Assembly (NCBI GenBank): GCA_903951425.1
Contig: CAJBBX010000038.1
Coordinates: 25,699 to 89,698, forward strand
Length of the DNA stretch: 64,000 nucleotides
From: an uncultured Chthonomonas sp.
GTDB lineage: Bacteria > Armatimonadota > Chthonomonadetes > Chthonomonadales > CAJBBX01
Reading direction: 5' to 3'
Positions 1 through 64,000 of the stretch are shown here, piece after piece; the stretch's first letter is position 1, and every line of letters begins with the position of its first letter. The translations under genes were made by a program, and so were the position numbers. The notes beneath the pieces were generated by a model that was given only the letters and a program-made list of their open reading frames with translations, searched no databases and was not told the DNA's origin.

Positions 1-324
1 GAGAGAAGGAACGATGGAGCCGGAGCAACAGGCTACCTAGCATGGTGTACCTCGAAAATCCGCGACCAACGTGATGGTTCGGCTAGTTTATCAGATGTAA
101 CGTGCCGTGTCAAGTCGCACGACTGCGCCTTGCTCATTGTCTGTCGTGGGTTCGGATCCAACAGCCGTGCGCCGCTATAGGACATTACATCCGATTTGCT
201 GAGGTCCCGTATCGGACGCATGTCCTGGGCGCATCGGGCGGCGCCGTCTGCCGGCCTCCCCGCCCGGGGTCGTTCTGGGGTAGACTATCGGGGTTGAGTC
301 ATACACTACTACGCAGGAGTCACA
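1..324. other. Intergenic region upstream of gyrA, no gene seen
   Basis: I see no credible coding sequence, RNA gene or repeat in this stretch. The short open frames on both strands lack ribosome binding sites and recognisable protein motifs. The 3' part must hold the gyrA promoter and leader. TAGACT at 281-286 is a possible -10 box, but no matching -35 box stands 16-18 bp upstream. A ribosome binding site (CAGGAG) lies just before the gyrA ATG. Confidence 0.5.
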
Positions 325-2829
325 ATGGCAGAAGAGACCGAGATCCCCGGCGGCACGACCCCACCCGAGGGGCCTGAAAAGGGCCTGGTGGTCGTCGATA
401 TAGAGGAAGAGCTGCGTCGGTCGTATCTCGGTTACGCCGTATCGACCCTGGTCTCACGGGCGTTACCGGATGTGCGCGACGGCCTCAAGCCCGTCCAGCG
501 CCGCATCCTCATGGCCATGCACGACCTGAACCTGACGCCCGCGGCAGGGCACAGGAAGTCGGCCAAGATCTGCGGCGACGCCTCGGGCAACTACCACCCC
601 CACGGCGAAGCGGTCATCTATCCTACTATGGCGCGCATGGCGCAGGACTTCAGCCTGCGCTACCCGCCCGTAGACGGACAGGGCAACTTCGGGAGCATCG
701 ACGGCGACCCGCCGGCCGCCATGCGGTACACCGAAGCCCGGATGTCGGTCTTCGCCACCGAGATGCTGCACGACCTCGACCGCGACTCCGTGGACTGGAT
801 GCCGAACTACGACCAGACCCGGCAGGAGCCCACCGTCCTCCCGTCGCGCTTCCCGAACATGCTCTGCAACGGCAGCGAGGGCATCGCTGTGGGCATGACC
901 ACCAAAATCCCGCCGCACAACCTGCGCGAGGTCTGTGACGCCTGCATCTATGCCGCCGACCACCCCGAGGCCAGCGTTCCAGAACTCATGAACTTCATTC
1001 CGGGGCCGGACTTCCCGACCGCCGGTCTGATCCTGGGCACCAAGGGCATCAAGGACGCCTACGCCACCGGCCGCGGCCGCGTGGTGATGCAGGCCAACGT
1101 GCAGGTCGAGCCCATGGACAACGGCCGCAGCGCCATCGTCATCAGCGAACTCCCCTACCAGGTCAACAAGCAGCGTCTCCAGGAGGACATCGCCGACCTG
1201 GTGAAGCAGCGGAAGATCGACGGCATCGCCGACATCCAGGACTTCACCGACCGCCACGGAATGCGCGTGGTGATCACCCTCAAGCGCGACGCCCAGCCCA
1301 AGAAGGTGCTCAACTACCTTCTGGTCCACACTGCCCTGCGGACCACCTTCGGCGTGATCCTACTGGCCCTGCTGGACGGCCAGCCGCGGCTCCTCAACCT
1401 GCCGCAGATGATCCAGCTCTACCTGAACCACCGCCGCGAGATCGTGACGCGGCGAACGCGGTACGAACTGGGCCGGGCCAAGGCCAGGGCGCACATCCTT
1501 GAGGGCCTCCAGATCGCCCTCGACTTCATCGACGAGATCATCCGCATCATCCGCGCCGCCAACGACGAGCAGATCGCACGGACCCAGCTCATGGCCCGCT
1601 TCGGCCTCACGCAGCTCCAGGCCACCGCCATCCTCGATATGCAGCTCCGGCAACTCACCCGCCTGAACCGCAACAAGATCGAGGACGAGTACTGCGGCCG
1701 CCTGAAGGAGATGGCCGAGTACGAGGACATCCTCGTGACCCCGGCCCGCGTCAGCGCCATCGTCAAAGACGAGCTGAAGGTCATGAAGGACAAGCACGGC
1801 GACGACCGCCGCACGCGCATCGTGCCCATGGAGGCCGAGGAGATCGGCGAAGAGGACCTGATCCCCGAGGAGGACATGATCGTCGTCCTCACGCGGGACG
1901 GTTACATCCGCCGCGTGCCGCTGGACGCCTACCGGACCCAGAAGCGCGGCGGCCGGGGCGTCATCGGCGCCATGACCAAGGAAGAGGACCATATCGACCA
2001 GCTCTTCGTGGCCAACACCCACGACTACCTGCTGGTCTTCACGGACCGGGGCCGCGTATACCGCCTGAAGGCCTTCGAGGTGCCCCAGACCGGGCGCACG
2101 GCCCGCGGCACACCCATCGTGAACCTCATCAACATCGAGAGCGGCGACAAGGTGACCGCCACGGTGCCGGTGAAGGACCTGAACAAGGCCACCGGATTCC
2201 TGCTGATGGCGACGCAGTGCGGCGAGATCAAGCGCGTCGACCTGCACAACTTCGCCAACCTCCGCTCCAACGGCCTCATCTGCTTCGACCTGGAGCCCGA
2301 GGACGAACTGCGGTGGGTGCGGCTGACCGACGGCAACCGCGAGTGCATCATGGTGACGCACAGCGGCAAGTCGATCCGCTTCGCCGAGTCGAACGTGCCC
2401 GTCCGCGGCCGGGCCGCAGGCGGCGTGCGCGGCATCGAGATGCGCGACGCCGATGGCAACCTGGCCGACCGCGTCGTCTCCATGGACCTGGTGGACGCCA
2501 CCAGCGAACTGCTGGTAGTGGGCGACCGCGGCGTGGGCAAGCGCTCGCCGCTGGACCTCTACCGTAGCCAATCGCGCGGCGGCAAGGGCATCATCACCAT
2601 GGACACCACGGACAAGACCGGCCTGGTGGTAGAGGCGCTGGTGGTGGAGCCCGACGACCGGTTGATGATCATCACCATGAAGGGCATCACCATCCGCATG
2701 CGGGTGGACGATATCCGCAAGGCGGGCCGCAGCACCCAGGGTGTGAAGCTCATCAACCTGGATGCGGGCGACCAGGTGGCCAGCATCGCGCGGATCGCGC
2801 GCATGGTGCAGGTACCGGACGAGGACTAG
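325..2829 (+). CDS. gyrA: DNA gyrase subunit A
   Basis: This 834-residue protein is the breakage-reunion subunit of DNA gyrase, which with GyrB introduces negative supercoils in an ATP-dependent way. The catalytic tyrosine is Tyr135 in the motif AAMRYTEAR. The C-terminal beta-pinwheel carries a gyrase-type GyrA box (QKRGGRG, about residues 539-545), which separates it from ParC. A second basic SQSRGGKG repeat follows near residue 750. In the quinolone region the sequence is [11 protein letters not shown] (91-101), so the residues matching E. coli Ser83 and Asp87 are Ala96 and Pro100. The ATG has a CAGGAG Shine-Dalgarno sequence. gyrB is not in the window. Length is close to that of typical GyrA proteins. 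Confidence 0.97.
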
Positions 2830-2842
2830 GCGGGAAACCGCC
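2829..2842. terminator. Small GC hairpin after gyrA
   Basis: GGCGG-GAAA-CCGCC forms a 5-bp stem with a GNRA-type loop, starting at the last base of the gyrA stop codon. No T tract follows. It lies in the 57-bp gap between convergent gyrA and the DUF58 gene. A terminator role is only possible. Confidence 0.3.
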
Positions 2843-2886
2843 CCTCGCTCCGGCGGGCGGGCGGCGCCGAACTCAGACGGCCGGCC

Positions 2887-4203
2887 TCACAGCAGACTGC
2901 GTGACTTAACGGTCAGGTAGCTGTTGATGAGGTCGGCCGTCAGCTTTTCGGCCGGAGCGTCCACCACCATCACGCCCCGGCGCCGTAGCTCCGCCACCGC
3001 CGTGTGGCGATCCTCCAGCACCTGCAGCGCCACGGCGCGGGCATAGGCGTCTGCCGGAGCGGCGATCTCCGCCGACGCGCAACGCATCACCGTGGAATCC
3101 CGATAGGTGGCGCAGAGCGGCAGGTGCCTGGGCATGAGGCCGCTGATCTGCTGGATCGCCTCGTGCGACGAGTCCGGGTCCCAGAGGTCCGTGAAGCAGA
3201 CCACCATTGAGCGCTTGCGCCACCGAGCCCGCATGTGGGCGAAGGCGGACCGGTAGTCAGGCTCGGCCAGTGTGGGGCGAGTGGCGTGGAGGGCCTCCAA
3301 GCAGGTGAGGACCGCCTCCTTGCCGCGGCGCGGCGAGACCCATGCCTTCACAGTATCCGCGAAGACGAGCATGCCCACATGGTCGCCGGCGTCGGCCGCG
3401 GCCTGAGCCAGCGTCAGCAGGGCCGCCATGGCGTGCTCGGCCTTGGAGGAGCCGTCCACCTCCACAGCCATGCTCCGGCCCACATCCAGCAGCAGCAGCA
3501 CCGTCTGGCTCCGTTCCACCTCATACTCGCGGCTGATGAGCCTGCCGCGCCGCGCCGAGGCCTTCCAGTCGATGCGCCGGTACTCGTCATCCTGCACGTA
3601 GTCGCGGAGCGACTCGAACTGCCTGCCTGCGCCGCGAACCCGGGCTCGGTGGACGCCCATCTGCTGCAGGCGCCCTCGCCGCGTCAGCGCCAGGTACCGC
3701 GCCGCCTCGCGGAGCCCCGGGTAGACGCTGACCGTATGGGGCGCCTCGTAGCTGTGTGTCACTGTGACCAGCCCCAGCGGCGCGTGGAGGCGCACGTGGA
3801 CGTCGCCCCAGGTGTAGTCGCCCCGCCGGTCCAGCGGCGTCTCGTACCGCACGGTGGTGTTGCGGTGCGGCGCCAACAAGGCCTGTAGCGGATCGGCCGA
3901 AGGGGTCAGCCCCTCGGGCACCGTGTCACGGACCAAGGCGCGCAGGCGTTGCGCCCGGCCCGCGCCACAGCGAAGCTCCAGACATACGGCCAGTGCGTCA
4001 CCCACGCCTGCATGGGTCTCGCAACTCCGCTGGACCGCCAGTTGGCCCCGGCGCGGCGCCAGCAGCAGATCGGCAGCCGTGGCGGCGACCAGCGAGCAGA
4101 GCGCGGCCACGCCCAGCCAGCCGGGGAGCAGCTCGGCGGCCGAGGCGATGAAGAGGGCCGAGGCGGCGCAGGCGGCGGTGAACCAGCGGCCCGTGAAGGT
4201 CAA
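2887..4203 (-). CDS. DUF58 domain protein (vWA-like, membrane-anchored)
   Basis: This is a protein of about 438 residues with two N-terminal hydrophobic segments followed by the DUF58 signature (DDEYRRIDWKASARRGRL) and a von Willebrand A-like strand with DVGRSM, a degenerate metal-site motif. DUF58 proteins usually work with MoxR AAA+ ATPases in envelope or metal-insertion functions, but no MoxR gene is visible here. I place the start at a TTG (4203) whose last two bases overlap the upstream gene's TGA. A GGAAG precedes it by 8 bases, and the resulting N-terminus begins directly at the first membrane segment. A longer reading from 4284 would overlap the upstream gene by 85 bases and lacks family support. 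The function is unknown beyond the family. Confidence 0.85.
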   Translation of the reverse strand: MTFTGRWFTAACAASALFIASAAELLPGWLGVAALCSLVAATAADLLLAPRRGQLAVQRSCETHAGVGDALAVCLELRCGAGRAQRLRALVRDTVPEGLTPSADPLQALLAPHRNTTVRYETPLDRRGDYTWGDVHVRLHAPLGLVTVTHSYEAPHTVSVYPGLREAARYLALTRRGRLQQMGVHRARVRGAGRQFESLRDYVQDDEYRRIDWKASARRGRLISREYEVERSQTVLLLLDVGRSMAVEVDGSSKAEHAMAALLTLAQAAADAGDHVGMLVFADTVKAWVSPRRGKEAVLTCLEALHATRPTLAEPDYRSAFAHMRARWRKRSMVVCFTDLWDPDSSHEAIQQISGLMPRHLPLCATYRDSTVMRCASAEIAAPADAYARAVALQVLEDRHTAVAELRRRGVMVVDAPAEKLTADLINSYLTVKSRSLL

Positions 4204-5330
4204 CGGAGGCGCTTCCAGTGCAGCAGGGCGGCGCCCGACCACCGCAGCGCACAGGCTCCGCTTCGGGGCGCCGTCACGGTCCATTCGCCCTTCGCAAGGG
4301 TCGCCTGGCCGGGCGCCACGCTGAGGCTGGTAGCGGCGCCGGTCACCTGGTATCGCCCGGCTGGGAGCCAGAACGCCTGCGTCCCCTGCCCCAACCGCCT
4401 GACGTCGAACGCATCCTGACGCTCGAGCCAGAGCCGGAATGCCGACAGGAACGCCGGCCCGTCCTGCTCGGCCTTGGCGCCGTCAACCAGGTGGTCGAGC
4501 AAGCCGTAGAGCGCGGCGGCGCCCAGCGTCCGATCGATGCCGAGCATGAGGCCCGTAAAGGCGTTCATGGCCGCCTTGCTGCGTCCGGCAAGCGTATCGG
4601 TATCCGGCCACTGCTCGAGGGCAACGGTAAGCAGGGGTTGTACCTGGCGCTCGTGGTAGTACTCAAGGTCCGCGATGCCGGCAAAGGCCATGGACGCCGG
4701 GCTGAGCCGCCCCGCCACCAGGTCATCGCGAAGCCAGCCCAGGAAAAGGCGCTCGCCCACAATGCCGTTGGACCAGGGCTCCGGCTCGGCGTAACCGCCC
4801 GCGCCCGGCAGGATCAGATGCCCATACTCATGCGCCAGCGTCCGCGCCCACTCCAGGTCGGACCGGGGCGCCAGCGCCTCGTAGACCACTATGGAGCCGT
4901 TGGCGGCCGCTCCGCCGCCAGGCCGCGATCGGGTGAGCCAGACCTCCACGGGCTTCTTGCCCACGGCGGTCCAGGCCGGCCCGACCCGCTGCCGTGCCAG
5001 CAGCCAGAGCGCCGCCAGGAAGTACGCCGTGCGCCGGGCCACCGGCAGGGCCGCGGCCTCCTGGGCATGCACGTGGAACCGAAGGGGATACGCGGCGTCC
5101 GACTCTATGTAGACCGCCGTTCCGACGCTGTAGAGCTCCGAACGGGATGGATCACGAGCCGGACCGGAGGCACGCAACACGACGCTGCGGCGCTCGGAGC
5201 CGATGGTAACCGCGGTGGACGGGTCGGCGGCGACATCCGAAGGCTGCAGTGTGGGCGCAACCTGGGCCCCAACCGGGGCGCCGAGGGCGCAAATCAGGGC
5301 CAGTGTGGCAAGAAGTGGGGTCCGTGACAT
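4200..5330 (-). CDS. Secreted HExxH putative metallopeptidase-like protein
   Basis: This 376-residue protein has a clear signal peptide (MSRTPLLATLALICALGAPVGAQ). A zinc-peptidase-type motif LAHEYGHLILPG sits near the middle, followed by Gly/Pro-rich sequence and an acidic/aromatic stretch that could supply a third ligand. I do not recognise the family. Gluzincin-like activity is inferred from HEYGH alone. The gene overlaps the following DUF58 gene by four bases (TTGA), so the two are probably translated together. A TATAAT box on this strand at 5362-5357 lies about 27 bp before the ATG. The last 80 or so residues look like a beta-rich domain. Confidence 0.7.
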   Translation of the reverse strand: MSRTPLLATLALICALGAPVGAQVAPTLQPSDVAADPSTAVTIGSERRSVVLRASGPARDPSRSELYSVGTAVYIESDAAYPLRFHVHAQEAAALPVARRTAYFLAALWLLARQRVGPAWTAVGKKPVEVWLTRSRPGGGAAANGSIVVYEALAPRSDLEWARTLAHEYGHLILPGAGGYAEPEPWSNGIVGERLFLGWLRDDLVAGRLSPASMAFAGIADLEYYHERQVQPLLTVALEQWPDTDTLAGRSKAAMNAFTGLMLGIDRTLGAAALYGLLDHLVDGAKAEQDGPAFLSAFRLWLERQDAFDVRRLGQGTQAFWLPAGRYQVTGAATSLSVAPGQATLAKGEWTVTAPRSGACALRWSGAALLHWKRLR

Positions 5331-5334
5331 TGCT

Positions 5335-5364
5335 TTGAGGGCTCAGAACGTATACCATTATAGA
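5335..5364 (+). promoter_or_regulatory. Putative sigma-70 promoter for the M48 gene
   Basis: TTGAGG (5335-5340) and TATAGA (5359-5364) are separated by 18 bp and lie about 40 bp before the M48 start. On the opposite strand TATAAT (5362-5357) serves the divergent HExxH gene, so this short region probably holds two back-to-back promoters. Confidence 0.35.
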
Positions 5365-5402
5365 CGGTAAGCCGCTCCGCCGCCGAACAAGGCACGCAAC
5401 CG

Positions 5403-6581
5403 ATGACCCATCCAGTCCTGAACCTCATCCGCCGCATCAGCGCCATCGCCCTCACCGCACTGGTCGTCGCCTCCAGCGCCGCCGCGTGTAGCCTTGCCGA
5501 CGAGGACGAGGAGGTTAAGCTCGGACGCGAGAACGCCCTCGAGAACGACAAGGTCATCAAACTCGTCACCGATCCGACCATCACCGACCGCGTGAATCGG
5601 ATCGGCCAGGAGATCGCCAAGGTCGCCAACGAGATCGAGGTGCCGGCGATCTGGGGCAGTGCGGCGGTCAAGAAGTTCGCCTACACCTTCAAGGTGGTCG
5701 ACGAGAAGGATATCAACGCCTACTCGTTGCCCGGCGGCTTCATCTACATCAACAAGGGCACGCTGGAGTTCTCGCAGTCCGACGATGAGATCGCCGGCGT
5801 CCTCGCGCACGAAGTGGCGCACGCGTCGCACCACCACATGATGAAGCTCATCAAAGAGCAGAACAAAATCCAGAACGCCATGCTGATCCCCATGCTCATC
5901 GCGATCCTGGGCGGCGGCGGCGATGGCGCGGCGACGGCCATGCAGGTGGGGCAGATCTACACCGTGGCCAAGATGAACTCATTCGGCGTTGAGGCCGAGC
6001 AGGATGCCGACCAGGCCGCCGTCCACTACATGCGACGCACGTCGTACAATCCCGTAGGTGTGCTGACGTTCATGGAGCGCCTCGCCCGCAAGGAGCGCTT
6101 CCAACCGCAGGTCGAACTCGGCATCTACCGCACCCACCCGCCCACGCCCGAGCGCGCCGAGGCGCTGGTGAAGGAGCTGGCCGACGCAGGCATCGAGGTG
6201 AACCGCCGCGAGACCGACCCCTCGCTGGGCGCCCGATCGACTCCTGCGCCCATGGGTGGCAAGGCCTACGCCGAGGTCCGGCTCGGCACGACGCTGCTGG
6301 CGCGCATTGGCGACCTGCCTCCCGATCCTGCCGACGCGCGCGGCCAGAAGCTGGCGCAGACCATCAACCGCCTCCTTGACAGCGGCCTGAAGCTCTTCGA
6401 GGTGAAGATGAGCCTGGACGGCTCCCGCGTGGTGGCTCGCGGCCGCACCCTGGTGCTCTACGGTCCCGGCGATGTGGAGGGCACCGGCCAGACGGTGCAG
6501 CAGGCCGCACGCGCCACCTACGAAGCGCTACGCAACATCGTCTGGCAGGACCAGTTCAACCGCACCGAGACCGGCGGCTAG
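5403..6581 (+). CDS. M48 family metallopeptidase, exported
   Basis: This 392-residue zinc peptidase has an N-terminal signal or anchor helix ending near Cys29 (SSAAACS), which could be a weak lipobox. The HEVAH zinc motif is at residues 136-140, and the downstream EAEQDADQAAV supplies the third ligand. PGGFIYINKG before the motif and GIYRTHPPTPERAEAL after it are typical of BepA/LoiP-like M48 proteins, which act in envelope protein quality control. The C-terminal 120 residues do not resemble the TPR domain of BepA and are not recognised. The gene faces the HExxH/DUF58 pair across a 72-bp divergent promoter region. Confidence 0.9.
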   Translation: MTHPVLNLIRRISAIALTALVVASSAAACSLADEDEEVKLGRENALENDKVIKLVTDPTITDRVNRIGQEIAKVANEIEVPAIWGSAAVKKFAYTFKVVDEKDINAYSLPGGFIYINKGTLEFSQSDDEIAGVLAHEVAHASHHHMMKLIKEQNKIQNAMLIPMLIAILGGGGDGAATAMQVGQIYTVAKMNSFGVEAEQDADQAAVHYMRRTSYNPVGVLTFMERLARKERFQPQVELGIYRTHPPTPERAEALVKELADAGIEVNRRETDPSLGARSTPAPMGGKAYAEVRLGTTLLARIGDLPPDPADARGQKLAQTINRLLDSGLKLFEVKMSLDGSRVVARGRTLVLYGPGDVEGTGQTVQQAARATYEALRNIVWQDQFNRTETGG

Positions 6582-6613
6582 GCCGGACGCCGCACGAATG
6601 CGGCCACAGAACC

Positions 6614-6652
6614 GAACGAGGCCCGGGACATGGCGTCCTGGGCCTCGCGTTC
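6614..6652. terminator. Bidirectional hairpin between M48 and trpB genes
   Basis: GAACGAGGCCCGGGAC and GTCCTGGGCCTCGCGTTC form a long stem with one G-U pair and a two-base bulge around a 5-base loop. It stands between two convergent genes and has no T tract, so it is a plausible terminator for both directions. Confidence 0.6.
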
Positions 6653-6667
6653 GTCGGACGGTTGGGA

Positions 6668-7972
6668 CTAGCCCACCATGCTGCCGGCCAGGTACGAATC
6701 GTACGCTGCCAGGTCCAGATAGCCGTTGCCGCTGAGGTTGAAGAGGATGTTCCTCTGCTTGCCCTCGGCCTTGGCGGCCAGCGCCTCGTCGATGGCGGCG
6801 CGGATGGCGTGCGACGACTCGGGCGCCGGGATGATGCCCTCGGAGCGCGCGAAGGTCACCGCCGCCTCGAAGATAGCCGTCTGCGGGGCCGACACGGCCT
6901 CAATCAGACCCAGCTTGTAGAGGTGGCTGACCATGGGGGCCATGCCGTGGTACCGTAGCCCGCCGGAGTGGATGCTCGGCGGCATGAAGTCGTGGCCCAG
7001 GGTGTACATCATCATCAGCGGGGTCATGCCGGCCGTATCGCCGAAGTCGTAGCGTAGCTCGCCCTTGGTGAGGCTCGGGCAGGAGCTGGGCTCCACGGCC
7101 ACGATGCGGACCGGCATACCCTCGGTGAGCTTCTTGTGCATGAACGGGAACGAGACGCCGGCGAAGTTGCTGCCGCCGCCCGCGCAGCCGATGACCACGT
7201 CGGGCATCTCACCGGCCATCTCCATCTGCTTGATGGCTTCCTGGCCGATGACGGTCTGGTGCAGCATGACGTGGTTCAGAACGCTACCCAGCGAGTACTT
7301 GGTGCCGGGAGTGCTGACTGTGTCCTCAATGGCCTCGCTGATGGCAATGCCGAGGCTGCCCGGGCAATCCGGCGACTCGGCCAGGACCTTGCGCCCGTAC
7401 GCCGTGTTCTCCGACGGGCTGGCAAAGACGTTCGCACCCCAGGCGCCCATCATGGACTTCCGGTAGGGCTTCTGGGTAAAGCTCACCTTCACCATGTAGA
7501 CCGTACACTCGAGGCCGAACATCTGGCACGCCATGGCCAGCGAGGCGCCCCACTGCCCGGCGCCGGTCTCGGTGGCAAGCCGCTTGATGCCGCTGATCTT
7601 GTTGTAGTAGGCCTGCGCCACCGCCGTGTTCGGCTTGTGGCTCCCGGCCGGGCTGACGCCCTCATATTTGTAGTAGATGTGCGCGGGGGTATCCAGCGCC
7701 TTCTCCAGCCTCACCGCCCGGTATAGCGGAGCAGGACGCCACGCCGCGTAGATATCGCGCACCGGCTCGGGGATCTCGATCCACCGTTCCTGCGACATCT
7801 CTTGCTGGACAAGTACCTCTGGGAAGATGGCGAGCATGTCCTCCAGGCAGACCGGCTGCTTGGTGCCGGGGTGCAGCGTAGGAGCCATGGGCTCCGGCAT
7901 GTCGGCATTGAGGTTGTACCAATGCGTCGGGATGTCGGAAGCCTGGAGGAGGAAGGCCGACGGAACGCTCAT
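6668..7972 (-). CDS. trpB: TrpB2-type tryptophan synthase beta chain
   Basis: This 434-residue PLP enzyme condenses indole with serine to give tryptophan. The N-terminus ([13 protein letters not shown]) and the motif [10 protein letters not shown], with Lys113 as the Schiff-base lysine, mark the TrpB2 (TIGR01415-like) branch. TETGAGQWG and the phosphate-binding [10 protein letters not shown] also fit. No trpA or other tryptophan gene is adjacent, which is usual for TrpB2, thought to act as a stand-alone indole-salvaging or alternative beta subunit. A strong promoter lies 37 bp upstream. The start [10 protein letters not shown] is the first ATG after that promoter. Confidence 0.93.
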
Positions 7973-8008
7973 AATCGTTATGACCTCGTGGAGTAGTCAG
8001 TCGGCGCC

Positions 8009-8038
8009 ATTATAGCCGCGCAGGTTCGGAGGGGTCAA
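8009..8038 (-). promoter_or_regulatory. Sigma-70 promoter of trpB
   Basis: On the minus strand TTGACC (8038-8033), an 18-bp spacer and TATAAT (8014-8009) form a near-consensus promoter. Transcription would start about 30 bp before the trpB ATG. Confidence 0.7.
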
Positions 8039-8072
8039 ACATCGGGACCCTGCGGGCCTTGAGGAGACAGAC

Positions 8073-9539
8073 ATGACCGGTTCAACGCACCCGCTGCGCC
8101 CCAATTCTGTGCTCGTCGTGGCCGACGACCTGGGCTTCGGCGACCTGGGATGCTACGGCTCCGAGCGCATTCCCACGCCCAACGTCGATCGACTAGCGCG
8201 GGAAGGGTTGCTCTTCCGCAACGCTCACGCCACCTCGGCTGTCTGCACCCCATCGCGCTATTCGCTGCTCACGGGCGAGTACCCATGGCGCAAGGAGGGC
8301 ACGGGCATCCTCCCCGGCAACGCAGCGCTGATCATCGACACGGACCGAACGACGCTACCCTCGCTACTCCGCGACGCAGGCTACCGTACAGCCGCCGTGG
8401 GAAAGTGGCACCTGGGCCTGGGCGGGCCGGACGGGCCGGACTGGAACGGCGACCTGAGGCCCGGGCCATTGGAGATCGGTTTCGACACCTGCTTCATCAT
8501 GCCCGCCACTTGTGATCGAGTGCCCTGCGTCTACGTGCAGGACCATGCCGTCGCCAACCTGGACCCCGGCGATCCGATCTCGGTGCGCTACGACGCACCC
8601 ATCGGCGACGAGCCCACCGGACGCGAACGCCCGGACCTCCTCAAGCTCCGGTCGAGCCACGGGCACGACCAGACCATCATCAACGGTATCGGGCGCATCG
8701 GCTACATGACCGGCGGCCGCAGCGCGCGGTGGGTCGATGAGGAGATGGCCGATACCTTCACGGAACATGCGGTGCAGTTCATCGAGCGGGCAGACGACCG
8801 CCCCTTCTTCCTCTACTTCGCCACGCACGACCCGCACGTGCCCCGCGTACCCCACCCGCGCTTCCTAGGCAGGAGCGGATGCGGAGTACGCGGCGACGCC
8901 ATCGTCCAGTTCGACGACTGCGTCGGGCGCATCATGGCCGCGCTGGAGCGGCAAAGCGTGGCCGGCGACACTCTTGTCATTGTCACCAGCGACAACGGGC
9001 CCGTGGTCGATGACGGCTACGCGGACCATGCCGTGGCGGACCTGAACGGCCACCGGCCCGCGGGCCCCCTGCGTGGTGGCAAGTACAGCATCTTCGAGGG
9101 CGGCACCCGGATCCCGTTCGCGCTGCGCTGGCCCGCCGCCGTGGCGCCCGGCACATCGGATGCGCTCGTTTGCCTGATGGACCTCACGGCCTCCATGGCG
9201 GCGCTCACTGGATCGGCCATCCCCGACGGCGACGCCCGCGACAGCCTCGACGTGCTACCCGCGCTCCTGGGTCAGTCGCCCATCGGCCGCGATTGCCTCG
9301 TCGAACAGGCGGGATGCCTGGCGTTGCTCAGCGGCGCCCTGAAGGCCATCGAACCGAGCGCCGGAGCCACCTACCACGCGGCCACCGACACGGAACTGGG
9401 CAACGCGCCCGAACCGCAGATGTACGACCTGGCCGCCGACCTGGGCGAGCGCACGAACCTTGCGGCGGAGCGGCCTGTCGAGGCGGCGGCGCTGCTCGAC
9501 GCGCTGGCGGAGGTGAGGACACGGCTGGCGAGAGGGTAA
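8073..9539 (+). CDS. Sulfatase (formylglycine-type)
   Basis: This 488-residue arylsulfatase-family enzyme hydrolyses sulfate esters. The maturation motif C-T-P-S-R is at Cys58 in TSAVCTPSRYSLLTGE, where an FGE or anSME enzyme would convert Cys to formylglycine. Metal ligands are visible in VADDLGFGD near the start and in TSDNGP. The protein starts directly at the first catalytic strand and has no signal peptide, unlike most polysaccharide sulfatases. The ATG has a strong GAGGAGA site, so a missed upstream signal is unlikely. No maturation enzyme is in the window. The substrate is unknown; nearby DUF4091 and sugar-isomerase genes hint at glycan use. Confidence 0.92.
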   Translation: MTGSTHPLRPNSVLVVADDLGFGDLGCYGSERIPTPNVDRLAREGLLFRNAHATSAVCTPSRYSLLTGEYPWRKEGTGILPGNAALIIDTDRTTLPSLLRDAGYRTAAVGKWHLGLGGPDGPDWNGDLRPGPLEIGFDTCFIMPATCDRVPCVYVQDHAVANLDPGDPISVRYDAPIGDEPTGRERPDLLKLRSSHGHDQTIINGIGRIGYMTGGRSARWVDEEMADTFTEHAVQFIERADDRPFFLYFATHDPHVPRVPHPRFLGRSGCGVRGDAIVQFDDCVGRIMAALERQSVAGDTLVIVTSDNGPVVDDGYADHAVADLNGHRPAGPLRGGKYSIFEGGTRIPFALRWPAAVAPGTSDALVCLMDLTASMAALTGSAIPDGDARDSLDVLPALLGQSPIGRDCLVEQAGCLALLSGALKAIEPSAGATYHAATDTELGNAPEPQMYDLAADLGERTNLAAERPVEAAALLDALAEVRTRLARG

Positions 9540-9609
9540 GTCGGGCAGGCAACGCACTGCGCGTACCCGATGCCCTGCCGTGGGACGCGAACCGTGCAGT
9601 GCGCAGTGG

Positions 9610-10617
9610 CTATGTAGCCCGGTTCGGGACTACCAACTCCCCATCGGCGGCAATTGCCCTCTGATGGTCCCCTACAGGGCTACTGCAAGACAACGCCGCG
9701 GCCGCGTTCCGACGCAGGCCGGCCCACCTGGCGCGCTTCACGGGTGAACGGCGGAACTGCTCGCGGAACTGCTCCTCGTCCAACTCGGCCAGTTCCGCGA
9801 GGGTCCGCGCCGTCGTGGCGGGCCGGGGCGCGAACGCCGAATCGGCGACTGCCTCGGCACGGGCGTTGAACGGGCAGACCTCCTGGCAGACGTCACACCC
9901 GAAGACGCGGCGCCCCAGCCCGGCGGCCTGCTCGGGCGTGAAGCCGCCCCGGTGCTCGATGGTCAGGTACGAGAGGCACCGGTTCGAGTCGACCATGCCG
10001 GGCGCCGCGATTGCGCCGGTCGGGCAGGCATCGATGCATCGGGTGCAGCGGCCGCAACGGCCCGCCGCAGGGACATCGCACGCCAGGTCCACGTCCACAA
10101 GCAACTCGGCAAGCAGGAGCCATGTGCCGAAGCGGCGATGGATGAGCATGCCGCTCTTCCCAAAGAAGCCCAACCCGGCGCGAACTGCCAGCGCACGCTC
10201 CAACAGCGGGCTGCTGTCCACACAGATGCGGGCGCGGACCGGGCCGCCCGAGGCCGCCTGCAGGGCGGCGTGCAGCAACCGGAGCCGCTCCTTGAGGACA
10301 TCGTGATAGTCCAGGTTGCGGGCATAGCGCGCGAACAGGGCCTGGCCGAGAGTGGTGGCGGTCGCCGATGGCGCAAAGTTGCAGCTTGCTCCGACGACGA
10401 TGACACTTCGGGCCTCGGGCAGCAGGGCCGTGGGCTCACATCGGGCGGCGGGTTCACGCTCCATGTAGGCCATGCCCGCGTTAAGCCCGGCGGCGAGCCA
10501 GGCCTCCAGCGTAGCCAGGCCGGCGACCGGTTCTGCCGTGGTGATGCCGCATGCCGAGAAGCCCAGTTCGGCGGCCGCGCACTTCACGCCATCGGCAAGC
10601 TCACGGGCGCGCTCCAT
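9610..10617 (-). CDS. queG: Epoxyqueuosine reductase
   Basis: This 335-residue cobalamin- and iron-sulfur-dependent enzyme performs the last step of queuosine synthesis, reducing epoxyqueuosine to queuosine in tRNA. Two ferredoxin-like cluster motifs are present: CGRCTRCIDACPTGAI and CDVCQEVCPFNA. The N-terminal GFSACGITTAEPV and the pre-cluster KSGMLIHRRFGTWLLLAELLVD are typical of QueG. The ATG overlaps the TGA of the upstream DUF4091 gene by one base (TGATG), so translation is probably coupled. The last 30 residues are less conserved and look like a lineage extension. No other queuosine gene is in the window. Confidence 0.94.
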   Translation of the reverse strand: MERARELADGVKCAAAELGFSACGITTAEPVAGLATLEAWLAAGLNAGMAYMEREPAARCEPTALLPEARSVIVVGASCNFAPSATATTLGQALFARYARNLDYHDVLKERLRLLHAALQAASGGPVRARICVDSSPLLERALAVRAGLGFFGKSGMLIHRRFGTWLLLAELLVDVDLACDVPAAGRCGRCTRCIDACPTGAIAAPGMVDSNRCLSYLTIEHRGGFTPEQAAGLGRRVFGCDVCQEVCPFNARAEAVADSAFAPRPATTARTLAELAELDEEQFREQFRRSPVKRARWAGLRRNAAAALSCSSPVGDHQRAIAADGELVVPNRAT

Positions 10618-13196
10618 CAGCGCCTGGCGGTCCCCACAGCCCGCGCCGCCGTGGCGCGCAGGTCCGCGAAGGCCGCGCCGGCATTCATGCCCGGGGTGAA
10701 GCCATCGAGACTGACGCCGCAGGCCCGTAACGCGCCTGCCAGGGAGGCTGCCGTCTGCCGGCGGCTCCAGCCCCGCGCCGCAGCCAGCGCCGCGAGGTAC
10801 TCGGCGTCCTGCTGGCCGCGGCGAAGCGCCTTGAGCCGAAGGCTGGCCACGGGTCCGTCAATGCCGAACACGCGGCCGGGCACAAGGAGCGCCGTTGGGT
10901 CGGGCTTGGTCAGCGCCTCCTCGCCGCCCACGGTCTGCCAGGGCACCACGGCGTCGGCGCCAGCCAGCCAGGCACGGACGCACCAGCCCTCGGCGACGAT
11001 GTCGAGCGCCTCCGGCGAGTTGGCCTCGCCATAGCTCCAAAAGCGCGTGCCGGCCCGGGTACGGAGGGTCTCGATCAGCGCCGGGCGACGGTAGATCTCC
11101 TCGTTCACCACCATCAGGTCGACCAGCCCGTCCAACCATCGGCGCTGCCACTGCGGCCGCGAGCAGTCCTCCCGGAAGCGCACGACTGAACCGCGCGGCG
11201 CGCCTCGGCGCATCTGCCGGGCAAAGTAGGCCAGGGCCAGCCAGTCATCCCTGGTGTTGGGCTCATCCAGTAACCACCACGAGACACCCCTGCCGCCCAT
11301 GGCCGGGTCGCGGTACATGTTCTTGTTATTGAGATAGAACTGCAGTTCGGTCCGGCTCCAAGCCTTCTCGCGGGCGTGGTCGGCGAAGAGGCGCGACGCA
11401 GTCGCGACGGCGTCGCCGTAGGAAGCCGGAAGCGCATCGGCGATGGCCGAAGCCTTGAGGGCATGCTCGATGATGCAGGCCGGGTAGTCGCGGGTCGAAG
11501 CCTTGAACGCATAGTCGGTGCGGATATCGGCCGGCCACGCCTCGTGGATCGGCAGGTAAATGTGCGTGACCGGCATCCGGCCGCGGGGCAGGCCGTCGAA
11601 GGCGCTGCCATCCAGGTAGGGCCCCCAGCGGGCGTCCCACGCGGACCAGTCGGTCACGCGCAGGTCAGCCCCGGTCCCGGCCACGGGCGGCGCGTATCCG
11701 GCCGTCACATCGCCGCCGTGGGAGTAGCCCAGCGATGCCAGCGTGGTGCGGTGCAAATGCGCCAAACGGTGGAACTCGCGCTCAAGCGCCAGGGCGCGCG
11801 GGCTGTCGTCGGGAACGCGCCAGGCGCGGCTCACCGGACCGTAGGTGTTGAGGCTCACGTCGAACCGTAGCGCATCGGGCATCCGGAGCGAGTTGAGCTC
11901 CATCAGCACCGGCACGCGGGCCGTCTCTGTTCCGATCCGAACCGTCACCTCGGAGCGGTACGACCCCGGCGGCGCGTTCGTCGGCGCCAGGAGCTCCACC
12001 AACACCGACTGGTAACGCTGGCCGAGCACCTTGTTGGCCTGCCATGGGATGTCGAAGGTCCCTGTCAGCGGCACGCAGTACTCCGGCGCCCACCGGTTGC
12101 CCTTCACCGACCAGAGGCGCGATACCCACGAACGCAGCGGCACCGATGGCCCGCCGCGCTCGGGCCTGAGCCCGGGCGCAACCTGAACGCTGACGCCCGA
12201 GGCCGATCCCCGTTGGGCGTCTAGCAGAAGCTGGAAGGCCACCAGCTCGCCTCGCGCGGCTCTCAGGTGTACCGCGCTGGAGTGCCAGAGGCCATCGCCG
12301 CCGACCTCCGGCCCCACGCCGGGCGCACCGTACAACTGGGCGCCGCACCGCTCCAACACCGCACCGGTGATGGGGTGCGCCTTCTCGGTCTCCGGCAAGG
12401 CCGCCACACGCAGTCCGGAGCCCACCCCCGCCCAACCGCCCGCCGGACGCGCCCCAACCTGAACCGGTAGCGCCGGAGGCAGGCTCGGCGCCGGGGCGGC
12501 CGGAGGCGGGGCGGGCGACTGCCACGTAACGCCCGCCGGCTGACCCTCTATGATGAGTACTGGCTGCGAGGCCGACTGCTCCCGCGAGTAGATGTCATTG
12601 TTCGCTGCCGTCTGACCCTTCTCATCGGTCACTGCAATACCGTGCCCGTTGGCCAGGGCCGCCTCGACGACCGGCACGGGCACCGAAGCCTCCAGCCACC
12701 CATCGCCTGTCTCGCGCACGTCCGAGTAGCCCTCCACCGTGCCCGCCATGCCGAACGCGGCGTCGGTGAAGTCCACGCCCGTTCCGGCCCATCGGCCGGT
12801 CGGCGGCGCGGCGCGGTCAAAGGTGCAGCCGCGAGCCGACACGGAGCCCAAGCCGGTTCCCTCCTCCCAGTCGGACGCGACCGAGGAGAAGCCCAGCGTG
12901 CGGAGCTTGCGGTCGCCTCCGGCATAGCGCATCCGGAGAGTGGCGCGGGCGATGCGCCAGCCGCGGATGCGCGACGCATCGAAGCGCAGGAGGGCCATCA
13001 TCTGAATGCCCTTCAGGCGAAACCGCGTGGAGGCGCCGTAGCTCAGGTCTGCCTCACCCTCGTAGGACGAGAGATTCGTGTCGGCCACGCAGGGCAGCGT
13101 CGCCATCTGCCAGCCGGGCTGCGTGCCGCGAATGCCCGCGCCGGCGAACGCGAGTACAGCACAGCAGACCCATCGGCAGCCGGTCCATAGATACAA
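10617..13196 (-). CDS. Secreted DUF4091 glycoside-hydrolase-like protein
   Basis: I place the start at a TTG (13196) behind GGAGGG, which gives about 859 residues beginning with a signal peptide (MYLWTGCRWVCCAVLAFAGAG). Residues of about 30-210 look like a DNRLRE/CBM96-type beta-sandwich (ADTNLSS, FRLKGIQMMALLRFD). The C-terminal half is a DUF4091 domain, related in fold to family GH123-like hydrolases, with LLDEPNT as a likely acidic active-site strand and the closing motif RLKALRRGQQDAEYL. It probably acts on glycans outside the cytoplasm; the substrate cannot be told. A longer reading to 13295 would use up the promoter space of the divergent TIM-barrel gene. It is translationally coupled to queG, an odd partner. 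Confidence 0.82.
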   Translation of the reverse strand: MYLWTGCRWVCCAVLAFAGAGIRGTQPGWQMATLPCVADTNLSSYEGEADLSYGASTRFRLKGIQMMALLRFDASRIRGWRIARATLRMRYAGGDRKLRTLGFSSVASDWEEGTGLGSVSARGCTFDRAAPPTGRWAGTGVDFTDAAFGMAGTVEGYSDVRETGDGWLEASVPVPVVEAALANGHGIAVTDEKGQTAANNDIYSREQSASQPVLIIEGQPAGVTWQSPAPPPAAPAPSLPPALPVQVGARPAGGWAGVGSGLRVAALPETEKAHPITGAVLERCGAQLYGAPGVGPEVGGDGLWHSSAVHLRAARGELVAFQLLLDAQRGSASGVSVQVAPGLRPERGGPSVPLRSWVSRLWSVKGNRWAPEYCVPLTGTFDIPWQANKVLGQRYQSVLVELLAPTNAPPGSYRSEVTVRIGTETARVPVLMELNSLRMPDALRFDVSLNTYGPVSRAWRVPDDSPRALALEREFHRLAHLHRTTLASLGYSHGGDVTAGYAPPVAGTGADLRVTDWSAWDARWGPYLDGSAFDGLPRGRMPVTHIYLPIHEAWPADIRTDYAFKASTRDYPACIIEHALKASAIADALPASYGDAVATASRLFADHAREKAWSRTELQFYLNNKNMYRDPAMGGRGVSWWLLDEPNTRDDWLALAYFARQMRRGAPRGSVVRFREDCSRPQWQRRWLDGLVDLMVVNEEIYRRPALIETLRTRAGTRFWSYGEANSPEALDIVAEGWCVRAWLAGADAVVPWQTVGGEEALTKPDPTALLVPGRVFGIDGPVASLRLKALRRGQQDAEYLAALAAARGWSRRQTAASLAGALRACGVSLDGFTPGMNAGAAFADLRATAARAVGTARR

Positions 13197-13316
13197 GGAT
13201 TCTTGCCCTCCCGCGGCGAATGGTCCGCCATACGCCGGTCTCCGGAGAGTTCCACTCCCAGCGGGCGACTTCCTGCCCGGAAGCCGCGCGGTCACAAATC
13301 ACAAAGGACACCCATC

Positions 13317-14075
13317 ATGGCAAAGATTCCCATCGCCCTGCAGATGTACACCGTGCGCGACGAAGCCGCCAGAGACTTCATCGGCGCGTTCAAGCAGACC
13401 GCCGAGATCGGCTACTCCGGTGTCGAGCTGGCCGGCACAGGCGGCATGAGCGCCGCCGAGCTGAAGAAGGTGCTCGACGACCTGGGCCTCGCCGTCGCCG
13501 GTAGCCACGTCGGCATTGAGCAGCTCGAGAGCGACCTGAACGCCGCGCTGGACTTCAACGAGGCGCTGGGCAACAAGCGCGTGGTCTGCCCCTACATGCC
13601 CGAAGAGCGACGCCGCAACGGCGACGGTTGGCAGCGCACGGCGGAGCTCTTCAACAAGGTGGGCCAGGCCTGCTGCGCCCGCGGCCTGCTCTTCGGCTAC
13701 CACAACCACTCGTTCGAGTTCGAGACCTTCGACGGAGTTGCGGGCCTGGACATCCTCTTCGGCGGTACCGATCCGGCGCTGGTTAAGGCCGAGATCGACA
13801 CCTACTGGGTGGAGCACGGTGGACAGGTGCCCGCCGAGTACATCCGCCGCTACGCCGACCGCGTGGAGCTGGTACACCTGAAGGACATGGCGGCCACCGA
13901 CGACCGCGGCTTCGCCGAAGTCGGCACGGGCATCCTCGACTTCAAGGCCATCTTCGCCGAGAGCGAGAAGGCCGGCGCCGCCTGGTACATCGTTGAGCAG
14001 GACGTCTGCCCGGGGCCGGCGTTCGAGAGCGTGAAGCTGAGCTTCGACAATCTCAAGGCCATGGGCCAGGGCTAA
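13317..14075 (+). CDS. Sugar phosphate isomerase/epimerase (TIM barrel)
   Basis: This 252-residue protein belongs to the xylose-isomerase-like TIM-barrel family (AP_endonuc_2). The opening IALQMYTVRDEA, the strand KAEIDTYWVEHGG and the late GTGILDFKAIF and YIVEQD segments hold the Glu/His/Asp metal ligands typical of this group. Members isomerise or epimerise keto-sugars, or degrade inositols and related polyols. The exact substrate is not readable. The ATG follows AAAGGA. The gene is transcribed divergently from the secreted DUF4091 gene across 120 bp, so the two may be co-regulated in glycan catabolism (inference). A strong hairpin ends the gene. Confidence 0.85.
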   Translation: MAKIPIALQMYTVRDEAARDFIGAFKQTAEIGYSGVELAGTGGMSAAELKKVLDDLGLAVAGSHVGIEQLESDLNAALDFNEALGNKRVVCPYMPEERRRNGDGWQRTAELFNKVGQACCARGLLFGYHNHSFEFETFDGVAGLDILFGGTDPALVKAEIDTYWVEHGGQVPAEYIRRYADRVELVHLKDMAATDDRGFAEVGTGILDFKAIFAESEKAGAAWYIVEQDVCPGPAFESVKLSFDNLKAMGQG

Positions 14076-14090
14076 GGCCCTTGCCTACTC

Positions 14091-14122
14091 GCCGCGCGGC
14101 CGCACCAACACGGCCGCGCGGC
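14091..14122. terminator. 12-bp perfect hairpin after the TIM-barrel gene
   Basis: GCCGCGCGGCCG and CGGCCGCGCGGC form a perfect 12-bp stem around an 8-base loop. There is no T tract. It lies between the isomerase gene and the outer-membrane protein gene and probably separates their transcripts. Confidence 0.6.
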
Positions 14123-14142
14123 AGACACCAAGGAGCGACCGC

Positions 14143-15240
14143 ATGAAGTTCCTTACAGCAGCCGCAATCGTCCTGTCGGCGGGCGCCCTCGTGGTCCGAG
14201 CCGAGGGCGACATCACCTTTGGAGGCAATGCTCGGGCGTTCGCCATGGGCGGCGCAGGCCTGGCAGTGGTCGACGAGCTCGGGCGCACCTCTACGGCCAA
14301 TCCAGCATCCCTGGCGCTGCAGAGTCGCTCGTTCCGCATGGGCATCCCGAGCTTGGGGCTCCGCGCATCGGGCATCCCGATCCGGCAGGCCTGGGAGCAC
14401 ATCACCGGCAATCCGGACCTGAACGACGCCGTGGGCCTAGCCCGCGATTTCGGCAAGGACACATCGCAGTTCGGCGTCAGCCTGGGCGCGCTGGTCTCCT
14501 ACAGCCACCTGACTCTCGGCGCCGAGGGCGTTGCCACGGCCTATATCATCCCCAACGCGGCCTTGCGCAACTGGGCGGAGACGGCCAACGGCAACGTGGC
14601 GGCCCTCACCGGCGACGAGCGCGCCGACCTGCTCGGGGCGGCCGTCTATTCGCTCCCCTCCTTCGCCCTGGCGGAGCGCATCTCACCGGCCATGAGCCCC
14701 ACGCGGATTGACATGGGCGCCAAGGTTAAGTTCGCCCGGGCGCTCTACACGCACTACCTCGCCTCGGCGGACAACATCCGAAACAACACCCAGGGCACGC
14801 CGGCGCCGGAGCTACTAGGCGGCACTAGCCTCAGCAAGGAGGGTCTCGGCGTCGATGTGGGCTTCCTCATGCACCCGCGCGACCATCAGGGCCTCTCCGC
14901 CGCGCTGGTGGTGGCGAACCTGATCGGACCTGAGTTCACCTTCGACGGCACGAACGCCGCCGGGGCGCCAACCCGGTACACACTGCAGCCCCGCTCCGCC
15001 GCCGTGGGCCTGGCCTACGCCTCGGGACGCATCCTGGCCGCGCTGGACGGCGTGGACCTCACACGCGCCTATGGTCCGGCGCAGGCTCGCATGGGCGTGG
15101 AGTACACGACGAGGGGCGTCTCATTCCGGACGGGCTACGCCAGCTCGTGCGGCCTGACCGCCGGGATCGGCTGGAACTACCTGCAATTGGCCGTCGGGAA
15201 CAAGACGCCGCTGGAGATCATCCACACACTCCAATTCTAG
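14143..15240 (+). CDS. Outer-membrane beta-barrel protein (TraF/PorV-like)
   Basis: This 365-residue protein has a signal peptide (MKFLTAAAIVLSAGALVVRA), then GGNARAFAMGGAGLAVVDE and a TANPASLAL motif. That combination is found in PorV, TraF_2 and FadL-like barrels. Alternating hydrophobic/polar strands run to the C-terminus, which ends in Phe (TLQF), the usual BAM-recognition residue. It implies that the cell has an outer membrane. The role is unknown; homologues include transport or secretion-linked porins. The stop codon overlaps the convergent thyX stop through a shared CTAG. Confidence 0.75.
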   Translation: MKFLTAAAIVLSAGALVVRAEGDITFGGNARAFAMGGAGLAVVDELGRTSTANPASLALQSRSFRMGIPSLGLRASGIPIRQAWEHITGNPDLNDAVGLARDFGKDTSQFGVSLGALVSYSHLTLGAEGVATAYIIPNAALRNWAETANGNVAALTGDERADLLGAAVYSLPSFALAERISPAMSPTRIDMGAKVKFARALYTHYLASADNIRNNTQGTPAPELLGGTSLSKEGLGVDVGFLMHPRDHQGLSAALVVANLIGPEFTFDGTNAAGAPTRYTLQPRSAAVGLAYASGRILAALDGVDLTRAYGPAQARMGVEYTTRGVSFRTGYASSCGLTAGIGWNYLQLAVGNKTPLEIIHTLQF

Positions 15241-16151
15241 ACCTTGGGCGTCGAGGTCGTCAGGACCCAGACGCCGTCCTGAGCCGCGCCGAGCCGGAAG
15301 TCGCCGAAGAGCAACGCATCCTGGGAGACGAGACAGGCCCAGATGAGCGCCGCCAGCGCGCGTATTTCCAGCTCGGCGTGTTCAGAGCCGCGCATGGCAA
15401 GGAAATGCCGCCACGCTCGGGCATTGCCCGTCACGATGATGGGAGCCTCGGTCTCGTTGCTCAAGGCCGCGCGAGCCGCCTGCTGGAGCTTCTTGCGGGC
15501 GTCGGTCCGCGACTCGCCGTGGAGCAACTGCGCGCCTGCGGACTGCTGCTCCGACAGCGCCGAGCAGAGCTTGCCGTGCTCCTGCGCCAGCCGGTCAATG
15601 CGCTCCTCAAACAGCGCATGGAGTTCGGGCATTGCCTTGAACTCGGGCCTCTCCACGAACCGGACGAGGTCCGGCGACACATAGCGCTGGCTCACCTGCG
15701 AGTAGGCGAAGCCGGCCCTGTGGCGCACCAATTCGTGGGTCAGGCTCCGCGAGACGCCGTAGATGAGCACTGAGTAGTTCGCGTGCTCCAGCACGGAGCC
15801 ATGCCCTGACTCGCGGATGTTGTCGAAATACCGGACGCCGTCTGCGTTCATGGACCGTCTGGGGCCGAAGGAGAGGTAGCAGAGCTGGCCCGCAGCCTTG
15901 CAGAGACCTGCGCCGGGCGACAGCGGCACGGGGTCCGCCAGGTAGCTGTCGAAGCTCAACTCATCCTGGAAGCCTGCCAGGAAGCCGGCCATGCCCTCCG
16001 GCCGGAAGGTAGGGCGCGACAGGAGTGCGATGCCCGGCGCGGTCAGGTACCGCGTGCCGAACGCCGTCTCCATGACGGGCGACTCCACGCACGGGAAGCC
16101 GTCCGCGTCCACCGTCACCAGAGATCGTGGGTCGTGGTTCGTGCTGCTCAT
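15237..16151 (-). CDS. thyX: FAD-dependent thymidylate synthase
   Basis: ThyX makes dTMP from dUMP using methylenetetrahydrofolate and FAD/NADPH. The signature is RHRAGFAYSQVSQRYV, in which one extra residue sits between RHR and the conserved SQRY compared with the mycobacterial form. Other family features are ELVRHR and ARKKLQQAARAALSNETEAP, with the usual C-terminal helical half. I prefer the second ATG (16151), which has GAGG 7 bases upstream, over the first (16163); this gives 304 residues. The gene ends overlap with the outer-membrane protein gene by four bases (CTAG). It is divergent from guaB, so two nucleotide-synthesis genes share a promoter region. Confidence 0.93.
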   Translation of the reverse strand: MSSTNHDPRSLVTVDADGFPCVESPVMETAFGTRYLTAPGIALLSRPTFRPEGMAGFLAGFQDELSFDSYLADPVPLSPGAGLCKAAGQLCYLSFGPRRSMNADGVRYFDNIRESGHGSVLEHANYSVLIYGVSRSLTHELVRHRAGFAYSQVSQRYVSPDLVRFVERPEFKAMPELHALFEERIDRLAQEHGKLCSALSEQQSAGAQLLHGESRTDARKKLQQAARAALSNETEAPIIVTGNARAWRHFLAMRGSEHAELEIRALAALIWACLVSQDALLFGDFRLGAAQDGVWVLTTSTPKV

Positions 16152-16220
16152 AGGTAACCTCATACGCTCCGCCGCCTCCGGGCGCTCCCATCCGGGCCGG
16201 GGCCGGTTGCCTGCTTGGTG

Positions 16221-16226
16221 TATAAT
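16221..16226 (+). promoter_or_regulatory. -10 box upstream of guaB
   Basis: TGTATAATG contains a perfect TATAAT at 16221-16226, 48 bp before the guaB ATG. No clear -35 box is found at 16-18 bp. A GC hairpin (CCGGGC at 16237-16242 with GCCCGG at 16253-16258) falls in the resulting leader. Confidence 0.45.
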
Positions 16227-16274
16227 GACCCATTGTCCGGGCGCCCCCCGGGGCCCGGCGCACGGAGGGATGCC

Positions 16275-17768
16275 ATGCCGGATACCGAGTTGGTGCTTCG
16301 CGACGGGCTCAGTTTCGACGACGTGCTCCTGGAGCCGCTCGATACGGACGTCACCCCCTCAGAGGTTGACCCCCGGAGCTTCATCGCCTGCGACATTGAA
16401 CTGCGGGTGCCGATCATCTCCTCGCCAATGGACCGGGTCACCGAGTCCCGCATGGCCATCGCCATGGCTCGCGAGGGCGGCATCGGCGTGATCCATCGGA
16501 ACATGCCCATCGCCCAGCAGGCGGCCGAAGTCGATCGCGTCAAGCGGTCCGAGCACGGCATTATTGTGAACCCAATCAGCCTCCCGCCGGACCGGACCAT
16601 CGCGGATGCCCTGGAGTTAATGGAACGGTACCACATCTCCGGCGTACCCGTATGCCAGCCCGACGGCACGCTGATCGGCATCCTGACCAACCGCGATATC
16701 CGCTTTGAGACCGACATGGGCCGCACCATCACCTCGCTGATGACGCCCCGCGAGCGCCTGTTCACCGCGCCGGACGGCACCAGCCTGGAGCGAGCCCAGG
16801 AGATCCTGCAGGTCCACCGCATCGAGAAGCTGCCCATCGTCGATGACAAGTTTCGGCTCCTTGGCCTCATTACGATAAAGGATATCCAGAAGATTCGCGA
16901 CCATCCCATGGCCACCAAGGACAGCAACGGCCGCCTCCGCGTGGGCGCCGCCATAGGCCCGCTGCGTGACCCAGTGAAGCGAGCCGGCGCTCTCCGCGAG
17001 GCGGGCGTCGACTTCGTGGTCGTCGATGCAGCCCACGGTCAGAGCAAGGGCGTGCTGGACGCCGTGGACGCCGTCAAGAGGGCATTCCCCGACCTGCCCG
17101 TGATCGGCGGGAACGTGGCGACGCGTAAAGGCGCCCGTGCCCTCATTGACGCGGGATCCAACGGCATCCGCATCGGGCTCGGCGCAGGGAGCATCTGCAC
17201 CACTCGAGTGGTCTCGGGCGTGGGCGTCCCGCAGCTGACGGCTGTGGTGGACTGCGCACGCGAGGCGGCCAAGTCCAACATCCCTGTCATCGCCGACGGA
17301 GGCATCCGCTTCTCCGGCGATGCGGTGAAGGCGCTGGCCGCCGGCGCCGCGGCTGTCATGGTGGGCAACATGCTGGCCGGAACCGACGAGGCGCCGGGCG
17401 AGACCATCCTCTACCAGGGCCGCGCATACAAGGACTACCGCGGCATGGGTTCCGAATCCGCCATGCGCGAGGGCTCCAGCGACCGGTACGGCCAGGACAG
17501 CCAGACCCGCTTCGTGCCCGAGGGCGTTGAGGGCCGGGTGCCCTACAAGGGCGCGGTCTCCGATACCATCCACCAGATGCTGGGCGGCATTCGCTCCGGC
17601 ATGGGCTACCTCGGCGCCCACACGCTGCCGCAGCTTCAGGCTCGGGCCAACTTCGTCCGCATCACGGGCGCCAGCCTGCGCGAAAGCCATGTGCACGACG
17701 TCTGGATCACCAAGGAGCCACCGAACTACTCGTCCGAGCATGTCCGCGCGGACCGGTCAGGGGAATAG
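16275..17768 (+). CDS. guaB: IMP dehydrogenase
   Basis: This 497-residue enzyme oxidises IMP to XMP, the committed step of GMP synthesis. The catalytic Cys308 lies in [11 protein letters not shown]. The IMP-binding DGGIRFSGD, the phosphate loop [12 protein letters not shown] and the flap [19 protein letters not shown] are all present. A Bateman module of two CBS domains (about residues 90-205, with ILTNRDIRF and GLITIKDI) is inserted in the barrel. The ATG at 16275 has GGAGGG upstream; an earlier in-frame start at 16215 lies inside the promoter region. Full length and intact. Confidence 0.97.
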
Positions 17769-17809
17769 CCCTGCTGCCTGACATCGCAGAGCCGCCGCCA
17801 CGGACCGAC

Positions 17810-17842
17810 CAGGAGCCCCTGCGAAACGGGGCTCCTGCCTTT
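17810..17842 (+). terminator. Intrinsic-type terminator after guaB
   Basis: CAGGAGCCCC and GGGGCTCCTG form a perfect 10-bp stem around TGCGAAAC, followed by CCTTT. It lies 42 bp after the guaB stop. It also falls inside the region where the following Dus gene would have to begin if it used an early non-AUG start. Confidence 0.6.
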
Positions 17843-17872
17843 GCGATCGGCCCGGTCAGCATCGATCCTCCC

Positions 17873-18814
17873 GTGGTGCTGGCCCCCATGGCCGATGTCA
17901 CCAACGCGCCATACCGCCGCATCGCCAAGCGCGTGGGCGGCATCGGCCTCGCCTGCACGGAGCAGATGAGCGTCTCGGCCCTGCACCACGGTAGCGCACG
18001 GGCGGCCCGCATGCTCCGGTGGAGCGAGGGGGAGCGCCCGCTCTCGGTCCAGCTCTTCGGCTCCAGTCCCGCCTACATGGGCGACGCCGCCCGTGCGGCC
18101 GAGGCGAACGGCGCAGACATCATCGACATCAACATGGGTTGCTGGGTGCCCAAGGTCTGCCGCCAGGGCGCCGGGGCCGCCCTGCTCCGCGATGCAGCCA
18201 CGGCGCTGGCCATCGTCGACGCCGTCGTCGCCGCGGTGGGCGTGCCCGTGACCGTGAAGCTCCGTGCGGGATGGTCGGCATCGGAGCTCACCGCCGTGCC
18301 CCTCGCCCTGGAGTTGACGAAGCGCGGTGTGCAGGCCCTGACGCTTCACGCGCGCACGGCCCAGCAAGGCTTCGAGGGGTCGGCCGATTGGCAGTGGATC
18401 ACCGAGATGCGCCAGGCACTGGACGTGCCGATCATCGGCAACGGCGACGTGCGCGCGCCCGATGATGCCGTGCGGATGCTGCGCCAGACCGGTTGCCACG
18501 GTGTCATGGTGGGCCGGGCGGCCATCGGCAACCCCTGGGCGTTGCGTGACATCGTGGCATACCTGGCCAAGGGAACCGTGCCCCCTCCCCCATCCCATGC
18601 GGAGCGGCTTGAGACGGCTCTGGAGCACGTCACCGGCCTCGCCGAGATCATGGGCGAGCGCTTCGCGGTGATCCACCTGCGCGGCCAGCTACCCCGCTAC
18701 GTGCGGGGCCTGCCCGGGGCGTCAGCGGCCCGCGAACGCATCATGACGGCCGTGAGCATCGCCGACGTCACCGCAGTACTGGAAGACACGCTGGCCGGAG
18801 CCTCGGCGCCATAG
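17873..18814 (+). CDS. tRNA-dihydrouridine synthase (DusB-like)
   Basis: This FMN enzyme reduces uridines in tRNA to dihydrouridine. [13 protein letters not shown] opens the TIM barrel, INMGCW carries the catalytic Cys (the usual Pro after it is replaced by Trp), and [12 protein letters not shown] and [11 protein letters not shown] form the FMN phosphate site. The first conventional start codon is the GTG at 17873, which would cut the first beta strand. The frame is open upstream and encodes [12 protein letters not shown], which matches the usual DusB N-terminus. The true start is probably a non-AUG codon between 17771 (CTG behind AGGGG) and 17846 (ATC). The C-terminal tRNA-binding helical domain is present. 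Confidence 0.9.
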
Positions 18815-18818
18815 ACGG

Positions 18819-18854
18819 CGGCGGCCCCTCTGCCGCAGTGCGAAGGGGCCGCCG
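18819..18854. terminator. Bidirectional hairpin between dus and hsp20
   Basis: CGGCGGCCCCT and AGGGGCCGCCG form an 11-bp perfect stem around a 14-base loop between convergent genes. No T tract. Confidence 0.6.
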
Positions 18855-18873
18855 GGGTTCGCCGGGCCGTTGC

Positions 18874-19275
18874 CTAGACCACCTGCACCGGGATCTGGCG
18901 CGGCTTCTGCTGCTCGGGCTTGGGCAGCATCAACCGCAGGACGCCGTGCTTCAGTTCAGCCCGGATGCGGTCCGTGTCGAACACATCCGAGATCCGGAAC
19001 TCTCGGAAGAAGCTCACCAGGTCGAACTCGCGGTAGAGCCCGACGCCGGCGAGGGTCTCATGCACGTGCCCCTCGATCGAGAGGACGCCGTTCTTCACCT
19101 GGACGGTGAGCCCCTCCTTCGAGACGCCCGGCATGTCAGCGACGAGGACGAGGTGGTCGGCCTCCTCGTAGATGTCCACAGGCGGCGCGACGTACTGCTC
19201 CTGCGCGCGCGTCTGCTCCTGCCGCGCCGGCGCTTCGGGCTCCGCGCCCTGGGTTGCGATCGTGTTCTCAGCCAT
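18874..19275 (-). CDS. Small heat-shock protein, Hsp20 family (copy 1)
   Basis: This chaperone of about 133 residues binds unfolding proteins. The alpha-crystallin domain runs from about VAPPVDIYEEADHLVLVADMP to LPKPEQQKPRQIPV, with the hallmark GVLSIEG and a final GVLRLMLPK (G-x-L variant). The N-terminus is short, Ala/Gln/Glu-rich and probably disordered. An upstream ATG at 19293 is followed at once by AGGAGG, which is the ribosome binding site of the ATG at 19275, so I use the latter. It is the last gene of the clpB-hsp20-hsp20 operon. Confidence 0.9.
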   Translation of the reverse strand: MAENTIATQGAEPEAPARQEQTRAQEQYVAPPVDIYEEADHLVLVADMPGVSKEGLTVQVKNGVLSIEGHVHETLAGVGLYREFDLVSFFREFRISDVFDTDRIRAELKHGVLRLMLPKPEQQKPRQIPVQVV

Positions 19276-19310
19276 CTCCGATCCTCCTGTCATGTTCTCT
19301 GGCCGGCGGC

Positions 19311-19766
19311 TCAGCGCACGGCGACCTGAATCTGGCGCGGCTTGGCGATCTCGGCCTTGGGCAGCGTGATGGACAGCACCCCGTCCGTGTAGGCAGCGGA
19401 GACCTGATCGGCCTGCACCTCGACGGGAAGCTCCACGGTCCGGACGAAGCGGCCGGCCGCGCGCTCGTTGCGGTGGAACTGCTCCGCCTTCACGCCCTCG
19501 GGCCCGAGCTTGGCGCCCGAGATGGTCAACGTGTTGCGGAGCACGGTAATGTCCAACGCCTCGGGATCGATGCCGGGCGCCAAGGCGTGTACGTAGACGT
19601 TGTCGGCATCCTCTGCAAGGTTGGTCAGCGGGTAGGCTCGTGCGGATCGTCCGGGAAGGAACGCGCCGCGGGCCCAGCCGCTTCGCCCCGGCTCGAGGCC
19701 CGCGAAGACGCGGTCAATCTCGCGCCGGATGGCATCGACATCTCGGAACGGGTACCAGGTTGCCAT
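19311..19766 (-). CDS. Small heat-shock protein, Hsp20 family (copy 2)
   Basis: This 151-residue alpha-crystallin-domain chaperone begins MATWYPFRDVDAIRREIDRVF, a class-A-like N-terminus. NTLTISGAK and the C-terminal GVLSITLPKAE are the conserved strands, and a terminal KPRQIQV gives the I-x-V type oligomerisation tail. The start has GGAGGAG upstream. It lies between clpB and the other hsp20 on the same strand with short gaps, so all three are likely one heat-shock transcript. The two Hsp20 proteins differ clearly and are not a recent duplication. Confidence 0.92.
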   Translation of the reverse strand: MATWYPFRDVDAIRREIDRVFAGLEPGRSGWARGAFLPGRSARAYPLTNLAEDADNVYVHALAPGIDPEALDITVLRNTLTISGAKLGPEGVKAEQFHRNERAAGRFVRTVELPVEVQADQVSAAYTDGVLSITLPKAEIAKPRQIQVAVR

Positions 19767-19811
19767 CTGTCTCCTCCTTCATCCTGTGCCGGGTCATCCC
19801 GGCACGGTTGG

Positions 19812-22439
19812 TCAATCGGCAGGGCTGTTCGGGGCCTCTGCCTCGACGGTAATGGACAGCTTGCCTTCGGCGGCGTCCACCACCACGGTGTCTCCGCGCC
19901 CCACGTCGCCGGCGAGTAGCCGCCGGCCGATCTGCGTCTCCAGGGAGCGCTGGATCAGGCGGCGCAGGGGCCGCGCGCCGTAGACGGGATCGTATCCCGC
20001 GTCGGCGAAGTGGTCCCGCGCACGGTCGGTAAGCGTGATCGCCACGCCCTGGTCGGCCAGCCGCAACCGCAGCAGGTCGACCTGCAAGTCGACGATCCGC
20101 GCGAGTTGGGCCCGGCTGAGCGGGGTGAACACGACCACGTCGTCAACACGGTTCAGGAACTCGGGACGGCAGTGGGCCCTCAGCTCGGCCATCACCTGCT
20201 TGCGCGCATGCTCGCTGGTCGTGCCGTCCGCGCCGATGCCATCGAGCAGATACTGCGAACCGATGTTGCTGGTCATGATCACGATCGTGTTCTTGAAGTC
20301 CACAGTGCGTCCCTGGGCGTCGGTCAACCGGCCGTCGTCCAGGAGCTGCAGGAGGACGTTCGCCACGTCAGAGTGCGCCTTCTCGAACTCGTCGAAAAGG
20401 ATGACCGCGTACGGACGACGCCGAACGGCCTCGGTGAGCTGCCCGCCCTCGTCGTAGCCCACATAGCCGGGAGGCGCGCCAATCAGCCGCGAGACGGTGT
20501 GTTTCTCCATGTACTCGGACATGTCGATGCGCACCATGTGCTCCTCGCTGTCGAAGAGCGCCTTGGCCAGCGCACGCGCCAGCTCGGTCTTGCCCACGCC
20601 CGTGGGTCCGAGGAAGATGAACGAGCCGATGGGCCGGTTCGGGTCCTTGATGCCGGCCCGCGCCCGCACCACGGCATCGGCCACCAGCTGCACGGCCTCC
20701 TCCTGGCCAACCACCCGCTTGTGCAACTCGTCGTCGAGGTGGAGCAGCTTCTCACGCTCACCCTCCATGAGGCGCGACACGGGCACGCCGGTCCAGCGCG
20801 ATACGACGTCGGCAATCTCCTCTTCTGTCACCTCCTCGCGCAGCAGGCGAGACGCATTGCCGGACGCGGCGGCCTGAGCCTCGGCCATGCGGGCCTCTAA
20901 CTGGGGCAGGCGGCCGTGCCGAAGCTCCGCGGCCTTGCCCAGGTCGTAGTCACGCTCGGCCACGTCGAGGTCATGCCGCAAGGCCTCCATCTCGCCGCGC
21001 AGGTCCTGCACGGCCTTGAGGGCCTCCTTCTCGGACTGCCAGCGCGCCTTCATGGCTGAGCCGCGCTCACGAAGGTCGGCCAGTTCGCGGCGCAGGACCT
21101 CCAGGCGCTCCTTGCTGGCGCGGTCGGCCTCCTTGCCCAGCGCCTGATCCTCGATCTCCAACTGCATGGTCCGGCGCGTGATCTCGTCGAGTTCAGCCGG
21201 CATGCTGTCGATCTCAGATCGGATCATGGCGCAGGCCTCGTCCACGAGGTCAATGGCCTTGTCGGGCAGGAACCGATCGGTCACATAGCGGCTCGACAGC
21301 GTGGCGGCGGCCACCAGCGCGTTGTCTTGGATGCGTACGCCATGGTGCAGCTCAAAGCGCTCGCGGAGGCCGCGCAGGATCGATACCGCATCCTCCACCG
21401 TGGGCGGTTCCACGACGACGGGCTGGAAGCGGCGCTCCAGCGCGGCGTCCTTCTCCAGGCGCCTGCGGTACTCGTCCAGCGTGGTGGCGCCGATGCAGTG
21501 GAGCTCGCCGCGGGCCAGCATGGGCTTGAGCATGTTGCCGGCGTCCATGGACCCCTCGGCCTTACCCGCGCCGACGATCGTGTGCAGTTCGTCGATGAAG
21601 AGCAGCACTCGCCCGTCGCTCTGCTTGACCTCGTTCAGGACGGCCTTGAGCCGCTCCTCGAACTCGCCGCGGTACTTGGCCCCAGCCAGCAGCGCGCCCA
21701 TGTCCAGCGCGAAGAGCGACTTGTCCTTGAGCCCCTCGGGCACATCGCCGCGAACAATCCTCTGGGCGAGACCTTCCACGATGGCGGTCTTGCCCACGCC
21801 CGGCTCACCGATGAGGACCGGGTTGTTCTTGGTCTTGCGGAGCAGGATACGGATGGCGCGCCGGATCTCGGCATCGCGGCCGATGACCGGGTCCAGCTTG
21901 CCGCGCCGGGCCTCGTCCACCAGATCGCGGCCGTAGCGCTCCAGGGCCTCATAGGTCGCCTCGGGGTTAGGGCTGGTGACGCGCTGGTTGCCGCGCACCG
22001 ACTGCAGCGCGGTCAGAACCGCGTCGCGGGTGACGCCGGCCTCGGCCAGCATCCGGCCCGTGGAGCCCCGGCCCGTGTCGTCGGTCAGGGCGAGGAGGAG
22101 GTGCTCGACGGAGATGTACTCGTCCTTGAGGCGTCTGGCTTCCTCCTCGGCGCAGGCCAGGGCCTCAGCCAGGTCAGGGGTGATCGTAACCTTGCCGGGC
22201 TCGAACCCGCCACCGCTGATCCGCGGCTTGCGCTCCAGCGCCGAGGCCACGCTCGCCTGCAACTGAGGCAACTGCACGCCCGCAGCCTGCAGCACTGATG
22301 GGGCGAGGCCGTTTTCCTGCTGCAGCAGGGCCGAAAGGAGATGGTCCGGATCAACCTGCGGGCGTCCGCCGCGGATGGCCAACGACTGCGCATCGCTCAG
22401 CGCCTGCTGCGATCTCTCCGTGAGACGGTTCATGTCCAT
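19812..22439 (-). CDS. clpB: ATP-dependent chaperone ClpB
   Basis: This 875-residue AAA+ disaggregase resolubilises protein aggregates together with DnaK. It has the Clp N domain ([18 protein letters not shown]), the first nucleotide site ([18 protein letters not shown]), the coiled-coil middle domain (about residues 400-520), which separates ClpB from ClpA and ClpC, and the second nucleotide site ([19 protein letters not shown]). Arginine-finger and sensor motifs follow. The ATG at 22439 lies six bases after GGAGG. It heads an operon with two hsp20 genes. An HspR-type operator lies 45 bp upstream. Confidence 0.97.
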
Positions 22440-22483
22440 GTGCAGCCTCCCCGCCGGATGAAGCGGCCTCTTGGCTAATGTGA

Positions 22484-22504
22484 CTTGAGTGTACCACACT
22501 CATG
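22484..22504. promoter_or_regulatory. HAIR element, likely HspR operator of clpB
   Basis: CTTGAGT-N7-ACTCATG matches the HspR-associated inverted repeat CTTGAGT-N7-ACTCAAG with one mismatch. It lies 45-65 bp upstream of the clpB ATG. On the clpB strand it contains TGGTACACT, which could be an extended -10 box. A separate perfect 10-bp palindrome, TCTCATGAGA (22505-22514), directly abuts it. Confidence 0.75.
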
Positions 22505-22601
22505 TCTCATGAGATGATACGACGCAATCCGGATGATGGTTTCACGCGCAGGCCGAAATGACTGGAGAACCTGCGAGGAGGCGCGGCGGACGCACAAACG
22601 G

Positions 22602-22640
22602 CAACAGCCGGCGCCCCTGCTGGAGGGGCGCCGGCCGTTG
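22602..22640 (-). terminator. Terminator of ppdK
   Basis: A 12-bp perfect stem (GCCGGCGCCCCT with AGGGGCGCCGGC, loop of five) is extended by CAAC/GTTG beyond one mismatch. Read in the ppdK direction it is followed by the weak T-rich stretch GCCGTTTGTG. Confidence 0.75.
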
Positions 22641-22667
22641 CGAGGACCGTCAAAATGACGGGTTGGC

Positions 22668-25328
<2,661 letters not shown>

Positions 25329-25425
25329 GCAGTACAGTCCTCCTTGCGCATGCTATCGTCTCCGGGCCACGGGCCCGTAAGATTGCCGCGATATTCTACC
25401 CGCGCTCCCGGCGACTCCCGGCGAC

Positions 25426-25455
25426 TTGGACCCGCGGCCGGGCGTACGCTATCAT
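25426..25455 (+). promoter_or_regulatory. Sigma-70 promoter of def-fmt
   Basis: TTGGAC (25426-25431), an 18-bp spacer and TATCAT (25450-25455). The expected transcription start near 25462 lies after the ATG at 25454, which supports the later def start at 25520. Confidence 0.55.
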
Positions 25456-25519
25456 GGTATGTAGCTTGGGTGCGCCGCATGCGGCCCCGGCTCGGATTGA
25501 AACACGCCTAGAGGTAAGT

Positions 25520-26071
25520 ATGCTAGATATCGTAGTGCCCGACGAGGTCCGGGCCAACTGGCTGGCCCGCACCGACGGGATCGTCCGGTACGGTGAGCCC
25601 GTGCTTCGCGCGAAGGCCCAGTCCGTAGGAAGGCCCGGCCGAGAGACACGCGAACTTGTGGACCGGATGAAGGCCACCATGCTGGCGAGCAACGGCATCG
25701 GATTGGCCGCGCCGCAGGTCGGCGTGCCACTGAGGGTCATCGTCTACCGGGGTGCCGAGGACGATGCCCCGGTCCGATCGCTGATCAACCCGCGCATCGT
25801 CTCGGCCAAGGGCGAGCAGATCGGCGAGGAGGGATGTCTCTCGATCCCCCTGCTCCACGGCGAAGTCACGCGGCCCAACTCCATCATCGTCAAGGCGCTG
25901 GACCTGTTGGGGCGACCGATCACCGTGCGTGCTGTCGAGCTGGAGTCACGGGTGATCCAGCACGAGATCGACCATCTGGACGGGATCCTCTACATAGACC
26001 GCGCCGACCCCAGCACCCTGGAGTGGTCCGAGCCCGCCGACCCCGACGCCAAGCCGGAACAGGAGCCTTAG
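25520..26071 (+). CDS. def: Peptide deformylase
   Basis: This 183-residue metalloenzyme removes the formyl group from nascent N-terminal formyl-methionine. All three signature motifs are present: GIGLAAPQVG, EEGCLSIP and QHEIDHLDG, which supply the Cys and two His metal ligands and the catalytic Glu. I choose the ATG at 25520 with GAGG five bases upstream; the ATG at 25454 overlaps the promoter. fmt follows after nine bases, so formylation and deformylation enzymes are co-transcribed, as in many bacteria. Confidence 0.96.
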   Translation: MLDIVVPDEVRANWLARTDGIVRYGEPVLRAKAQSVGRPGRETRELVDRMKATMLASNGIGLAAPQVGVPLRVIVYRGAEDDAPVRSLINPRIVSAKGEQIGEEGCLSIPLLHGEVTRPNSIIVKALDLLGRPITVRAVELESRVIQHEIDHLDGILYIDRADPSTLEWSEPADPDAKPEQEP

Positions 26072-26080
26072 GCCACGCCC

Positions 26081-27010
26081 ATGCGAGTAGTCGTCTTCGG
26101 CTCATCGGAGTTCTGCGTGCCCACACTTCGGCGGCTCCTTGAGAGTGGCGCCGAAGTGCCGCTTGTGGTCACGCAGCCCGACCGTCCGCGCGGCCGCGGG
26201 CGATGCACTACCTGCACTCCCGTGCGCCTGGCCGCGGACGAAGCCGGCATCCCCGTGGCGCAGCCGCCGCGCGTACGCACACCGGAGTTTGTGGCGCAGA
26301 TCGAGCAGTTGCGGCCCGATGCGCTGGTCGTGGCCGCCTTCGGGCAGATCATTCCGCAAGCCATGCTGGACGCACCCCGTCTGGGGCCCGTGAACGTGCA
26401 TGCATCGGTCCTCCCACGCTGGCGGGGCGCCGCGCCCATCCACCGGGCCATCCTCGAGGGGGACGCCGCCACGGGTGTGACCACCATGTTCATGGACGCC
26501 ACGCTGGACACCGGCGACATCCTGCTCTCCAGCGAGACGCCCATCCTGCCGAACGATGACACCGGAACGCTGACGTCGCGTCTGGCGGAGATGGGCGCCG
26601 ACCTGCTGCTGCAGACGCTGGAGGGGCTGGCGTCGGGCTCCGTGACGCGCATCCCGCAGGACGGCTCGCGCACCACCTACGCGGCGCCTGTCACGCCCGA
26701 TGACGCCCGCATCCGCTGGGATGAACCCGCCGGCCGTTGCCTGCGCCGCATGCAGGCCATGGCGCCCAGGCCGGGCGCTGTGACGATGCTCTGCGGCAAA
26801 CGAGTGAAGATCTGGGCGGCGCAGCGTGTGGAGGGCCACGCCGAGCCGGGCCTCATCGTGGCGCAGGGCAATGCCGGGGTAACCGTCGGCGCCGGCGACG
26901 CGTGTGTGCTGGTGACCGAGGCCCAGCCCGAGGGATGCAAGAGGATGCCGGCATCGGCCTGGGCCTGCGGCTGCCGGATCATCCCCGGCGAGACGCGGTT
27001 CGACCGTTAG
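26081..27010 (+). CDS. fmt: Methionyl-tRNA formyltransferase
   Basis: This 309-residue enzyme formylates initiator Met-tRNA with 10-formyl-THF. The N-terminal Rossmann-like domain has VVFGSSEFCVPTL, the catalytic NVHASVLPRWRGAAPI (Asn, His) and the DTGDILL aspartate. The C-terminal OB-like domain (from about residue 205, DDARIRWDEPAGR) is present but ends a little short. Part of the def-fmt operon. Confidence 0.96.
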   Translation: MRVVVFGSSEFCVPTLRRLLESGAEVPLVVTQPDRPRGRGRCTTCTPVRLAADEAGIPVAQPPRVRTPEFVAQIEQLRPDALVVAAFGQIIPQAMLDAPRLGPVNVHASVLPRWRGAAPIHRAILEGDAATGVTTMFMDATLDTGDILLSSETPILPNDDTGTLTSRLAEMGADLLLQTLEGLASGSVTRIPQDGSRTTYAAPVTPDDARIRWDEPAGRCLRRMQAMAPRPGAVTMLCGKRVKIWAAQRVEGHAEPGLIVAQGNAGVTVGAGDACVLVTEAQPEGCKRMPASAWACGCRIIPGETRFDR

Positions 27011-27017
27011 CTCGGGG

Positions 27018-27635
27018 CTACGCCTCCATCAGGAACGCGCGGCACGGGGCGCCGTCCAACCCCGCCCAGCGCAGGGGAGCGCAGACCAGTTGGTAGGGCC
27101 CGTCGGGCACGCGGCTCAGGTCCATCCCTTCCAGGATGACCAGGCTGGCGCCAAGTAGCCGGAGGTGTACGGGCAGGGCATCGCCGGGCGGCTCCACCGA
27201 AGGACCGCTGACGCCCACGAGCCGTACGCCGAGGCGGACCAGCAGGTCGGCGGCGTCAGGCAGGAGTCCGGCTCTCCAGTCATCGGCAGCGGGCGGCGCA
27301 CCACACCCGAACCGCAGCAGGAGCCGCTTCGGCGCTGGATCAGGCAGCAGCGGCGACAGGTCGGCGGCGGAGAGCGCCTGCCCGGCGCCCGCCGAGATCA
27401 CGACGCAGGGGCCGACCAGCACGGCGAGGGGTATGGCATCGGTATCCGCGCCGCCTGCGACGACATGGCGCGGCGCGTCGATGTGCGTGCCCACATGGGC
27501 CGAAAAGCTCAGCGACGACGTGGTGCAGAGGTCGCCTGCCTCGATGCTCGATGTCTGCGTCACGGTGGGCGGAGCATCACCCGGCCAGATGGGCGTACTT
27601 GGCCCGATGGGCTGCGTGATATCGTGGATGGTCAA
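27018..27635 (-). CDS. Cyclase family protein (kynurenine formamidase-like)
   Basis: This 205-residue protein of the cyclase/KynB family (PF04199) has the metal-binding signature HVGTHIDAPRHVVAGG. The opening ITQPIGPSTPIWPGD and the late GVSGPSVEP also fit. Family members hydrolyse N-formylkynurenine or other amides and lactones with Mn or Zn. No tryptophan-degradation gene is adjacent, so the substrate is open. The gene converges on fmt with a 7-bp gap. Confidence 0.85.
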   Translation of the reverse strand: MTIHDITQPIGPSTPIWPGDAPPTVTQTSSIEAGDLCTTSSLSFSAHVGTHIDAPRHVVAGGADTDAIPLAVLVGPCVVISAGAGQALSAADLSPLLPDPAPKRLLLRFGCGAPPAADDWRAGLLPDAADLLVRLGVRLVGVSGPSVEPPGDALPVHLRLLGASLVILEGMDLSRVPDGPYQLVCAPLRWAGLDGAPCRAFLMEA

Positions 27636-27699
27636 GGGACCGCCTCCCGCTTGCGGGCTGCCGCGCTGTCTGGGGTACGGTAAGGGCGCACTTGGGATG

Positions 27700-27725
27700 A
27701 GCCGCGGCCGAGTGGGGCCGCGGCT
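27700..27725 (-). terminator. Hairpin after the DUF4177 gene
   Basis: AGCCGCGGCC and GGCCGCGGCT form a perfect 10-bp stem with a 6-base loop. It lies between the DUF4177 gene and the cyclase gene, both on the minus strand. No T tract. Confidence 0.55.
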
Positions 27726-27750
27726 CCGGGGGTACTACCGAACGATGACG

Positions 27751-27945
27751 TCACACCAGGGGCTTCTTGAGGATCAGACGGAACTCGTTGGCCGCCTCCT
27801 CACTGACGAACACCAGATCCCATCCCTGGACGCCCAGTTCCTTCAGCGTCTCTTCCAGCTTGTCGTTGTGGCGGGCATGAACGCTCAGCAGCTTGTAGTC
27901 CCACGTCTGACCAACTCCCGATGATGCCACGGTGCTTTCGGACAT
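27751..27945 (-). CDS. DUF4177-like small protein
   Basis: This 64-residue protein has the core WDYKLLSVHARHNDKLEETL, then GVQGWDLVFVS and a C-terminal FRLILKKP. That pattern (EYK...LN..G..GWE.v.......LILKR) is typical of DUF4177, a small alpha/beta family of unknown function. The ATG at 27945 has AAGGAGG upstream; the longer frame to 28065 has no support. Monocistronic. Confidence 0.75.
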   Translation of the reverse strand: MSESTVASSGVGQTWDYKLLSVHARHNDKLEETLKELGVQGWDLVFVSEEAANEFRLILKKPLV

Positions 27946-28077
27946 GACTTCACCCTCCTTGGCTTCGTACGGTTCGGTCCGATCGCGACACAGCGTCTCG
28001 CCGCAGTGCGACGTGCTGTGGCGCCTACACACCAGTAGACGGCGCCACTCGCCAACCTGTTTCACGGGCAGCGCAGC

Positions 28078-28815
28078 ATGAGCGCCCTAACCATCCTGCA
28101 CACGAATGATATGCATGGCCACCTCCGCCCAGACCAGGTCACCAGGCTGCGCCAGGCGCGAACCGAACTCGGCTCATCAGGCCTGCTGCTGGACGCGGGC
28201 GACGCCGTGAGCTCCGGCAATATCACCTTCCGGCCCGGCGGCGAGGCCATGCTGGAGCGGATGAGCCGCGCCGGGTACGACGCCATGGGAACTGGCAATC
28301 GCGAGTTCCACGTGACGTCGCTGGGCTTCCGAACCAAGGTCTCCTGCGCCGAGTTCCCCGTGCTATGCGCCAACGTTCGCTCGCGCAAGGCGGGCATCTC
28401 CGTGCCGACAGTGCGAAGCCACACGTTCAAGAGCGCGGGGTCCATCCGCGTAGGCGTGTTCGGCGTGATGGTGCCCATGGTGACCGAGCGCATGGCTGCG
28501 GCGGCGGTCTCGGCGTACCTGTTCGACGACCCGGTCGTTGCCGCGCGAGACCTCTGTGCCGAGATGCGCGACCGGTGCGACCTGCTGGTCTGCATCAGCC
28601 ACTGCGGCCTCGGCCAGGACCTCCGGATCGCGCAGGTGGCGCCGGAGATCGACCTGATCGTCGGCGGCCACACGCATGCCACGCTGCTCGACGGCGAGCG
28701 AGTTGGTGAGACGCTGATCGTCCAGGCGGGATGCCACGCGAAGGTGTTGGGCCGCGTGGAGGTCAGCATAGACGCCGGCAGGCCGCAGATGCGCGCCTCG
28801 CTGGAGTCACTCTGA
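28078..28815 (+). CDS. Metallophosphatase, 5'-nucleotidase/UshA-like
   Basis: This 245-residue calcineurin-like phosphoesterase has metal motifs ILHTNDMHGHL, LLDAGDAVSSG, CISHCG and VGGHTHATLL. In place of the usual GNHE it has GNREF (bases GGCAATCGCGAG), so the His that normally acts near the phosphate is replaced by Arg. It has no signal peptide and no C-terminal nucleotidase domain, so it is a shorter, cytoplasmic form. The stop overlaps the start of the next gene (TGATG), beginning a chain of five overlapping genes. The substrate is unknown. Confidence 0.85.
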   Translation: MSALTILHTNDMHGHLRPDQVTRLRQARTELGSSGLLLDAGDAVSSGNITFRPGGEAMLERMSRAGYDAMGTGNREFHVTSLGFRTKVSCAEFPVLCANVRSRKAGISVPTVRSHTFKSAGSIRVGVFGVMVPMVTERMAAAAVSAYLFDDPVVAARDLCAEMRDRCDLLVCISHCGLGQDLRIAQVAPEIDLIVGGHTHATLLDGERVGETLIVQAGCHAKVLGRVEVSIDAGRPQMRASLESL

Positions 28816-30830
28816 TGGCGTTGCTTCTGCTGATCCTTATCGCCGCGCTCTGCGGCGCGGCCGGTCGAGCCTGCCTTCGCGCGATACGCATAGAGCCGGA
28901 GCCCGCCGAGGTGCGCTTCGCGGCATCCGGAGCCCTGGGCATGGGACTGCTCGGTTACGCGATCCTGGCCGCAGGCCTGGCAGGCCAACTGAGCCGCACG
29001 GCCCTCGTTATCCTGCTCTCGCTCCTTGGGGCAGTGGGCGTGGTGGGGTGGCGTCCACTGCTGGCGGACCTGCGGGCCATGGCGGCGGCCTGGGCGCCAC
29101 GCGAAGGGCGCCTCGACTGGCTGCGACTGGCCTGTGGCGGGGTGGTTGTCGCATGCCTGGCGTATTCGCTGATCAGCGGTTTCAGCCTGCCGGACGCAAT
29201 GGAGTGGGACTCGCTCTCCTACCACCTCGCGGTTCCCAAGCAGTACCTGGCCGCCGGGCGCATCCTCTTCCTGCCCACCGATCACCACTCCAACTTCCCC
29301 TTCCTCACCCAGATGCTCTACACACTGGGCTTGGCGCTAGAGGGGCCAGCCCTGGCCAAGCTCTTCCACTGGTTGTGCTTCGCGCTGCTGCTGGCCGCCG
29401 TGGCCGGGTTGGGTGATCGTGCGGCTCGCCCTGGCGCCGGCGCATTGGCCGCGGCTCTCTGCGCCCTGACCCCCGTGGCCCTCTGGGAGGCAGGCACGGC
29501 CTACATCGACATCGCCCAGGCGCTGATGACCACGGTGGCCTTCGCCCTGGCGGCCGATTACGCTGCCTCGCGCTCATGCCGCACGGCGGGCGCGGCAGGG
29601 CTCTTCGCGGGGCTGGCGCTGGGCGTCAAGACGCTCTCGCTGGCGCCCGCTGCCCTGCTCGGCGGGTGGGTTCTCGTGGCCGGCAGGAGGCCCAGGGCGG
29701 TGCTGGCCTACGCGGCCTGCGCGGTGGCGTTGGGCGCGCCGTTCTACGTGAAGGCCTGGGTGCAGACGGGCAACCCGGTGTACCCCTTCGCGTACAAGCT
29801 CTTCGGAGGCCGGTACTGGAACGCCGACCTGGCCCAACGCTACTCGGGCGAGCAGACCAGCTTCGGCCTCGATGCGCGCCTCGCTCGGCCTGGCGATGAC
29901 CTGGCCCCGGCGCGTGCGCCGGTCCATGTGCCGCCTGCCATCGGCGACCGGCTCCGGAACGTGCTGCTGGCTCCGTTCGCGCTGGTGAGCGTGCCCAGGC
30001 TCTTCAGCAACTACAACAGCCCGGGGGCCGAGGCGCATCTGGGCATGGGACTGCTGGCCCTACTCGGTGCGGCGCTTGTCCTGCGGCCGCTGGGACGCCT
30101 CGCCGCCGAGGCGCTGGCGGTGGCCGCCTGCTGGTTCGTCGCCTGGAGCCTGAGCATGCAGTACGTCCGCTACCTCATACCCCTGGCGCCGCTGGTCTGC
30201 ATAGCGGGCGCGGCGGCGCTTCTGTCGCCTGCCCGAGGCCGCGCAGGGACCAGACTCGCCGCGGGCCTGCTTGCCCTGCAATGCGCCTTCACCGGCGCCG
30301 TGTTCCTGCCGCGCCTGCCGGGCGCCATGGAACGCGCCGCAGGTCCCGAGGCGGACAATCGGCACGTGCAGCGGCAGGTGAACTGCGCCGCCTCAGAGCA
30401 GTGGATCAACGCGAACACGCCGCCGGAGGCGCAGGTCGTCCTCTTCGAGGAGACGCGCGGCTTCGGCCTCGATCGGCGGTACCTCTGGGGCAATGAGGGG
30501 CATTCGCTTTACATCCCCTATGCGCGGTTCGAGGGCGCGCCCGCCATGGTGGACTGGTTCCTGGCGCACGGCGTGACCCATGCGATCGTCAACCTGCAGT
30601 TTTCGCCGTTCTGCCAAGACGGCGCCTCGGGAGAACGACTGCGCGCCGCCGTGCGCGCAGGGACCGAGGCGAGCCTCTTCGTAGAGGCCTACCGCGCGGC
30701 GCCGCGCGACGGTGAGAGGTGGCGCTACCTGCTCGCCGAAGCAGTGGAGGCAGGCCGCGCAGAGGTGGTGCAGGATGGCTGCCGCAACGCGTGCGTCGTC
30801 CTTCGGCTGCTTCCGGGGGCAGGGCGATGA
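28815..30830 (+). CDS. GT-C type membrane glycosyltransferase-like protein (first)
   Basis: This 671-residue multi-spanning protein starts with a hydrophobic helix (MALLLLILIAALCGA) and contains about a dozen further membrane segments. The first large loop carries MEWDSLSYHLAVPKQYL and FPFLTQMLYTLGL, as in ArnT/PMT-like GT-C enzymes that use lipid-linked sugars. Asp in EWDSLSYH is the likely acceptor or metal-binding residue. A soluble C-terminal part (about residues 520-671) follows. The substrate is unknown. The ATG overlaps the upstream TGA, and the stop overlaps the next gene's ATG. Confidence 0.75.
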   Translation: MALLLLILIAALCGAAGRACLRAIRIEPEPAEVRFAASGALGMGLLGYAILAAGLAGQLSRTALVILLSLLGAVGVVGWRPLLADLRAMAAAWAPREGRLDWLRLACGGVVVACLAYSLISGFSLPDAMEWDSLSYHLAVPKQYLAAGRILFLPTDHHSNFPFLTQMLYTLGLALEGPALAKLFHWLCFALLLAAVAGLGDRAARPGAGALAAALCALTPVALWEAGTAYIDIAQALMTTVAFALAADYAASRSCRTAGAAGLFAGLALGVKTLSLAPAALLGGWVLVAGRRPRAVLAYAACAVALGAPFYVKAWVQTGNPVYPFAYKLFGGRYWNADLAQRYSGEQTSFGLDARLARPGDDLAPARAPVHVPPAIGDRLRNVLLAPFALVSVPRLFSNYNSPGAEAHLGMGLLALLGAALVLRPLGRLAAEALAVAACWFVAWSLSMQYVRYLIPLAPLVCIAGAAALLSPARGRAGTRLAAGLLALQCAFTGAVFLPRLPGAMERAAGPEADNRHVQRQVNCAASEQWINANTPPEAQVVLFEETRGFGLDRRYLWGNEGHSLYIPYARFEGAPAMVDWFLAHGVTHAIVNLQFSPFCQDGASGERLRAAVRAGTEASLFVEAYRAAPRDGERWRYLLAEAVEAGRAEVVQDGCRNACVVLRLLPGAGR

Positions 30831-32194
30831 GCCGCCGCACGGCTGAGAGAGACCCGTCGCCGCGCATGCCCGCAACACGCATAGTCGATCCCGCCAGGGC
30901 CCGCCGCACCTATCGCCTTGTGGCGGCGCTGGCCGCGCTGGGTTTCGTGCTGGCCGCCTGCGGCCACGCGTTCACCACGCCGGTGCTGACCGACGGGAGC
31001 TTCATCAACGCCCCCGACGAAGCGGCGCACATGGGCTACGTCCGGGTACTCGCCGAACAGCGTCGCCTACCCCGGCGGACCGATACAGCTGACCATACCT
31101 ATGAATGGCACCAGCCCCCGCTCTACTACATGACGGCCGCCCTGGCATGGCCGGGCGGGCCCCGCACGGCGCGGCTCCTGGGCGTCCTCACCGGCACGGC
31201 GACGCTGGCGCTCCTCTACCTCGGCGGCTGCCTCCTATGGCGACGCTCCGAGGCCCCCGCCTGCCTGATGGTCGTACTGGCCGCGGGTCTGCCCATGCGA
31301 CAGGCAATCTGTGCGTCAGTCGGCAACGACGCCGCTACGGAGCTCTGGTTCACCGCCGCCGCAGTGGCCCTGCTCGTGGCCGCGCGGACCGGACTGACCC
31401 CGCGCTGGGGCGTAGCCTGCGGCGCGGCCGTGGTGATGGCCACACTGACCAAGGCATCCGGCCTCGTATTGGTGGCCCCGCTGCTTGCCACGGCCGCTGT
31501 GGCGGCGGGACCCACCCGACGGCAACGCGTGATCTGGCTGGCGTGTGCCGTGGCGACCGTGGCAGCGGGCTCAGGCTGGTGGTTCGCGCGCAACGCAAAG
31601 CTGTACGGCGACGCCACGCTGACACGCGTCTTCGCCCGCGAGTTCGCCGGAACCGCCCGGGCCGCCGACTGGATCGGCAAGCGCCCGCTACGCGTCGATC
31701 CCGCCTCCGGCTCGCTGGTTCCGGGCCCGCCCATGACGCGCGCAGGCTACACGGCGCTGGTGGCCGACTGGACCTCGCGCACCTTCGTGGCGGCCTTCAC
31801 CTCCGTGCGCGGCGCGGCCATCGGGATGCCGCTCTTCCTGCCGCAGCAGCTCTACGTGCTGGCCTGGCTACCGTTGGCCTCGGCTATGCTCGGGTGGCTG
31901 CTGCGCCCGAACGCAAAGACCGACGACGGGCCGTCTCTCGCCGACGCCGTCGTGCTGGGCGTGCTGCTGGCGGCCACTGCGGCGGCCTTTGCGGCCTTCA
32001 CGTGGACCTACTTCCAGGCCCAGGGACGCTACCTTTACCCGGCCATGCTGCCGCTCACCGCACTCGTGGCAGGCGGCCTCTACAGATGGGCTGGTGAGGA
32101 GCGCGCCGCCACAGCGGCGATAGGCTGCACCGCACTCGGCGCCATCCTAACGGCGGCGCTCCTCTTCGCCGGCGTCATACCAGCCTATGGATAG
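30827..32194 (+). CDS. GT-C type membrane glycosyltransferase-like protein (second)
   Basis: This 455-residue membrane protein has about 9-10 hydrophobic segments. The first periplasmic loop has NAPDEAAHMGYVRVLAEQ and the downstream EWHQPPLYYMTAAL, matching DUF2142/ArnT-like GT-C proteins (PDExxH plus a HxPxYY loop). It starts at an ATG overlapping the preceding stop (ATGA). Together with the previous gene it suggests transfer of sugars from a polyprenyl carrier onto an envelope acceptor (inference). It shows no close sequence similarity to its neighbour, so it is not a tandem duplicate. Confidence 0.75.
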   Translation: MSRRTAERDPSPRMPATRIVDPARARRTYRLVAALAALGFVLAACGHAFTTPVLTDGSFINAPDEAAHMGYVRVLAEQRRLPRRTDTADHTYEWHQPPLYYMTAALAWPGGPRTARLLGVLTGTATLALLYLGGCLLWRRSEAPACLMVVLAAGLPMRQAICASVGNDAATELWFTAAAVALLVAARTGLTPRWGVACGAAVVMATLTKASGLVLVAPLLATAAVAAGPTRRQRVIWLACAVATVAAGSGWWFARNAKLYGDATLTRVFAREFAGTARAADWIGKRPLRVDPASGSLVPGPPMTRAGYTALVADWTSRTFVAAFTSVRGAAIGMPLFLPQQLYVLAWLPLASAMLGWLLRPNAKTDDGPSLADAVVLGVLLAATAAAFAAFTWTYFQAQGRYLYPAMLPLTALVAGGLYRWAGEERAATAAIGCTALGAILTAALLFAGVIPAYG

Positions 32195-32651
32195 CGAAAC
32201 TGTGATGGAGCGGCATGCCGTCCGCGGGGCTGCGCAGATGGTGGGGCTGGGCCGCACGCTCGGGAGTGCGCTGGCGCCGGGCGACGTCGTCCTTCTGGAG
32301 GGCCCGTTGGGCGCCGGCAAGACGACGCTGGTGCAGGGCATCGCGCAGGGCCTCGGGTGCGCGGAGCCCGTGACGAGCCCCACGTTCGACCTGATCCACG
32401 AGTACCGATCGGGCCGCACGCCGTTGATCCATATCGACCCCTACCGCCTACAGGGCCCCGGCGACCTGGACAACATCGGGTTCTGCGACTACCTGGACCT
32501 GCCCTGTGTGCTGGCGATTGAGTGGCCCCAGCGGCTGGGCTACCTGACGCCGCCCGACCCCTTGCGTATATTCATAGAGGTACGCGGCCGAACGCGGCAC
32601 GTCGAGATCCACCGGCCGGCCGGCATGGCGCACCGGAGGGAGGCGCCATGA
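32187..32651 (+). CDS. tsaE: tRNA threonylcarbamoyladenosine synthesis ATPase TsaE
   Basis: This 154-residue P-loop ATPase works with TsaB and TsaD to make t6A37 in ANN-decoding tRNAs. The Walker A motif is EGPLGAGKTTLVQGI, followed by TSPTFDLIHEY and HIDPYRL, all diagnostic of TsaE. The start overlaps the upstream gene by eight bases and the stop overlaps tsaB (ATGA). Confidence 0.95.
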   Translation: MDSETVMERHAVRGAAQMVGLGRTLGSALAPGDVVLLEGPLGAGKTTLVQGIAQGLGCAEPVTSPTFDLIHEYRSGRTPLIHIDPYRLQGPGDLDNIGFCDYLDLPCVLAIEWPQRLGYLTPPDPLRIFIEVRGRTRHVEIHRPAGMAHRREAP

Positions 32652-33373
32652 ACCTGCTGGCGATCGAGACATCGGGGCACGAGTGCGGAGCGGCCCTGAT
32701 GGCCGATGGGCAGATGGTTGCCGAACGACGCGTGGCCGATCCCATGCAGCTACTCCGGAACCTGACATCCGAAGTGATCGAGATGCTCGCCCAGCAGTCC
32801 CTGACGCTGGGCGATGTAGATATCTTCGCGGTCGACCTTGGTCCGGGCACCTTCACTGGACTGCGCATCGGCGTGATGGCGGCCAAGACGTGGGCGCACA
32901 CGCTTCGCAGGCCGCTGGTAGGGGTCTGCTCCCTCGATGTACTCGCCCATGCAAACGGCCCCGGCAACGACCGACTGCTCACGGTGGTTCGGTCGCGGTT
33001 TGGGACCGCGTATGCGCGCGTCTACACCGGCGGTCAGGTCGTGGCGCCCGCCGACGGAGGCATCGCCTGCGCCGACATGGCCGGTATCGCGCGCATGGTA
33101 GCCGAGGCAGGCGTAGGCACGATCCACGCCGTGGGCGACGCCCTTGCCCGGCACGCCGCCGAACTGGCGACGGAACTGGGTTCCGTGGGCGTCGCCGCCA
33201 CGATGGGATGGGGTGTGGCTCCATCGCCAACCCAACTCGCCGCACTGGCCGCCGTGCGAGCGGCCCGGGGCGAGTTCACCGACGCGATGGCGGCGGTTCC
33301 GCTCTACGTGGCGCCGCCCCCTGCCAGGCCAAACCTCAGAATAGGCTCGTCTGCGGCTGATATTGGCGGATGA
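32648..33373 (+). CDS. tsaB: tRNA threonylcarbamoyladenosine synthesis protein TsaB
   Basis: This 241-residue ASKHA-fold protein is the partner of TsaD in t6A synthesis. It opens MNLLAIETSGHECGAALM and carries VDLGPGTFTGLRIGVMAAK, the conserved TsaB loop (GPGSFTGLR). tsaD itself is not in the window. Its 3' end overlaps the convergent lexA gene by 38 bases. Confidence 0.94.
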   Translation: MNLLAIETSGHECGAALMADGQMVAERRVADPMQLLRNLTSEVIEMLAQQSLTLGDVDIFAVDLGPGTFTGLRIGVMAAKTWAHTLRRPLVGVCSLDVLAHANGPGNDRLLTVVRSRFGTAYARVYTGGQVVAPADGGIACADMAGIARMVAEAGVGTIHAVGDALARHAAELATELGSVGVAATMGWGVAPSPTQLAALAAVRAARGEFTDAMAAVPLYVAPPPARPNLRIGSSAADIGG

Positions 33374-33977
33374 GGCCGATCACTTTGCCGATGACCCGGC
33401 TGTCCTCGCGGTTGATCTCCATGGGCTCGTAGTGGGGGTTGGCCGGTACCAGCCGCACGCGCCCATCGACAAACTGGATGCGCTTCACGGTGGCCTCATC
33501 GCCCAGGAGCACCGCTACCAGGTCGTTGTTCTCCGCAGATGACTGGGGCCGGATGATGACCAGGTCGCGCGGCATGATGTGATCGCCGATCATGCTGTCT
33601 CCGCGGACCCGCAGGACAAAGGCGCCCTCGATGTTCCGCACGATCTCAACGGGTACCGGTACGTAAGTCTCAACGTTCTCGGTGGCGGTGATGGGCACGC
33701 CGGCGGCGATTGTGCCGACCAGCGGCAGGAACTCCACGCTGCGGTGCCCCCCAGGACCCGTGGTCCGGCCCACGATAGCGATGGACCTGGAGGTGCTCTT
33801 CCGGCGAATATAGCCCTTGCGCTCCAACGCGTCGAGGTGAACGGTAACCCCACGCAGGCTGGTGATTTCGAAGTGAGCGCCGATCTCGCGAATGGATGGC
33901 GGATAGCCTCGATCGTCAATGTAATCCGAAATGAACTGCAGGATTTGCTCCTGCCTCTCTGTCAGGCCTCGGGTCAT
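33336..33977 (-). CDS. lexA: LexA repressor
   Basis: This 213-residue SOS repressor and autopeptidase has a winged helix (TERQEQILQFISDYI... SIREIGAHF) with recognition region TSLRGVTVHLDAL. The peptidase domain has the Ala92-Gly93 cleavage site (GTIAAGVP), the nucleophile Ser128 (RGDSMIG) and the base Lys165 (EATVKRI). RecA-stimulated self-cleavage would induce the SOS regulon. The ATG has GGAGGTG upstream. An 18-bp palindrome inside its promoter is a strong candidate for its own operator. Confidence 0.96.
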   Translation of the reverse strand: MTRGLTERQEQILQFISDYIDDRGYPPSIREIGAHFEITSLRGVTVHLDALERKGYIRRKSTSRSIAIVGRTTGPGGHRSVEFLPLVGTIAAGVPITATENVETYVPVPVEIVRNIEGAFVLRVRGDSMIGDHIMPRDLVIIRPQSSAENNDLVAVLLGDEATVKRIQFVDGRVRLVPANPHYEPMEINREDSRVIGKVIGLIRQYQPQTSLF

Positions 33978-33999
33978 AGACGCCCACCTCCAGTGGCGG

Positions 34000-34017
34000 T
34001 GTAAGTGTACACTTACA
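34000..34017. promoter_or_regulatory. Candidate LexA operator (perfect 18-bp palindrome)
   Basis: TGTAAGTGTACACTTACA is a perfect palindrome, centred 31 bp before the lexA ATG. It covers the -10 box of the lexA promoter, as expected for autoregulation. It is unlike the E. coli (CTGT-N8-ACAG) and Bacillus (GAAC-N4-GTTC) boxes. Confidence 0.75.
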
Positions 34018-34032
34018 GGCGTCTACTGTCAA
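34004..34032 (-). promoter_or_regulatory. Sigma-70 promoter of lexA
   Basis: On the minus strand TTGACA (34032-34027), a 17-bp spacer and TACACT (34009-34004) form a near-consensus promoter. The -10 hexamer is inside the 18-bp palindrome. Confidence 0.75.
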
Positions 34033-34112
34033 GGGCGAGACATGAGCGATTCGGGGCAAATGGGCCGACATTCATATACCCTGTTGCGTGCCTGTCCGGG
34101 TCGCTGCCGGGT

Positions 34113-34142
34113 TTGACAGGTCTTCCGGCGGTGCGGTACCAT
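34113..34142 (+). promoter_or_regulatory. Sigma-70 promoter before the 34.2-kb TIM-barrel gene
   Basis: TTGACA (34113-34118), an 18-bp spacer and TACCAT (34137-34142), about 80 bp before the TTG start at 34225. Confidence 0.5.
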
Positions 34143-34224
34143 ACGGTGATAGGGCTCTCGCTGAGTTCTGCGTTTCTGTGCGCCCGGCGCGCGGCACGCA
34201 ATCCCACCTACCTGGAGGGGTGCA

Positions 34225-35079
34225 TTGGGCATCAAACTGGCGGCGATCACCGACGAGATCTCGCAGGAGTTCGAGCACGCCCTCGACGTGCTGCTGGAGT
34301 ACGATGTTCGCGGCGCCGAGCTGCGGGGCCTCTGGGGCGTCAACATCGGCGACCTTGACCGTGCTCAAGCCGCCCGTGCCAAGGCTGCGCTGTCCGAGCG
34401 AGGCATGAGCGTGGCCTGCCTGGCGACGCCCATCTACAAGTGTGACATCGAGACGGACGACACCACCGTACACGGCCGCATGCATCTGGCCTCGTCGACG
34501 CCGTTGGCCGGCCAGATGGAGTTGCTCCGGCGATGCTGCGGGCTGGCCCACGAGTTCGGGACGCCCCTCATTCGTGTCTTCGCGTTCTGGCGCAAGGCCG
34601 CCCTCACGGCCGAGTTGGAGCAGCGCATCGTGGACGCGTTCGCCGAGCCCGCCGCCATTGCCAAGCAGGAGGGCGTCACGCTTCTGCTGGAAAACGAATT
34701 CGCCTGCATGATCGGCACGGGCGTCGAAGTGGCGCGCGTGGTGCGGGCTGTCGATTCGCCGCACGTCCGCGTCTGCTGGGATCCCGGCAACGCCGCGACT
34801 GCCGGTGAGAGGGCGTTTCCCGCCGGCTACGAGGCAACTCGCGGCCTGATCGACCACATCCACGTGAAGGACCTGACGCTGGCAGCAGACGGAGTCTCAC
34901 CTGAGTGGTGCGTCGTCGGTCAGGGCATCATCGGCTACGATGCGCACATCGCCGCCCTGCGGAATGACGGATACAACGGTTACCTGTCGCTGGAGACTCA
35001 CTACGTACCGAAGGGCGGAACACCGGAGGACGGCTCGAGGCCGTGCCTGCAAGCCCTGCGAACGCTCCTGGGGGTATAG
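34225..35079 (+). CDS. Sugar isomerase/epimerase-like TIM barrel
   Basis: This 284-residue protein of the AP_endonuc_2 family opens IKLAAITDEISQEFEHAL. TLLLENEF, VRVCWDPGNA, IDHIHVKDL and GYLSLETHY supply the Glu/Asp/His/Glu metal ligands of the family. The start is a TTG behind GGAGGGG. The likely role is isomerisation or epimerisation of a sugar or polyol; the substrate is unknown. It is distinct in sequence from the other TIM-barrel gene at 13.3 kb. The parvulin gene follows after seven bases. Confidence 0.82.
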   Translation: MGIKLAAITDEISQEFEHALDVLLEYDVRGAELRGLWGVNIGDLDRAQAARAKAALSERGMSVACLATPIYKCDIETDDTTVHGRMHLASSTPLAGQMELLRRCCGLAHEFGTPLIRVFAFWRKAALTAELEQRIVDAFAEPAAIAKQEGVTLLLENEFACMIGTGVEVARVVRAVDSPHVRVCWDPGNAATAGERAFPAGYEATRGLIDHIHVKDLTLAADGVSPEWCVVGQGIIGYDAHIAALRNDGYNGYLSLETHYVPKGGTPEDGSRPCLQALRTLLGV

Positions 35080-35086
35080 CTCACAC

Positions 35087-36886
35087 ATGGCCAACAAGCC
35101 ACCCGCTCGACGGGCCTCAAGCAAGCCACATATCGGATCGATCACCTACTGGCGCAAGTTCGCCAAGCATCGCGTTATCTACCTGTTCTTGGCGATCGTC
35201 TTCGGCCTCGGCGTCATCATGTACTTCGGCACATCGCAGGTCGGGCCCATGTCGGGCGGCGACGGCGATGCCACCGCGTCCGACGTCATCGCGACGGTTA
35301 ACGGCGAGGAGGTCCTGCGCGGCGACTTCAGCAAGCAGGACGAGATGATCCGGCGATCCGGCATGGGCAGCGACGAGATGATCGCCGGCCAGCAGGGCCA
35401 GCTGATCTCGAGCATGCTGGACGACGCGATGCTGCGCCGCCTCGCGAAGAAGGAAGGCGTCACCGTCACGGACGCCATGATCGATCGCGTGCTCGACCGG
35501 GTGCGAAGCCAGTATGGCGGCTCAAGCAAGAAGCCCATCGCCGACGACGACCTGCTCAAACTCATGGGCGAAAAGAGCATGGGTGACGTGCGCGACAAGC
35601 TCAGCACCAGCCTTATGCCTCAGGCCCTGGGCGCCAAGATCGCCAACGCCGATAAGCTGACCGTCGATGACCTCATCAAGACCTACGACGAGATCAACGT
35701 CCGGCATATCCTCGTGGCCTCCAACACCAGCCCGCGCGCTGACGGCAAGGGCCTGCCCGACGAACAGGCCAAGCGCAAGGCAGACGAGATTCTGGCCAAG
35801 GTGAACGCCGGCGGCGACTTCGCGGCCCTGGCGAACCAGTACACCGATGACCCGAGCAATAAGGCCCCCAAGTGGGACGAGAAGCTGAAGAAGTCCGTGC
35901 CCGCACCGCCTAAGGGCGGCAGCATGGACTGGTACAAGCGCGGTAGCGGCTTCGACAAGGCCTTTGAGGAGGCCGCGTTCGCCCTCCAGCCCGGACAGGT
36001 GAGCCCCGTAGTCAAGACGCCCTTCGGCTACCACATCATCAAGGTGGACGCGACCCGCAGGAACCTGCCCAAGGACTTCGAGAAGGAGAAGGGCAAGCTA
36101 CTCGACGACCTGCGCGACACCAAGACCGGGGAAGCCCTGCGCGAGCTACGCGACAAAGAGCAGAAGACCGCCAAGATCGTCTGGAAGGACCCGTGGTTCG
36201 AGTGGCGGTACCAGTACGCCAAGAGCAGCCCCATGGGCATGATGGGCCAGATGAACTTCGGCCAAGATCAGGAAGCCTCCTCCAAGGCCCTGGTGGCCAT
36301 GCTGCGGAAGTACACTGCAGGGCACAAGGACGACTCAGCCGCAGCGCTGATCCTGGGTCGGACGCTCTACCAGCAGTACATCATGTCGGGCCTCAACATG
36401 GGCGGCGCCCAGGCGAAGCCACCGGCCAACCGCGAGGAGTTGCGCAAGCAGGTGACTGACGCCTACGAACTGGCCCTGCAGCATACAGAGGACCAGCCCA
36501 CGCGCCTGAGCCTGGCCCGCCTGTACGAGGAGGCCGGGAACAAGGAGAAGGCCCTCACCCACTTCAAGATGGTCGACAGGCTCATGCAGTGGGACGACTC
36601 CGCCGCCAGCAAGCCTACTCGACAGCAGCTCAAGGACGCCTTCGCAAGGCTGGGCGCCGTGGATCTGGCAGCCGAGCAGGCTACAAAGGTACTCGCGCTG
36701 GAGGCCAAAGAGAAGGCCGACAAGGAGGCTGCCGACAAGGAAGCCGCCGCGAAGGCCGCCGCGGCCAAGGACGCCAAGAAGCCGGCGCTTACGGTCGCGC
36801 CGGGCGCCACGACCGCCCCGGCCCCGGCCAAGGACGCGGCCCCGAAGCCCGCTGACGCCAAGGGCGCCGGCGCGGCGAAGCCCTAG
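35087..36886 (+). CDS. Membrane-anchored parvulin-type peptidyl-prolyl isomerase
   Basis: This 599-residue protein has a basic N-terminus and one membrane segment (about residues 29-47). A SurA/PpiD-like chaperone region follows (VIATVNGEEVLRGDFSKQDEM, residues about 65-190). A parvulin domain (about 205-325) runs from INVRHILVAS through FEEAAFALQPGQVSPVV to FGYHIIKV. The C-terminal half has TPR-like helices (AYELALQHTEDQPTRLSLARLYEEAGN) and ends in a long Ala/Lys/Asp/Pro-rich low-complexity tail. It probably folds exported or outer-membrane proteins. The ATG lacks a strong ribosome binding site. A terminator follows. Confidence 0.88.
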   Translation: MANKPPARRASSKPHIGSITYWRKFAKHRVIYLFLAIVFGLGVIMYFGTSQVGPMSGGDGDATASDVIATVNGEEVLRGDFSKQDEMIRRSGMGSDEMIAGQQGQLISSMLDDAMLRRLAKKEGVTVTDAMIDRVLDRVRSQYGGSSKKPIADDDLLKLMGEKSMGDVRDKLSTSLMPQALGAKIANADKLTVDDLIKTYDEINVRHILVASNTSPRADGKGLPDEQAKRKADEILAKVNAGGDFAALANQYTDDPSNKAPKWDEKLKKSVPAPPKGGSMDWYKRGSGFDKAFEEAAFALQPGQVSPVVKTPFGYHIIKVDATRRNLPKDFEKEKGKLLDDLRDTKTGEALRELRDKEQKTAKIVWKDPWFEWRYQYAKSSPMGMMGQMNFGQDQEASSKALVAMLRKYTAGHKDDSAAALILGRTLYQQYIMSGLNMGGAQAKPPANREELRKQVTDAYELALQHTEDQPTRLSLARLYEEAGNKEKALTHFKMVDRLMQWDDSAASKPTRQQLKDAFARLGAVDLAAEQATKVLALEAKEKADKEAADKEAAAKAAAAKDAKKPALTVAPGATTAPAPAKDAAPKPADAKGAGAAKP

Positions 36887-36899
36887 CACAAGGGACAAC

Positions 36900-36932
36900 G
36901 GCCGGGCGTAGCGGAGATCGCGCCCGGCCTTT
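36900..36932 (+). terminator. Terminator after the parvulin gene
   Basis: GGCCGGGCG and CGCCCGGCC form a 9-bp stem with a 12-base loop, followed by TTT. It lies just before rsmI; the rsmI ribosome binding site GGAG follows immediately. Confidence 0.65.
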
Positions 36933-36940
36933 GGAGCGCC

Positions 36941-37801
36941 ATGGCAGGCACACTCTACGTCGTCGCCACGCCCATCGGAAACCTTGAGGACATCACTCTC
37001 AGGGCCATGCGGATACTGCGGAGCGTGGAGATGGTCTGTGCTGAGGACACGCGGGTAACCCGCAAGCTGCTGAGCCACTTCGACATCCACGTGCCGATGT
37101 CCAGCGCCCATCAGCACAGCGCGGATGCCGGACTGGACAGGATCGTGAGCAGGCTGGTCGCTGGCGCGGATGTGGCCCTTGTCTGCGATGCGGGCACTCC
37201 GGGCGTTTCCGATCCGGGGGTGCCGCTGGTTCGGAAGGCGCTGGAGGCCGGAATTCATGTCTGCCCCGTGCCCGGCGCGTCTGCCTCACTTGCGGCGCTG
37301 TCTGTGGCCGGGTTGCCCACAGGCCGCTTCCTGTTTCTGGGCTTTCCGCCCCGCACCAAGACCGACCGCGTCGCCTTCATGGCGGAGGTCGCTCGCGCCA
37401 CCTGCGCGGTGGTGATCTATGAGACGGCGCCCCGCATCGCCGCCACGCTTTCCGAGCTGCACTCAGCCGCCGGCGACCGCGACGTGTGCGTCGGCCGCGA
37501 GATCACCAAGAAGTTCGAGACGTGGCTTCGGTGCGGCGCGGCCGAGGCTGCAGCGCACTTCGCCGAGGCGCCCCAGCGCGGCGAGTTCACCGTCGTGGTC
37601 GGCCCTCCCGCGGCGGTTCCGGCCGACCGGGCAGAGGAGCAGGCTTCGGCGCAGGAAGAGGTCAGGCGCATGGTTGCCGAAGGGGTCTCGGTGCGCGACG
37701 CCTCACGGAGCGTGGCCCAGCGGAGGCAGCTACCGCGTAGGGCGCTTTACGAGAGCATCGTCAAGGACGACGGAGCCCGGGGCAAGGAGAACGAGGCGTG
37801 A
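36941..37801 (+). CDS. rsmI: 16S rRNA (cytidine1402-2'-O)-methyltransferase
   Basis: This 286-residue SAM enzyme methylates the ribose of C1402 in 16S rRNA. VVATPIGNLEDITLRAMRIL and CAEDTRVTRKLL are the diagnostic N-terminal motifs. DAGTPGVSDPG and the tetrapyrrole-methylase-type VPGASA also fit. The stop overlaps the galE GTG start (GTGA), so it leads an envelope-sugar operon. Confidence 0.95.
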   Translation: MAGTLYVVATPIGNLEDITLRAMRILRSVEMVCAEDTRVTRKLLSHFDIHVPMSSAHQHSADAGLDRIVSRLVAGADVALVCDAGTPGVSDPGVPLVRKALEAGIHVCPVPGASASLAALSVAGLPTGRFLFLGFPPRTKTDRVAFMAEVARATCAVVIYETAPRIAATLSELHSAAGDRDVCVGREITKKFETWLRCGAAEAAAHFAEAPQRGEFTVVVGPPAAVPADRAEEQASAQEEVRRMVAEGVSVRDASRSVAQRRQLPRRALYESIVKDDGARGKENEA

Positions 37802-38769
37802 TTCTGGTAGTAGGTGGGGCCGGCTACATCGGCAGCCACTTCGTCCGGCACGAGCGCGGGCGGGGTTCAGACGTTCTGGTGCTCGACACGCTGGAGAAGG
37901 GGCATCGCGAGGCCGTGCTGGACGCTCCACTGGTGGTGGGCAGCACGGGCGACCGGGCGTTGCTTGACGCCGTCTTCAGCCAGAACCAGATCGATGCCGT
38001 GGTTCACTTCGCCGCCTATTCGTCGGTGGGCGAGTCCGTGACGAACCCGGGCGCCTACTACCGAAACAACGTCGGTAACACCACCACGCTGCTCGAGGCC
38101 ATGCGCGACCACGACGTGCGTCGCATCGTCTTCTCGTCGACTGCGGCGGCCTACGGGAACCCCGTTCGCCTCCCGCTTGACGAGGAGCACCCGCGGCAGC
38201 CCATCAACCCGTATGGCCGCAGCAAAGTGATGTGCGAGACCGTGCTGCACGACTTCCGCGAGGCGCACGGCATCTCGTATGTTGCCCTGAGGTACTTCAA
38301 CGCCGCCGGCGCGCATCCCGATGCGCTGATCGGCGAGAGCCATTCGCCCGAGTGGCACCTGGTGCCCATCGTGCTGCAAGTGGCTCTGGGCCAACGCCCC
38401 GCCATTTCGGTCTTCGGCGCCGATTACGACACGCTCGACGGCACGTGCATCCGTGACTACATCCACATCCTCGACCTGGCCGACGCACACTCCCGAGCGC
38501 TGGACCATCTGGCTACGGGCGGCGACGGCGGCATTATGAACCTGGGTACCGCTCGCGGCAACAGCGTGCTGGAGGTTCTCGAGGTCTGCCGGCGCGTGAC
38601 CGGCCACCCAATCCCGGCCGTGGTGGAGGGCCGCCGCCCCGGCGATCCGCCCGCGCTGGTGGCATCGTCGGACAGGGCGCGGAAGACGTTGGGCTGGGCG
38701 CCGCAGTACGAATCGCTGGAGGATATCGTCCAGACGGCCTGGGCGTGGGAACGGAACCGGAGGTACTGA
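37798..38769 (+). CDS. galE: UDP-glucose 4-epimerase
   Basis: This 323-residue SDR enzyme interconverts UDP-glucose and UDP-galactose. The NAD-binding GGAGYIGSHFV, the catalytic Ser in SSTAAAYG and the YGRSK Tyr/Lys pair are present. FNAAGAHPDALIGE and DGTCIRDYIHILDLADAH are GalE-specific. It starts at a GTG overlapping the rsmI stop. The next gene starts within its TGA (TGATG). Confidence 0.93.
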   Translation: MILVVGGAGYIGSHFVRHERGRGSDVLVLDTLEKGHREAVLDAPLVVGSTGDRALLDAVFSQNQIDAVVHFAAYSSVGESVTNPGAYYRNNVGNTTTLLEAMRDHDVRRIVFSSTAAAYGNPVRLPLDEEHPRQPINPYGRSKVMCETVLHDFREAHGISYVALRYFNAAGAHPDALIGESHSPEWHLVPIVLQVALGQRPAISVFGADYDTLDGTCIRDYIHILDLADAHSRALDHLATGGDGGIMNLGTARGNSVLEVLEVCRRVTGHPIPAVVEGRRPGDPPALVASSDRARKTLGWAPQYESLEDIVQTAWAWERNRRY

Positions 38770-39290
38770 TGACATACGAACCGACCTGCTCCGGCGCGCA
38801 CGCCAAGGTCGTGAGCCGTCTTGAACTGGCAGAGCGCCTGTCCGTCGCGCGGGCCGCCGGCAAGAAGATCGTGATGACGAACGGCTGTTTCGACATCCTC
38901 CACGTGGGCCATGCCCGCTATCTAGCCGAAGCCAAGGCGCAGGGCGACATGCTGGTCGTGGGCCTAAACAGCGACGCCTCCGTGGCGGCGCTCAAGGGTC
39001 CGCAGCGGCCGCTGATCCCCGAGGGCGAACGCGCCGATATGCTGGCGCACCTGGAGGCCGTCGACCTGGTGAGCATCTTCGACGAGGTCACCGCCATCGC
39101 GCTGGCAGAAGTCGTTCGGCCCGACGTCTACGTGAAGGGCGGCGACCGGCAGGGGCAGACGATCCCCGAGGCAGCCACGGTGGAGAAGCACGGCGGCTGT
39201 GTCTATATTGCCAGCCTCATCGCCCAGCGCAGCACCACCAACGTCATCGAGCGCGTGCTCCAAAGCTACGCCGCCTCGAGCCCCGGATAG
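38769..39290 (+). CDS. RfaE2-like heptose 1-phosphate adenylyltransferase
   Basis: This 173-residue nucleotidyltransferase has TNGCFDILHVGHARYL with the HxGH site and VKGGDRQGQTIPEA and RSTTNVIERVL at the end. It matches the second domain of HldE (D-glycero-beta-D-manno-heptose 1-phosphate adenylyltransferase). The kinase domain is absent here and would need to be encoded elsewhere. A role in ADP-heptose synthesis for a surface glycan is likely. Relatives that use glycerol phosphate have a similar core, so the substrate is not certain. The start overlaps galE (TGATG). Confidence 0.85.
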   Translation: MTYEPTCSGAHAKVVSRLELAERLSVARAAGKKIVMTNGCFDILHVGHARYLAEAKAQGDMLVVGLNSDASVAALKGPQRPLIPEGERADMLAHLEAVDLVSIFDEVTAIALAEVVRPDVYVKGGDRQGQTIPEAATVEKHGGCVYIASLIAQRSTTNVIERVLQSYAASSPG

Positions 39291-39295
39291 GATCG

Positions 39296-40189
39296 GTGCC
39301 TGCCGTTCCCCCCGCACGGCCGGGCTGCAACTGCATGCCTGCGCTGGTCTTGGAGGCCATGCGGCCCCGCCAGTGGTCGAAGAACCTCTTCGTCTATGCG
39401 GCCATGGTCTTCACTGACAACTGGCGGAGCTGGCCGCTGGTGACGCTCTGCTTCGGCATCTTCTGCCTGGTCTCTGGGGCGGTCTACCTGGTGAACGACA
39501 TCTCCGACCGCGAGCAGGACCGGGTCCACCCGGAAAAGCAGAGCCGACCCATCGCGTCCGGCCGGCTCCCTGTGGCGGCGGCCGCCGCGGCGGCCGGCCT
39601 GCTCGGGATCGGCGGCGCGGTCGCCTCGTTCGGGGTCTCGATATTGTTCGGTACCGGGGTCGTGGGCTACCTGCTGCTGCAGGTGGCATACACATTCGCG
39701 CTGAAGCACATGGTGCTGGTCGATGCATTCGCCATCGCCGCCGGGTTCGTGATCCGCGCAGCAGCCGGAGGATGGGCCCTGCACGTACCGGTATCGGCCT
39801 GGCTGCTGGTCTGTACGCTACAGCTGGCGCTTTTCCTAGCGTTCGGCAAGCGGCGCCATGAGTTGGTGGCTCTGGAGGCCGATGCGGCAGACCATCGGCA
39901 GGCCCTATCCTCCTACAGCTTGCCTCTACTGGACCAGATCATCGCCGTGACGCTGGGCGGGCTGACGGTCTCGTACGCCGTCTACTGCATCAACTCCCCC
40001 ACTGCCATCAGGCATCCCCTGCTTGCGCTGTCGCTGCCGTTCGTCATGTTCGGCGTGTTCCGGTACCTCTACCTGATCCACATCGAGCATCGCGGCGGCA
40101 CACCTGAGAAGATCCTGGCGCAGGACCGCACGATGCAGGTGGATCTGGGCCTCTGGCTGGCAGCGGTGGTCGCCGCATTCCGCTGGTGA
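39296..40189 (+). CDS. UbiA-family prenyltransferase, DPPR-synthase-like
   Basis: This 297-residue membrane protein has about 8 hydrophobic helices. The motifs RPRQWSKNLFVYAA and YLVNDISDREQDRVHPEKQ (with the NDxxDxxxD Mg-binding site) and RPIASG match decaprenyl-phosphate 5-phosphoribosyltransferase-like UbiA proteins, which attach phosphoribose from PRPP to polyprenyl phosphate. In actinobacteria this feeds arabinan synthesis. The product here is unknown, but the neighbouring GalE, RfaE2 and RfbD support a surface-glycan role. The start is a GTG; the ATG at 39335 is an alternative with a poorer ribosome binding site. Confidence 0.8.
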   Translation: MPAVPPARPGCNCMPALVLEAMRPRQWSKNLFVYAAMVFTDNWRSWPLVTLCFGIFCLVSGAVYLVNDISDREQDRVHPEKQSRPIASGRLPVAAAAAAAGLLGIGGAVASFGVSILFGTGVVGYLLLQVAYTFALKHMVLVDAFAIAAGFVIRAAAGGWALHVPVSAWLLVCTLQLALFLAFGKRRHELVALEADAADHRQALSSYSLPLLDQIIAVTLGGLTVSYAVYCINSPTAIRHPLLALSLPFVMFGVFRYLYLIHIEHRGGTPEKILAQDRTMQVDLGLWLAAVVAAFRW

Positions 40190-40197
40190 GGGACAGA

Positions 40198-41073
40198 ATG
40201 AAGCTTCTTGTGACGGGGCATCTGGGGATGCTGGGGCGCGACGTAGTCGCGTTGGCCTCGGCGCAAGGCCGGCAGGTTGCGGGCCTCGACGCAGCCGACC
40301 CCGCGGAGCCCATCGATATCGCGGACCTCGCTGCCATGCGCGCCGCCGTTCAGCGGCATAGGCCCGACGCCGTCATCCACTGCGCCGCCTACACGCGGGT
40401 TGATGATGCCGAGAAGGAGTATGACCTGGCTTACCGGGTCAACGCGGTCGGATCCTGGGTCGTGGCCACGGCTTGCGCCGAGGTGGGCGTGCCCGTCTGT
40501 GGCATCAGCACCGACTACGTCTTCGACGGCGAGTCCGCCCAGCCCTACGGCGAATGGGATGCGACGAACCCACTCAGCGCCTATGGCGCCACCAAGCTGG
40601 CCGGCGAGAACGCCATCCGGCAAGCCAACCCGCGCCATTGGGTCGTGCGGACCGCGTGGCTCTACGGCCTCCAGGGGCGCTGCTTCCCGGCCATCATGCT
40701 GAACGCCGCAGCACAAGGCAAGCCGCTCCGCGTCGTGGCGGACCAGTTCGGATGCCCCACGTTCACCCAGGACCTGACCGAGACGCTGCTGAGGATCGTG
40801 GACGGCGCGCCCTACGGCACGTACCACGCCACCAACGCCGGCTCCACATCCTGGTACGAGTTCGCCGGCCGCGTCCTGGCCGAAGCCGGCTCACCCGCCC
40901 GCGTACGGCCCGTCGCCACGGCCCAATGGCCCACGCCGGCCCACCGGCCGCGCCGCTCGGTGCTGGCGCCCTGCGCACTCCGGGCCGCGGGCCTGCCGAC
41001 GCTTCGGCCCTGGGAAGAGGCAATCTGCGACTACGTGCGCCAGAGGCGGGTCCTGGACGGAGGCGCCAGGTGA
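40198..41073 (+). CDS. rfbD: dTDP-4-dehydrorhamnose reductase
   Basis: This 291-residue SDR enzyme performs the last step of dTDP-L-rhamnose synthesis. TGHLGMLGRDVV, HCAAYTRVDDAE, STDYVFDG and the YGATK motif are classical RfbD features. rfbA, rfbB and rfbC are not in the window. A GTG at 40186 overlaps the previous stop, but GAGGGACAG directly precedes the ATG at 40198, which I use. The last bases overlap the next start (GTGA). Confidence 0.92.
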   Translation: MKLLVTGHLGMLGRDVVALASAQGRQVAGLDAADPAEPIDIADLAAMRAAVQRHRPDAVIHCAAYTRVDDAEKEYDLAYRVNAVGSWVVATACAEVGVPVCGISTDYVFDGESAQPYGEWDATNPLSAYGATKLAGENAIRQANPRHWVVRTAWLYGLQGRCFPAIMLNAAAQGKPLRVVADQFGCPTFTQDLTETLLRIVDGAPYGTYHATNAGSTSWYEFAGRVLAEAGSPARVRPVATAQWPTPAHRPRRSVLAPCALRAAGLPTLRPWEEAICDYVRQRRVLDGGAR

Positions 41074-42800
41074 CGCGAACGCTCGCCCGCTGGCTGGCGC
41101 TAACCCTCTTGGCGGCTACGGCGCCCTGCACGGCCCAGAACGGCATGCCGGTCTTCGGGCGCGTACTCACCATCCAGTCCGGACTGCAAGGGCGCGTTAT
41201 GTGGGTCGACGGCACCGCCAACCTCGTTCGAACCGCCACGCCCGAGGGCATCCGCGACATCGTGGCCCGATGCAAGGCGGCCAACATCAGCACGCTGGTC
41301 GTGGACGTGAAGCCGGTCAGCGGCCAGGTGCTCTACCCCAGCAGGATAGCCGAACGGATGCGCCGCTGGAACGGCCGCGACGTCCCGGACCTCGACATCC
41401 TCGCCGAGTTCGTTCAGGCCGGCCACGCGGCCGGGATCGAGGTCGCAGCCAGCGTGAACATGCTCTCCGAGGGCCACAAGCAGTTCGGCGCGGGCATGGC
41501 ATTCGGTCGGCCGGACCTGCAGTCCGTGGCCTATGTGGTCGACCGTGCGCTGGTGACCGCCAACGGCAACCGACTGCCCGTGCGCGGACAGGGCGACCCG
41601 GAAGACCGGAAGCGCCCGCTGGCCCGCGACGACACCTACGCAGCGCCGCCTTCCGGTGAGCCCGCAGGCACGCTGGTCGTCACCATGTCGCCCACCGGCG
41701 AGGTCGAGGCCATGGCGGACGCCGCCATGTGGGGCGATGAGCCCATCGCTGCGCCCGAGGGAGGCCGGCTCCTGGCCCTCACCGGCGAGCAGACCGACTG
41801 GGCCGCGGCCAACATTCAGCCCGGCGTCAGCGCCCGGTTTGACGCGAGGGGTAGACGCGTCCCGTCGGCCGAGGAGCCCGCCGAGAAGGTGGCCGTCTTC
41901 GTGAGCCCTTATCAGGCGGAGGCACGCAAGCGGGCCATCGATATCGTCCGCGAGATCGCGACCAACTACGCCGTGGACGCCATCGTCTTCGACCGGCTCC
42001 GGTACGCCAACCTCTACAACGATACCAGCGACGCCGCCCGCCGCGCGTTCGAGCAGTGGATCGGCAAGCGGGTGGCCAACTTCCCGGAGGACATCATCTC
42101 ATTCGATCCCGTGCCCGGCGAGCCGCCGAGGCGCGGTCCGCTCTTCAGGCCCTGGCTTGAGTTCCGTGCGCGTACGATCCGCGATCTGATCTCCGAGGCT
42201 GCCGGGGCCGCCCGAACCGCCCGGCCGGGCATCCAGGTGGCCGCCTACGTGGGCAGCTGGTTCACAGAGTACTACGGCGTGGGCGTGAACTGGGGGAGCG
42301 AGAAGCTGCCGGTGCGCACCTCGTGGGCCACGCCGGACTACAACGAGGCAGGCTACGCCGAGCAGTTGGACTGGCTCACCACCGGGTGCTACTACGGCTA
42401 TCCCACAAGGGACGAGGCCCGGGCTGCCGGCGCATCGCCGGGTGGCTCCGTGGAGGCCGCCGCCGACGTCTCGACGCGGGCCGTATCGGCCAGTGTCCCC
42501 GTCTATGCGGGGCTCTACGCGGTTAACTACAAGGATCGCGCCAAGGCCTTCGAGGACGCCATCTCCGCCGCGTGCCGCTTCTCCAACGGCGTGATGATCT
42601 TCGACATCTCCTACATCTACGACTACGGCTGGTGGGATTCATTGCAGAGGGCCATGAGCCAGCCCGCGCTGGCGCCGCACCGGGTGCCGGGGCTCTTCCT
42701 GCAGATGCGTGCCGCACGGGATGCCGCCTTCGACAACTCCGAGGCGGCGCGATCCGCCAGCACACTGTCAACGGTGCCCTGGCAGGCCGGCGGAGGATAG
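41070..42800 (+). CDS. Secreted family-10-like glycosyl hydrolase (GHL10)
   Basis: This 576-residue protein has a signal peptide (MTRTLARWLALTLLAATAPCTAQ). It is a TIM-barrel glycosidase of the GHL10/DUF4015-like kind: NISTLVVDVKPVSGQVLYPS and YAVDAIVFDRLRYANLYND are typical strands with acidic residues at their ends, and later GYAEQLDWLTTGCYYGYP. Relatives are found near polysaccharide synthesis genes and may trim or degrade glycans. It starts at a GTG overlapping rfbD. Exact activity is not known. Confidence 0.78.
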   Translation: MTRTLARWLALTLLAATAPCTAQNGMPVFGRVLTIQSGLQGRVMWVDGTANLVRTATPEGIRDIVARCKAANISTLVVDVKPVSGQVLYPSRIAERMRRWNGRDVPDLDILAEFVQAGHAAGIEVAASVNMLSEGHKQFGAGMAFGRPDLQSVAYVVDRALVTANGNRLPVRGQGDPEDRKRPLARDDTYAAPPSGEPAGTLVVTMSPTGEVEAMADAAMWGDEPIAAPEGGRLLALTGEQTDWAAANIQPGVSARFDARGRRVPSAEEPAEKVAVFVSPYQAEARKRAIDIVREIATNYAVDAIVFDRLRYANLYNDTSDAARRAFEQWIGKRVANFPEDIISFDPVPGEPPRRGPLFRPWLEFRARTIRDLISEAAGAARTARPGIQVAAYVGSWFTEYYGVGVNWGSEKLPVRTSWATPDYNEAGYAEQLDWLTTGCYYGYPTRDEARAAGASPGGSVEAAADVSTRAVSASVPVYAGLYAVNYKDRAKAFEDAISAACRFSNGVMIFDISYIYDYGWWDSLQRAMSQPALAPHRVPGLFLQMRAARDAAFDNSEAARSASTLSTVPWQAGGG

Positions 42801-42803
42801 CAG

Positions 42804-44810
42804 GTGCGCGCCAAGAGGGCATCGGAGGACGCGGTGGTGAAGGTCGAGGCGATCCTGGGGCCCGACGGCGCCCTGTCACGTCTGCTGCCGGCCTTCGAGC
42901 ACCGCCCGCAGCAGGTGGAGGCCGGGAGCGCCATCGCCGAGGCCATGGCCCAGGGGCGCCACTGCCTCGTGGAGGCCGGAACGGGAGTAGGCAAATCGCT
43001 GGCCTACCTATCCGCGATCCTGACGCTACCGGACAAGGCGGGCCCCGTGGTCATCTCCACCCAGACCATCGGCCTCCAGTCGCAGCTTGCCGAGAAGGAC
43101 ATCCCGCTGGCGGTACAAGCGGCCTCCGGCGCCAAGCCTCGTGTCGTCGTTGCCAAGGGGCGCGGCAACTACCTCTGCCTGCGCGACCTCGACGCCGCGG
43201 GCGGCGACATCTTCCACGATGCCGAGCCGCAGTTCGCGGAGATCAAGCGCTGGGCGGCCGAAACGCGCACCGGCGACGTGGCCGAACTCCCCTTCACCTA
43301 CTCGGGATGGTCCGATCTGGCGGCTCGGGCAGACACCTGCCCGAATATGCAGTGCCGCTACTTCGACCGGTGCTTCTACTTCCGTAACCGACGCGAGACC
43401 GCCAAGGCCAACATCGTTATCGCCAACCATGCGCTCTACTTCTCCGACCTGGCCTTGCGGAGCATGGATACGAACAAGACCGTCCTGCCCGACCACGACT
43501 ACGTCATCTTCGACGAAGCGCACCACCTGGAGGACGCCGCAACCAGCGTCTTCGGCGCCGAGGCAGCTAGTTGGCGCATACCCTACGTGGTGGACCGCAT
43601 CGAGAGGCTGCGGGGAATCCAGCCCGACACGGCGCGCCTCGACGCCCTGCGCGACCTCAATATCGCTATGTTTGACCTGGTGGCGCTGGACAAGCAGGAG
43701 TACTTCCTATCCGAGTTGCCGTCCGGCGCACTGGACCGGGCCAAGGAGGCGTCAGCAGCCGCAGCCGCCTCGCTGGAGGCGCTGGCGGCCCAACTCCGCA
43801 CCGTGCCGCTGGACGCGCCGCAGGAGATTCGCGACCGGGCTGAGGTGCTTGCCTGCCTCTGCGTGAGCACGCGCACCGACATGATCAGGGCACTGACGGA
43901 AGCCGAGGAGGGCTTCATCGCCTGGGGCGAGACGCGCCGGAGCGAAGGGCCGCGCCGCCGCGCCGCCACGGCCAATCCCATCGTCTCGGTTCGCAGCACA
44001 CCTACCGACATCTCCAACCTGCTCCGCGAGCAGCTATGGGAGCGCATCCACTCGGCGGTCCTAGTCTCCGCCACGCTGGCCGACACGGCCGGGTTCGGCT
44101 ACATCCGAGGCAGGCTGGGGCTCAACCCCGACGTCATGGAGGCGCAGGTCGGTAGCCCCTTCGACTATGGGCGGCAGGCCGTCCTCTACGTGCCCCGGGC
44201 CTTCCCGGCCCCGCCGCGGGCGCCGACGCCCGACTACACGCGCCTGCTCACCGACGAGATCGAGGCCATCCTACGCGTGACCGAGGGCCGTGCGCTGGTC
44301 CTCTTCACCTCCCACCGCATGCTGACCGAGGCTTATGAGACGCTGAAGGACCGGCTCCCCTACCCGCTCTTCCGCCAGGGCTCCAAGCCGGCCGGCCAGT
44401 TGGTGGCCGACTTCCGCACCAGCGACGGTGGCTGCCTCTTCGGCACGAGCACGTTCTGGGAGGGTGTCGACGTGCCCGGCGAAGCGCTCAGCGTGGTGAT
44501 CATCGACAAGCTGCCCTTTGCGGTGCCTGACTCACCCATCCAGAAGTCGCGGGCCGACGCCGTCGAGCAGCGCGGCGGCAGCTCGTTCGGCGAGTTCACG
44601 TTGCCCCAGACGCTGATCCGGCTGAAGCAGGGCCTGGGTCGCCTGATACGCACCAAGACCGACTGCGGCGCCGTATGCATCCTTGATAGCCGACTGGCGA
44701 ACAAGTCCTACGGGTGGCAACTCGTACGCGCCATGCCGCCCATGCGCAGGGCGGCTACGCGCGAGGCTTTTGAGACAGTGTGGCACGAGATCACTGCGCC
44801 CGAGGTGTGA
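42804..44810 (+). CDS. DinG/XPD-family ATP-dependent DNA helicase
   Basis: This 668-residue superfamily 2 helicase has Walker A GTGVGKS (59-65) and the DEAH box (237-240). Four cysteines (125, 179, 184, 190) are placed to bind a 4Fe-4S cluster as in DinG/XPD. Late motifs include VLVSATLAD, GTSTFWEGVDVPGE and QGLGRLIRTKTD. It unwinds 5'-3' in DNA repair and R-loop removal. It lacks the exonuclease domain of Gram-positive DinG. It starts at a GTG behind GGAGGATAG, just after the glycosidase gene. Confidence 0.93.
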   Translation: MRAKRASEDAVVKVEAILGPDGALSRLLPAFEHRPQQVEAGSAIAEAMAQGRHCLVEAGTGVGKSLAYLSAILTLPDKAGPVVISTQTIGLQSQLAEKDIPLAVQAASGAKPRVVVAKGRGNYLCLRDLDAAGGDIFHDAEPQFAEIKRWAAETRTGDVAELPFTYSGWSDLAARADTCPNMQCRYFDRCFYFRNRRETAKANIVIANHALYFSDLALRSMDTNKTVLPDHDYVIFDEAHHLEDAATSVFGAEAASWRIPYVVDRIERLRGIQPDTARLDALRDLNIAMFDLVALDKQEYFLSELPSGALDRAKEASAAAAASLEALAAQLRTVPLDAPQEIRDRAEVLACLCVSTRTDMIRALTEAEEGFIAWGETRRSEGPRRRAATANPIVSVRSTPTDISNLLREQLWERIHSAVLVSATLADTAGFGYIRGRLGLNPDVMEAQVGSPFDYGRQAVLYVPRAFPAPPRAPTPDYTRLLTDEIEAILRVTEGRALVLFTSHRMLTEAYETLKDRLPYPLFRQGSKPAGQLVADFRTSDGGCLFGTSTFWEGVDVPGEALSVVIIDKLPFAVPDSPIQKSRADAVEQRGGSSFGEFTLPQTLIRLKQGLGRLIRTKTDCGAVCILDSRLANKSYGWQLVRAMPPMRRAATREAFETVWHEITAPEV

Positions 44811-44913
44811 TTTGCGGGCGAATCTGCCGTGCGGCTTTCCGGTTTGGCGGGCGCCGGGCGAGTAGCTCCGGTAGCAGGGCCGATGCGGACGCCCTGGGAC
44901 ATGGGAGGAACAG

Positions 44914-45507
44914 ATGACGAGTGCAGATAAGCTGGACGCAGACAAGCCGATGGACGAGGCGCCCGAAGCGTTGAGCGCCGCCGATGCCGCCAAGCGCGAG
45001 GCGGGTGAGGTAGCAGACAAGCGCCGCATCCCGGAGCTCGCACGCCGCAACCTGGTGCGGCTACCCAGCGGGCGCCTCTACCTGCCGGCGGCGCAGCGGC
45101 TGGTCTGGTTCCGCGATGAGAAGCCGGACTGGGAGATTCACACCGAACTACTGGAAGGTGGCCAGGAGGCCGGCTTCGCCACCGTGAAGGCGTCCATCCG
45201 CACGCCGGAAGGCCGTGTGATCGCTACAAGCATGAAAACCGAGACGCGGTCGGACTTCCCCGCCGGCTGGGTGGAGAAGGCGGAGACCGGAGCCATTGGC
45301 CGCGCGCTGGCGGTGGCCGGCTACGGTACCCAGTTCGCCATGGACCTGGACGAAGAGGAGATCCGTGCCGAGGGCTCCAACGGCCGCTCGCAAGGCCGGA
45401 GCGCGGACGCATCGCGCGGGACCGAGCGGATCTGGGCGGGACCGGGTCAGTGCCCGCAGTGCTATGCCCCTGAGGGCAAGCCCCACGGCAAGCGCTGCAC
45501 CCAGTAG
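44914..45507 (+). CDS. Putative single-strand-annealing-like protein with zinc knuckle
   Basis: This 197-residue protein is not firmly recognised. Its core, RLVWFRDEKPDWEIHTELL, then an A/G-rich sheet (KASIRTPEGRVIATSMK) and EKAETGAIGRALA followed by GYGTQFA (residues 63-142), resembles proteins common in phages and chromosomes that are suspected single-strand DNA annealing or binding proteins (Rad52/Erf-like). The C-terminus has a four-ligand zinc site: Cys180, Cys183, His191, Cys195. Residues 1-50 and 150-178 look disordered. The ATG follows GAGGAACAG. The position after dinG supports a DNA-repair role. Confidence in function is low, in the gene high. Confidence 0.75.
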   Translation: MTSADKLDADKPMDEAPEALSAADAAKREAGEVADKRRIPELARRNLVRLPSGRLYLPAAQRLVWFRDEKPDWEIHTELLEGGQEAGFATVKASIRTPEGRVIATSMKTETRSDFPAGWVEKAETGAIGRALAVAGYGTQFAMDLDEEEIRAEGSNGRSQGRSADASRGTERIWAGPGQCPQCYAPEGKPHGKRCTQ

Positions 45508-45513
45508 ATAGCA

Positions 45514-45547
45514 TGAGGCGCCGGGCCCACGGGCCTTCGGCGCCTCA
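45514..45547. terminator. Bidirectional hairpin before purA
   Basis: TGAGGCGCC and GGCGCCTCA form a perfect 9-bp stem, with an inner GGCCC/GGGCC pairing possible. It stands between convergent genes. Confidence 0.65.
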
Positions 45548-45574
45548 TCAACTGCTGACCGAGTTGGGAGGGGG

Positions 45575-46867
45575 CTAAGTGCCGGGGAAAACGCCGTCCC
45601 GAACGATGAGCTGTTCGCGGCCCGGCCCCACGCTCACGCTGCCGACGGGCACGCCGACCAGCTCCTCAACGCGCCGCACATAGGCGCGGCACGCCTCCGG
45701 CAGGTCCTCGAAGCGGGTGACGCGGCTCACGTCCTCCGACCACCCGGGCATCTCCTCGTAGACGGGCGTGAGGCCCGCTTGGGAGACGAGGTCCACGGGC
45801 ATCTTGTCGGTCACCTCGCCGCCAATACGGTAGGCCGTGGCCAAACGCACCGTGTCGAGGCCGCTAAGCACGTCCAGGTGGCCCAGCGCGAGGCAGGTGA
45901 GGCCGTTGACCATGGCCGAGTAGCGAAGAACAACTGTGTCGATCCACCCGCAGCGGCGCGGACGACCGGTGGTGGTGCCATACTCGTTCCCGCGCTCACG
46001 GATATAGCTGCCGGTCTCGTCCTCAAGCTCCGTGGGGAAGATGCCTGCGCCCACGCGGGTGGTATAGCTCTTGGCGACACCCAGGACTGCGTCGATGCGC
46101 GTGGGACCGACGCCGGTGCCGAGGCACGCGCCACCCGCAAGCGGATGCGAGGAGGTGACGAAGGGATACGTGCCCATGTCGAGGTCGAGCAGGGCTCCCT
46201 GGGCGCCCTCGAACACGACGCCTGCATCGGACGCCGCCGCCTCACCCACCAGGTAGGCGGTGGAGCAGACAAAGGGCCGCAACTTGGCGCCGAGGACTGC
46301 GTAGGACTGCGCGATCTCCTCGAAGTCCAACGCGGCGGCTCCATGCACACGGGTCAGGATGGCGTTCTTCTGCTCCTTGACCCGGTCCAGCGCCTTGCGG
46401 AGGCGGGCTTCATCAACCAGGTCGTGCATCCGTACGCCGATGCGCGATGCCTTGTCGGCATAGGCCGGTCCGATGCCGCGCCCCGTGGTGCCGATGGCCG
46501 AAGAGCCCTTGGCGGCCTCCTCCAGCCTGTCGAACTCCTTGTGGTACGGCATGATCACATGCGCGTTGGCGGAGATGCGCAGGTTGGCGACGCTGACGCC
46601 CTGCGCCGCAAGGCCCTGAAGCTCTTGAACAAGGACTTCGGGGTCCACGACGACACCATCGGCGATGACGCAGACCACTCCGCCATGCAGGATGCCGCAG
46701 GGCACCAGATGAAACTTGTAGGTGGAGCCCTCCACCGTAACGGTGTGGCCGGCGTTGTTGCCGCCGCCGTACCGCACCACCATGCCGGCGCGCTCGGCTA
46801 GAAAATCGACGACCTTGCCCTTGGCTTCGTCGCCCCATTGCGCACCCACGACCACAGTGTTCGGCAC
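45575..46867 (-). CDS. purA: Adenylosuccinate synthetase
   Basis: This 430-residue GTP-dependent enzyme joins IMP and aspartate, the first step from IMP to AMP. The P-loop-like motif is GAQWGDEAKGKVVD, where the family has GDEGKGK; GNNAGHTV, TTGRGIGPAYADKASRIG, and TTGRPRRCGW are canonical. The usual KLDVL is HLDVL here. The start is a GTG at 46867 with GGGGAGG seven bases upstream; longer readings are not supported. It is divergent from the ABC-F gene with a -10 box on each strand between them. Confidence 0.96.
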   Translation of the reverse strand: MPNTVVVGAQWGDEAKGKVVDFLAERAGMVVRYGGGNNAGHTVTVEGSTYKFHLVPCGILHGGVVCVIADGVVVDPEVLVQELQGLAAQGVSVANLRISANAHVIMPYHKEFDRLEEAAKGSSAIGTTGRGIGPAYADKASRIGVRMHDLVDEARLRKALDRVKEQKNAILTRVHGAAALDFEEIAQSYAVLGAKLRPFVCSTAYLVGEAAASDAGVVFEGAQGALLDLDMGTYPFVTSSHPLAGGACLGTGVGPTRIDAVLGVAKSYTTRVGAGIFPTELEDETGSYIRERGNEYGTTTGRPRRCGWIDTVVLRYSAMVNGLTCLALGHLDVLSGLDTVRLATAYRIGGEVTDKMPVDLVSQAGLTPVYEEMPGWSEDVSRVTRFEDLPEACRAYVRRVEELVGVPVGSVSVGPGREQLIVRDGVFPGT

Positions 46868-46937
46868 GGCACACCTCCCCATCGCGATGCAGGCGCAGAA
46901 ATGGCCCGCTCGCGGAAATCGTCCATCGAACCTCACC

Positions 46938-46997
46938 ATTATACATGAACCGCCCGCGTTGGCCGGTCCCGGCGCCTGCGCGGGCCGCAGGTACAAT
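46938..46997. promoter_or_regulatory. Divergent -10 boxes of purA and the ABC-F gene
   Basis: On the minus strand TGTATAATG gives a perfect TATAAT (46943-46938) 71 bp before purA. On the plus strand TACAAT (46992-46997) lies 10 bp before the ABC-F ATG, so that transcript would be nearly leaderless if the box is real. No clear -35 boxes. Confidence 0.4.
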
Positions 46998-47006
46998 AGC
47001 GCCGCC

Positions 47007-48938
47007 ATGAGCCTGCTGACCGTCCGCGAAATCGAGAAGTTCTACGGCGCCACACCCATTCTGGTGGACGTCTCGTTTCGGCTCGAGTGGCAGCAGAAGA
47101 TCGGCCTCGTGGGCCGCAATGGCACGGGCAAGACCACGCTGCTGCGCATCCTGAACGGGGACCTGGAGCCCGACCGCGGCTCGGTCACCTTCGCGCGGGG
47201 CATTCGCCGGGGCTACCTGCGCCAGGAGCAGATGGTGGAGCGGGGCCGCACGGTCTACCAGGAAGCCGAGGATGCCTTCGCACCCGTGCTGGCCATGGAG
47301 CGGAGGTTCCGTGAGTTGGAGCACGCCATGGCCCACGGCGAGCGTATGCAGGACGCCGCCTCCGTCGAGTCCGCCATGGAGGAGTACGGGCTCCTCCGCG
47401 ACCGTTTCGACGCCATGGGCGGCTATGACAACCTGCGGGATATCGGCGTCGTGCTCGAGCGTATGGGCTTCCCGCCCGAAACGCACTCCAAGAAAACCTG
47501 CTCTCTCTCCGGCGGCGAGAAGACGCGATTGGCGCTGGCCCGCCTCCTGCTGAGCGGACCCGACGTACTGCTGCTCGACGAGCCGACCAACCATCTGGAC
47601 CTGCAGGCCACCGAGTGGCTGGAGGGCTTCCTGCGCGACTTTGGCGGCGCCGTGATCCTGGTCTCCCACGACCGCTACTTCCTCGACCAGACCGTGCGGA
47701 CCGTGGCCGAGATCGAGGAATCCCGCATCAGCTTCTTCACGGGCAACTTCAGCTCCTACTGGGAGCAGAAGTCCGAGCAGCGGCGCCTGCAGGAGGAGAC
47801 CTTCGGCCGGCAGCAGCAAGAGATCGAGCGGCTAGAGGCCTTCTGGCGGCGCAACAAGGCCGGGCAGAACCGCAACATGGCGTGGAGCCGGCTGAAGGCG
47901 GCGAACAGGATTCGGCGCAATGGCGTCACCCGCCCGCCCGCGGCCAAGGAGCTTCGCCTCAAGATCAACGAGCGCAACCGGAGCGGCGAAGAGGTCGTCA
48001 TCGTGGACCGCCTGGCCAAGGGGTTCGGAGAGCGAACGCTCTTCCAGGACGTGAACCTGCTCGTGGAGCGCGGGCAGCGGCTGGGCATCGTCGGCCCCAA
48101 CGGCTCCGGGAAGTCCACCTTCCTGCGCACCATGCTCGGACTGGAGGCGGCGGCCTCCGGCTCGGTGCGGCTCGGCGCCGGCGTGCGTGTGGGCTATTTC
48201 GCGCAGGAGGCCTCGGACCTGAACGGCGAACTGACGCTGCTCGAGACCATCCAGGGCGCTTCGACGCTGGCGCCGGGCGAGGCGCGCGGGTTCCTGGCGA
48301 GGTTCCTCTTCACCGGCGACGATGTGGGGCGGAAGGTCAGCGCGCTTTCCGGAGGCGAGAAGAACCGCCTGGTGCTGGCGCAACTCGTGCTCGCAGAGCC
48401 TAATCTGCTGGTGTTGGACGAGCCCACCAACCACCTCGACCTCGCCGCCAGGCACGCCCTCACGGAGATGCTGGCCGAGTACGGCGGGACGCTGATCCTC
48501 GCCTCGCACGACCGCTACCTGCTCGATAGCGTCACGGACCTGACGCTCGAAATCGCCCGCGGCTCGGCGCGCCTCTTCGATGGCCCCTACTCCACGTTCC
48601 GTTCGGCCTGCGAGCAGGAGGCAGAGGCCGCCGTTGCGCCGGCGAGGACCGCCGCGCCGGAGCCCGAGAAGCCGTCAGCCACGCACGGCATGAACTCGTT
48701 CGAACTCTCCCGCGCACGTCGGCAGGCCCTCAAGGACATCGCCGCCGCCGAGGCCCAGGTGGCCGAACTGGAGGACCTGCTGGTGCGCATCGAGGAGACG
48801 CTCTCCACCCCGACGCCGCATGATGACATAGTGAAGCTCTCCCAGGACCACGCCGATGTCCAGGTCCGGCTGGAAGCGGCGATGGCATCCTGGGAGGAAG
48901 CCTCCCAACGCGGCGAGGCGCTGGGAGCCACGCAGTAG
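47007..48938 (+). CDS. ABC-F family ATPase
   Basis: This 643-residue soluble protein has two ABC domains: GRNGTGKTTLLRILNGD with LSGGEKTRLALARLL, then GPNGSGKSTFLRTMLG with LSGGEKNRLVLAQLV. Each is followed by LDEPTNHLDL. A charged linker of about 80 residues (ERLEAFWRRNKAGQNRNMAWSR) joins them, as in the ribosome-binding ABC-F proteins such as EttA, Uup and YbiT. A C-terminal coiled coil (about 570-640) recalls Uup. It likely acts on stalled ribosomes. No membrane domain is present. Its exact subfamily is not clear. Confidence 0.93.
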   Translation: MSLLTVREIEKFYGATPILVDVSFRLEWQQKIGLVGRNGTGKTTLLRILNGDLEPDRGSVTFARGIRRGYLRQEQMVERGRTVYQEAEDAFAPVLAMERRFRELEHAMAHGERMQDAASVESAMEEYGLLRDRFDAMGGYDNLRDIGVVLERMGFPPETHSKKTCSLSGGEKTRLALARLLLSGPDVLLLDEPTNHLDLQATEWLEGFLRDFGGAVILVSHDRYFLDQTVRTVAEIEESRISFFTGNFSSYWEQKSEQRRLQEETFGRQQQEIERLEAFWRRNKAGQNRNMAWSRLKAANRIRRNGVTRPPAAKELRLKINERNRSGEEVVIVDRLAKGFGERTLFQDVNLLVERGQRLGIVGPNGSGKSTFLRTMLGLEAAASGSVRLGAGVRVGYFAQEASDLNGELTLLETIQGASTLAPGEARGFLARFLFTGDDVGRKVSALSGGEKNRLVLAQLVLAEPNLLVLDEPTNHLDLAARHALTEMLAEYGGTLILASHDRYLLDSVTDLTLEIARGSARLFDGPYSTFRSACEQEAEAAVAPARTAAPEPEKPSATHGMNSFELSRARRQALKDIAAAEAQVAELEDLLVRIEETLSTPTPHDDIVKLSQDHADVQVRLEAAMASWEEASQRGEALGATQ

Positions 48939-48954
48939 CCAGGAGGCCGAGGCC

Positions 48955-49869
48955 ATGGCAGCCAACAAGCGGGTTGTGAGCGTGAGCCTGGGCACCTCCA
49001 GGCGCGACAAGACGGTCCAGACCGAGATGCTGGGCGTCCCGCTCACGATAGAGCGGCGCGGCACCGACGGAAGCAAGGCACGCTTCCAAGCCATACTCGC
49101 CGAATTGGACGGTATAGCGGCCTGCTTCGGCATAGGCGGCACCGACGCCTACCTCCACGCGGGCACGCGCCGCTATGCCTTCCGCGAGACTCTCGCGCTG
49201 ATGGAGCCCGCCCGCATCACGCCCTGGGTCGACGGCAGCGGCCTGAAGCACACACTGGAGCGCGCCACGGTGGCCTACCTGCAGGACCAGGGCATCGTGG
49301 ACTTCGGCAAGCTCCGGGTGCTGCTGGTAGCAGGCGTTGACCGGTTCGGCATGGCCGAGGCCTTGGCCTGCCGGGCGCGCTCCATTGCCTTCGGTGACCT
49401 GGCCTTCGGCCTCGGCATCCCCATCGCCGTCCGAAGCTGGGCCGGATTGCGGCGGTTGGCCGCAGTGGCGCTGCCCCTGGTGGTGAGAATGCCCATCTCG
49501 TGGCTCTATCCCACCGGCGAGAAGCAGGACCGGAACACGCCCAAGTTCGGACATCTCTTCGCCGAGGCGGACGTCATTGCCGGGGACTGGCATATCATTC
49601 GCCGGTACATGCCCGAACGGCTGGACGGCAAGATCATCCTCACGCAGTCGAGCCGAGCCGATGAGACCGAGCTACTGCGCCGGCGCGGCGCCAAGCTGCT
49701 CATCACCACGACGCCGGAGATCGGCGGCGTCGCCTTCGCTACTAACGTGATGGAGGCAGCCCTGGTAGCCGTACTGGGCAAGCGGCCGGCCGAGTTGACC
49801 ACCGAGGACTATCTGGGTACACTGACCCGTCTGGGCTGGACGCCGAGCGTCCAATCGCTGGAGGTATAG
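48955..49869 (+). CDS. Quinate-5-dehydrogenase-like protein of unknown function
   Basis: This 304-residue protein starts MAANKRVVSVSLGTSRRDKTV and contains GIAACFGIGGTDAYL, LRVLLVAGVDRFGMAEAL, ADVIAGDWHIIRRYMP and LLITTTPEIGGVAFATNVMEA. I associate these with a family annotated in some genomes as quinate 5-dehydrogenase, though I see no shikimate-dehydrogenase active-site motif, so I do not assign that activity. An AGGAGG site precedes the ATG at 48955. It is followed by the acyl-ACP-reductase-like gene after 51 bases, and the two probably form a unit. Confidence 0.7.
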   Translation: MAANKRVVSVSLGTSRRDKTVQTEMLGVPLTIERRGTDGSKARFQAILAELDGIAACFGIGGTDAYLHAGTRRYAFRETLALMEPARITPWVDGSGLKHTLERATVAYLQDQGIVDFGKLRVLLVAGVDRFGMAEALACRARSIAFGDLAFGLGIPIAVRSWAGLRRLAAVALPLVVRMPISWLYPTGEKQDRNTPKFGHLFAEADVIAGDWHIIRRYMPERLDGKIILTQSSRADETELLRRRGAKLLITTTPEIGGVAFATNVMEAALVAVLGKRPAELTTEDYLGTLTRLGWTPSVQSLEV

Positions 49870-49920
49870 GACCGGCAGGCTCCAAGGCGTCGCTGCCAGC
49901 CACCCCCGTTCCGTCCAACC

Positions 49921-51039
49921 ATGGGCAAGTTCGCTTTCATTATCCATCCCCTTAACGCACGGCGGGACGTCGCGCGGCGGTACCCCATCGCCAAGATGCT
50001 GCCCGAGCGCGCCGTCGAGTGGATTTTCGCCAAGCGCGACCCCATGGCCGTGGCCCACATCACCGGCATTCGGTCGGCCACCGGCGCCGAGACCGAAGGC
50101 TGGTTCATCGCCTGCCCCTTCACGCCGCGCCAGTTCCTCACGTTGCCGGTCGAGCAGGTCTACGACAAGCTCGAGAAGTGCGGCCGCATCGCCGAGGAGT
50201 TAGGTTGCGGCCTGGTGGGCCTCGGCGCGTTCACCTCGGTGGTGGGTGACGGCGGCATCACCCTCTCCAAGCGGCTCTCCATCGCCGTGACCACGGGCAA
50301 CAGCTATACCGTTGCCACCGCCCTCCGCGGGGCCGAGCGGGGCGCACGGCTCATGGGCATCCGGCCGTCGGAGGCCACCGCCGCCGTCATCGGCGCCACC
50401 GGGTCCGTGGGCGCCACCTGCGCCGAGGTGCTGGCTCGGGACGTGGCGCATGTGGTCCTCATCGGCCGCTCCACGGGCAAGCTGGCGGCCCTGCAGGAGC
50501 GGCTGGCGCCCGGCGCCCGTGCGCAAGTGAGCCAGACCACGGATATCGCGGCCGGCCTGCGCGACGCCGATATCGTGATCGCGGTGAGTAGCGCCGCCGA
50601 GGCCATCGTCCAGCCCCAGCACATCAAGCGCGGCGCAGTGGTCTGCGATGTGGCGCGGCCCAGGGACGTGAGCGTGAGCGTGGCGCGCGAGCGCGACGAT
50701 GTGCTCATCATCGAGGGCGGCGTCGTGCAGGTGCCCGGCCCAGTGGCATGCACCAGCCTCAGCTCAGGCCGCCACTTCAGCTTCGGCTTCCCGCCTGGCA
50801 CGGCCTACGCCTGCATGTCGGAGACCATGGCCCTGACGCTGGAGGGGCGCATGGAGAGCTTTACGCTGGGCAAGGACGTGAGCGTGGGTCAGGTCGCCGA
50901 GATCAGCGAGATCTGCGACAGGCACGGGTTCCGCCTGGCTGGCTTCCGCTCGTTCGAGCGCGCCGTCGAGGAGGGCGAGATCGCCGCGATCCGGGCCCGC
51001 GCCGGCCGCCAGGCTCTATCCGACGAGCAGGACGCCTAG
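49921..51039 (+). CDS. Long-chain acyl-ACP reductase-like protein (AAR family)
   Basis: This 372-residue protein resembles cyanobacterial acyl-ACP reductase, which makes fatty aldehydes from acyl-ACP. Shared points are the early HPLNARRDVARRYP (compare HLTSLEQARDVSRR), the ATG-containing ITGIRSATG, LGAFTSVVGDGG, TTGNSYTVATAL, the NADPH-binding VIGATGSVGATCAEVL (about residues 157-172) and YACMSETMALTLEG. In the last motif Cys298 aligns with the Cys that forms the acyl-thioester in the Synechococcus enzyme. The shikimate-dehydrogenase-like Rossmann fold causes frequent mis-annotation. No aldehyde-deformylating oxygenase is in the window. Its end overlaps the next convergent gene by CTAG. Confidence 0.78.
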   Translation: MGKFAFIIHPLNARRDVARRYPIAKMLPERAVEWIFAKRDPMAVAHITGIRSATGAETEGWFIACPFTPRQFLTLPVEQVYDKLEKCGRIAEELGCGLVGLGAFTSVVGDGGITLSKRLSIAVTTGNSYTVATALRGAERGARLMGIRPSEATAAVIGATGSVGATCAEVLARDVAHVVLIGRSTGKLAALQERLAPGARAQVSQTTDIAAGLRDADIVIAVSSAAEAIVQPQHIKRGAVVCDVARPRDVSVSVARERDDVLIIEGGVVQVPGPVACTSLSSGRHFSFGFPPGTAYACMSETMALTLEGRMESFTLGKDVSVGQVAEISEICDRHGFRLAGFRSFERAVEEGEIAAIRARAGRQALSDEQDA

Positions 51040-52994
51040 ACCAGCCCCTCGGTGTAGGCGTCCATGGACGCCACGGTCGCCGCGAACCACCTCCCGCTCG
51101 GGTCCGCCATTGGGAACCACCAGGCTGCGGGCCGATGCTGCGCATGGACCAGTCCACGGGTCACCATCAGCGCACCGCGCACCAGCCGCAACCGGGCCAG
51201 CTCGGCTTGATCCTCGATGTCCCGCATGGCCCGCCGAGCCGCCACGGGCATGGGGCCCCGCTCCAGGTCCATGAGCGCCCGGCGATGCTTGGCGATATCC
51301 GCCCGAAGGGCGTTGCGATCCGCGATGAGCCGATCGATGGAGGCGCCGTAGTCGTTTCGCGCGGCGATGGCATCATCGGTCCAGAGAGGCGTCGACCGGA
51401 AGTGCTCGCCCATCAGCAACTGCGTGGTGTCGAGCTCGCGGCGCACCTGACGGCAGCGCTCATGCAGGGCGCGGAGCCGTGCGCGGACGGCCTCGGCTAC
51501 GGCGGAGACGTCCATCAGTTGCCGTGCGGCCTCGTCGTACTCGCGTAGCCTCTCGGCCCACTGCGCCCCCTCGCTCGCTTCCAGGAAGGTCATCAGCTTC
51601 CGCGGCTTCCGGGTGCGCTTCAGCTTCTCCATCAGCGCCTTCTGCCCATCGAGCGCCAGCCGCCAGCCCTGCGCAAAGCGCTTGGCAGAAACCACGGGCG
51701 CCCCGAACGCCGATGCCATGTGGTCCGGCAGGCTGAACGACGTGTCGACTGCACCCAGGGCATCCCACGTGGCATACCGAAGGCGCAAGAGCGGGTGGAC
51801 CGGGACGACGATCCCGGCCTCGCGCAGCAGGTGGTTCAGTCTGCGGGTACGGCAGACGTAGGCCGACCCCTCCTCGTTGAAGACAAACATGTACTCGGCG
51901 GCGAGCATGAGGACCAGCGTCACGGCCTTCCCCACCACTACCACGCCCGGCCCGAAGTGGCGATCCAGCAGTGCCGCCAACTCCTCGGCGCTCTCGATGG
52001 GCTTCTCTGTGCGAATGCGGACGGGCTTGCGGGCGTCGATGTGGACGGCGCGGAGGGTAACCCGCAGCGTGCCGCGGCCAACGCCCGGCACCACCGCGTC
52101 GAAGGGTAGCGCCCCCAGGCCGAACTGGTCCAGCGTGTACATCTCCGAGCCGGCCACCGCCGTGTTGTAAGCCCGCCGCGCAGCCGCCCGAGTGCCTGGC
52201 CGCAGGAACGCATCCAGGAGCCGCCAGCGTGGGGAGCCGACGCGGGCTGGGCTGAACTCCAGCAGCTCCGAGGTCGCGGTGACCGTTACGTTGGCAGGCG
52301 CATGGCCCAGCATCAGCTCGAACAGGATCGGGTAGCCGTAGCGGTACAGCTCGGTGAGGGTCGCGTCGGGCCTGCTCTGGCAGTACTCTCGACACCGGGC
52401 CAGCAGGCTCTCGGCCAACTGCCGCGCGGCGGGACGGCTCTCCTCTGGCAGGCACTCCAGAGTACCGTCGAAGCCGTAGTCGAGCAGCTGCTTCAGGGCC
52501 GGACCCACGTTTTTGAGCCGGATATCGCGCACGAGTACGTCGCGCGAGCCGGTGTAGACCAGCCCGCGCCAGCCCCAGGCCTCCGTCACCTCGTCAACGA
52601 ACGCGCCCGGCGACTCGGCCCGGCCGGCCAGCCTGCGCAACGGCACGCCGTGGCGAAGCAGGTCGTGGCGGGCGGGCACGCACTCGGCCCCGAAGAGCCG
52701 CGAGATCTCGCCGGCGGCCGACCAGAGGTCGCGGGTCGAGCCGTCGTTGTGCGGCACCAGCTCGAAGCCGGTCGTCGAGGCGCCGCCCAGCAGGGCCTTG
52801 GCGAAGTAGTCCGTGTCATGGACGCCCAGCACCATGGCGCCGCCCAGGCCGGCTTGCTGCAGGCAAGCCAGGAGGGACGCCTTCATGGGCTCGTCCCACC
52901 AGATTGTCTGCCCCAGGGCGAGGAAGGGGGTCCGAGGGTAGGCCGCCCGCAACTGGCGCAGGACGTCGAGTGTGCGCGAAGGCAGATCCGCCAA
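51036..52994 (-). CDS. Large protein of unknown function
   Basis: I do not recognise this protein of about 652 residues. Starting at a TTG (52994) with GGAG seven bases upstream it begins MADLPSRTLDVLRQLRAAYP and includes FLALGQTIWWDEPMKASLL, VLGVHDTDYFAKALLG, LVPHNDGSTRDLW and GRGTLRVTLRAVHID. The C-terminal third (about residues 440-600) is rich in Arg/Glu/Ala helices and may form a coiled coil. There is no signal peptide and no clear transmembrane helix. The frame runs on to 53204 without support. It is convergent with the AAR-like gene and divergent from an oxidoreductase gene. Confidence 0.65.
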   Translation of the reverse strand: MADLPSRTLDVLRQLRAAYPRTPFLALGQTIWWDEPMKASLLACLQQAGLGGAMVLGVHDTDYFAKALLGGASTTGFELVPHNDGSTRDLWSAAGEISRLFGAECVPARHDLLRHGVPLRRLAGRAESPGAFVDEVTEAWGWRGLVYTGSRDVLVRDIRLKNVGPALKQLLDYGFDGTLECLPEESRPAARQLAESLLARCREYCQSRPDATLTELYRYGYPILFELMLGHAPANVTVTATSELLEFSPARVGSPRWRLLDAFLRPGTRAAARRAYNTAVAGSEMYTLDQFGLGALPFDAVVPGVGRGTLRVTLRAVHIDARKPVRIRTEKPIESAEELAALLDRHFGPGVVVVGKAVTLVLMLAAEYMFVFNEEGSAYVCRTRRLNHLLREAGIVVPVHPLLRLRYATWDALGAVDTSFSLPDHMASAFGAPVVSAKRFAQGWRLALDGQKALMEKLKRTRKPRKLMTFLEASEGAQWAERLREYDEAARQLMDVSAVAEAVRARLRALHERCRQVRRELDTTQLLMGEHFRSTPLWTDDAIAARNDYGASIDRLIADRNALRADIAKHRRALMDLERGPMPVAARRAMRDIEDQAELARLRLVRGALMVTRGLVHAQHRPAAWWFPMADPSGRWFAATVASMDAYTEGLV

Positions 52995-53145
52995 GGTTTC
53001 GCTCCATCCAGGCCGGTTTGGCGACGCATGGCCACGGCTGAGTCTACCAGACAGAGGAGGAGCGGCCCGGCGCGGCGAAACATGATGCAACGCCGGCGCA
53101 CCGTTGCAGCCATCGCATCCGGGCGTCGGGAGAAGGAGGACGACT

Positions 53146-54180
53146 ATGGCAGACACGCTGGGAGTCGCCGTACATGGCCTGGGCTGGGTTTCGACCGAGC
53201 ACATCCGGGCCTACATGAAGAACCCCGCCACCCAGGTCACCGCGCTCTGCAGCCGGCGGCCGGATGCGGCCCGCCGAATCGCATGCGACATGGGCCTCGG
53301 CGATGTGCGGATCGTGACGGATTACGCCGACCTGATCACCGATCCGAACGTGCAGGCCATCTCGCTCTGCTCACCGCCGAACCAGCACCCCGCCGAAACC
53401 ATAGCGGCGGCCAACGCCGGCAAGCATGTGCTCATCGAGAAGGCCGCTGCCAACGACCTGCCCTCGCTGCGGGCCATGGCGGACGCCGTGGGCAAGTCGG
53501 GCGTTAGGACAGTCGTCAGCTTCGTGCTCCACTGGAACCCCGAGTTCATGTGGATCCGCAGCATGATGGACAAGCAGGCCATCGGCAAGGTCTTCTACGC
53601 CGAGGTGGACTACTGGCACAACATCGGGCCGCAGTACCGCCAGTACGAGTGGAACGTGAAGAAGGAGATCGCCGGCTCGGTCCTTCTTTCGGCCGGCTGC
53701 CACGCCATCGACGCCTTGCGATACCTGACGGGCGACGAGGTGGTGGAGGTCGCCGCCTACTCCAACAAGCTAAACCCCGACTACGAGTACGATACGAACC
53801 TTGTGGGCATCCTGCAGATGGCCTCGGGCGCCATCGCCAAGGTCTCTGCCAGCTTCGACGTCCAGTGCCCCTACGCGTTCAACATCGACCTGCTGGGCGA
53901 CAAGGGCGCGATACGGGACAACCGCATCTACGCCAAGGAGTTCTTCGCGGGGCAGACCGGTTGGATGGAGACGCCGACCATCCGCCCGGACAGCGGCGAC
54001 GTGACGCACCACCCGTTCGAAGGCGAGATCAACCACTTCGTCGACTGCGTGCTCACGGGCAAGGAGTCACACGTGAACCTGGCGGACGCGGTCAAGACCC
54101 ACGAGGTCTGCCTCGCGCTTGACCACGCGGCCGCCACGGGCAAGCACGTGCGCCTGGCCGATCTGGACGCCATCCTGTAG
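53146..54180 (+). CDS. Gfo/Idh/MocA family oxidoreductase
   Basis: This 344-residue NAD(P)-dependent sugar oxidoreductase has an N-terminal Rossmann fold (VAVHGLGWVSTEHIRAYM), the cofactor/active-site region HVLIEKAAANDLPSL (where the common EKP is EKA, keeping the Lys) and GCHAIDALRYLTG with a conserved His. Substrates of the family are cyclitols, sugar acids and N-acetylated sugars; none is readable here. AGGAGG precedes the ATG. It is followed after nine bases by a sialidase-like gene. Confidence 0.9.
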   Translation: MADTLGVAVHGLGWVSTEHIRAYMKNPATQVTALCSRRPDAARRIACDMGLGDVRIVTDYADLITDPNVQAISLCSPPNQHPAETIAAANAGKHVLIEKAAANDLPSLRAMADAVGKSGVRTVVSFVLHWNPEFMWIRSMMDKQAIGKVFYAEVDYWHNIGPQYRQYEWNVKKEIAGSVLLSAGCHAIDALRYLTGDEVVEVAAYSNKLNPDYEYDTNLVGILQMASGAIAKVSASFDVQCPYAFNIDLLGDKGAIRDNRIYAKEFFAGQTGWMETPTIRPDSGDVTHHPFEGEINHFVDCVLTGKESHVNLADAVKTHEVCLALDHAAATGKHVRLADLDAIL

Positions 54181-54189
54181 GAGGATCCG

Positions 54190-55380
54190 ATGCCGCTCGC
54201 CTTTGCGCCTGCCCAGCCGGCCGCAGCGCCGCCCAGGTACCACCTGATCACCCAGGTCGAACCGAAGCACAACCACGGCAGTTGCGTCGTGGAGTGCCCG
54301 GATGGCCGCCTGCTGGCCTGCTGGTACCGGGGCTCAGGCGAGCGGACAGCGGATGACGTCGTCATCATGGGCGCCCGCTTCAGCCCCTCAACCAGCAAGT
54401 GGAGCGCCCCCTTCGTCATGGCCGATACGCGCGGGTTCCCGGACTGCAACCCGTGCATGACGATCACGCAGGACAAGCGGCTACTCCTCTTCTGGCCCAC
54501 GATCATCGACAACCAGTGGGAGTCCGCCCTGCTGAACCAGTGGGACGCCTCGCGGTACATGCAGCGGAGCGGCTCGCCCGTCTTCAACATGCGGGCGATC
54601 GTCCTGCTGAAGCCTGACGAGGCGTTCGGCGCACAGGTGAAGGCCGCGCTACCGGGCGTCTGGGAGCCCTACCGCGCTACAGCCAAGCCCGACGACCGGG
54701 CGAAGCTCGACGCCTACCTTGCCGACGTGCGCGAGAAGGCAGACCGGAAGCTCTCCGTGCGCCTCGGATGGATGCCGCGCGCGCACCCAACAACGCTTGG
54801 CTCGGGGCGCATCATCCTGCCGCTTTACTCCGACGGCTTCGACTTCTCCATGATGGCCCTATCCGATGACCAGGGCCGCTCCTGGAGCTGCAGCCGGCCC
54901 ATCGTCGGCGCCGGGGCGGTCCAGCCCAGCGTGGTGGAGCGGCGCGATGGACCGCTAACGGCCTACTTCCGCGACAACGGCCCGCCGCCCCAGCGCGTCA
55001 TGGCCGCGGAGTCCGCTGACCAGGGCGTGACGTGGACCACCCCTCGGGACATCGACGTGCCGGACCCCGGCGCGGGCCTGGAGGCCATACGTTTGGCCAG
55101 CGGACGCTGGATTCTGGTGAACAACGACACCGAGTCGGGCCGCCACCGGCTGGCGGTCCACCTCTCCGAGGATGAGGGCCGCACGTGGCGCTTGGCCCGC
55201 TACCTGGAGCGCGATGAGCCGGGGCCGGCCGCCGGCTCCTACGGCTACCCGTCGATCATCCAGGCCAGGAACGGCACGCTCCACGCAACCTACAGGTTCG
55301 GCCCAGCAAGCGGCGGCTCAGCCATCAAGCACGCCGTCTTCTCCGAGGCGTGGCTGTTGGAGGGCGCCGCAACCCCGTAG
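54190..55380 (+). CDS. Exo-sialidase/BNR-repeat protein
   Basis: This 396-residue beta-propeller protein belongs to the sialidase superfamily (BNR_2-like). Asp-box motifs are SDDQGRSWS, SADQGVTWT and SEDEGRTWR, and the opening HNHGSCVVECPDGRLLACW is characteristic. No signal peptide is seen, so it may act in the cytoplasm or be a non-sialic-acid glycosidase. With the preceding oxidoreductase it suggests sugar catabolism (inference). TAGGAGG precedes the ATG. Confidence 0.85.
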   Translation: MPLAFAPAQPAAAPPRYHLITQVEPKHNHGSCVVECPDGRLLACWYRGSGERTADDVVIMGARFSPSTSKWSAPFVMADTRGFPDCNPCMTITQDKRLLLFWPTIIDNQWESALLNQWDASRYMQRSGSPVFNMRAIVLLKPDEAFGAQVKAALPGVWEPYRATAKPDDRAKLDAYLADVREKADRKLSVRLGWMPRAHPTTLGSGRIILPLYSDGFDFSMMALSDDQGRSWSCSRPIVGAGAVQPSVVERRDGPLTAYFRDNGPPPQRVMAAESADQGVTWTTPRDIDVPDPGAGLEAIRLASGRWILVNNDTESGRHRLAVHLSEDEGRTWRLARYLERDEPGPAAGSYGYPSIIQARNGTLHATYRFGPASGGSAIKHAVFSEAWLLEGAATP

Positions 55381-55395
55381 CGAGCCGGGGGTACC

Positions 55396-57132
55396 ATGAT
55401 GGGACAGGCGGCGCGGGAAGCCTCGCACTTAGGGCCGCGCGCCGCCGTCCCAAGCCATATGCCAGGGTTACCAGCCCAACTCCTATCATCTCCCCTGTTC
55501 GCGCTGTTCACGATCATCGGTGTCGGCGCCTGGGCCGGGTCGCTCCGGTTCCGCGGCGTGTCGCTCGGCGCGTCCGGCGTGCTCTTCGTGGCCCTGCTAG
55601 TGGGCCACTGCCGCCAGTACCTCCCCGCCGACTGGCTGGCCGCCCAGCCCGAGATGCTCACGCTACCCCGTGTACTGACCGACCTGGGCCTGCTCCTGTT
55701 CGTCTACCCTGTAGGGCTGCAGGCGGGTCCGCAGTTCCTGAGCATGTACCGGCGGCGGGGAAAAGCCTACCTCAGCGTGGCGGCGGTCTCCATCGGCGCC
55801 GCCGGCCTGACGACGCTGGGCCTGGCCATGGCGCTGCATATCCGGCCCGCGCTTGCCGGCGGCGTCTTCACCGGCGCCCTCACCTGCACTCCGGCCCTTG
55901 CCGCCGTCCGTGATATCGCCGGTTCGCTCTTCCCCGGCGACGTGGGTCAGGCCTCCGTGGGCTACGGCATCGCGTACCCGTTCTCCACGCTCACCGTGGT
56001 GCTGCTGGTGCAGTTGCTGCCCGCCTTGCTCCGCACGCCGGTGGCGCAGGCGATCGCCCATGCGCGTTCGGACGCCGAGGCCCTCTCGCCCTCCCTGCGC
56101 GCCGTGGCGTACCGCGTCACGAACCCCAACGTGGCCGGCCGCACCGTAGCGCAACTGCAGGAAGCCAAGCTGGTCGACGCCTCCTACTCGCGGCTCAAGC
56201 GTGAGGGGACGGTGGTGCCCGTGACCCCGGCGCTGACCATCCAACTGCGCGACGTTATCATGGCGGTTGCGGTGGATACCGAGCATGCCAAGCTGGAGGC
56301 GGTGCTGGGAGCGCGTGTGGAAGAGCCTATGGATGATCCCACCGGCCTCGTCACGGCCGAGGACATCGTGGTAAGCCGGCCCGCGGCCTTCGGCAAGCGG
56401 CTGGGCGACCTGGACCCGGCCGGCGCCTACGGCGTGGTGGTCACCCGCGTTCGCCGCGAGGGGCTGGAGTTCACGCCCGCTGGAAGCCTGGAGATCGAGC
56501 CAGGAGACACGCTGCGCGTGGTTGGCGCGCGGTCCGGCGTGGCAGCCTTCCAGGAGGCCGTCGGGCAGGAAGAGCGGCGGCTGGACGAGACCAGCCTGGT
56601 CCCCTTCGTGCTGGGCATCGCGCTAGGCGCCGTGGTCGGGATGCTGCCACTGCCCATGCCGGGCGGACTGCAGACGCGGCTGGGCGCAGGCGGAGGGGCC
56701 TTCATCGTCGCCCTGGCGCTGGGCCACTTCGGGCACATCGGCAAATGGCGCGTCTATGTGCCCACCGCTGCCAAACTGCTGGCCCGTGAACTGGGGCTGG
56801 TCATCTTCCTGGCGGGTGCCGGGCTGGAGGCCGGGCAGCACTTCGCCGCCGTCGTGCGGGAGGCGGGGCCGCAGATAGTGCTAGCAGGCGCGACGGTGAC
56901 GCTGGTGGGCGTGGGCACGGCGCTCTTCATGATGCTTCGGGTGCTCAGGTGGAACCTGCTCACGGCCGCCGGGGCGCTGGGCGGCGTCATGACCAGTTCC
57001 CCCGGCCTGAGCGCGGCCACTGCTCTGGCCGACACCGACTCGCAGGCGGTGGCCTTCGCCGGCATGTACCCCGTGGCCATCATCGCCAAGATCGTGCTCG
57101 CGCAGCTCATTCCCATGATCCTGCGGCAGTAG
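55396..57132 (+). CDS. AspT/YidE-type transporter with TrkA-C domains
   Basis: This 578-residue membrane protein has two sets of about five hydrophobic helices (Asp-Al_Ex domains, about residues 30-210 and 400-578) flanking a cytoplasmic part with two TrkA-C domains (about 230-390, for example IQLRDVIMAVAV and IEPGDTLRVVGA). GGVFTGALTCTPALAA and GYGIAYPF are typical. The AspT member exchanges aspartate and alanine; others are of unknown substrate. The start MMGQAAREA is used; an ATG at 55459 is a possible alternative closer to the first helix. Confidence 0.88.
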   Translation: MMGQAAREASHLGPRAAVPSHMPGLPAQLLSSPLFALFTIIGVGAWAGSLRFRGVSLGASGVLFVALLVGHCRQYLPADWLAAQPEMLTLPRVLTDLGLLLFVYPVGLQAGPQFLSMYRRRGKAYLSVAAVSIGAAGLTTLGLAMALHIRPALAGGVFTGALTCTPALAAVRDIAGSLFPGDVGQASVGYGIAYPFSTLTVVLLVQLLPALLRTPVAQAIAHARSDAEALSPSLRAVAYRVTNPNVAGRTVAQLQEAKLVDASYSRLKREGTVVPVTPALTIQLRDVIMAVAVDTEHAKLEAVLGARVEEPMDDPTGLVTAEDIVVSRPAAFGKRLGDLDPAGAYGVVVTRVRREGLEFTPAGSLEIEPGDTLRVVGARSGVAAFQEAVGQEERRLDETSLVPFVLGIALGAVVGMLPLPMPGGLQTRLGAGGGAFIVALALGHFGHIGKWRVYVPTAAKLLARELGLVIFLAGAGLEAGQHFAAVVREAGPQIVLAGATVTLVGVGTALFMMLRVLRWNLLTAAGALGGVMTSSPGLSAATALADTDSQAVAFAGMYPVAIIAKIVLAQLIPMILRQ

Positions 57133-57177
57133 CGCGGCACGATGAAGTCGAGCGCCGCACGATGCCTGCCGAAGACG

Positions 57178-57208
57178 TTGACAGCCCCGCGTGGGGGCGG
57201 GGTATAAT
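57178..57208 (+). promoter_or_regulatory. Promoter of tRNA-Asn
   Basis: TTGACA (57178-57183), a 19-bp spacer and TATAAT (57203-57208), about 28 bp before the tRNA. Both hexamers are perfect, though the spacer is slightly long. Confidence 0.7.
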
Positions 57209-57235
57209 CCCCACGTCGTGGGTCACCACTACCGT

Positions 57236-57310
57236 TCCCCGTTAGCTCAATGGCAGAGCGTTCGGCTGTTAACCGAAATGTTGGTAGTTCGAATCTACCA
57301 CGGGGAGCCA
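57236..57310 (+). tRNA. tRNA-Asn (GTT)
   Basis: The sequence folds as a complete cloverleaf. The acceptor TCCCCGT pairs with ACGGGGA and the discriminator is G. The D arm is GCTC/GAGC. The anticodon stem TTCGG/CCGAA carries loop CTGTTAA with anticodon GTT. The T arm GGTAG/CTACC carries loop TTCGAAT. The 3' CCA is encoded. No variable-arm oddities. Confidence 0.97.
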
Positions 57311-57318
57311 TCCCCCTC

Positions 57319-57356
57319 AGCCGCGCGCCCTCTGGGGTGCGCGGCTTGCTGTTTCT
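57319..57356 (+). terminator. Terminator after tRNA-Asn
   Basis: AGCCGCGC and GCGCGGCT form an 8-bp stem (extended inside by CCC/GGG), followed by TGCTGTTTCT. It sits between the tRNA and folB, so folB may be read from partial read-through or another promoter. Confidence 0.6.
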
Positions 57357-57372
57357 ATGGGGCAACGCCTCG

Positions 57373-57774
57373 ATGAACGCCAAACCGGACCGCATCTTCG
57401 TAGAAGGCATTGAGTTCTATGCGTACCACGGTGTCTCCGCCGAGGAGCAGCGCCTGGGGCACCGGTTCACGGCAGACGTCTCGCTATGGCTCGACCTTCG
57501 GCCCGCGGCCCTGGACGACGACCTGGGCAAGACCGTCGACTACGGCCTGGTGGCGCAGACCCTCGTGGACGAGGCCTGCCGCACTCCCTGCCGCCTCGTG
57601 GAGACGCTCGCCGAACGGCTGGCGCAGCGGCTACTGGCACTGAGCGGCTGCACGCGGGTGAGACTCCGCGTGGCCAAGCTGAACCCGCCCATGCCGACGC
57701 CCGCCCGCCTGGCCGGCGTTGAGATCGAGCGATGCCGCCCAGCCTATGGGGTCGGCGACGCCGACGGGAGCTAG
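57373..57774 (+). CDS. folB: Dihydroneopterin aldolase
   Basis: This 133-residue enzyme splits dihydroneopterin into 6-hydroxymethyl-dihydropterin and glycolaldehyde in folate synthesis. FYAYHGVSAEEQRLGHRFTAD has the conserved Glu and Gly, and the late VAKLNPPMP supplies the catalytic Lys. The C-terminus extends about a dozen residues past the core. nadA begins two bases after its stop. No folK is adjacent. Confidence 0.93.
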   Translation: MNAKPDRIFVEGIEFYAYHGVSAEEQRLGHRFTADVSLWLDLRPAALDDDLGKTVDYGLVAQTLVDEACRTPCRLVETLAERLAQRLLALSGCTRVRLRVAKLNPPMPTPARLAGVEIERCRPAYGVGDADGS

Positions 57775-57776
57775 CC

Positions 57777-58865
57777 ATGTTCCAACCACCCTTACCGCCC
57801 AACTACTCCGGCCTCTCGCCCGCCGAGGCCTTCGGTGCCATCGCCAAGGCGCGGCAGGCGCTAGGCGATGCGGTGGTCATCCTCGGGCACCACTACCAGC
57901 GCGACGAGATCATCGGCTGGGCCGACCATATCGGCGACAGCTTCAAGCTCTCCCGCGTGGCCGCCTCGGGCTCGTGGCCCACCGTGGTCTTCTGCGGCGT
58001 CCACTTCATGGCCGAGTCGGCCGACATACTCACATCGGACGACCAGACGGTCATCCTGCCCAACCTCTCGGCAGGGTGCTCCATGGCGGACATGGCGGGC
58101 ATCGGACAGGTGGAGCGTGCCTGGAGCGAGATCGAGGCCAACGGCGGTGCGGAGGACGTCGTGCCGGTCACCTACGTGAACTCCACCGCGGCCATCAAGG
58201 CCTTCGTGGGGCGGCATGGCGGCGCCTGCTGCACTTCGTCCAACGCACGGCAGGTGCTGGAGTGGGCCCTGACACAGGGCCGGCGCGTGCTCTTCTTCCC
58301 GGACCAGCACCTGGCGCGGAACACCGGCGTGGCCATGGGCCTCGACGCCCAGCAAGACATGACCATGTGGGACCCCGCCCTACCCGTAGGCGGCAACACG
58401 GCTGAGCAGCTCGCCGCCTCGACGCTGATCCTCTGGAAGGGCCACTGCTCCGTCCATATGCGCTTCACCGTCGAGCAGATCGAGCAGGCGCGGGCTGCGC
58501 ACCCGGGCGTACGGGTCATCGTCCACCCGGAGTGCACGCTGGACGTCGTCCGCGCCGCCGACCACAACGGCTCTACCGAGGCCATCGTGGCCGCGATCAC
58601 CGCGTCGGAGCCGGGCAGCATCTGGGGCGTGGGGACTGAGATCAACCTGGTGCATCGGCTCGCCGAGCGCTTCCCGGACCGCACCGTCTTCTGCCTCGAC
58701 CCGGTGGTCTGTCCCTGTTCCACCATGTACCGCATCCACCCGCGGTACCTCGCCTGGGTGCTGGACAATCTGGCGGGCGGGCGCGTGGTGAACCGCATCG
58801 CGGTCCCGCCCGACGTGAAGCCCCACGCACGGGCCGCACTGGAGCGCATGCTGGAAATCGCCTGA
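57777..58865 (+). CDS. nadA: Quinolinate synthase A
   Basis: This 362-residue 4Fe-4S enzyme makes quinolinate from iminoaspartate and dihydroxyacetone phosphate for NAD synthesis. ILGHHYQRDEI, VFCGVHFMAESADI (Cys73), LPNLSAGCSMAD, HPECTLDV and the CPCSTMYRI motif give the cluster ligands and substrate residues. nadB and nadC are not in the window. The ATG at 57777 has GGGAG upstream. It is likely co-transcribed with folB. Confidence 0.95.
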   Translation: MFQPPLPPNYSGLSPAEAFGAIAKARQALGDAVVILGHHYQRDEIIGWADHIGDSFKLSRVAASGSWPTVVFCGVHFMAESADILTSDDQTVILPNLSAGCSMADMAGIGQVERAWSEIEANGGAEDVVPVTYVNSTAAIKAFVGRHGGACCTSSNARQVLEWALTQGRRVLFFPDQHLARNTGVAMGLDAQQDMTMWDPALPVGGNTAEQLAASTLILWKGHCSVHMRFTVEQIEQARAAHPGVRVIVHPECTLDVVRAADHNGSTEAIVAAITASEPGSIWGVGTEINLVHRLAERFPDRTVFCLDPVVCPCSTMYRIHPRYLAWVLDNLAGGRVVNRIAVPPDVKPHARAALERMLEIA

Positions 58866-58876
58866 TCCGGGGGGGG

Positions 58877-60340
58877 CTACTGCCCTCCCAGTCCCGTGGC
58901 GCGGGCCAGTTCCAGCACGATCTCGTCCTGCACGGCCATGGCCTGGGCATTGCGCACGTTATGGTGGTTCATCAGGATGGAGAAGACCAGCGGCTCGCCG
59001 TCGGCGGCGGTCACGTAGCCCGATAGCGAGCTGGCGTGCATAACGTAGCCCGTCTTTGCGCGGCAGTTGGCCTGGGCCGGCGTCCCCTTCATGCGGTTGC
59101 GGAGCGACCCATCCACCCCGGCGATCGGCAGCGAGTCGACAAAAGCCGACGCCGATGCCGCGCCGTGCATGTGCCGCAGCAGCGTCGCGATGGCACGTGG
59201 CGTCACCAGGTCCTGGCGGGACAGGCCGGAGCCGTCAAAAATCGCCACGTCACGGTCAAGGACCCCGATCGACTTCAACCACTCGGCCGCCGCGGTGCGA
59301 CCCGCCACGGCTGAGCCTGCCTTGCCCTTCACGCGGCCGATCTGTCGCAGAAGGCACTCAGCCACCAGGTTGTCGCTTGGCTTGTTCAGGCTCTTCATCA
59401 AGTCGTCCGCCGCGGCGCCGACATGCTCAGCCAGCGTCCGGCCGTTCTTGGGCGCGCCTGCGGCGGCCCATCCTCCTGACACCATCACGCCGGCCTCGAC
59501 CAGGCACTTGCGAAAAAGCCAGGCGGCGTAGCGCGGCGGATCCTCCACGGAGATGGGCTCGGGCTTCCGATCGGCCTCCGGCGCCTCCAGAGCCAGCACA
59601 CCGTCCACGAGCACCACGTCGTGTACCAATTGGCGCCAGATGTTCAGCGACGATGCGGCGCCCTTGGCGGCCGTCCTGGCCGAGACGAGCACCTTCTGCC
59701 AGGGCGGGGCCAGCGCCCTCGTCACCTGCACGCGGTCGCCGACGCGCCGTCCAGGCAGTGCGGTCACGCGGACCACGTTCCCGTTCGCGTTGAGACCCGT
59801 CACGGGCACGGAGTAGTAGTAGGACATATCGTCCCAGGACCAGCCGTCGCCGTAGCGTTGCTCCTCGAACACCGAGGCGTCACCGATGATGCGGCCACTG
59901 ACCGCACTCACGCCGGCGCGCTTCACGGCCTCCGCCAGCCCCTTCAGCGCCGCGGTGTCGAGCAAGGGGTCGCCGCCGCCCACCAGTGCCAGGTCGCCGT
60001 GCAGGACGCCCCGGTCATCCAGTCGTGCGGCCGTGACGACACGGGTCTTGAAGGGCGTCTGAGTACCCACCAGGCTCAGATAGGCGCCCGAGGTGACGAG
60101 CTTCATGTTGCTGGCAGGCATGAAACGCAGGCCTGCATTGATGCTGACGAGGTCATTCCCCGTGCGAAGCGACCGCACCACCACGCCCTGGGTGCCGCCG
60201 GCCAGGTTCGGCGAAGCCAGTAGCCGCGTCACGCGCTCCTGCAGGGCCGAAGCCTGCCCGGCCCATGCGGCGGAAGACTGGAAGGCGAGTGCGACGGCAA
60301 CGGCGAATACGGCCAGGCGACGCGGCCTCAGGGCAAGCAT
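58877..60340 (-). CDS. dacB: D-alanyl-D-alanine carboxypeptidase/endopeptidase (PBP4, S13)
   Basis: This 487-residue peptidoglycan enzyme trims pentapeptides and cuts cross-links. It has a signal peptide (MLALRPRRLAVFAVAVALAF...AWAG) and the penicillin-binding motifs SxxK at Ser77-Lys80 (ASNMK), SDN in KPSDNLVAE and KTG in RAKTGYV. The large insert between the first two motifs is typical of S13 proteins. I use the ATG at 60340, six bases after GGAG, rather than 60352 or 60454. It converges on nadA. Confidence 0.93.
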   Translation of the reverse strand: MLALRPRRLAVFAVAVALAFQSSAAWAGQASALQERVTRLLASPNLAGGTQGVVVRSLRTGNDLVSINAGLRFMPASNMKLVTSGAYLSLVGTQTPFKTRVVTAARLDDRGVLHGDLALVGGGDPLLDTAALKGLAEAVKRAGVSAVSGRIIGDASVFEEQRYGDGWSWDDMSYYYSVPVTGLNANGNVVRVTALPGRRVGDRVQVTRALAPPWQKVLVSARTAAKGAASSLNIWRQLVHDVVLVDGVLALEAPEADRKPEPISVEDPPRYAAWLFRKCLVEAGVMVSGGWAAAGAPKNGRTLAEHVGAAADDLMKSLNKPSDNLVAECLLRQIGRVKGKAGSAVAGRTAAAEWLKSIGVLDRDVAIFDGSGLSRQDLVTPRAIATLLRHMHGAASASAFVDSLPIAGVDGSLRNRMKGTPAQANCRAKTGYVMHASSLSGYVTAADGEPLVFSILMNHHNVRNAQAMAVQDEIVLELARATGLGGQ

Positions 60341-60497
60341 GGGCAACTCCATGGTCGATTGGTGACGGCAACCGTCGGCGCGCGACGCAAACCAGGGCGA
60401 GCCACGCGACAGCGCGGGTATCATAATATCCGACCTCGGACCGGAGGTTGGCATCAGGCTCCCCGGTCCGTCCCCTTGAGGTCACCGAGGAGTTCCG

Positions 60498-61244
60498 CTG
60501 ACACTCGCCGGCGCCGGTGTAGAAGCCCTTCCCTCGCGCGACGGAGCCGCCAGGCCCGCCGCTGTTCTGCTGCGCTACCGCAAACTCGAGCCGGCGCGCT
60601 GGCTTGGCCATCTGGACGTGATGCGCGCCTTCGAGCGTGCGTTCCGCCGGACCGATCTGCCGGTAGCCTATACCGAGGGCTTCAATCCCCGCATCCGCCT
60701 CGCCTTCGCCAGCCCGCTGCCTGTTGGCGTCACGGGCGACCTGGAGGCGGCGGTAGTGCTCATGAGCAGCACGCCGGCGGCGCACTATGTGCGTGACGGC
60801 CTCAACTCGGTCCTCCCATCCGGGTTCGAAATCCTGGAAGCCGAGGCAAGGGGAAACTCCACCGCAGGGTCGGTGCTCTCCGAGTACGATCGGGCCGAGT
60901 ACGCCCTGGCGGTGCGCGGGCCGCAGGGGACTGCTCAATCCGGCGCCGAGGCGCTCATGGGAGCAGCAACGCTGCCCGTGACGCGCGAGAAGGACCGCCG
61001 CATCATCACGTTCGACGCCCGCCCGTTCCTCCACGCCGCATCGGCGGAGGCGGGTTCAGTGCGGATTATCGTCGAAGTGCGGCAGAACGGCGGGGTCCGA
61101 CCCTCGGAACTGGGCGCCCTGCTGGAAGCCCATGCGCCGGAGTGCCGCGTTGCCGCCATCGTGCGGGCGCGGCTGTTCGGCTCCGGAAGCGCCCATTGCG
61201 GCGCGGCTCCGGAGTTGGATGAGACCGAAGACGATCAAATATGA
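60498..61244 (+). CDS. DUF2344 protein (TIGR03936-like)
   Basis: This protein of about 248 residues contains RYRKLEPARWLGHLDVMRAF and AYTEGFNPRIRLAFASPL, which match the DUF2344 N-terminus (SHLDLMR... GFNPHPKLSFA). The first conventional start, GTG at 60618, would remove this conserved part. The frame is open upstream to a stop at 60477, and a CTG at 60498 has GAGGAG five bases upstream, so I place the start there. Elsewhere the domain follows, or is fused to, a radical-SAM YgiQ-like protein; none is present here. The next gene is rng. Its function is unknown, perhaps rRNA- or tRNA-related. Confidence 0.82.
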   Translation: MTLAGAGVEALPSRDGAARPAAVLLRYRKLEPARWLGHLDVMRAFERAFRRTDLPVAYTEGFNPRIRLAFASPLPVGVTGDLEAAVVLMSSTPAAHYVRDGLNSVLPSGFEILEAEARGNSTAGSVLSEYDRAEYALAVRGPQGTAQSGAEALMGAATLPVTREKDRRIITFDARPFLHAASAEAGSVRIIVEVRQNGGVRPSELGALLEAHAPECRVAAIVRARLFGSGSAHCGAAPELDETEDDQI

Positions 61245-61264
61245 CAGGAAGGAGGTGACTTAGT

Positions 61265-63043
61265 ATCGACAAACAGATTTTGATCGATGTCGGCGAGCGC
61301 GAAACGCGCATCGCCGTGCTGGAGGACGGTAAGCTCGCCGAACTGCACGTTGAGCGCGAGGAGCGCGTCGTCGGCAACGTCTACAAGGCGCGCGTCGACA
61401 CCATTAGGCCCGGCATGGACGCGGCATTCGTGGACATCGGGTTGGGCCGAAACGCCTTTCTCTATGTCGGCGACGTTCTGCCGACACAATCATCGTCAGA
61501 GTCCGCGGCACAGGACGACGACGACGATGACGACAACGAAGCCGATGCGAAGGGGCGCGATGGGCAGGGACGAAACTCAAAGCTGCTACGACGCGGAAGC
61601 CGACGCCGCCAGCGCATCAACGAGGTGCTGAAGGTTGGCCAGGATATCCTGGTCCAAGTGACCAAGGGCCCCCGCGGCACCAAGGGCGCCCGCGTTTCCA
61701 CGCTGATCTCGCTGCCCGGGCACTTCCTGGTGCTGATGCCGGATGCGGACAACGTGGGCGTCTCCCGCAAGATCACCGAGGGCTCGGAGCGTGACCGGCT
61801 TAAGAAGATCGGCGAGCGGATGCGCGAGCCGGGCTACGGCATCATCATCCGCACCGAGGCCGAGGACAAGCCGGAAGCCGACCTGGTGGCCGACAAGGAG
61901 TTCCTGAAGAACCTCTGGCTCCAGATCACCGGCCACGCCGCGAAGACGCGGGCGCCGGCGCTGATCCATCAGGACTTCACGCTGATCTACCAGACCCTCC
62001 GCGACATCTTCGGGTCGGACGTCAGCCGCCTGGTCATCAATGACCCGGTGGAGTACGCCAAGGCGCACGACCTGCTGGGCATGGTGTCACCCAAGCTCCG
62101 CGGACGGCTGCAGCTCTACTCCGAAGAGACGCCGATCTTCGAGCAGTTCGGCGTGGAACCGGAGATCGAGAAGAGCCTGCGCCGCAAGGTGTGGCTCAAG
62201 TCGGGCGGGTACCTGATCATCGATGAGACCGAGGCCCTGACCGTGATCGACGTGAACAGCGGAAAGTTCACGGGCGGCCACAGCCTGGGCGAGACGATCC
62301 TGCGCACCAACATGGACGCGGCGGCCGAGATCGCTCGGCAACTCCGCATCCGCGACATTGGTGGGATCATCGTCATCGACTTCATCGACATGAACAACGC
62401 ACGCGACAAGCAACAGGTCATCAAGACCCTGGAGACGGCGCTGAGCCGCGACCGGAGCCGGACCAAGATCAGCAACATCAGCCCCCTGGGCCTGGTGGAG
62501 ATGACCCGCAAGCGCACAGCCGAGACGTTCGCCGGCTTCATGACCGACGCCTGCCCGCACTGCCAGGGGCGCGGCAAGGTCTCCAGCCCGGAGACGGTCT
62601 CCATCCAGGTCGAGCACGCACTGCGGCAGGCCGTGCGGTCCGCCAAGGCGGGCAAGGAGGCCTTCCTTGTCGAGTGCAGCCCCGAGGTGGCCGAAATCCT
62701 CATCGGGGAGCAGGGCTCCAACGTGGATCGGCTCGAGTCGGAGCTCCGGGCGGCCGTCTATGTCCGGTGCAAGCACGAGCAACACGTGGAGACGCATACC
62801 ATCACGCCCGGCACCATCGCGGATTTCGACCGGCGGCTGGCCGGTCCGCGGCGGGGCCAGGTCGTGGAGCTCATCATCACGCAGTCGGCTCTGGAGCCGG
62901 CCCCGGCATGCGTGGGATGGGCTGACGGGATGCTGGTGGCGCTGGAGGACACGACCCGGTGCAACCAGCCCAGATTGAGGGTTCGCATCGACAGCGTGCG
63001 CCGATCCTTCGCGGAAGGCGCCCCGATGTCGTCGCGCGGTTGA
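61265..63043 (+). CDS. rng: Ribonuclease G/E
   Basis: This 592-residue endoribonuclease processes rRNA and degrades mRNA. Catalytic Asp329 (TVIDVNSG) and Asp372 (IVIDFIDMNN) are 43 residues apart and the Zn-link CPHC (430-433) lies 101 after the first, exactly as in E. coli RNase E. The S1 domain (about residues 36-160) is split by an acidic then basic insert (about 76-118). A perfect Shine-Dalgarno AAGGAGGTGA (61249-61258) points to an ATC at 61265 as start, which aligns with the E. coli RNase G start. The TTG at 61280 is too far. The stop lies in the rplU promoter. Confidence 0.92.
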   Translation: MDKQILIDVGERETRIAVLEDGKLAELHVEREERVVGNVYKARVDTIRPGMDAAFVDIGLGRNAFLYVGDVLPTQSSSESAAQDDDDDDDNEADAKGRDGQGRNSKLLRRGSRRRQRINEVLKVGQDILVQVTKGPRGTKGARVSTLISLPGHFLVLMPDADNVGVSRKITEGSERDRLKKIGERMREPGYGIIIRTEAEDKPEADLVADKEFLKNLWLQITGHAAKTRAPALIHQDFTLIYQTLRDIFGSDVSRLVINDPVEYAKAHDLLGMVSPKLRGRLQLYSEETPIFEQFGVEPEIEKSLRRKVWLKSGGYLIIDETEALTVIDVNSGKFTGGHSLGETILRTNMDAAAEIARQLRIRDIGGIIVIDFIDMNNARDKQQVIKTLETALSRDRSRTKISNISPLGLVEMTRKRTAETFAGFMTDACPHCQGRGKVSSPETVSIQVEHALRQAVRSAKAGKEAFLVECSPEVAEILIGEQGSNVDRLESELRAAVYVRCKHEQHVETHTITPGTIADFDRRLAGPRRGQVVELIITQSALEPAPACVGWADGMLVALEDTTRCNQPRLRVRIDSVRRSFAEGAPMSSRG

Positions 63044-63068
63044 CAGGAGCGGCGCGATAGCGCATAAT
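63040..63068 (+). promoter_or_regulatory. Strong promoter of rplU-rpmA
   Basis: TTGACA (63040-63045), exactly 17 bp, then CATAAT (63063-63068). It overlaps the rng stop codon. Transcription would start near 63075 and give a leader of about 135 bases. Confidence 0.8.
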
Positions 63069-63120
63069 ACTGGTCTGTCTGCGGCATTGCGCTAGGTTGG
63101 CGGCCGCACCAAGTCGCCAG

Positions 63121-63181
63121 GGAGCGCTCCTCCGGGGTGCCGGAGGACCGCTCCTGTGTGATTGACCCTCCAGACAGGGTC
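63121..63181 (+). promoter_or_regulatory. rplU leader with two hairpins (possible L21 autoregulatory leader)
   Basis: The first hairpin (63121-63154) has outer stem GGAGCG/CGCTCC, one C-C mismatch and inner stem TCCTCCGG/CCGGAGGA with a GGTG loop. The second (63164-63181) is GACCCT/AGGGTC with a six-base loop. Both lie in the rplU leader. The first could instead serve as a terminator for rng read-through, but the T content after it is low. Resemblance to known L21 leaders is by position only. Confidence 0.45.
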
Positions 63182-63211
63182 GTGGCGGCGTAGAGAATGG
63201 AGGACGGCAAC

Positions 63212-63523
63212 GTGTACGCGATAGTGCGAACAGGCGGCAAGCAGTACAGGGTCAACGAAAAGACCGTGTTCAGCGTTGAGAAGCTCGCGGGCGAGGTCGG
63301 CGAGACCTTGCAGTTGACGGACGTGCTCATGATCGCCGACGGCGACGGCGTTACGATCGGCCAGCCTGTGGTGCCGGGCGCCACCGTGACGGCGACCATC
63401 ATGGAGCATGGCCTCGGTAAGAAGATTCACGGCTACACCTACCGCCCGACCAAGGGGACGCAGCGCCACTACGGCCATCGACAGCCGTACACGATGCTGA
63501 AGGTTACAGCCATCACGGTCTAG
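63212..63523 (+). CDS. rplU: 50S ribosomal protein L21
   Basis: This 103-residue protein matches the standard L21 length when started at the GTG at 63212, which has GGAGG 8 bases upstream. It begins MYAIVRTGGKQYRVNEKT. An ATG at 63197 overlaps that ribosome binding site and is rejected. IHGYTYRPTKGTQRHYGHRQPYT is the conserved rRNA-binding tail region, and it is intact. Confidence 0.97.
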   Translation: MYAIVRTGGKQYRVNEKTVFSVEKLAGEVGETLQLTDVLMIADGDGVTIGQPVVPGATVTATIMEHGLGKKIHGYTYRPTKGTQRHYGHRQPYTMLKVTAITV

Positions 63524-63568
63524 AGCCCTCCTTGGCCTTGGCCGGCGCATCATAGAAGGAGTTCTGCT

Positions 63569-63859
63569 ATGGCACATAAGAAGGGCGTAGGAAGCTCGCG
63601 CAACGGGCGCGACAGCAATCCGAAGCGTCTGGGCGTGAAGGAATTCGCGGGGCACGAGGTGCGCTGCGGCGCGATCCTGGTGCGCCAGCGCGGCACCCCG
63701 TTCCGCCCCGGTAAGAACGTGGGCCTCGGCCGCGACCACACGCTGTTCGCACTGAAGGACGGCACCGTCGCGTTCGAGGGGCCCAAGGGCAGCCGCAAGG
63801 TTAGCGTCTACCCGCACGAAGCTGCGGTTGTGGCCGAGGTAGCGGCGCCCGCAGTCTAG
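63569..63859 (+). CDS. rpmA: 50S ribosomal protein L27
   Basis: This 96-residue protein begins [20 protein letters not shown], the canonical L27 N-terminus that reaches the peptidyl-transferase centre. There is no Firmicutes-type N-terminal extension that needs cleavage. [23 protein letters not shown] is the conserved core. A short Ala/Val-rich tail follows. Co-transcribed with rplU; a strong terminator follows. Confidence 0.98.
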
Positions 63860-63872
63860 GCGCCAGGTTCCG

Positions 63873-63910
63873 AAAGGGGTGACGCTTGAGCGTCACCCCT
63901 TTCTTTGTTT
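63873..63910 (+). terminator. Rho-independent terminator after rpmA
   Basis: AAAGGGGTGACGC and GCGTCACCCCTTT form a perfect 13-bp stem with a TTGA loop, followed by CTTTGTTT. It is the clearest intrinsic terminator in the window. Confidence 0.92.
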
Positions 63911-63947
63911 GTGCGCCGCCACGGTGGCCGGCGCTGAAACGAGACCC

Positions 63948-64000
63948 ATGTTTGTCGACCAAGTCGAGATCGATGTCAAAGCCGGCGACGGCGGCAACGG
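63948..64000 (+). CDS. obgE: GTPase Obg (5' end only)
   Basis: The last 53 bases encode MFVDQVEIDVKAGDGGNG, the conserved N-terminus of Obg/CgtA, a ribosome-assembly GTPase. The usual rplU-rpmA-obg order supports this. The gene runs off the window. It stands 38 bp after the rpmA terminator, so it may need its own promoter or read-through. Confidence 0.9.
   Translation, partial: MFVDQVEIDVKAGDGGN

Follow-up and report, generated by a model that had tools for sequence, protein, structure and literature searches.

The LexA box of E. coli is CTGT-N8-ACAG. In cyanobacteria, the box has been described as RGTACNNNDGTWCB or AGTACWNWTGTACT (PMC3091678). The LexA2 box of Leptospira, TTGTA-N10-TACAA, is a palindrome present only in the promoter of its own gene, and its binding was shown experimentally (PMC3789691). 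The binding motif has changed repeatedly, and 17 distinct LexA motifs were counted in 2021 (PMC8565304). Studies on LexA of Armatimonadota were not found in the open-access literature. Here, a lexA locus within a 64-kb stretch of DNA, referred to as the window, was compared with these systems and with its relatives.

The minus-strand ORF listed first in Table 1 is a genuine lexA of a MAG from the Chthonomonadales (Armatimonadota; 6.08 Mb, 100% complete). Its product scored 197 bits against the TIGR00498 equivalog model, above the cut-off of 110.95, and comprises the domains LexA_DNA_bind (PF01726) and Peptidase_S24 (PF00717). The motifs for cleavage and catalysis were all found: AAG at 91 (Ala-Gly), GDSM at 126 (Ser) and TVKR/VKR at 163 (Lys). 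Near-identical lexA loci are present in relatives, with LexA identities of 98–99%. The original prediction had assigned lexA a TTGACA-N17-TACACT promoter with the perfect 18-bp palindrome TGTAAGTGTACACTTACA lying over the -10 box, and both coordinates and sequence were confirmed. On the minus strand, TTGACA is followed by 17 bp, TACACT, GGAGG and the ATG (33975-33977). A second promoter-like sequence (TTGACA-N18-TACCAT, plus strand, 34114-34143) is oriented away from lexA, toward a sugar-phosphate isomerase-like ORF at 34225.

Table 1. Features of the lexA locus in the window. Family f1 is the family of the window's genome.
Feature	Position	Strand	Basis and remarks
lexA	33336..33977	-	213 aa; helix-turn-helix and S24 self-cleaving peptidase; TIGR00498, PF01726, PF00717
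-35 box TTGACA	34027..34032	-	Sequence; kept in lexA promoters of family f1
-10 box TACACT	34004..34009	-	Sequence; TACACT or TATACT in 7 family f1 genera (those with an intact lexA upstream region)
Shine-Dalgarno GGAGG of lexA	33987..33991	-	Sequence
Proposed LexA operator AGTAGAC-GCCT-GTAAGTG	34010..34027	-	Between and touching -35 and -10; element conserved across the order
Strong half-site AGTAGAC	34021..34027	-	Base frequencies 0.87-0.98; half of the Fimbriimonadia dinB/imuB palindrome
Degenerate right half-site GTAAGTG	34010..34016	-	RT-N2-GT conserved in lexA; RTRNGTG type in imuB of the own genus
Palindrome TGTAAGTGTACACTTACA of the original prediction	34000..34017		Covers -10 TACACT; equals operator right half plus -10 region

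Some perfect 18-bp palindrome within the window is unremarkable, with about 0.24 expected under uniform composition and two found, the other in a GC-rich stretch at 39579. One on the -10 of lexA is unlikely to be there by chance alone. TGTAAGTGTACACTTACA stays perfect in three genomes of the genus, and it includes AGTGTAC/GTACACT, a half-site variant also found in imuB promoters of the family; both observations would suit direct binding of the LexA dimer to the palindrome in this genus. This reading is improbable, however. At ≤3 mismatches, a second copy was absent from the window, as had been predicted, and from the whole 6.08-Mb genome, so that the proposed genome scan for similar sites near SOS genes yielded none. 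The promoters of imuB and dinB mostly differed from TGTAAGTGTACACTTACA at 7–10 positions and were no closer than controls, with two imuB promoters at 5 and 6 mismatches. The symmetry is lost outside the genus: across the lexA promoters of 26 Chthonomonadales genomes, where chance gives about 2.4 of 9 pairs, pairing was 9/9 only in the window's genus, 4–7/9 in other genera of family f1 and 1–5/9 elsewhere. Moreover, the two half-sites within TGTAAGTGTACACTTACA overlap rather than being separated by 4 bp. Because it has one genome copy at that threshold and is perfect only within the genus, the palindrome is probably not the LexA box. As a regulon motif it was rejected, given the single copy, the mostly control-level match at imuB and dinB and the genus-limited symmetry. 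Family f1 retains mostly the right arm, GTACACTTA, which includes the -10, and the left arm is variable; with retention in 6/7 genera, GTACACTTA is kept slightly beyond what a -10 requires.

The lexA promoters across the whole order carry a conserved element, AGTAGAC-N4-RT-N2-GT. A de novo motif search in the lexA promoters of 18 genera returned ACAGTAGACg-N3-GT. When anchored and weighted by genus, the base frequencies were 0.87–0.98 over A-G-T-A-G-A-C, followed by N4, R, T (0.98), N2, G (0.78) and T (0.68). In family f1, the element comes immediately after the -35 and occupies the -35/-10 spacer. In the sister family f3, the promoter lies farther upstream, and the element overlaps or comes after the -10. 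The constancy of this sequence while the position of the promoter shifts argues for an operator rather than a part of the promoter. Thus, the probable LexA binding site at the window lexA is AGTAGAC-N4-GTAAGTG, which overlaps the left arm of the palindrome. TGTAAGTGTACACTTACA may have arisen where the right half of this operator abuts the -10 region, TACACTTA, and its symmetry appears to be without a role.

The right arm of the palindrome would belong to the operator if LexA of the window's family contacted AGTAGAC-N10-GTACACT, a pair of half-sites with unusual spacing. AGTAGAC (once AGCAGAC)-N10-GTRYACT was present in all seven family f1 genera examined, with TTA next in 6/7, and lexA of Fimbriimonadia has GTAGAC-N18-GTCTAC. 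The N10 spacing, however, is mostly explained by the fixed N17 promoter spacing together with the TACACT -10, families f2 and f3 are without the arrangement, and the sites at imuB and dinB have N4 spacing, which makes this contact rather unlikely. The Fimbriimonadia arrangement (L018, L013, L020, L021, L239) consists of facing half-sites with unusual spacing around the -10. As a regulon motif of that class, GTAGAC-N18-GTCTAC was not above control in most genomes, and several matches were the lexA arrangement itself.

The preferred element, with N4 spacing, recurs at SOS genes other than lexA, namely at imuB and dinB, at uvrA, ruvB and nrdJ in Fimbriimonadia, and partly at recA in family f3. 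A matrix built from lexA promoters only was applied to imuB and dinB upstream regions unseen in training and to 317 control upstreams. For imuB, 9/9 genera scored above the 95th percentile of controls (MWU p 6e-7) and for dinB 5/8 (MWU p 1.5e-4), the p-values being overstated since the compared sequences are related and not independent. A de novo search on imuB alone yielded AGTRKAC-type half-sites in an N4 dyad, as in AGTGTAC-TAAA-GTACACC, AGTAGAC-AAAA-ATACACT and AGTGTAC-ATAT-ATACACG. In Fimbriimonadia, a sister class, the de novo search on 28 dinB/imuB upstreams returned aGTaGAc-N4-gTCtACt (log-likelihood 195, shuffles 32–40). There, dinB and imuB have the full palindrome AGTAGAC-N4-GTCTACT, with AGTAGACGCCAGTCTACT as an example at imuB. 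When 61 Fimbriimonadales genomes were searched blind with AGTAGACNNNNRTCTAC, 28 distinct sites came up. Of these, 11 are at gene starts, namely those of dinB, imuB, uvrA (three genomes), ruvB and nrdJ (B12-dependent ribonucleotide reductase), with the gene families checked on one or two examples each. In Chthonomonadales, GTAGAC was found ≤260 bp upstream of uvrA in 11/23 cases, and in family f3 it lies near the recA promoter in about 9/15 loci, often without the leading A. AGTAGAC-N4-GTCTACT is apparently an undescribed LexA box common to two Armatimonadota classes, as judged against part of the 17 motifs of the 2021 count (PMC8565304). The copy at the window lexA would be a degenerate one, its right half deviating from the dyad. 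The lineage-specific LexA box of the original prediction is therefore supported in this form, though not with TGTAAGTGTACACTTACA as its exact sequence.

In the window's own genome, the pattern RGTRKACNNNNRTRNGTG (RGTRKAC-N4-RTRNGTG) has exactly two copies, at lexA and imuB; having been derived from these two sites, it is informative only as to the absence of more. Copies near SOS genes thus exist for this overlapping pattern but not for the palindrome. In a genus-mate (L181), a dnaE2-like start follows imuB. The full palindrome AGTAGACNNNNGTCTACT at ≤2 mismatches was not enriched in the own genus and genome (17 sites vs. 31 for a control pattern). A search of the cinA-thpR-recA type operon region in the window's genus and family revealed no box at recA, and no GTAGAC was found within 260 bp upstream of uvrA in the genus. 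Because recA and uvrA are without the box, the SOS regulon of the own genus may be very small, perhaps lexA and imuB only. Two other patterns were tried and rejected. The first one-sided pattern, GTAGACGNNNGTANGT, was not above its reversed control at one mismatch in 30 genomes. The strict AGTRKACNNNNRTMYACT gave few matches in Chthonomonadales; many are unexplained, and some lie at imuB or at a gene resembling exodeoxyribonuclease III.

Several further observations were made around these sites. The recA genes of family f3 (L155, L158-L161, L168, L169) have a long conserved leader from promoter to start (GCCGGAGGCCACYCGCG ... GTCGCTGCGTCCTCACG); no Rfam family was above threshold in it, and it is possibly a cis-acting RNA. 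In two f3 genera (L208 and L214, site at 1501), a small exodeoxyribonuclease III-like (EEP) gene has AGTRKAC-N4-RTMYACT close to its start and is possibly an extra SOS gene. Copies of the box also occur 5' of small sigma-like/HTH proteins in two genera each of Chthonomonadales (L197 and L213) and Fimbriimonadales (L282 and L286). At L370 (G001 C27:24613), an AAA ATPase gene is preceded by GGTGTACCATAGTGCGTG at a distance of about 30 bp, followed by a TOPRIM-like ORF and adjoined by a methyltransferase-like ORF; it is possibly a damage-responsive defence gene.

The helix segment S-LRGVTVHLDAL is nearly invariant in LexA of Chthonomonadia and Fimbriimonadia. The original prediction that the recognition helix region (TSLRGVTVHL) is not of the E. 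coli type was borne out, and the helix tracks the type of box. Among 116 distinct LexAs, GTAGAC was present within 130 bp upstream for 41/47 with the helix S[LI]RG[VA] vs. 2/69 others (Fisher 2e-22, a significance overstated by the relatedness of the sequences). The SLRG/SIRG helix and the half-site also occur together in Omnitrophota (L038, with AGTAGACTTCTGTCTAGA just 5' of the lexA start), in WWE3 (L024) and in one further MAG (L030). The SSxTV-type LexAs of other Armatimonadota classes (L349-L365) have RAAC-N4-GTTY in 11/17 upstreams and GTAGAC in 1. Among the SLRG-type lexA upstreams, the window's included, RAAC-N4-GTTY was found in 0/44; with AGTAGAC as half-site, the box is, as predicted, unlike the SOS boxes of E. 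coli and Bacillus. That AGTAGAC is instead bound by a different regulator of DNA-repair genes is highly improbable: it is present in the lexA promoters of both classes, its occurrence parallels the type of LexA helix across phyla, and SSxTV-type LexAs have the other box in its place. This correlation of helix type and box type is the strongest argument that LexA, and not another factor, reads AGTAGAC. It is likely that one phylum holds two LexA specificities set apart by the helix (SSxTV with CRAAC-N4-GTTTG, SLRGVT with AGTAGAC-N4-GTCTACT), with helix and operator travelling together in a natural switch of specificity.

Taken as a whole, the comparison makes it very likely that LexA with the SLRGVTVHL helix binds the 18-bp dyad AGTAGAC-N4-GTCTACT and autoregulates lexA through an operator of one strong and one degenerate half. 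This model is based on an element that is conserved, does not depend on where the promoter lies, is found at SOS genes and is linked to helix type; binding and repression are inferred. The autoregulation of lexA, already proposed from the position of the palindrome, is very probable. LexA on the operator would fill the spacer between the two promoter boxes and keep RNA polymerase out, until its RecA-stimulated self-cleavage at the Ala-Gly bond relieved repression. The outcome would be ordinary SOS autoregulation through a weak operator. The translesion-polymerase genes of Fimbriimonadia have full or near-full copies of the dyad. Since the lexA operator combines one good and one poor half and the sites at Fimbriimonadia dinB and imuB have two good halves, lexA may be repressed less tightly than these genes. 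Looser repression is usual for autoregulated genes.

Another motif with a clear helix-to-operator link would provide a predictive rule for uncultured lineages, by which SOS regulons could be read from MAGs, and Armatimonadota offer a testable pair of related LexAs differing in specificity. The locus also illustrates that a perfect promoter palindrome can mislead; here the probable operator was recognized by its conservation among relatives and not by symmetry.

Compared with the known systems, the E. coli box is likewise an SOS operator that overlaps promoters and serves autoregulation, but it differs in half-site, spacing and helix (SPNAAEEHL vs. SLRGVTVHL). The Leptospira LexA2 box is confined to its own promoter, as TGTAAGTGTACACTTACA would be, yet its sequence and spacing differ, and the evidence in the present case is comparative. 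The cyanobacterial AGTAC-N4-GTACT resembles the new box in the AGT..AC-N4-GT..ACT ends and the spacer; its half-site AGTAC is two bases shorter than AGTAGAC, so that the two boxes do not share one matrix. The Gram-positive (Bacillus-type) box CGAAC-N4-GTTCG is, like the new box, a dyad whose halves are 4 bp apart and which precedes lexA and repair genes; it differs by its half-site, CGAAC instead of AGTAGAC. In Armatimonadota, this Gram-positive-type box is itself carried, as RAAC-N4-GTTY, by the SSxTV-type LexAs.
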